Source of the DNA: Candidatus Nitrosopumilus sp.
Lineage (GTDB): Archaea > Thermoproteota > Nitrososphaeria > Nitrososphaerales > Nitrosopumilaceae
NCBI GenBank assembly: GCA_030637455.1
Contig: DAOWGL010000184.1
Span: forward strand, 1 to 20,937
Length of the DNA stretch: 20,937 bases
Direction: 5' to 3'
The notes under the pieces are model-generated. The model made no database searches and had not been told where the DNA came from. It saw nothing but the letters and a program-made list of their open reading frames with translations. The position numbers and the translations under genes were made by a program. Positions 1 to 20,937 of this stretch are shown in pieces. Every line of letters begins with the position of its first letter. Position 1 is the stretch's first letter.

Positions 1-59
1 CTCCAACTAAGGCAATACTCATAATCTGGAGGTCGCGAGTTCGAAACTCGCCCCCGGCA
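1..59 (+). tRNA. tRNA-Met-type (CAT), 3' part, cut by window edge
   Basis: Seen: a loop CTCATAA (18-24, anticodon CAT), a 3' anticodon strand TCTGG, a variable loop AGGTC, a perfect T-arm (GCGAG/CTCGC around TTCGAAA, 35-51), an acceptor 3' strand CCCCGGC (52-58) and discriminator A59. No CCA is encoded. The sequence just before the loop (CAATA) does not pair with TCTGG, where CCAGA would be expected. This suggests that bases 1-16 are the end of an intron in the 5' anticodon strand, near position 30/31; non-canonical tRNA introns are common in Thaumarchaeota. The 5' half lies outside the window, so the identity, elongator Met, is likely rather than certain, and a pseudo-tRNA is possible. Confidence 0.72.
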
Positions 60-61
60 CA
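44..61 (+). repeat. Left copy of 18-bp tRNA-end direct repeat (attL-like)
   Basis: AAACTCGCCCCCGGCACA, the T-arm 3' strand, acceptor strand and first bases after the tRNA, is identical to 7169-7186 in the same orientation. Extended to 44-66 versus 7169-7191 the match is 22 of 23. A repeated tRNA 3' end is the classic mark of an element integrated at a tRNA gene by site-specific recombination. Confidence 0.7.
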
Positions 62-85
62 CATTAGGCTTCTAACTAAACCTAT

Positions 86-139
86 GATGCCGCACCAGGT
101 TCAAAACTATGCAGAACTAGGCAGTTTCTTTACGGCATC
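86..139 (+). repeat. Inverted repeat GATGCCG/CGGCATC
   Basis: A perfect 7-bp inverted repeat (86-92 with 133-139) encloses 40 nt just downstream of the tRNA. Its right arm belongs to a 14-base direct repeat, CGGCATCAAACTAA (133-146), that recurs at 7148-7161 beside the second tRNA-end copy. It may be a remnant tRNA-like fold, a recombinase arm-type site or chance. No function can be assigned. Confidence 0.35.
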
Positions 140-206
140 AAACTAAAAGTTCAACACCGCAAATTGGTTGATGAGTTCAAACTCATAATCTTGTATAGAT
201 TATCTA

Positions 207-518
207 TCATAATCCACAACACGTACGAAGTGAACGTACAGGTTGAATTGATCTGTTGATTTTTTTTCCATTAATGGATTTGATGATTACGTTCTCAGAC
301 TTTGAAATTACTCTAAAATTTTGACCTTCACCAATAGAATCTAGGTATTCATTGATAGACGTAGTAACATGGGATGTATCTATAATATCATCATCTTCAA
401 CGGGAGACAAAATAAATTCATGATGCTTTATTACAGGAATTGCTCCAATCTCATCTGAGACATAAATTAGTAATTCATGCTTGATAGGTAAAACTTCAGA
501 ACAATCCACAGTAATCAT
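207..518 (-). CDS. Hypothetical protein, 103 aa
   Basis: I do not recognise this protein. It starts with ATG at 518, is acidic in the middle (EDDD around residues 41-44), and ends in a basic stretch with two adjacent Cys (SLRTCCGL). It has no membrane helix or signal peptide. It is divergent from the membrane protein at 633 with 114 bp between them. The alternation of hydrophobic and charged residues is protein-like and the frame is intact from a normal ATG, which is why I keep it. Its lineage distribution cannot be judged from sequence alone. Confidence 0.55.
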   Translation of the reverse strand: MITVDCSEVLPIKHELLIYVSDEIGAIPVIKHHEFILSPVEDDDIIDTSHVTTSINEYLDSIGEGQNFRVISKSENVIIKSINGKKINRSIQPVRSLRTCCGL

Positions 519-632
519 AATTTTTTTGAAAACAATATTCCATATAGGTCCATCTCCAAATATATCAAAAGTTTTTGTAAGGATTTAATCAGACACATCT
601 TTATCATTCTCTTAAAACTAAAACAAATTCTT

Positions 633-1136
633 GTGAAGCAGACAAACAAAACAATCAGTCACAGATTTGAAACATTAATTGTGTTTGGAGCAATTACCGC
701 AATTTTGTTTCCGATAAGATTAATTTTTGTGACATATGTTACAGATAACTGGTTTGCATCATTTGGCTTAATTGCAGTTATTTCATTGACTTTGGTAGTT
801 CTAGCTAAAAGAAACAAGATGGGAAAATTTGGTCAGTTATTTGTCAGAGTTATGAAAAAATGGAATACGGGGAACCGGCAATATTTACTGTACATACCGC
901 CAATTCTGTTGTTGATTGTAAGTATAGGGATAATTTCGCTAATCAACATGTATGATTCAAACATAGATTCCGGAAATGAGATTGTGAATTTTCTTGTTAT
1001 GAGATTTGGATCTGTTAATGAACAATCGTTTGGATGGATGCTCCATTTTTATACGGTTTTTCTAGTTGAAGTTTTAGAAGTATTAGGATCCATAATATTT
1101 TTTCGAATGACGATATTGAAAATACAGTTGCAATAA
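633..1136 (+). CDS. Four-helix integral membrane protein, unknown function
   Basis: The frame opens with GTG at 633 and encodes 167 aa. Four hydrophobic segments are visible at about residues 15-37, 42-59, 86-106 and 132-158. A basic loop (AKRNKMGKFG...RVMKKW) lies between helices 2 and 3 and should be cytoplasmic. There are no recognisable catalytic motifs. A weak TATA-like TTTATCA lies about 30 nt upstream of GTG. The gene sits inside the candidate island and is followed by a long non-coding region. Small membrane proteins of this kind are frequent lineage-specific genes in Thaumarchaeota; the function is unknown. Confidence 0.6.
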   Translation: MKQTNKTISHRFETLIVFGAITAILFPIRLIFVTYVTDNWFASFGLIAVISLTLVVLAKRNKMGKFGQLFVRVMKKWNTGNRQYLLYIPPILLLIVSIGIISLINMYDSNIDSGNEIVNFLVMRFGSVNEQSFGWMLHFYTVFLVEVLEVLGSIIFFRMTILKIQLQ

Positions 1137-1380
1137 ATTTTTATTAAAAAACATAATTTTCATCATCGCTTTTGATTTAAGATCAAACTCTTGATGTTTG
1201 GAATCAGAATTAGATAATCATAGTAAGACTATTCAAATCTTGACTTTGATTAATTCTAATTTGTGAATAGTTTGAATATGTCTTTGCAAGAATCCCTCTA
1301 CCAGATGTTTTTGACAGTAAGGACATCCTATTCTATTAACCATACCTATCGCCCATTTTTACGAAAATTGTAAATTAGAT

Positions 1381-1505
1381 AAAGATGATCTTGTAATCTG
1401 TAAATATTACAAAAGTTAACGAGAGAAAATAGAATTAGAATAAATATTACAGAAAAAGCAATGTTTCAGACTTTAACGAAGATTTCTTCTTGAACATCTG
1501 AAACA
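1381..1505 (+). ncRNA. Repeat unit 1: promoter-like box plus hairpin (candidate sRNA)
   Basis: The box at 1381-1413 is the most diverged of three related copies: it shares AAAGATGATC with copy 2 and ends in ATTACAAA where copies 2 and 3 end in GTTACAAA. It contains its own dyad TTGTAAT/ATTACAA. A TATA-like TTAGATAAAG straddles its left edge, so a transcript would start near the right edge of the box. 81 nt after the box start comes a 9-bp perfect inverted repeat TGTTTCAGA (1462-1470) with TCTGAAACA (1497-1505), enclosing a smaller GAAGA/TCTTC hairpin. No ORF of note is present. A structured RNA is inferred; its 3' end is unknown. Confidence 0.4.
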
Positions 1506-1566
1506 ATTAGAGTTTAAGACCACTAACGAGATGGCTATTTTGGTGACAACTCTGTTTGTGTTTTTC

Positions 1567-1580
1567 TGTAATAATATTAC
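1567..1580. repeat. GTAAT-AAT-ATTAC inverted repeat
   Basis: A perfect 5-bp inverted repeat with a 3-nt spacer lies about 16 bp upstream of box copy 2. Its half sites resemble the TTGTAAT/ATTACAA dyad inside box copy 1, so it could be a regulator-binding site for the array. In AT-rich sequence such short dyads also arise by chance. Confidence 0.25.
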
Positions 1581-1595
1581 GGCATAAAATTACTT

Positions 1596-1764
1596 AAAGA
1601 TGATCGTGAAATTTTGAAATGTTACAAAATGAACAAGTATTGTAATTGAATTAAAATTTAAAACAACGAGATACATGGAAAACACGTTAAATCAAGGACG
1701 TATTCCTAACATGATGTGTTTTCCAGACCAGTCATTCTACGACGCAGAACAACAGCTTCTCGTT
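1596..1764 (+). ncRNA. Repeat unit 2: promoter-like box plus structured segment (candidate sRNA)
   Basis: The box at 1596-1628 matches copy 3 at 30 of 33 positions, with the last 22 identical, including GTGAAATTTTGAAATGTTAC. A TATA-like CTTAAAG (1593-1599) sits about 26 nt before the GTTAC end of the box, as expected for an archaeal start site. 80 nt after the box start a perfect 10-bp inverted repeat TGGAAAACAC (1676-1685) / GTGTTTTCCA (1716-1725) is enclosed by a second 7-bp pair AACGAGA (1665-1671) / TCTCGTT (1758-1764). Two nested stems in intergenic DNA argue for a folded RNA of about 100 nt. No ORF above a few codons starts here. Confidence 0.45.
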
Positions 1765-1790
1765 ATAATCGATACATCAAAATAATATTT

Positions 1791-1913
1791 AACAATGATC
1801 ATGAAATTTTGAAATGTTACAAATCCTAATAATCAAAGAGTTTGTGTTTTAGTTCAATACTCCAAAGAACAAATCTCAAGAGGCTTGAACCTTTCTTGGG
1901 AATAAAATGAGAT
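1791..1913 (+). ncRNA. Repeat unit 3: promoter-like box plus weak inverted repeat (candidate sRNA)
   Basis: The box at 1791-1823 is nearly identical to copy 2 and is preceded by a TATA-like ATATTTAAC. 82 nt after the box start comes ATCTCA (1873-1878) paired with TGAGAT (1908-1913), with a small CAAG/CTTG hairpin inside. This stem is the weakest of the three, but its offset from the box agrees with the others (81, 80, 82). The unit ends just before the stop codon of the convergent gene at 1945. Confidence 0.35.
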
Positions 1914-1944
1914 GCAAGTCTAGAAGTAAGCTATTCTAACAAAA

Positions 1945-2214
1945 TTAAAAAATGTAAACATAATTGGCCAAACCATCATCACCTGTATCACCCTTCATAC
2001 CTTTATCTAGAAAATATTCTTCGATATCTCTTCCGTCTTTTTCACTATTTGTAGACCAATCTTTCCAATATTTTACTTCTTTACCATCATTTTCATGTTT
2101 GTCTTTTCGAGTTTTTGGTTTGTCAGAAATTCCTATGGTCGATATAGTATAATCTGCTTTTTTTGAACGGTTTACTCTACCTTCAATTTCAGAAATTATG
2201 TCAGATTTATTCAT
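1945..2214 (-). CDS. Small hydrophilic protein, possible GIY-YIG-like fold
   Basis: The protein is 89 aa with ATG at 2214, and a TATA-like TTCTTAAGTAAA lies about 25 nt upstream. Residues 21-40 (DYTISTIGIS, then P, R and H in spacing P-x2-R-x3-H) recall the beta-strand and Arg/His part of GIY-YIG domains. They are followed by WKDW and RDIEEYFLDKG, where a Glu could play the metal-binding part. The C-terminus (ANYVYIF) is hydrophobic. The similarity is by eye only and the protein is shorter than usual GIY-YIG nucleases. The charged composition and the clear promoter support a real gene. Confidence 0.6.
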   Translation of the reverse strand: MNKSDIISEIEGRVNRSKKADYTISTIGISDKPKTRKDKHENDGKEVKYWKDWSTNSEKDGRDIEEYFLDKGMKGDTGDDGLANYVYIF

Positions 2215-2551
2215 AATAATAAAAGATGTAACTTTTACTTAAGAAAATGTTTTTGATAAGAGGTTTATTTGAGAGAAAAAGAAATTCCTCGACGGCTTTC
2301 CACACCCAAGAATGTGGATCAATGATCTGAACAAATCATTCATGAGTATTATAAACAATTTTTGTATAACAAACATCATGAAAGATAATAATAATTCAAA
2401 TCCATCTTGGGAAGAGGTTAGAGGTCTAGCTTGGATATTTGTTGAAGAATAAGTCTAGATTTGAGGATTCAGGCATAACAAAATTGCAAGGTGTTTAACT
2501 GAACTAACAAAACCCGATGGGAGTTTTAGATTCAACCCCACGGGGATTCAC
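2215..2551. other. Intergenic stretch with small hairpins and one micro-ORF
   Basis: This 337-bp stretch holds two consecutive short inverted repeats, CCACA/TGTGG (2299-2316) and AATGAT/ATCATT (about 2322-2341). It also holds the micro-ORF at 2378-2452 and a CCCCACGGGG palindrome (about 2536-2545) just past the uspA stop codon. On the minus strand that palindrome could slow polymerase after uspA, but no T-run follows. I see no larger gene. Confidence 0.3.
2378..2452 (+). CDS. Micro-ORF, 24 aa, promoter-supported
   Basis: An ATG at 2378 opens 24 codons ending in TAA at 2450-2452. The peptide starts MKDNNNSNPS and continues with a Trp-containing acidic/hydrophobic part (WEEVRGLAW, IFVEE). A good TATA-like ATTATAAAC (2348-2356) is centred 26 nt before the ATG, the same spacing as at clear genes in this window, so a leaderless transcript starting at the ATG is plausible. 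The hairpins at 2299-2341 precede it. It could also be the remnant of a longer gene. No homology is recognised. Confidence 0.3.
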   Translation: MKDNNNSNPSWEEVRGLAWIFVEE

Positions 2552-2974
2552 CTACTTGATTACCAATACAGGAATTTTTGAGCTGTGAACGATAGCAGTT
2601 GATACACTTCCAAGAAGCATTTGCTTTAGGGTTCCACGTCCTCTAGCACCAATTACAATAAGATCAAATTTCCCTTTTTGAGCAAAATCAATTACCTCTT
2701 TTGCCTCGTGTCCAAACACAATTTTCTTTTTGAATTTGATAGAGTTTTTTATCACTTGATTTTTTGCAGTATCGAGGAATTTCTCTACTTTTTTTAATTC
2801 ATTTTGTGTTTGAGGAACATAAATCAAATTAGGGTTATCAAATGCTGTACGCAAAACATACAGAGCAGTAATAGAAGAATTACATTTTTTTGCAAGAAAA
2901 ATTGCCTTTGTTAGTGCCTTGAAGGAGCTTTTTGAACCATCCATAGGAACAAGAATTGTTTTAATTTTCTCCAT
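2552..2974 (-). CDS. Universal stress protein (UspA family)
   Basis: This 140-aa single-domain Usp has the expected length for the family. It opens with the strand motif ILVPMDGS (residues 7-14), and the nucleotide-binding signature G-x2-G-x9-G-S is intact at Gly109, Gly112, Gly122 and Ser123, so it belongs to the ATP-binding class. It ends with the canonical PVLVIK strand. Usp proteins are cytoplasmic dimers that bind ATP and act in stress tolerance; the specific role here is unknown. The ATG at 2974 lies about 26 nt downstream of a TATA-like TTTTTAAGTC, suggesting a leaderless monocistronic transcript. A cluster of inverted repeats lies upstream (3054-3096). Confidence 0.95.
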   Translation of the reverse strand: MEKIKTILVPMDGSKSSFKALTKAIFLAKKCNSSITALYVLRTAFDNPNLIYVPQTQNELKKVEKFLDTAKNQVIKNSIKFKKKIVFGHEAKEVIDFAQKGKFDLIVIGARGRGTLKQMLLGSVSTAIVHSSKIPVLVIK

Positions 2975-3053
2975 ATGTGATTTTTACAAATGAGACTTAA
3001 AAATGAAATGAGTAATGTCAGGGTTGAAAAGTATTCAAGGAAATAATCATCTA

Positions 3054-3096
3054 ACGAGTTAAACTGACTCGTGAATATTTCAAATCAAAATTTCAC
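3054..3096. promoter_or_regulatory. Two adjacent inverted repeats upstream of uspA
   Basis: ACGAGT (3054-3059) pairs with ACTCGT (3067-3072) across 7 nt. The next dyad, GTGAATATTT/AAAATTTCAC (3071-3096), has two mismatches. Read on the minus strand, the second begins GTGAAATTTTGA, a 12-mer also present in box copies 2 and 3 of the 1381-1913 array. The sites lie 80-122 nt upstream of the uspA start and just past the 3' end of the gene at 3133. They could be operators or a terminator-like fold; this is inference. Confidence 0.3.
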
Positions 3097-3132
3097 ATTA
3101 ATCTGACCAATAGTCAAGATGAAAACAATTCA

Positions 3133-3570
3133 TTAATTCAATGGTTTGTTAAACTGTGAAAGTGTCTTGGCATAAGATTCCATCATCACATGCATAAGAT
3201 TATCAAATGATTTTACAGCAGAAATCCTCATTTTAAAATACTCATCCCAATATTTTTTATTCATATCAATGAATTCCAGATAACTTTTCTTCATTGATTC
3301 TGAATTTGTTTTAATTTGTTTTAGTATTATAGGATCAATGTTTAATTTATCAAAAAACTCTTTTTCAGAAACATAGCAAGTACCAAAAAGATCATCAAAC
3401 ATGTGGAGATATTCATTGTATAAATTGGAATAATTTTGGAATACTGATGGCACTTGAGATTCTAATTTTTTAATAATTTCTGAAGTATCTGTTTTTAATA
3501 CATCACAAATAGATACATCATTTTCATTTTTTATGTTTGATTTAGAGGAATCATTCATAGAAATAGACAT
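3133..3570 (-). CDS. Helical cytoplasmic protein, possibly phasin/PhaE-like
   Basis: The protein is 145 aa with ATG at 3570, and a TATA-like AGATTAAAT lies about 25 nt upstream. A polar N-terminal 30 residues rich in Ser, Asn and Asp precede a body that looks almost wholly alpha-helical. Aromatic/Met-rich stretches (YNEYLHMFDDLFG; MNKKYWDEYFKMR; NLMHVMMESYAKTL) suggest long amphipathic helices. The pattern resembles phasins and PhaE-type polyhydroxyalkanoate synthase subunits, which some Thaumarchaeota carry, but no pha gene is nearby and the resemblance is only in character. Otherwise it is an unknown protein. Confidence 0.6.
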   Translation of the reverse strand: MSISMNDSSKSNIKNENDVSICDVLKTDTSEIIKKLESQVPSVFQNYSNLYNEYLHMFDDLFGTCYVSEKEFFDKLNIDPIILKQIKTNSESMKKSYLEFIDMNKKYWDEYFKMRISAVKSFDNLMHVMMESYAKTLSQFNKPLN

Positions 3571-3645
3571 GTCATCATCAGATTTAATCTATTTTCCATG
3601 TTGAACTTTTAGTTTGAGGCTATAGCATCGGATACTGCATGAGAG

Positions 3646-3900
3646 TTAACCTTCTTGATCTATACTTCCGCCCTGACCATACAATACATGCATGGTAAAA
3701 GTATCAGTAACATCAGGGTGAATCCTCAATCTTTTGATAATTTGTTCTACTCCGTTAGGATCTGAAGTTTTAATTTTTATGAAAATATCATATTTTCCCC
3801 ATATGCCGTTAATTTCAACTATTTCTGGTAATTCTTTGAGTTCAGAAATGACATTTGATTCACTACCAGTGTTGCAATTAATGAGAATGTATGCTTGCAT
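3646..3900 (-). CDS. Stand-alone Lrp/AsnC ligand-binding (RAM) domain protein
   Basis: The 84 aa correspond to the AsnC_trans_reg/RAM fold only: AYILINCNTGSE, then VISELKELPEIVEINGIWGKYD and IFIKIKTSD, with the typical GxYD-type turn at about residues 35-38. There is no helix-turn-helix. Such single-domain proteins form ring-like oligomers and bind amino acids or similar effectors; in archaea they may modulate full-length Lrp partners. ATG at 3900 is about 25 nt from a TATA-like TTTATTTAT. The short acidic tail (GGSIDQEG) is unremarkable. Confidence 0.88.
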   Translation of the reverse strand: MQAYILINCNTGSESNVISELKELPEIVEINGIWGKYDIFIKIKTSDPNGVEQIIKRLRIHPDVTDTFTMHVLYGQGGSIDQEG

Positions 3901-3985
3901 ATCTTAAATCCTATTTATGATAAATAAAGATCATCATACGGATTACGTAAATTTGTAAAATTAGTCGTAAAATATACTATAGTTG

Positions 3986-3993
3986 TTAAATAG
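3986..3993 (+). promoter_or_regulatory. TATA box of the 17-aa micro-ORF
   Basis: TTAAATAG is centred about 24 nt before the ATG at 4013, the spacing seen at leaderless genes in this window. A second TATA-like TATACTATA lies at 3973-3981. Confidence 0.4.
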
Positions 3994-4012
3994 ATTTTTT
4001 GTAATTATTACT

Positions 4013-4066
4013 ATGGAGAATTTTATAGAAAAGGTTCTTGATTTTATTACATCTATTTTAGGTTAA
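4013..4066 (+). CDS. 17-aa amphipathic micro-ORF
   Basis: ATG 4013 to TAA 4064-4066 encodes MENFIEKVLDFITSILG. Hydrophobic residues at 4, 5, 8, 9, 11, 12, 15 and 16 fall on one face of a helix, with Glu, Lys and Asp on the other. It has its own TATA box and a strong hairpin with a T-tract at its end, so the whole looks like a self-contained small gene. The size and amphipathicity recall phenol-soluble-modulin or type I toxin peptides, but no homology is claimed. The transcript may equally be a small RNA in which the ORF is incidental. Confidence 0.4.
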   Translation: MENFIEKVLDFITSILG

Positions 4067-4090
4067 AATAACCTAAAATTTTATTTTTTT
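4055..4090 (+). terminator. Hairpin and T-tract terminator-like element
   Basis: A perfect 11-bp stem ATTTTAGGTTA (4055-4065) / TAACCTAAAAT (4069-4079) with a 3-nt loop is followed by TTTATTTTTTT on the + strand. The stem includes the last three codons of the 17-aa ORF. This is the best intrinsic-type terminator in the window. On the minus strand, where the gene at 4100 ends, the T-run lies before the stem instead. Confidence 0.65.
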
Positions 4091-4099
4091 ATAAATTAT

Positions 4100-4846
4100 T
4101 TAGAATAGTTTTCCAGTTATTGCATCCACTCGGGCAACTGCAACTTTTTCTTTATTATCATAACATTTTGCCTCATAAATTGGAACAAATATTTCATGAA
4201 ATTCAGTAATGACGTATTCTTCATGATTGATTTTGATATCTAATGTCAGTTGTTCTTTGAGTTTTTCTACCAGTTTTTCAAAAATGGCATCATCAGTAAT
4301 TTCAATTTTTCTGATATGCCCTTTGTTAATGTCTAATGTGCGTTGAGTATAATTCTCAACAGCATCAGAATTGGTACTATATGAAAAATCAGTTTCAAAT
4401 CCATTATTATCTAAATATAAAATATCAGCAATATTTTTCACAGCATTCTCAGTTACATTAATCACCAAATCTTTTTTGGTAATGCCAACACCACGCTTCA
4501 TTTTTTTACCAAATTTTTTCCAAACGCCAGATGGATCTAACACAGGGAATTTTTCATTGCCTATAGATAATTCTGCAACATCAGAATCAACTTTAATCGT
4601 ATACGAAGCTTTTCGATTAAAATCAATCTCATAGTAACCTGAAACAAAAATTACTTGTTCTAAATACAAAACAGGGTTTTCAACTTTTACTTCTTCAGGC
4701 TTTGGATGTCTTAATGCAGAACCAAATAGAGATGTTTTTTTCTTTTCTATTACGTTCATTACATCTTGAGGCATTAGTTTTGTTTTGAGAACAATAATTT
4801 GTTTTGTTGGAATATTATTTGGTTTGAGAGTTCCTTTAGGGGTCAA
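4100..4846 (-). CDS. Hypothetical protein, 248 aa
   Basis: I do not recognise this protein. A TTG at 4844-4846 is the only credible start, because an in-frame TGA lies six codons upstream. There is no signal peptide or membrane span. The C-terminus (PIYEAKC...VAVARVDAITGKLF) resembles the closing beta-hairpin seen in many PepSY-like or lipoprotein-type repeats, where a substrate-facing strand ends in a D-x-x-TGK turn. A basic patch (WKKFGKKMKRGVGITKK) lies in the middle. It starts 25 bp after the stop codon of the SHOCT-domain gene at 4872, so the two are probably cotranscribed and may act together. Confidence 0.7.
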   Translation of the reverse strand: MTPKGTLKPNNIPTKQIIVLKTKLMPQDVMNVIEKKKTSLFGSALRHPKPEEVKVENPVLYLEQVIFVSGYYEIDFNRKASYTIKVDSDVAELSIGNEKFPVLDPSGVWKKFGKKMKRGVGITKKDLVINVTENAVKNIADILYLDNNGFETDFSYSTNSDAVENYTQRTLDINKGHIRKIEITDDAIFEKLVEKLKEQLTLDIKINHEEYVITEFHEIFVPIYEAKCYDNKEKVAVARVDAITGKLF

Positions 4847-4871
4847 TTTTATTTCAAATCCTCACACATAT

Positions 4872-5351
4872 TCAAATTCTATCTAAGATCTTTTTCTTTT
4901 TCTCGTTGAATTCTTTATCAGTAATAATTCCCAATTCTTTGAGTTTAGCTAGTTTTTCTAAAATTTCAAGGCTGGGGGCACCATATTGTGTGCCAAGTTT
5001 GATTCTACCTACAATTAATTCAAAAAATTGAAAAAAAGCATTAACAATTTTTTTATAAAATTTAGGGCTTTTCTTTTTTAGCATACTTTTTTGCTCTAAA
5101 CCTTTTTCTCTAATTTTTAATGAATTAATTTTTAACGTTTTCAGATATTCTTGAGATTTAAGAAAATCAGTAGTATTGTCAGTAACTTGATTAATTTTTT
5201 CTAGAGATTCTTTACCCAACTGCTTTCCGTGTTCGATAGTTTGAGCATAATTATTTGCAACATCGTCTAGAATATTCTCTTGTTTTTTCTTGAGGGTTTT
5301 TCTAAAATTTTGTGATTTTTCTTTTTTATTGACCATGTTTTTTATGTACAA
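4872..5351 (-). CDS. SHOCT-domain protein with coiled-coil N-terminus
   Basis: The last ~32 residues (EILEKLAKLKELGIITDKEFNEKKKKILDRI) form a clear SHOCT domain, a short two-helix module with L-x-x-L-G-I-I-T-x-x-E-F usually found at the C-terminus of membrane-associated or scaffolding proteins. The first ~110 residues are Lys/Glu-rich and predicted helical or coiled-coil. A hydrophobic amphipathic patch (NAFFQFFELIVG) may touch the membrane. Start: TTG at 5351 is about 24 nt from a TATA-like CTTAAAATA, while ATG at 5336 (MVNKKEK) is the alternative with a short leader. It lies upstream of the unknown gene at 4100 in the same direction. Confidence 0.8.
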   Translation of the reverse strand: MYIKNMVNKKEKSQNFRKTLKKKQENILDDVANNYAQTIEHGKQLGKESLEKINQVTDNTTDFLKSQEYLKTLKINSLKIREKGLEQKSMLKKKSPKFYKKIVNAFFQFFELIVGRIKLGTQYGAPSLEILEKLAKLKELGIITDKEFNEKKKKILDRI

Positions 5352-5424
5352 GGTTATAGTGCTAAGGTGTTATTTTAAGATCCACATTGCTAGGCATACT
5401 ATGAATTGAAAAGGATGCACGAAT

Positions 5425-7035
5425 CTAAGATTTCTCAGCCTCAGTTAGCAAATTCATTATTGCCTCATCTGTAATTATTCCAATAACCTTTCCATCATTA
5501 TTTGGATCAATGACAGGTATCAAATCAAAGGGGTGAGAATTCATCTTTTGAATTACTGTAAATAAATATTCATCAGGCAATGTTGTATGGAATTTTTTAT
5601 ACATCACATCACTAACATTAGTTAGATCTCTTGTTTTTTTATGAGAATTATTTATTTCTCGTTTTGATATCAACCCTACAAGTCTATCTTCATCATCAAA
5701 AACAAGAAATGGTTTTTTTGTTATTGTATTGTTTTCATTAAATTCTTTGATTGTAATATCCTGTTTTGTTTTAGAAAACGCAGTATTAATGACTGCAATA
5801 GCAGGAGTATCAGATACAACTCTTCTGAAATAAAATGGTGACAATACGAGTTCAGATGCTCCAATCACAAATGGTGTGATTTTCTTTAATTTACGCTGAA
5901 GTTCAACACTTGAAATAATCATAGTGATAAGAGTTCCAAGAACTAAAAGTGAGAATATCTTGTTGTCCATTATTTCTGCTTGGAGTAAGGAAAGCATCAA
6001 GGCCAAATCAACTGCACCTTTTGACATTACACCGTATGCAACAGTTGATGCAGGTCGCATTTTTGCTATCCGCACTGCAATATACGAACTCAAAAACTTG
6101 ACACCAGTCATTATTAGAATAAAAACTGCGATTATCCACCATTCTAATTCTAAAAATGCAAGGCTGAAATGAAGACCAATTCCGGCAAAAAATATTGGAA
6201 TAAAAATTCCATAACCAATTACGTTGATGTTTTTTGAAATTTCGTGATATTCATCTCTAGTCATTCTAGAAACTGCAATTCCCAAAAGAAGAGCACCTAT
6301 TGCACCATGAACACCACTGATTTCTGCAAAATATGCAACAAGTAAGATCATTCCAATTACAATTGCAAAATATGCTTCCTTTACACGAAGATGATTTTTA
6401 ATTAATCTGAAAAACTGTGGTAATCCATATACTGAAAGAAGCCCAGCGATTGCAAAGAAAATTACCATCTTGGCAAATAGCCACAACATTTGCGAAATAT
6501 CTGTAGATTCTGAGCTTGTATCTATCTGAATGAAAACACTGACAAAAATAATTGCTATAAACTCTACAATGGCAGTTACAGTAAAAATTTCAAGACCAAT
6601 AGTTGATTTTAATTTTCCAAGATCACTTAGCACCTTGGCAGTGACACCCAAACTTGATGCAGCTATTACACTTGCAATCGCAAAGGATTGAATGAAATCT
6701 AAATCTATAGTTAATCCAAATAGTCCTGCAACCAAAAATGGTATCAAAAATGCAATGGCAGAGCCTGCAAAGATTCTACCTTTCATTACTTTGAACAAAC
6801 CAGCAACATCGATTTCTTCAAGACCAATTAGGAAAAATAAAAAAAACACACCAATAGATACAAACAATTCAATTGCTTCAATGGGTTGAACTATCGCTAA
6901 AAGGGCTGGACCCACAATAATTCCTGCTAGAACATTACCAAGGATTGTAGGTTGACCAATTCTGTGAAGTAATTCACCTCCAAGTTTTGATGCAATTACT
7001 AATACTGCGATGAATAGAATTGCTTCAAAGGACAA
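5425..7035 (-). CDS. CPA2 (Kef/NapA-type) cation/proton antiporter with C-terminal CBS domains
   Basis: The product is 536 aa. Residues 1-385 form about 12 membrane helices of the Na+/H+ exchanger fold, with GQPTILGNVLAGIIVGP (27-43) and FFLIGLEEID (68-76) typical of CPA2 proteins. Residues ~405-460 and ~473-530 form two CBS-like units (LVGLISKRE, IPVIDPNNDGKVIGIITDEA), which in related proteins bind adenine nucleotides and gate transport. Oddity: where electrogenic CPA2 members have an Asp-Asp pair in helix 5, this protein shows Glu158-Phe159 in TAIVEFIAII, so the usual carboxylate pair is not conserved. Start: TTG at 7033-7035 is the only option in frame. The substrate (Na+, K+ or H+) is unknown. 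Confidence 0.9.
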   Translation of the reverse strand: MSFEAILFIAVLVIASKLGGELLHRIGQPTILGNVLAGIIVGPALLAIVQPIEAIELFVSIGVFFLFFLIGLEEIDVAGLFKVMKGRIFAGSAIAFLIPFLVAGLFGLTIDLDFIQSFAIASVIAASSLGVTAKVLSDLGKLKSTIGLEIFTVTAIVEFIAIIFVSVFIQIDTSSESTDISQMLWLFAKMVIFFAIAGLLSVYGLPQFFRLIKNHLRVKEAYFAIVIGMILLVAYFAEISGVHGAIGALLLGIAVSRMTRDEYHEISKNINVIGYGIFIPIFFAGIGLHFSLAFLELEWWIIAVFILIMTGVKFLSSYIAVRIAKMRPASTVAYGVMSKGAVDLALMLSLLQAEIMDNKIFSLLVLGTLITMIISSVELQRKLKKITPFVIGASELVLSPFYFRRVVSDTPAIAVINTAFSKTKQDITIKEFNENNTITKKPFLVFDDEDRLVGLISKREINNSHKKTRDLTNVSDVMYKKFHTTLPDEYLFTVIQKMNSHPFDLIPVIDPNNDGKVIGIITDEAIMNLLTEAEKS

Positions 7036-7147
7036 ACTTGATTATTTCATCGATTTCCATTAGATAAACTAAAGGTGAATCTCATTTTTCTAAATATCTT
7101 GTATTGTCATCCATTCATTTGGATTATTTTTGAGTAAATACTGGGAG

Positions 7148-7161
7148 CGGCATCAAACTAA
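7148..7161 (+). repeat. Second copy of CGGCATCAAACTAA
   Basis: This 14-base sequence is identical to 133-146. It lies 8 bp upstream of the second tRNA-end copy, whereas the first copy lies 72 bp downstream of the tRNA-end repeat. Both copies are therefore just inside the ends of the 44-7186 interval. Confidence 0.5.
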
Positions 7162-7168
7162 TTTCACA

Positions 7169-7186
7169 AAACTCGCCCCCGGCACA
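7169..7186 (+). repeat. Right copy of 18-bp tRNA-end direct repeat (attR-like)
   Basis: This is identical to 44-61, the 3' end of the Met-type tRNA. The preceding bases do not form a T-arm or anticodon arm, so it is a tRNA fragment and not a tRNA gene. It lies in the 178-bp gap between the antiporter start (7035) and the gene ending at 7214. Confidence 0.7.
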
Positions 7187-7213
7187 TATTATTTTAAAAA
7201 GTATAGGGAATGT

Positions 7214-7642
7214 CTAAGAATAATATTCCTTGAATCCCTTATCTGTTGGATGCAATTCAGTTTTTGGACCAAACATGCCTTGTTTCTGAACTACTTTTAG
7301 CAATCCATTTTTTTCTAAATCTTCTAGAATGGCATCAAGATCTTGACTATCTAATCCAGTGTTTTTTTGAATACTTTCAAAAGATTTTGAACCTCTGTTT
7401 AATGCTCCCAAAACAAGATCATTTTTTGATTGAGGTTTAGAGGGATCTGTTCTAGGTTCAAAGGATTCTGATTGGTGTTCTGGAGCAGGTTTAACAAAAC
7501 TAGGTTCAAATGGTTTTGGTTGTTGTGGTTGAATGAAACTTTTCCCTATACCTTTTTTTGCCAAAATACGTGGGATGATTCTAGCTAGAGGAATTGCTAA
7601 GAAAATTATGATATAAATCCATGAAAAGTTAGGTTCTGCCAT
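7214..7642 (-). CDS. Membrane-anchored winged-helix protein
   Basis: The protein is 142 aa. Residues ~6-26 (FSWIYIIIFLAIPLARIIPRI) are a single membrane anchor. Residues ~35-72 are a Pro/Gln/Ser linker. Residues ~73-142 look like a winged helix: DLVLGALNRGSKSFESIQKNTGLDSQDLDAILEDLEKNGLLK forms the HTH, and the TELHPTDKGFKEY wing/helix ends it as in many MarR/PadR-like archaeal regulators. A membrane-tethered DNA-binding protein is the likeliest reading; a protein-interaction role is possible. The ATG at 7642 is about 27 nt from a TATA-like AAATTTATG. It is divergent from the prohibitin-like gene at 7748, 105 bp away. Confidence 0.8.
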   Translation of the reverse strand: MAEPNFSWIYIIIFLAIPLARIIPRILAKKGIGKSFIQPQQPKPFEPSFVKPAPEHQSESFEPRTDPSKPQSKNDLVLGALNRGSKSFESIQKNTGLDSQDLDAILEDLEKNGLLKVVQKQGMFGPKTELHPTDKGFKEYYS

Positions 7643-7747
7643 CAGTTATTTCATGTTTGAATGGCATAAATTTGTTAAGAGTGAAAACTTAGTGCAAACT
7701 AATTCTCATTAGATTGGTATAATAGTAGAAGATGAATACCAGAGACA

Positions 7748-8611
7748 TTGTCAAAGTATCAATCTCCTAAAGTAAATGTAAACATGGGTCCAATGAAAAT
7801 TGTTCTAGTTGCAATTCTTCTTCTAATTATAATCGGGGTTGTAGCATCAGCCTCAGTCAAAATAGTAGATGCAGGTAACAGAGGCGTACTATTACATTGG
7901 AATGCAGTTGATCTTTCCGCTCCTCCACTAGATGAGGGAATACACTTCCTTGTTCCATTCCAAGATGATATTGTACAAATGGAAGTTCGTACTCTAAAGT
8001 ATGACAAAGATACTAGAAGTGCATCAAAAGACCTTCAATCAGTAGAAACAACAGTTACAGTAAACTATCATCCAGATAAAGAACAAGTTCACGTATTATT
8101 CAAAGAAATTGGTCTAGATTATGAAAATAGAGTTATTCAGCCAGCAATTGAGGAGACAGTAAAACAAGTAACTGCAAATTACAATGCTGAGGAATTAATC
8201 ACAAAAAGACCATTAGTGAAAGCAGACATTGAAAATGCAATCAGAGAGAGATTAGAACAATTTGATGTCAAAACTGATGTAATCTCAATTACAGATTTTG
8301 AATTCTCAGCATTATTCAATAAAGCAATTGAATCTAAAGTAGAAGCAGAACAAAATGCACTAAGGGCAGAAAATGACTTGCGAAGAATTGAAGTTGAAGC
8401 CAGACAACATGAGGCTTCAGCTATCGGAATTGCAAATGCAAACATTGCTCAAGCAAACGGTGAGGCTGAGGCAATTGCAATTATTAATCAAGCATTAGCA
8501 AATAATCCAGAATACTTGCAATGGTTAAAAATACAAAAATGGGACGGAATATTACCTCTAGTAGTAGGTGAAGGTGGCACTCCATTTATTCAAATTCCAA
8601 CTAATCCTTAG
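7748..8611 (+). CDS. Prohibitin-like SPFH/band 7 membrane protein
   Basis: The protein is 287 aa. A polar N-terminal ~15 residues precede a membrane anchor (residues ~17-39, MKIVLVAILLLIIIGVVASA). The SPFH domain follows (GNRGVLLHWNAVD...EGIHFLVPFQD; VRTLKYD; SVETTVTVNYHPD), then a Glu/Ala-rich coiled-coil (~195-260, EAEQNALRAENDLRRIEVEARQ and AQANGEAEAIAIINQAL). The order and length match prohibitin/stomatin proteins, which form large membrane rings that scaffold or protect proteases and other complexes. The TTG at 7748 lies about 27 nt from TATAAT (7718-7723) and suits a leaderless transcript; ATG at 7784 is an alternative that would cut the cytoplasmic N-tail. It is convergent with the gene at 8627. 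Confidence 0.93.
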   Translation: MSKYQSPKVNVNMGPMKIVLVAILLLIIIGVVASASVKIVDAGNRGVLLHWNAVDLSAPPLDEGIHFLVPFQDDIVQMEVRTLKYDKDTRSASKDLQSVETTVTVNYHPDKEQVHVLFKEIGLDYENRVIQPAIEETVKQVTANYNAEELITKRPLVKADIENAIRERLEQFDVKTDVISITDFEFSALFNKAIESKVEAEQNALRAENDLRRIEVEARQHEASAIGIANANIAQANGEAEAIAIINQALANNPEYLQWLKIQKWDGILPLVVGEGGTPFIQIPTNP

Positions 8612-8626
8612 ATAGTTTAAAAAAAC

Positions 8627-8932
8627 TTAGTTGTTTTCTTTGTCTTTGTTATAATCTCTGATTGCATCATACATTGCAAGAAATTGTTCAGGTTCATTTT
8701 GTCTATAATTTTTTTCAAGATTTTTAATTTCTTGATGTGAAATTTGTTCTCCCTTATTTTCATAGTACTCTTTGATTATTTGAGAGGGGGTTTTTTTAAT
8801 ATTATATTTGTGAAGTGATTTATTGATAGATCTTTTACAATACAAATCATAAATTAAAAATTTGTACGCAAGATAACTCGATAATCCAATAATTGCAACG
8901 AGAAGGATTGGAATAATAATAATTGCAGCCAT
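8627..8932 (-). CDS. Small membrane-anchored protein, unknown
   Basis: About 101 aa starting at ATG 8932, with a TTG two codons earlier at 8938 as the alternative. A single hydrophobic helix occupies residues ~3-26 (AAIIIIPILLVAIIGLSSYLAY). It is followed by a charged Lys/Glu/Asn/Tyr-rich cytoplasmic part with predicted helices (SQIIKEYYENKGEQ; QEIKNLEKNYRQNEPEQFLAMYDAIRDYNKD). I know no catalytic motif in it. It converges on the prohibitin-like gene with only 15 bp between stop codons; such a tail-anchored partner near an SPFH gene is suggestive, but there is no direct evidence of interaction. Confidence 0.65.
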   Translation of the reverse strand: MAAIIIIPILLVAIIGLSSYLAYKFLIYDLYCKRSINKSLHKYNIKKTPSQIIKEYYENKGEQISHQEIKNLEKNYRQNEPEQFLAMYDAIRDYNKDKENN

Positions 8933-8992
8933 ATACAATTACACATAATTTCAGTATTTCATTGTTGTTCTTTTGAATGGAGATTTACTTAT

Positions 8993-9244
8993 TCAAGAAT
9001 TACGCATGGTTACTTGATTTCCAACTGTATGATGAATTCCAACAACTAATTCTGAATGAGTAGTAATTATCATCAAAGTTTCACAAGAAAGACATAGAAT
9101 AGAAGGCACGTAATCTGCATTTGCTTCAGACGGACCAATAGTAGCTAAAACTGCATCATCTTTAAGATCTATTCCAGCACAATACACGCATTTAGATGGT
9201 CTATTTGAAACACGTTTTATTTTATTGATAAAATAATTTACCAT
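8993..9244 (-). CDS. Small zinc-binding protein (two CxxC)
   Basis: 83 aa from ATG 9244; a GTG at 9259 would add five residues. A TATA-like AATTTAAGAATC centred about 27 nt upstream favours the ATG. The two pairs CVYC (near residue 19) and CLSC (near residue 51) should coordinate one zinc ion. The spacing and flanking residues fit a small treble-clef or zinc-ribbon domain. The C-terminal half has His residues (THSELVVGIHHTVGN) that could also bind metal. The N-terminus is basic (NKIKRVSNRPSK), suiting nucleic-acid contact. The function is unknown. Confidence 0.7.
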   Translation of the reverse strand: MVNYFINKIKRVSNRPSKCVYCAGIDLKDDAVLATIGPSEANADYVPSILCLSCETLMIITTHSELVVGIHHTVGNQVTMRNS

Positions 9245-9380
9245 GATAAAAAATAGCACTTTTTGATTCTTAAATTAATTACTATTTCATTTTGAGGCTC
9301 TATTTTTCTTCAAATTACCGAATTTAGCACAAATTTCAATATGGTAAAAGAGTTTTATTGTAAATGATCTGCAAAAAAAT

Positions 9381-9530
9381 ATGGGATTACTTTCACGCAA
9401 AAAAGAAATTATCGTAGGCAATATTTGTCCAAAATGTAACATGGAGTTTTCAGATTCACAAAGAACATTACGACATATGGAAAAAGCCCATCAATCTAAA
9501 AAGAAATTTGAATGTAATTCATGTGGATAA
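9381..9530 (+). CDS. 49-aa C2H2 zinc-finger protein
   Basis: ATG 9381 to TAA 9528-9530. A basic start (MGLLSRKKEI) is followed by a full classical zinc finger: Cys-x2-Cys-x12-His-x4-His, with the usual Phe and Leu core positions between (MEFSD...RTLRHMEKAH). After a basic linker (QSKKKFE) comes a second CNSCG at the very end, as though a second finger were cut off after its Cys pair. TTTTATT about 25 nt upstream is a good TATA box. Such single-finger proteins are known in archaea and are thought to bind DNA or RNA. It lies just upstream of the membrane protein at 9573 in the same direction. Confidence 0.75.
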   Translation: MGLLSRKKEIIVGNICPKCNMEFSDSQRTLRHMEKAHQSKKKFECNSCG

Positions 9531-9572
9531 AAATTAATTTCATTTGGATATTTTATTAAATAACAAGAAGAA

Positions 9573-9827
9573 ATGAAATTGTCAATGGCTACAAAGAACA
9601 AATTAAACAAAATTTCAGGAATCATTGCACTTGGAATGTTTGCAGTGATAGTGTCAGGATATTTTACTGGAAATGAGTCACTATTTGGATTTCCAAATGC
9701 CACGTTGCTCTATGCTTTAATGCCTTTAGCACTAATTTGGTTTGGTACTAGAAAAAATGGGTGTGGGAGTTGTAATCAAACATGTGCAATTTCAGAAGCA
9801 GAACATGAAGAAGAAAATAAAAAATGA
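9573..9827 (+). CDS. Small membrane protein with Cys motif, unknown
   Basis: 84 aa from ATG 9573, or 80 aa from ATG 9585, which fits a TATA-like TTTATTAAAT slightly less well. Two membrane helices are visible at about residues 16-32 and 42-60. A basic turn (GTRKNG) precedes the Cys motif CGSCNQTC (residues ~64-71) and a very acidic His/Glu tail (SEAEHEEENKK). The three closely spaced Cys could bind a metal or form a disulfide. No family is recognised. Confidence 0.65.
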   Translation: MKLSMATKNKLNKISGIIALGMFAVIVSGYFTGNESLFGFPNATLLYALMPLALIWFGTRKNGCGSCNQTCAISEAEHEEENKK

Positions 9828-9868
9828 TCTCTAGTTTCTTTAAGGAGAAATGTCAATAGAATATAGAT

Positions 9869-10345
9869 TTGAAATTAAATGATAAAAAATTAATTATTAT
9901 TGCAATGATTGTAGGAATTTTAGGATTATCAGCAACTATAGCATTTGTAGGGCAAGGAAATGTAAGACATGTAGAAATTTTTTGGGCAGAAACTGTAGAA
10001 CAAACTATCATGTTTGAAGACATTGACGGAGAAACACAAGTTAGAGGTATCAAAGGAGTTTCAGGGGATGCAAATCCAACATTATTGTCACGAACATCAT
10101 TTGCATACATATTAACTGTAATTAATAACGGAACAACATTTCATAGACTTTACATAGAAGGATTCAATGTTCAAACAGAACTATTAGAACCAGGCCAGCA
10201 AGATTCCATCACAATACATCCAGACAAAGAAGGAGAATTCGTATATTATGACAAGAAAGAAAATTTAATCCCATTAGGTAAAATTAAAATTGTTTCAGTT
10301 GTTCCAAGTGATAATTTTCAAGGAATATGGAAAGATTTGATTTGA
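9869..10345 (+). CDS. Exported cupredoxin-fold protein lacking the Cys ligand
   Basis: 158 aa from TTG 9869, about 28 nt from a TATA-like TCTTTAAGG; ATG 9905 is an alternative. Residues 7-28 are a signal anchor after a Lys-rich start, so the rest is outside the membrane. Residues ~75-143 read as a cupredoxin/COX2-like beta-sandwich (FAYILTVINNGTTFHRLYIEGF...LEPGQQDSITIHPDKEGEFVYYDKKENL). Copper proteins of this fold place Cys/His/Met around the last loop. Here there is no Cys at all, an Asp-Lys-Lys run stands where the Cys is expected, and only His92 remains near a ligand position. It may be structural, or bind another partner. Thaumarchaeota carry many cupredoxins, which makes a degenerate paralogue plausible. 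Confidence 0.6.
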   Translation: MKLNDKKLIIIAMIVGILGLSATIAFVGQGNVRHVEIFWAETVEQTIMFEDIDGETQVRGIKGVSGDANPTLLSRTSFAYILTVINNGTTFHRLYIEGFNVQTELLEPGQQDSITIHPDKEGEFVYYDKKENLIPLGKIKIVSVVPSDNFQGIWKDLI

Positions 10346-10365
10346 TAACCTGTCTTATTGTAAAT

Positions 10366-11295
10366 CTATCTTTTGGCAATGACTAAATCTACATCATAAT
10401 TCAAAGTTGCACGTGGATTGAGTTTTAAAATCCACGACATATGAGAAGAGGTTTTTGTTTCAGGAGTGATTTTAAAGTCTAAATTCTGTAAATTCATGCG
10501 TAATAATTTTTCATCAAGAGGTTTTTTCACAGAATTGATTCCCCTGTCAAAATCATATGGATCACTAATAACAAAATATCCTGTAGAGATTTGTTTTGAA
10601 ACATGTTTTAAGAATTCCGTAGGTTCTACAAGTTCCAAAACATTCAGAGCAAGAACAAGATCAAATTGTAATTTTCCAAATATTGGAGATAAGAAATCGG
10701 CTACAACATAATCAAGGTTATTTTTGGATAATTTTTTTGCAATTCTCAAAGCAGAAAAGGATCTATCAACACCAAACACCATTTTGTTAGATTTTGCTAA
10801 AAAAGAAGTCATAATACCAATAGAGCATCCATACTCTAAAACAAGATTAGATTTTTGTAAAGAATTAAGATTTTTTTGTATCTCAGAGTAGAATTTTGAA
10901 GATTTACTATTTTGATATATCAGTGACCATCGTTCTTCAAGAGCAGTTCTATCTTCATGAGTTTGAGAAGTATTTGATAATGAAGATTTACAAAATGTCT
11001 TGAGTTTTAGATTTTCAATTAATTGATAGAGTTTGCCGCCTAATTTTTTGCGTGATGAAAGATAAAGAGAAAAATTATTCCACATAATAGGGATTTTTTC
11101 AATTATAGGATATTGTCCATGACATTTTGGACATTCTAAAATCCCTTCAACTATTTCCTTGTCCTGTTTGAATGAATCTAATTCTAATTTTGAACCACAA
11201 TTTACACATTTTAAAAATTCAAGACTAGATTCTAACATGTTCGATGACAAATCAATGGATTTTGAACTAATAATTTCTTTGATAGTAAAAATCAA
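10366..11295 (-). CDS. SAM-dependent methyltransferase with N-terminal Trm112-like zinc ribbon
   Basis: 309 aa from TTG 11295, or 290 aa from ATG 11240 (MLESSLEFLKC), which I find at least as likely. A zinc-ribbon/Trm112-like domain occupies roughly residues 27-75 (CVNCGSKLELD...CPKCHGQYPIIEKIPIM). The Rossmann methyltransferase domain follows: motif I VLEYGCSIGIMTSFLA (~153-168), an acidic strand end VFGVDRS, and FDLVLALNVLELVEP as the motif near the substrate pocket. A ribbon fused to a methyltransferase is common among archaeal O- or C-methyltransferases of surface or cofactor pathways; the substrate is not predictable. It is divergent from the gene at 11334 with a 38-bp gap. Confidence 0.8.
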   Translation of the reverse strand: MIFTIKEIISSKSIDLSSNMLESSLEFLKCVNCGSKLELDSFKQDKEIVEGILECPKCHGQYPIIEKIPIMWNNFSLYLSSRKKLGGKLYQLIENLKLKTFCKSSLSNTSQTHEDRTALEERWSLIYQNSKSSKFYSEIQKNLNSLQKSNLVLEYGCSIGIMTSFLAKSNKMVFGVDRSFSALRIAKKLSKNNLDYVVADFLSPIFGKLQFDLVLALNVLELVEPTEFLKHVSKQISTGYFVISDPYDFDRGINSVKKPLDEKLLRMNLQNLDFKITPETKTSSHMSWILKLNPRATLNYDVDLVIAKR

Positions 11296-11333
11296 GGTAA
11301 TCTTAAATGTAGTATTTTGGAATTTTATGCAAA

Positions 11334-12530
11334 TTGGGTGAATTTCAAGAGTTTGCAGATGCGTTATTTGGACAATTATCAGTTGAAATTAATGAAGAAA
11401 AGGAGATTGTAGAACTAGCAACTAAGGCTAGGGATGATATTGCAAACAAGGTACAATTCAAAGAATTAGATGATATTGCGACTGAGATATTACCTGATTT
11501 TAAAAACAAAGTGGAAGAATTCGTAGGGATAAAAATTCCAGAGAATATTTCATTAAAATTTCCAGAATTAGAAGAATTAAAGAGGATTAAAGGAAACAAA
11601 GTATTTGCAGATAATGAATCAAAAGAATTTGTCAAAGAGTTATTCAATGCAGTTGCAAAAGAAAATCTAACAAAGATTGCAGAGTTGATGCAACAAGACA
11701 CTGCAAAATATTTAGTATATTCTACATATGCTATTCAATACATTTCAAAAATTACAACAACGTATGGGGATTATTTGGATTCAGAAATTTATTTAAACAA
11801 ATTCATTTTGTCAAGATATCCACAGATAATTCTACATAAACAAGGTGAGCCGTATGAATCAAGATTTCAAAGTGTTAACTCAGGATATCTAGGAGCAGTA
11901 AAAATGGCAGTTCTTGAAGAATTAATTCATTCAACACAAGAAAATCTCCAACAAGTAAACAAAAAGGCAGCAATGGGAGTAAATAAAATAAATGAAGAAT
12001 TGGCTAAAATCATCCTATCATTAGATTCTGAAACAATCAACAAATTATCAGAGTATTGTCAATTACAAGCAGTCCCAGATGATTTTCCATTTGCAAAAAA
12101 AGCTAATTTATTTTTCTTTTTAAATCCAGATCATTTTTTAATTGAGCAAATTGGACCCGATGTTATGACATTTACACATGTAGAAATAGATCCTAAAATT
12201 GGTGAATCAATTCCTGAATTATTGGATATTTACAAGAGATGGCTTGTTCCAATCCAACAACACCATGCGGCCTTTACTGCAATGGAAGGAATGGCAGCTT
12301 TTGCCATTGAAAATATACTAAAAGATGATCAAGATTTTCAAAATTATCTATCAACGTTTATGGGAACTGATTTTTCATCATATCAGGTAAGAAAAAACAT
12401 GGGCAAGGACTTTACAAAAATATTATATGAAAAATTAGGCAAAGATACCTTCAAAAAAATGATAGAAATTCCTCCAAATACTAGAGAGCTCAAGGATCCT
12501 CAATTATATCTTAAAAAACTGAGTTTGTAA
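11334..12530 (+). CDS. Conserved-type hypothetical protein with EExxH motif, 398 aa
   Basis: The start is TTG 11334, about 28 nt from TTAAAT (11303-11308). It is a soluble, mostly helical protein with no signal. The helix AVKMAVLEELIHSTQENL carries E-E-x-x-H, and a later helix has QQHHAAFTAMEGMAAFAIE (about residues 310-328). His/Glu helices in this order are seen in zincin-like metallohydrolases, but the canonical HExxH is absent and nothing else confirms a protease. The closing third (STFMGTDFSSYQVRKNMG...FTKILYEKLGKDTFKKM) looks like a compact helical unit. The next gene begins 3 bp after its stop, so the two form an operon with a SirB1-like protein. Confidence 0.7.
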   Translation: MGEFQEFADALFGQLSVEINEEKEIVELATKARDDIANKVQFKELDDIATEILPDFKNKVEEFVGIKIPENISLKFPELEELKRIKGNKVFADNESKEFVKELFNAVAKENLTKIAELMQQDTAKYLVYSTYAIQYISKITTTYGDYLDSEIYLNKFILSRYPQIILHKQGEPYESRFQSVNSGYLGAVKMAVLEELIHSTQENLQQVNKKAAMGVNKINEELAKIILSLDSETINKLSEYCQLQAVPDDFPFAKKANLFFFLNPDHFLIEQIGPDVMTFTHVEIDPKIGESIPELLDIYKRWLVPIQQHHAAFTAMEGMAAFAIENILKDDQDFQNYLSTFMGTDFSSYQVRKNMGKDFTKILYEKLGKDTFKKMIEIPPNTRELKDPQLYLKKLSL

Positions 12531-12533
12531 CAA

Positions 12534-13352
12534 TTGGAAGAAAAATTTGATCCATTAGTTGCAGAGTGGCTTGCATTTGTAAAGAATCCAAATTTCAACT
12601 TGGTTGAAAAATGTCTCAAGTTTGCACAAATTTTAGAATATCCAGATCTAAATGTAGATGATTATATTCAAAAAATTAATCATATTGGAAAATCACTAAA
12701 AGAATCAATCAGTGATGTAAAAAATCCAACATATTTGATTTCAATGTTAAACGAACATATTTTTGAAAATTTAGGTTTTAGTGGAGATGATGATGACTAC
12801 TATAATCCAAAAAATAATTTTCTAAATGAAGTGATTGATAAAAAAACGGGGCTTCCAATTACTATTTCAATTCTATATGCCGAAATTGCAAAATTCATCG
12901 GATTGGAATTAAAGATAGTTGGATTCCCCAGCCATATTCTGGTAAAATATAATGAAGAGATGATTTTGGATCCATTTTATGACGGACGTTTACTAGATGT
13001 TGATGACCTGCAAGATATTCTTGATGCAAATTATGGAGGAGAATTAGAATTTAAACCAGAATTTCTCGATGAAGTTAAACCAGAACAAATACTTGTAAGA
13101 CTAACAAGGAATTTAAAAAATTCTTATGTTCAATCATTTGTTTATGAAAAAGCTTTACGATGTGTAAATATGGTACTAGCTATTGAACCAGAATCACCTG
13201 AAGATATTAGAGATAAAGGGATTTTAGAAGGAAGATTAAAAAATTCAGAAATTGCTTTAAAATATTTGAATAAATATTTAGAAATAAACCCAAACGCAGA
13301 AGATGTAGACTTTGTTTTAGAATTAATTAGAAGTATTAAAACAAAAAATTAA
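12534..13352 (+). CDS. SirB1-like transglutaminase-fold protein with TPR tail
   Basis: 272 aa from TTG 12534, which directly follows the upstream stop. Residues ~85-150 match the Transglut_core2/SirB1 pattern: NNFLNEVIDKKTGLPITISILYAEIAKFIGLELKIVGFPSHILVKY, then DPFYDGRLLD. The catalytic Cys of true transglutaminases is not evident, as usual for this family. The C-terminal ~75 residues form TPR-like helix pairs (KALRCVNMVLAIEPESPEDIRDKGILEGRLKNSEIALKYLNKYLEINPN). In bacteria such proteins are linked to envelope or regulatory roles; here the fold is clear but the activity is not. Its stop overlaps by 3 bp the stop of the convergent coiled-coil gene. Confidence 0.82.
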   Translation: MEEKFDPLVAEWLAFVKNPNFNLVEKCLKFAQILEYPDLNVDDYIQKINHIGKSLKESISDVKNPTYLISMLNEHIFENLGFSGDDDDYYNPKNNFLNEVIDKKTGLPITISILYAEIAKFIGLELKIVGFPSHILVKYNEEMILDPFYDGRLLDVDDLQDILDANYGGELEFKPEFLDEVKPEQILVRLTRNLKNSYVQSFVYEKALRCVNMVLAIEPESPEDIRDKGILEGRLKNSEIALKYLNKYLEINPNAEDVDFVLELIRSIKTKN

Positions 13353-13519
13353 TCAATAATTGAATCTACATCTGTTCCTTTCTTGATCATTGAGATTTCA
13401 TGACGAGCAATTTTGTTTCTAAGTGCTTGTTTGAGAATATCAACTTCACTTCGTAGTAATGCAATTTCGTCTTCAAGTTTTGCAACCCTCTCATAGATGG
13501 TTTCAGCTTCTGAACTCAT
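13349..13519 (-). CDS. 56-aa coiled-coil protein
   Basis: ATG 13517-13519, stop TAA (13349-13351 on the plus strand). The peptide is mostly a heptad-type coiled coil (YERVAKLEDEIALLRSEVDILKQAL), with Ile/Leu/Val at a/d positions, and ends in a basic then acidic tail. The ATG overlaps the stop of the upstream zinc-ribbon gene in an ATGA, so the two are translationally coupled. A dimerising helical partner for that ribbon is a reasonable guess. The 3' end overlaps the convergent SirB1-like gene. Confidence 0.7.
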   Translation of the reverse strand: MSSEAETIYERVAKLEDEIALLRSEVDILKQALRNKIARHEISMIKKGTDVDSIID

Positions 13520-13677
13520 AATTCAAATTCCTGACGGCATTTTTCACATTTTGCTCTCTCTTCTCCAGGAGAACCAAGAATGAAAATTTTACCAATTGTT
13601 TTGCAAAGAGGACACATACCAGTGGTTGCATTTTTTGGACCAGTGCGAATAATTTTTTGTGATTTTCTTCGTCCCAT
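13516..13677 (-). CDS. 53-aa zinc-ribbon protein, Elf1-like N-terminus
   Basis: ATG 13675-13677; the TGA overlaps the next ATG. The basic start MGRRKSQKIIR and the Cys pairs CPLC (22-25) and CEKC (44-47) make a small zinc ribbon. The start and Cys layout resemble the elongation factor Elf1, but the middle is shorter and the family signature is incomplete. A TATA-like ATTAAAACTTAATAG lies about 27 nt upstream. Followed by the coiled-coil gene, it is probably a nucleic-acid-binding pair of unknown function. Confidence 0.7.
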   Translation of the reverse strand: MGRRKSQKIIRTGPKNATTGMCPLCKTIGKIFILGSPGEERAKCEKCRQEFEL

Positions 13678-13715
13678 GAAAAAACTTCTTGAATCGGTCT
13701 ATTAAGTTTTAATGG

Positions 13716-13799
13716 CGCGGGGAGAGGGATTCGAACCCACGAGTTCTTGCGAACATGAAATTAGCAATCTCACGCCCTACCAGGCTAGGCGACCCCCGC
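13716..13799 (-). tRNA. tRNA-Ser (anticodon GCT)
   Basis: On the minus strand the gene begins GCGGGGG (13799-13793) and ends TCCCCGC G (13723-13716), pairing six G-C/C-G and one G-T. The D-arm is GCCTAGCCTGGTAGGGC and the anticodon loop TTGCTAA lies between TGAGA and TTTCA. A long variable arm GTTC-GCAA-GAAC marks it as a class II tRNA, and the T-arm has loop TTCGAAT with one T-T mismatch in the stem. CCA is not encoded; no intron. A TATA-like AATTTATTTAC lies 27 nt upstream, overlapping the end of the phosphoesterase gene. Confidence 0.95.
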
Positions 13800-13831
13800 A
13801 TAATATGCCTAAAATGATTCTGTAAATAAAT

Positions 13832-14578
13832 TCATTCGTCCCCAAATTGACTATAATTATTCACAATCTCTTCAATTGGGAGTCGTTTTCCACCTACAAT
13901 TTTGAGATCTACTTGTACTTTTTTGTTAGAGATGTTAAGAATATTGTAGGTATTTTCAAACAATCCACGAACTCGCTCAGAGGTAGCAGTTCCAGCGTTA
14001 ACAACGGTTAGTTTACCAAAATTCCAAGCCCATGGTCGGTGTTTATGTCCACATAATACAACATCAACATGGGAATCCAAAACAGCTCTTAGAACATCGC
14101 CAGCATCAACTACTGTAAGTTGATCAGAGCCAGTATCGGGAATAGAGATCAAGTGATGATGCATCGCCACAATCTTTACCTTGTCTTTGTATTTTTTCAT
14201 AGTTCTCTCTAACCACAAGTTTTGTCTATATCCAACTTCACCATTATTTCTATCAGGTCTAGCAGTTCCAACTGTAACTAATACAACATCATCACTTAGT
14301 TCATTGACAGTTTCAAATGGAAAGAATTTTTTGAATAATAAATAACCCGTATTTCTATAATCATGATTTCCACTAATTGTAATAATTTTTTTTGTGTTGA
14401 ATTTTGTTAGTAGTGATTTGCATTTTTCATATTCGGACATCAGTCCCTCATTTGTTAAATCACCTGTAATTACAATAACATCCGGATTCAGTTCATTTAC
14501 TTCTTTAACTAAAATATCAAATTTTTCTTGCAAAAATTGAGATCCAACATGTAGATCAGATATTTGAACTATCTGCAT
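13832..14578 (-). CDS. Calcineurin-like metallophosphoesterase (Icc/CpdA-type)
   Basis: 248 aa from ATG 14578. All five metal motifs are present in order: D-x-H (DLH, residues 8-10), GDLT (~39-42), GNHD (~69-72), HHH (~139-141), and GHKH (~177-180). This is the binuclear metal centre of class III cyclic-nucleotide-phosphodiesterase-like enzymes, with the length typical of the Icc/CpdA/DUF-type stand-alone proteins. The substrate (cAMP, 2',3'-cyclic nucleotide or another phosphodiester) cannot be told. No signal peptide, so cytoplasmic. TATA-like TGATTTAATACC lies about 27 nt upstream. It is divergent from the dehydrogenase at 14690. Confidence 0.93.
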   Translation of the reverse strand: MQIVQISDLHVGSQFLQEKFDILVKEVNELNPDVIVITGDLTNEGLMSEYEKCKSLLTKFNTKKIITISGNHDYRNTGYLLFKKFFPFETVNELSDDVVLVTVGTARPDRNNGEVGYRQNLWLERTMKKYKDKVKIVAMHHHLISIPDTGSDQLTVVDAGDVLRAVLDSHVDVVLCGHKHRPWAWNFGKLTVVNAGTATSERVRGLFENTYNILNISNKKVQVDLKIVGGKRLPIEEIVNNYSQFGDE

Positions 14579-14689
14579 TTGAATTTAGTTTCTCAAATTA
14601 GGTATTAAATCATCTCTATAGAAAATATGTAGATCTAATTTCAATTTCAAGGTAGAATTAAATAATAATCATCTCAAAATCTTGCAGTT

Positions 14690-15721
14690 TTGAGTAAAAA
14701 AGCAGCTGTAATGAAAGGAGATGGTATTGGACCTGAAGTAGTAGATTCAATGTTAAGGGTCTTAAAGGAATGTAACTTTCAATCAGAACTGACTCTTTGT
14801 GAAGTAGGCTCAGAGCAATGGGAGAAAAATGGTAGAAAAGATGCATCATACATTCCAGATGCAACGATGAAAATTTTAGAAGAATCAGACTGCTGTTTCA
14901 AGGGTCCAACAACTACAATTCCAGTTCCAGGTGCACCTAGAAGTGTTGCAGTTACATTGAGACAAAAATTTGATCTTTATGCAAATATTAGACCAACTAA
15001 AACTTATGATAGATTAACTCCAAATAGAAAACTTGATTGTGTATGTTTCAGAGAAGCAACTGAAGGGCTCTATACAGGCATAGAGGTAAAAATTACAGAT
15101 GATGCTGCAATAGCAATTAGAAAAATCACAAGGCACGGAAGTAGAAGATTAGTTGATTCTGCAGTAGATTGGGCAAACAAATTCAATATGAAAAAAATGG
15201 TTGCAATTACAAAAAGAAACATCCTAAAACAGACTGATGGGATATTTTGGGATGAAACACAAAAAGCAGTTGAAGGGACTGGAATTGAATTATCTGAAAT
15301 TTACATAGACAATATGGCACAACAGATGGTAATTGCAACTGAGCAGTTTAATGGTGCAGTATTGGTCAGTACCAACTTATTCATGGATATTATTTCTGAA
15401 CTTGCATCAGCTCTTGTAGGTTCAATTGGATTGATTTACTCTGCAAACATTGGAGACAATTATGCAATGTTTGAAGCAGCACATGGAAGTGCCCCACAAT
15501 TTGCAGGACAGAATAAAGTGAATCCAACTGCAACTGTTCTTTCAGGAGCTTGGATGGCAGATTATCTAGGTGAAAGAGAAATTAGAGATGCAATCTTTGA
15601 TGCAACTGATAAAGTAATCAATGAAGGAAAAGCAGTAACATGGGATATTGGCGGTAATGCAACAACTACACAGATGACTGATGCAATTATCACATATGCC
15701 AAAGAGAATCTAAGAAAATAA
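14690..15721 (+). CDS. Isocitrate/isopropylmalate dehydrogenase family enzyme
   Basis: 343 aa from TTG 14690, about 28 nt from a TATA-like TTAAATAAT. The N-terminus KGDGIGPEVVD and the substrate region RSVAVTLRQKFDLYANIRP with REATEGLYTGIE follow the IDH side of the family. The C-terminal signature is HGSAPQFAGQNKVNPTATVLSGAWM. At the coenzyme-deciding spot the residues are Gln-Phe, neither the Lys-Tyr of NADP-linked IDH nor the Asp-Ile of NAD-linked enzymes, so specificity is open. The likely role is oxidative decarboxylation of isocitrate to 2-oxoglutarate; homoisocitrate or isopropylmalate are alternatives. It abuts the convergent methyltransferase gene with no intervening base. Confidence 0.88.
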   Translation: MSKKAAVMKGDGIGPEVVDSMLRVLKECNFQSELTLCEVGSEQWEKNGRKDASYIPDATMKILEESDCCFKGPTTTIPVPGAPRSVAVTLRQKFDLYANIRPTKTYDRLTPNRKLDCVCFREATEGLYTGIEVKITDDAAIAIRKITRHGSRRLVDSAVDWANKFNMKKMVAITKRNILKQTDGIFWDETQKAVEGTGIELSEIYIDNMAQQMVIATEQFNGAVLVSTNLFMDIISELASALVGSIGLIYSANIGDNYAMFEAAHGSAPQFAGQNKVNPTATVLSGAWMADYLGEREIRDAIFDATDKVINEGKAVTWDIGGNATTTQMTDAIITYAKENLRK

Positions 15722-16258
15722 TCAGTTAGTAGTTTCTACAAGAATCAATTCTTCAAAAAATAGTTTCTTTTTTGCCATAATTCGTGTTTTCAAGCCTAAT
15801 TTTTGAGCATGATCAATCAATTTTTGGTAATTGGAAAGCGATGATGTTACAAAGATAAATTTTCCATTTTCAGCCATATTACTAATCACAGAGTCAAAAA
15901 TTTTTTTAGGAATTTCAAATCCTTCTCCTCCCCCATCTGTTGCAATATCTATAATTTCATCAGTTGCAAGATAAGGTAAATTACATACAATAAAATCAAA
16001 TTTTATTTTTAATGCATCTGAACCATTACAACAAATTAGATTTTTTGTTTTGTAAGAAGTTTGATGTTGTAACACTTCACAATTAATATCAGTTCCAACA
16101 ACTAATGAAAAATTTTTACAAAGTAATTTTGTGAGATATCCAGAACCAGTTCCAATATCTAAAGCATAATTGCCTTTTTCATTTTCAATATTATTTGCAA
16201 TGAAAAAAGTATCCTCAGAAGGAGGATACTCATCATTTTTCAAGGATTTGATTTGCAA
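15722..16258 (-). CDS. HemK/Mtq2-type protein-(glutamine) methyltransferase
   Basis: 178 aa from TTG 16258, overlapping the end of ksgA by 26 bp. YPPSEDTFF at the start, the SAM loop DIGTGSGYL (34-42), the acidic VGTDIN, and the catalytic NLPY (93-96) are the marks of the archaeal/eukaryotic Mtq2 branch. That branch N5-methylates the glutamine of the GGQ motif in release factor aRF1, as a heterodimer with Trm112 in studied cases. The short length fits this branch, which lacks the N-terminal domain of bacterial PrmC. It is last in the eL21-rpo4-DUF655-ksgA cluster. Confidence 0.88.
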   Translation of the reverse strand: MQIKSLKNDEYPPSEDTFFIANNIENEKGNYALDIGTGSGYLTKLLCKNFSLVVGTDINCEVLQHQTSYKTKNLICCNGSDALKIKFDFIVCNLPYLATDEIIDIATDGGGEGFEIPKKIFDSVISNMAENGKFIFVTSSLSNYQKLIDHAQKLGLKTRIMAKKKLFFEELILVETTN

Positions 16259-16940
16259 GACTAATTATTTCCTCTCCAGATAGATCATCTACTCGTTTAT
16301 CTATTTTAGATTCCTTGTTGAATTGTTTTAAAATATTTTTAACTGTTTTTCTTCGATATGAAAATATGTTATTAATTGTTTGAATAAGTTCTTTAGATAA
16401 ATTATTTTTTTTAATTATTTTTAAAACCGTGGAATCAATTTTTGGTGGGGGAGAAAAATTATTTTTTCCTACTTTTAGTATAGCAGTTATTTCAAATGCA
16501 GACGTAGCGATAATGCTTATAGCTTTTCTTTGTTTGGATGATGTTGCAAGTAATTTATCAGCAAATTCTTTTTGAACCATAATTACTCCATGTGAAAAGG
16601 AAGTCTGTGCCAACCATTCAATTGCATCCTTACTCCTAGAATAGGGTAGATTAGAAACAAAAATAGAAAAATCATCTTTTTTCTTAAAACCATCACCAGA
16701 TTTTAAAACTAGATTATCAATATCTGAAAATTTTGATTTAGCATTTCTAATTAATTCCTCATCCATATCAACTGAAATTACCTTGTCAGATTTTTGACAT
16801 AAAAGAGGAGTTAGAATTCCCTGACCAGTTCCAATTTCAAATACAACATCATTTTTAGTAATTTTAGCCTCAGAAACTATGAATTTTGCTATAGAATTTG
16901 ATGTTAGAAAATGTTGGCCAAGACGTTTTCGTTTTATCAT
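16233..16940 (-). CDS. ksgA: Dim1/KsgA rRNA (adenine-N6,N6)-dimethyltransferase
   Basis: 235 aa from ATG 16938-16940. GQHFLTS (8-14), SAM motif I EIGTGQGILT (35-44), VDMDEELI and the catalytic NLPYSRS (97-103) identify the enzyme that dimethylates two adjacent adenines near the 3' end of 16S rRNA during small-subunit maturation. PPPKIDSTVLKI and FSYRRKTVKN are the expected C-terminal signatures. It is slightly short for the family (about 250-280), mainly in the C-terminal helical domain. The ATG overlaps the TGA of the DUF655 gene as ATGA, implying coupled translation. Confidence 0.95.
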   Translation of the reverse strand: MIKRKRLGQHFLTSNSIAKFIVSEAKITKNDVVFEIGTGQGILTPLLCQKSDKVISVDMDEELIRNAKSKFSDIDNLVLKSGDGFKKKDDFSIFVSNLPYSRSKDAIEWLAQTSFSHGVIMVQKEFADKLLATSSKQRKAISIIATSAFEITAILKVGKNNFSPPPKIDSTVLKIIKKNNLSKELIQTINNIFSYRRKTVKNILKQFNKESKIDKRVDDLSGEEIISLANQILEK

Positions 16941-17503
16941 CTCTTTACAAAGAGATTCATTCTACTTTCGCCTGTAATTTCATCCAGGATTCGCTCTGAA
17001 ATATGTTTAATTGGTTCTTTAAATCCAACACGGTCTTGTAAATCCTGATAGCTTTCAAACTTTTGTTTTTCTCTTTCCTCTAACATAATTTTCATGTATG
17101 TTTTTCCAATTCCTGGAATTAGTTCTAATGCATGAATTCTTGGTGTTAATGGTTGTGCATTGTTTAGATATGCAACAAATTTTTGTTCATTTGCAGTTAC
17201 AATAGTTTCAACTACTAAATCTAATTCACTTTGAGCAGACGATGAAATTTTATCATATTCCATCTTTCCCAAAACAGAGAGAACCTTTGTTCGTCCTTCT
17301 TTACCGATATAGATTTTTTCTCCAATCTCAAATGTAGAGTTTGGAACTCCAAGAACTTCTAGAAGAGTTAATCTATCTTCTCCAATAGCCGTGATAATAA
17401 TTCCGTCTCTACCTCTTACAGTAGATGATTTACCTCGAGAATTGAAATCCAATACATATGCATATTCCTCATACTTTCTAGTTGGGGGTTGTGCCCGATA
17501 CAA
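16937..17503 (-). CDS. DUF655 RNA/DNA-binding protein
   Basis: 188 aa. The first ~75 residues (YEEYAYVLDF...GKSSTVRGRDGIIITAIGEDRLTLLEVL and IGEKIYIGKEGRTKV) form the beta-rich, S1-like part of DUF655. Residues ~120-185 contain a helix-hairpin-helix (HALELIPGIGKTYMKIMLEEREKQKFESYQDLQDRVGF). The family is strictly archaeal in my knowledge, sits beside rpo4 and ksgA in many genomes, and is thought to act on RNA. The TTG at 17501-17503 lies after an AGGAG that follows the rpo4 stop and is the only in-frame start nearby. Confidence 0.9.
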   Translation of the reverse strand: MYRAQPPTRKYEEYAYVLDFNSRGKSSTVRGRDGIIITAIGEDRLTLLEVLGVPNSTFEIGEKIYIGKEGRTKVLSVLGKMEYDKISSSAQSELDLVVETIVTANEQKFVAYLNNAQPLTPRIHALELIPGIGKTYMKIMLEEREKQKFESYQDLQDRVGFKEPIKHISERILDEITGESRMNLFVKR

Positions 17504-17523
17504 AATAGAATACTCCTAAGAAA

Positions 17524-17850
17524 TTACGAATGCTCCTTGATTATTTTGAGCATTTTTTCTAGGGTTTCAGCAAGAATTAATTTTTTCCAACCAAATGTGA
17601 AGGAACGTAATTCAGCTAAACTTGTAGGTCTAATGTTAACTATTTCAACAGCTTCATCTTCAGTTAATTCACATTCTTTGATGAGTCGTTTTTTCATTTC
17701 TTTTGCTTCTTTTGGTTCTGTTGTTACAAATTTTGAAACATAATCATATGTCCAACGTTGAATTTGATCCATTTCTTCAACATCAACTTTACCTAAAATT
17801 TCTTTAACTTCTGCAAGAGAAATAGCTTGTTTCTTTTTTACTTCTTCCAT
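17524..17850 (-). CDS. rpo4: RNA polymerase subunit Rpo4 (RpoF)
   Basis: 108 aa from ATG 17850; a GTG at 17859 would add three residues and overlap eL21 by 8 bp. The product is the Rpb4-type subunit that with Rpo7 forms the stalk of archaeal RNA polymerase. The domain is recognised from the helical body (SLAEVKEILGKV, IQRWTYDYVSKF, MKKRLIKECELTEDEAVEIVNIRPTSLAELRSF), with the last part as the HRDC-like fold. It follows eL21 with a 1-bp gap, the usual archaeal order. Confidence 0.95.
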   Translation of the reverse strand: MEEVKKKQAISLAEVKEILGKVDVEEMDQIQRWTYDYVSKFVTTEPKEAKEMKKRLIKECELTEDEAVEIVNIRPTSLAELRSFTFGWKKLILAETLEKMLKIIKEHS

Positions 17851-17851
17851 A

Positions 17852-18151
17852 TTATACACCGAATGGTTTAATGTGATCTAATCTTGTGATTAAGGTTTTT
17901 GTTTTATCACCTAATTTTACATCAAGGGTAACTGAACGTCTACCAACATTTGTAACTAGACCAACTTTTCCGTGGTATCGTCTGTGTGGTAATCCTTTGT
18001 GCTGTCTTGGATCAATAATGACAAGTGCTTGTTGACCTTCTTTGTATTCACGTAACAAAAACGAGACTCCTCTAGGGGCTTTTTTCGTCATGACATGTCT
18101 GGATTTATGCTTAAATCCATGTGAACGACCAGATGATTTCTTAGTTGCCAT
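17852..18151 (-). CDS. rpl21e: Large-subunit ribosomal protein eL21 (L21e)
   Basis: 99 aa from ATG 18151, TATA-like TCTTAAAATAGG about 28 nt upstream. The basic start (KKSSGRSHGFKHKSRH), KAPRGVSFLL, GQQALVIIDPRQHKGLPHRRYHGKVGLV and the end TRLDHIKPFGV match the archaeal/eukaryotic protein along its whole length. It heads the operon eL21-rpo4-DUF655-ksgA-HemK-type gene, which links large-subunit assembly, transcription and rRNA/release-factor methylation. Confidence 0.97.
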   Translation of the reverse strand: MATKKSSGRSHGFKHKSRHVMTKKAPRGVSFLLREYKEGQQALVIIDPRQHKGLPHRRYHGKVGLVTNVGRRSVTLDVKLGDKTKTLITRLDHIKPFGV

Positions 18152-18204
18152 GTGTGTAAAACCTTCGAAAGCCCTATTTTAAGACTTAGAAAAGATAGAC
18201 ACGT

Positions 18205-19260
18205 TTAATCAGCAAGATCAGTTCTGAGTTGACCGCATGCAGCTGAAATCTCAGTACCTTTTTCGATTCTAATTGTACAATTTACTCCTGCCTTGGACAA
18301 AATTCGTTCAAATTCTTCGACATTTTTTTCTGACGGACGTTTGAAATCACCAGCAGTAGGATTAATCGGGATCAAATTCACATGAGAGCCATTTCCCTCT
18401 AAAAGCCTAGCTAATTCTGTTGCAATTTCAGGTGAATCATTTATCCCTTCCATAAGTGCATACTCAAATGTTACACGACGTCCAGTTTTTTTAAAGTAAT
18501 TTCTCCCAATTTCAATAATTTCTTCCACAGAATTAGGAGTTGCTGTAGGAACTAATTTTTTTCTTAATTCATTGTTTGGAGCATGTAAAGAAATTGCTAG
18601 ACCTATCTGTAGATTTTCTTCAGCTAGTTTTTCAATTCCGGATTTAATTCCAATTGTCGAAATGGTAATGTGTCTCTGACCTAAACCAAATCCCCTATCA
18701 TGCGTTAAAATTTTTACTGCTCGAATCATTTCATCATAATTTGCCATAGGTTCTCCCATACCCATAAAAACTAAATTCGTTACATGTTCTCCTCTTTGTT
18801 GTAATATTTCTGCAAAATGAATTACTTGAGATACAATATGTTCAGCTTTTAGATTTGTTTCAAATCCCATTTGACCTGTTGCACAAAACACACATCCCAT
18901 TGCACAACCAATTTGAGTAGAAACACAAATGGTAGAACGTGGATGACCTCCAATTTTGGATGGATCATATTGCATCAAAACAGTTTCTACAGAATTATTA
19001 TTTGTTAGATTTAGCAATAATTTTGTCGTATCCCCATCATCACTTACAATACGATGAGTTTCTTTTGCAGAACCAATTGTATAACCTGCAGTAGTCAAGT
19101 CCTCTCTTAGTTTTTTTGGGAGTTGTGGGATATCATTGAGATCCTTTGGAAATTTATAATAAAGTGGAAGTAAGATTTGATCTGCTCGATACCGAGGATA
19201 CCCCATATCCATTACAAGTTGTTCCATCTCTTCTGGAAGTAATCGATAAAGATCTGTCAT
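18205..19260 (-). CDS. rlmN: RlmN: 23S rRNA A2503 / tRNA A37 C2-methyltransferase (radical SAM)
   Basis: 351 aa from ATG 19260. The radical-SAM cluster C-x3-C-x2-C is Cys119, Cys123, Cys126; ICVSTQ supplies Cys112 and AACGQL supplies Cys342, matching the two other functional cysteines of the bacterial enzyme. The length is also bacterial. RlmN methylates C2 of A2503 in 23S rRNA. The family is mainly bacterial, so this gene probably came by old transfer; similar copies are known in Thaumarchaeota. It is on the same strand as eL21, 53 bp upstream of its start, but each has its own TATA-like box. Confidence 0.95.
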   Translation of the reverse strand: MTDLYRLLPEEMEQLVMDMGYPRYRADQILLPLYYKFPKDLNDIPQLPKKLREDLTTAGYTIGSAKETHRIVSDDGDTTKLLLNLTNNNSVETVLMQYDPSKIGGHPRSTICVSTQIGCAMGCVFCATGQMGFETNLKAEHIVSQVIHFAEILQQRGEHVTNLVFMGMGEPMANYDEMIRAVKILTHDRGFGLGQRHITISTIGIKSGIEKLAEENLQIGLAISLHAPNNELRKKLVPTATPNSVEEIIEIGRNYFKKTGRRVTFEYALMEGINDSPEIATELARLLEGNGSHVNLIPINPTAGDFKRPSEKNVEEFERILSKAGVNCTIRIEKGTEISAACGQLRTDLAD

Positions 19261-19350
19261 GATGTATTACAGATTCAGGTAGGATATTTCATAATTTAAT
19301 GATTCTATTATGATGGAATCAAAAATAATGAAAAGATGGAGAAAGAGGTA

Positions 19351-20460
19351 TTACTCTTCTTTTGGATCAAAATCATCAGATTCGATTTCTACGGTAGCCT
19401 CTGCCTCAGGTGTTTCTACTGTAGCCTCTGCCTCAGACTTTTTTGTCTTTTTAGTAGTTGCTTTCTTAGTTGCCTTTTTGGTAGTCTTTTTCTCAGCTTC
19501 TTCAGGATCCACTACACCTGCTTCTGCTAGAGCAAAGATTACTTCTTCTTCAGGATGATGAGGACTATCCACCATTCTGGCGATTCGTTTCTTGCCTGAT
19601 TTCTTAAAGTAGATTCTATAGGTACTTGTATGTGCAACTACATTTCCACCGATTGGTCTAGTTGGATCTCCAAAGAAGACATCAGGAGATGCCATAACTT
19701 GGTTGGTTGCAAGTGCAGCACAGTTGTATGTTTCTGCAATTCTAGACAACAAATGAACAAAGTGATTTAGTTTTTGTTGTCTTACAGATAATGTTCCCCT
19801 TCCAAGATATTCAGCACGGAATAGACCAACTGCAGAATCTGCAACAATTAGTTTAACATTGTTTTCTTCAATTACAGGGCCAGCTTCTTCTAAAATTAAT
19901 ATTTGGTGTGAGCTGTTATATGCACGAGCTACTATGATATTGTCTAAAACTTTTTCAGGATCCATATCATGTGCTTTAGCAATAGATACAATTCTTTCAG
20001 GTCTGAAAGTGTTTTCAGTGTCAATGTATAAGACTGAGCCTTCAAGACCACCTTCTTCTTTGCTTTTTTGAACCATCACAGACATGGTATGTGCAAATTG
20101 TGTTTTACCACAACCAAACTCACCATAAACTTCTGTTAAAGCTTGAGTCTCAATACCACCATCAAACAAAGTATCAAGACAATTAGTACCAGTTGTAATT
20201 CTACCAATATTTTGTCTGTGTTTGTAAATTTCAGTTGCACTTGTAAAATGATTGGCGATTAATCCACCATCAACTAAATGTTGTCGGGCTTTATTGACAA
20301 TTTTTTCAGCAGTATCCTTTTCCATTCCAGTAATAGATGCAATTTCAACAGGACCTCTAACGATGAGGTCCATGACGTTGTGGACACCTGCATCGGATAA
20401 TTTTCTTGTAGTTACAGGACCTACGCCCTCTAAACTATCTAATCTTAAATCTTCTACCAT
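19351..20460 (-). CDS. radA: DNA repair and recombination protein RadA
   Basis: 369 aa from ATG 20460. The N-terminal helix-hairpin-helix region (LEGVGPVTTRKLSDAGV), the FTSA polymerisation motif (72-75), Walker A GEFGCGKT (113-120) and Walker B LIVADS (204-209), then loop residues FFGDPTRPIGGNVVAH, define the archaeal Rad51-like recombinase. Oddity: the conserved core ends near residue 319, after which ~50 residues of Lys/Ala/Thr then Glu/Ala/Val form a histone-tail-like extension with EAEATVE twice (343-349, 352-358). The usual GSGKT Ser is Cys. A TATA box TTTATAA (20484-20490) lies 27 nt upstream, with an inverted repeat between it and the start. Confidence 0.96.
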   Translation of the reverse strand: MVEDLRLDSLEGVGPVTTRKLSDAGVHNVMDLIVRGPVEIASITGMEKDTAEKIVNKARQHLVDGGLIANHFTSATEIYKHRQNIGRITTGTNCLDTLFDGGIETQALTEVYGEFGCGKTQFAHTMSVMVQKSKEEGGLEGSVLYIDTENTFRPERIVSIAKAHDMDPEKVLDNIIVARAYNSSHQILILEEAGPVIEENNVKLIVADSAVGLFRAEYLGRGTLSVRQQKLNHFVHLLSRIAETYNCAALATNQVMASPDVFFGDPTRPIGGNVVAHTSTYRIYFKKSGKKRIARMVDSPHHPEEEVIFALAEAGVVDPEEAEKKTTKKATKKATTKKTKKSEAEATVETPEAEATVEIESDDFDPKEE

Positions 20461-20475
20461 ACCGTATAGTACGGT
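20461..20475 (-). promoter_or_regulatory. radA core-promoter inverted repeat (operator candidate)
   Basis: ACCGTA-TAG-TACGGT is a perfect 6-bp inverted repeat directly in front of the radA ATG and downstream of its TATA box (20484-20490). A protein bound there would cover the predicted start site of a leaderless transcript. An extra GGTACC palindrome follows at 20473-20478. Confidence 0.45.
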
Positions 20476-20541
20476 ACCAGTACTTTATAAGGTTATTGTT
20501 TAAGAAATTGATCGTAAAATTATAAAATATTCTAAAATTGA

Positions 20542-20724
20542 CTAACGTCTTTTTCTTCTTTGTCCAGGTTTGTTTTGACCAGGGTATCTACCTAGAACAA
20601 ATCGTTTATTGTAGTTACTTTTGTTTCAAACACTAGAACTAGTACGTCCAATCTTTATACGTTTGACTTTACTGGATTGTCCTCGTAATTTACCTGCTTT
20701 GGTAAGTGAACCGTGTGTTGCCAT
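20542..20724 (-). pseudogene. rps30e: Ribosomal protein eS30 (S30e), interrupted by in-frame TGA
   Basis: The frame from ATG 20722-20724 reads MATHGSLTKAGKLRGQ..., the unmistakable eS30 start, and continues to GRYPGQNKPGQRRKRR before a TAG at 20542-20544. At codon 33 (20626-20628) there is a TGA, in a context (SSSV-stop-NKSNYNKRF) where relatives have a basic residue, usually Arg. A single C-to-T change from CGA explains it. All 28 codons after the TGA keep the eS30 pattern, so the gene is not decaying. A sequencing error is the simplest cause, otherwise a recent nonsense mutation or readthrough. A leaderless start about 25 nt from a TATA-like CATAAATT is intact. Confidence 0.88.
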
Positions 20725-20764
20725 GATTGGAATGAAGAATTAGTGAATTTATGTATTTGGATGA

Positions 20765-20937
20765 CTACCAGTATTTGGCCTTTACAGTCTCTATGACTTT
20801 TTCGTGCTCCTTACTCTTTCTACGTGCATCTTTCTCCATAGCTCCAAGTGGAATACCTCCAAGGGATCTTGCCAGTACATTAAAGGCATATCTTTGTGGA
20901 CCTTTTGAACCAGTCTTTGTCATGAATTTTTGAATAC
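20765..20937 (-). CDS. Small basic protein, possibly partial at window edge
   Basis: The open frame runs off the right edge and ends at TAG 20765-20767. An ATG at 20921-20923 would give a 52-aa protein starting MTKTGSKGPQ and ending VKAKYW. It is rich in Lys, Arg and Glu with one apolar stretch (YAFNVLARSLGGIPLGAME). The frame stays open upstream of that ATG (IQKF), so a longer protein is possible. It precedes eS30 by 40 bp on the same strand. I do not recognise the family. Confidence 0.55.
   Translation of the reverse strand, partial: IQKFMTKTGSKGPQRYAFNVLARSLGGIPLGAMEKDARRKSKEHEKVIETVKAKYW

Follow-up and report, generated by a model that had tools for sequence, protein, structure and literature searches.

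The window, a 20,937-nt stretch of a Nitrosopumilus genome (contig DAOWGL010000184.1), was compared with 95 genomes of the genus, 250 of the family and 201 of the order. Judging from the sequence, an 808-bp gap in it probably contains three short transcription units, arrayed leftward and with one promoter type in common, with box 3 leading to a structured RNA (RNA3), box 2 to another (RNA2), and box 1 to a 36-aa zinc-finger protein. The features are listed below.

1233–1343, minus strand: C2H2-type zinc-finger ORF of 36 codons, MVNRIGCPYCQKHLVEGFLQRHIQTIHKLELIKVKI
1378–1413, minus strand: box 1, predicted zinc-finger ORF promoter; upstream element (diverged), GATCATC (1390–1384), TTTATC (1383–1378)
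1443–1574, minus strand: RNA2, three-way junction with a long closing stem TATTACAGAAAAA/TTTTTCTGTAATA; fold z −6.19 (region 1440–1576); second copy in its own genome
1501–1559, minus strand: core hairpin of RNA2, TGTCACCA ... GGTCTTAA, common to four other genomes (weak model matches read by sequence)
1593–1628, minus strand: box 2, predicted RNA2 promoter; upstream element (1628–1607), GATCATC (1605–1599), TATA-like TTTAAG (1598–1593)
1662–1767, minus strand: RNA3, three-way junction of ~106 nt; covariance model score 119.8 bits, fold z −5.05
1785–1800, minus strand: predicted core promoter of RNA3; GATCA (1800–1796) and TATA-like TTAAATAT (1792–1785)
1802–1823, minus strand: upstream element of box 3, TTTGTAACATTTCAAAATTTCA
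1872–1917, plus strand: member of a dispersed ~45-nt repeat, outside the RNAs, covering the third hairpin of the preliminary description

The preliminary description had called the gap gene-free, which the zinc-finger ORF contradicts: it has matches at E ≤ 0.01 in 21 of the 95 genus genomes, its own included, and matches Pfam zf-Di19 with an E-value of 6.4e-5, under the cut-off. The nine foreign zinc-finger genes that we read have other sequence upstream, not the box. At the far left of the window, positions 1–60 resemble by eye a tRNA 3’ end cut by the contig start, which is absent from the ARAGORN list.

The three boxes at 1381, 1596 and 1791, first noticed as 33-nt repeats, are real; within the gap, the best 33-mer self-match reaches 30 positions, whereas 300 first-order shuffles gave best self-matches that averaged 21.9 and never exceeded 24. 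As described, copies 2 and 3 are identical at 30 of 33 positions and copy 1 is looser (27/33 with copy 2, 25/33 with copy 3); with a repeat finder the family lengthens to 51 nt. The stems of 9, 10 and 6 bp reported after the boxes are also present, at 1462, 1676 and 1873, respectively, but only two of them are parts of the predicted RNAs: the first is the third helix of RNA2 and the second is the third helix of RNA3. The third stem is at the chance level, since perfect 6-bp stems of its loop range start at 2.2% of window positions and the surrounding 61 nt fold no more stably than shuffled sequence (z −0.71 for the plus strand, +0.87 for the minus strand). The dispersed repeat at this place (TTAGAGGCTTGAACCTTTYTTGGG...) occurs with up to 3 mismatches at 4 places in its own genome and 5 in G061, G013 and G118 (4 of 8 genomes searched were positive; the reversed control gave 1). 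It is also seen on own-genome contigs C80 and C186 (L031, L035, L054), and at a few loci it is preceded by a TTTTGTGTTTTAGTTCAAGACTCT-like stretch.

A DNA search of 61 genomes with positions 1300–1960 as the query matched 30, including the own genome, and for 27 of the other 29 genomes the top match fell within ~1646–1815, between boxes 2 and 3, and not over box 1 or 2. The aligned copies share a conserved leftward unit consisting of GATCATTGTTAAATAT, a gap of ~17 nt, and then the folded RNA. For the structure we aligned 34 of the 35 located RNA3 copies (A1; L016 was omitted for its many N, and the incomplete L034 had been dropped earlier), built covariance model R1 from this alignment, and then aligned 74 matches from 73 chosen sources to it (A2). 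RNA3 has three helices. P1 is AACGAG/CUCGUU in the window and RACGAG/CUCGUY in its conserved form, the P2 hairpin is capped by UCUGCGUMGUAGA, and P3 is a GGAAAACAC/GUGUUUUCC stem with the loop UCAUGUUAGG in the window and the conserved enclosed sequence UCAUGUUA; the conserved 3’ end reads CUcGUuguu. Among 71 distinct rows of the model-fitted alignment, 95.5% of the 1976 cells are paired and 15 of the 28 pairs change on both sides, in all three helices, as expected of a structured non-coding RNA with compensatory changes, and two loops are nearly invariant. None of 500 shuffles reached any of five measures, and slid structures paired only 37–56%. On a MAFFT alignment not fitted to the model, 96.6% of cells are paired with 10 of 28 pairs two-sided, and 3 of 500 shuffles reached one of the five measures. 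No conserved reading frame was found in RNA3, the best frame being open in just 14 of 74 rows. At least six T within 12 nt past the model end occur in just 25 of 71 loci. In L097, the 3’ flank holds TGTAACGAGA, which resembles a second RNA3 5’ end.

In 69 of 71 loci a TATA-like TTAAAT or TTCAAAT lies 24–26 nt upstream of the RNA3 model start, the distance being exactly 25 nt in 65, and GATCA stands ahead of this hexamer in 62 of the 71, with variable sequence farther upstream; this table covers 71 of the 74 A2 rows, the remainder being repeats or incomplete. In archaeal BRE/TATA promoters that have an upstream regulator site, the upstream element stands directly before the BRE and TATA, and the transcript begins ~25 nt on. 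Read on the minus strand, the box would be such a promoter, with an upstream element of ~20 bp that is a probable regulator site, GATCAT where the TFB-recognition element would sit, and, ~25 nt ahead of the transcript, a TATA-like sequence. Box 3, as first seen from the plus strand, is then the predicted RNA3 promoter viewed from behind, and boxes 3, 2 and 1 would drive RNA3, RNA2 and the zinc-finger protein, respectively.

The box consensus on the minus strand consists of the upstream element TTTGTAACATTTyCAAATTTCA, then GATCAT, then a TATA-like sequence, from which box 1 differs at 6 of 39 positions. Searched in the 95 genomes with up to 2 mismatches allowed, a 20-mer of the upstream element was found at 27 places, spread over 15 genomes (reversed control, 2). 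The GATCAT-like core continues 16 of the 27 places (15 GATCAT, 1 GGTCAT), and the 11 box-like places without it may be chance. Seven of the 16 box sites with the core are in the own genome and nine in seven other genomes. All nine foreign boxes head ORFs, which start 20–39 nt past the TATA in seven cases and at 73 and 75 nt in the others, although taking the longest ORF within a 135-nt range favours finding one. Several of these ORFs open, by eye, with a signal or membrane segment, one encodes a small cysteine-rich protein and one a ParB-like protein (ParB_N, E 2.7e-21); two more of the proteins have no Pfam match. In the own genome, boxes head RNA3 (C93, C115, C211), RNA2 (C93, C186), and a 38-aa cysteine-rich ORF and an 89-aa ORF (C115), and a diverged form heads the zinc-finger ORF. 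The C115 locus (L032, boxes at 2463, 2858 and 3051) is a second array in the order box, RNA3, box, 38-aa ORF, box, 89-aa ORF. Its first two boxes are separated by 193 nt, compared with 195 nt in the window, and its 38-aa ORF has a weak, sub-threshold DnaJ zinc-domain match. We also asked whether GATCAT with TATA might serve the genus as a general promoter. The 19-mer occurs at up to 3 mismatches at 36 places in four genomes, some of them box sites, against 17 in the reversed control, and GATCATNNTTAA shows no enrichment in the window, where its count of 9 matches was reached by 17 of 100 shuffles; the combination therefore looks special rather than general, with a weak wider use possible.

RNA2 has a second copy in its own genome on C186 (92%), and the DNA search of 61 genomes yielded no further copies. 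When a model was built from the two copies and run on the 95 genomes, five foreign matches appeared, all weak at 31–37 bits; since it scores 32.9 bits on its own antisense, these scores alone prove nothing. Four of the five, however, carry TGTCACCA...GGTCTTAA in a hairpin with an outer stem that varies by compensatory changes. The match in G070 (L220) was judged to be chance from its sequence and left out of the alignment (A4), and a looser text match in L185, within a gene that we take to be dehydrogenase-like, was also regarded as chance and dropped. In the hairpin, 94.4% of 72 cells are paired and 4 of 12 pairs are two-sided among six sequences from five genomes. Its covariation score was reached by none of 500 shuffles, its two-sided pair count by 37, and its count of further pair types by 475. 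On reading, the closing stem and the third helix are not visibly common to the four foreign sequences. RNA2 would thus contain the core hairpin of a second RNA family. The possibility that RNA2 is a diverged RNA3, or that the RNAs are paralogous as had been suggested, is not supported, as the RNA3 model, run with filters off, gives the RNA2 region no more than 3.0 bits, and the two RNAs show no detectable kinship.

The preliminary description had read the locus in the opposite direction, as paralogous small RNAs that start at the box ends on the plus strand (1407, 1622 and 1816), share a promoter or regulator, and finish in a hairpin ~80 nt on. The shared promoter-like sequence and the presence of more than one structured RNA survive from this proposal, as do the box and stem positions, but the units comprise two RNAs and a protein gene rather than three hairpin RNAs. 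In favour of this reading, the plus strand also folds well (z −4.77 for the RNA2 region, −4.84 for the RNA3 region). Two observations point to the minus strand: the TATA-like sequence keeps its fixed spacing on the minus side, and the RNA3 helices, paired in 95.5% of cells on that strand, drop to 84.1% on the other because 248 cells are G-U. Nor is the ~80-nt spacing general. A stem of at least 6 bp lies 79–83 nt off, on the plus strand as first read, at only 4 of 16 boxes outside the window, and 2 of those 4 stems belong to a neighbouring RNA3 copy in an array; moreover, the boxes elsewhere head ORFs in the opposite direction. It is the tandem order of the units that places hairpins 1 and 2 at ~80 nt from boxes 1 and 2; each real hairpin sits in the transcription unit of the next box, not in that of the box before it. 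We consider plus-strand transcripts extremely improbable. Structure, strand and distribution of the minus-strand units are supported through comparison, and their transcription would follow from the predicted promoters.

RNA3 was detected by R1 in 67 of the 95 genus genomes, with 91 copies; 50 of the 67 have a single copy and 17 have two to four, numbers that are rough because many genomes are fragmented. Of the 56 genus genomes with completeness of 90% or more and contamination of 5% or less, 45 have it. It is missing by R1 from 28 of the 95, including 11 of these 56. Genus genomes at least 95% complete and without a match are G118, G096, G082, G081, G092 and G009, in which RNA3 is either lost or too diverged. 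Across the 201 order genomes R1 matched 25, in two genera of one family. The wider model R2, searched in Nitrosopumilaceae genomes, matched 89 of 250 at E ≤ 0.01 in 6 of 22 genera, a count that includes four borderline genomes, to which we give no weight (E 1e-4 to 0.01; g25 and g32 have borderline matches alone). An exact-pattern scan gave 33 stretches in records titled Nitrosopumilus, Nitrosomarinus, Nitrosopumilaceae, Nitrosopumilales, Thaumarchaeota or uncultured archaeon. RNA3 probably belongs to an undescribed Nitrosopumilaceae family of ~106-nt, stand-alone three-way-junction RNAs. The stand-alone character is indicated by at least three different gene settings among 12 loci viewed, and RNA3 appears from sequence alone to have a promoter that does not depend on adjacent genes. 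Where RNA3 was read in other genomes, differing upstream sequence precedes the same core promoter, and the upstream element of box 3 is replaced by different sequence at the other listed RNA3 loci except the own-genome copy L032. In the own genome, three of five RNA3 copies and both RNA2 copies stand behind the box element, and the RNA3 copies on C101 and C186 are without it.

That the RNAs fall outside the known structured classes, as first stated, holds for Rfam: release 15 matched the whole window once, at a tRNA (13716–13799), and no family reached its gathering threshold on RNA2 or RNA3. Within 1100–2000 at E ≤ 5, only two snoRNA matches appeared, far sub-threshold and without overlap with either RNA, and the loci of five relatives had no match. 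Like archaeal C/D and H/ACA guide RNAs, RNA3 and RNA2 are small, structured and archaeal, but they match no Rfam guide family. C/D guides carry a C box (RUGAUGA) and a D box (CUGA), and H/ACA guides have ACA near the 3’ end. C/D boxes are absent among the conserved RNA3 positions, and so is a 3’ ACA, none being shared in the next 25 nt beyond the 3’ end as taken from the model. With trans-encoded archaeal sRNAs RNA3 shares an intergenic location, its own TATA-type promoter and a non-coding nature; unlike them, it is a conserved three-way-junction family having no Rfam model or known target. The box likewise has the layout of archaeal BRE/TATA promoters with an upstream regulator site and differs in that GATCAT and TTTGTAACATTTyCAAATTTCA form one unit before both small-RNA and protein genes. 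Titles and abstract openings in the literature searched contain no description of RNA3 or of this unit, and RNA3 does not appear in the portions seen of PMC5069720 and PMC2864571. Five exact-pattern scans of IMG/VR viral contigs for RNA3, the box and the RNA2 hairpin, which diverged copies can escape, gave no match, and phage records gave none.

RNA3 could also be a miniature, moving element that carries a promoter, as its ends are inverted repeats (AACGAG/CTCGTT), its copy number varies up to four per genome, its gene neighbourhoods vary, and several similar copies lie in the own genome. This is very unlikely, because 50 of the 67 positive genomes are single-copy, both sides of pairs change in all three helices while the loops stay nearly invariant, and the sequence conserved beyond the upstream end is a promoter. 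A riboswitch or leader of a downstream gene would be equally structured with conserved loops, and in the window another unit does come after both RNA3 and RNA2; but RNA3 begins at its own predicted promoter, the next gene is convergent in L058 and L060, and the unit that follows in the window stands behind a separate box, making a cis-acting role very unlikely. A different question is how a stand-alone RNA3 would act. In 12 genomes, a 10-mer complement of the P3 loop was counted 67 times, some occurrences being the RNA gene itself, and the reversed control 35 times; this search with one loop complement found no clear base-pairing target. With the same genes and promoters, RNA3 may conceivably act by binding a protein, as a decoy or scaffold, and not by base pairing; the compact junction with two nearly invariant loops, the fact that 17 of the 67 positive genomes have more than one copy, and the lack of clear complementary targets are consistent with this mode, which we regard as a credible minority option.

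Taken from their sequences, RNA3 and RNA2 are most likely stand-alone, trans-acting small RNAs put under a common regulated promoter. There is perhaps an even chance that they are trans-acting regulators working via their conserved loops, GCGUMGU and UCAUGUUA, through base pairing or protein binding. Because RNA3 is single-copy in most positive genus genomes and the model detects it readily, its expression can be checked in existing transcriptomes, and the shared box provides a concrete gene set for finding the regulator. Relatives of Nitrosopumilus rank among the most abundant marine cells. Somewhat tentatively, we suggest that these marine ammonia-oxidising archaea may possess at least two undescribed families of structured RNAs, which can undergo duplication and come, along with tiny genes for zinc-finger and secreted proteins, under one shared regulated promoter, and that such RNA/protein cassettes could constitute an accessory regulon.
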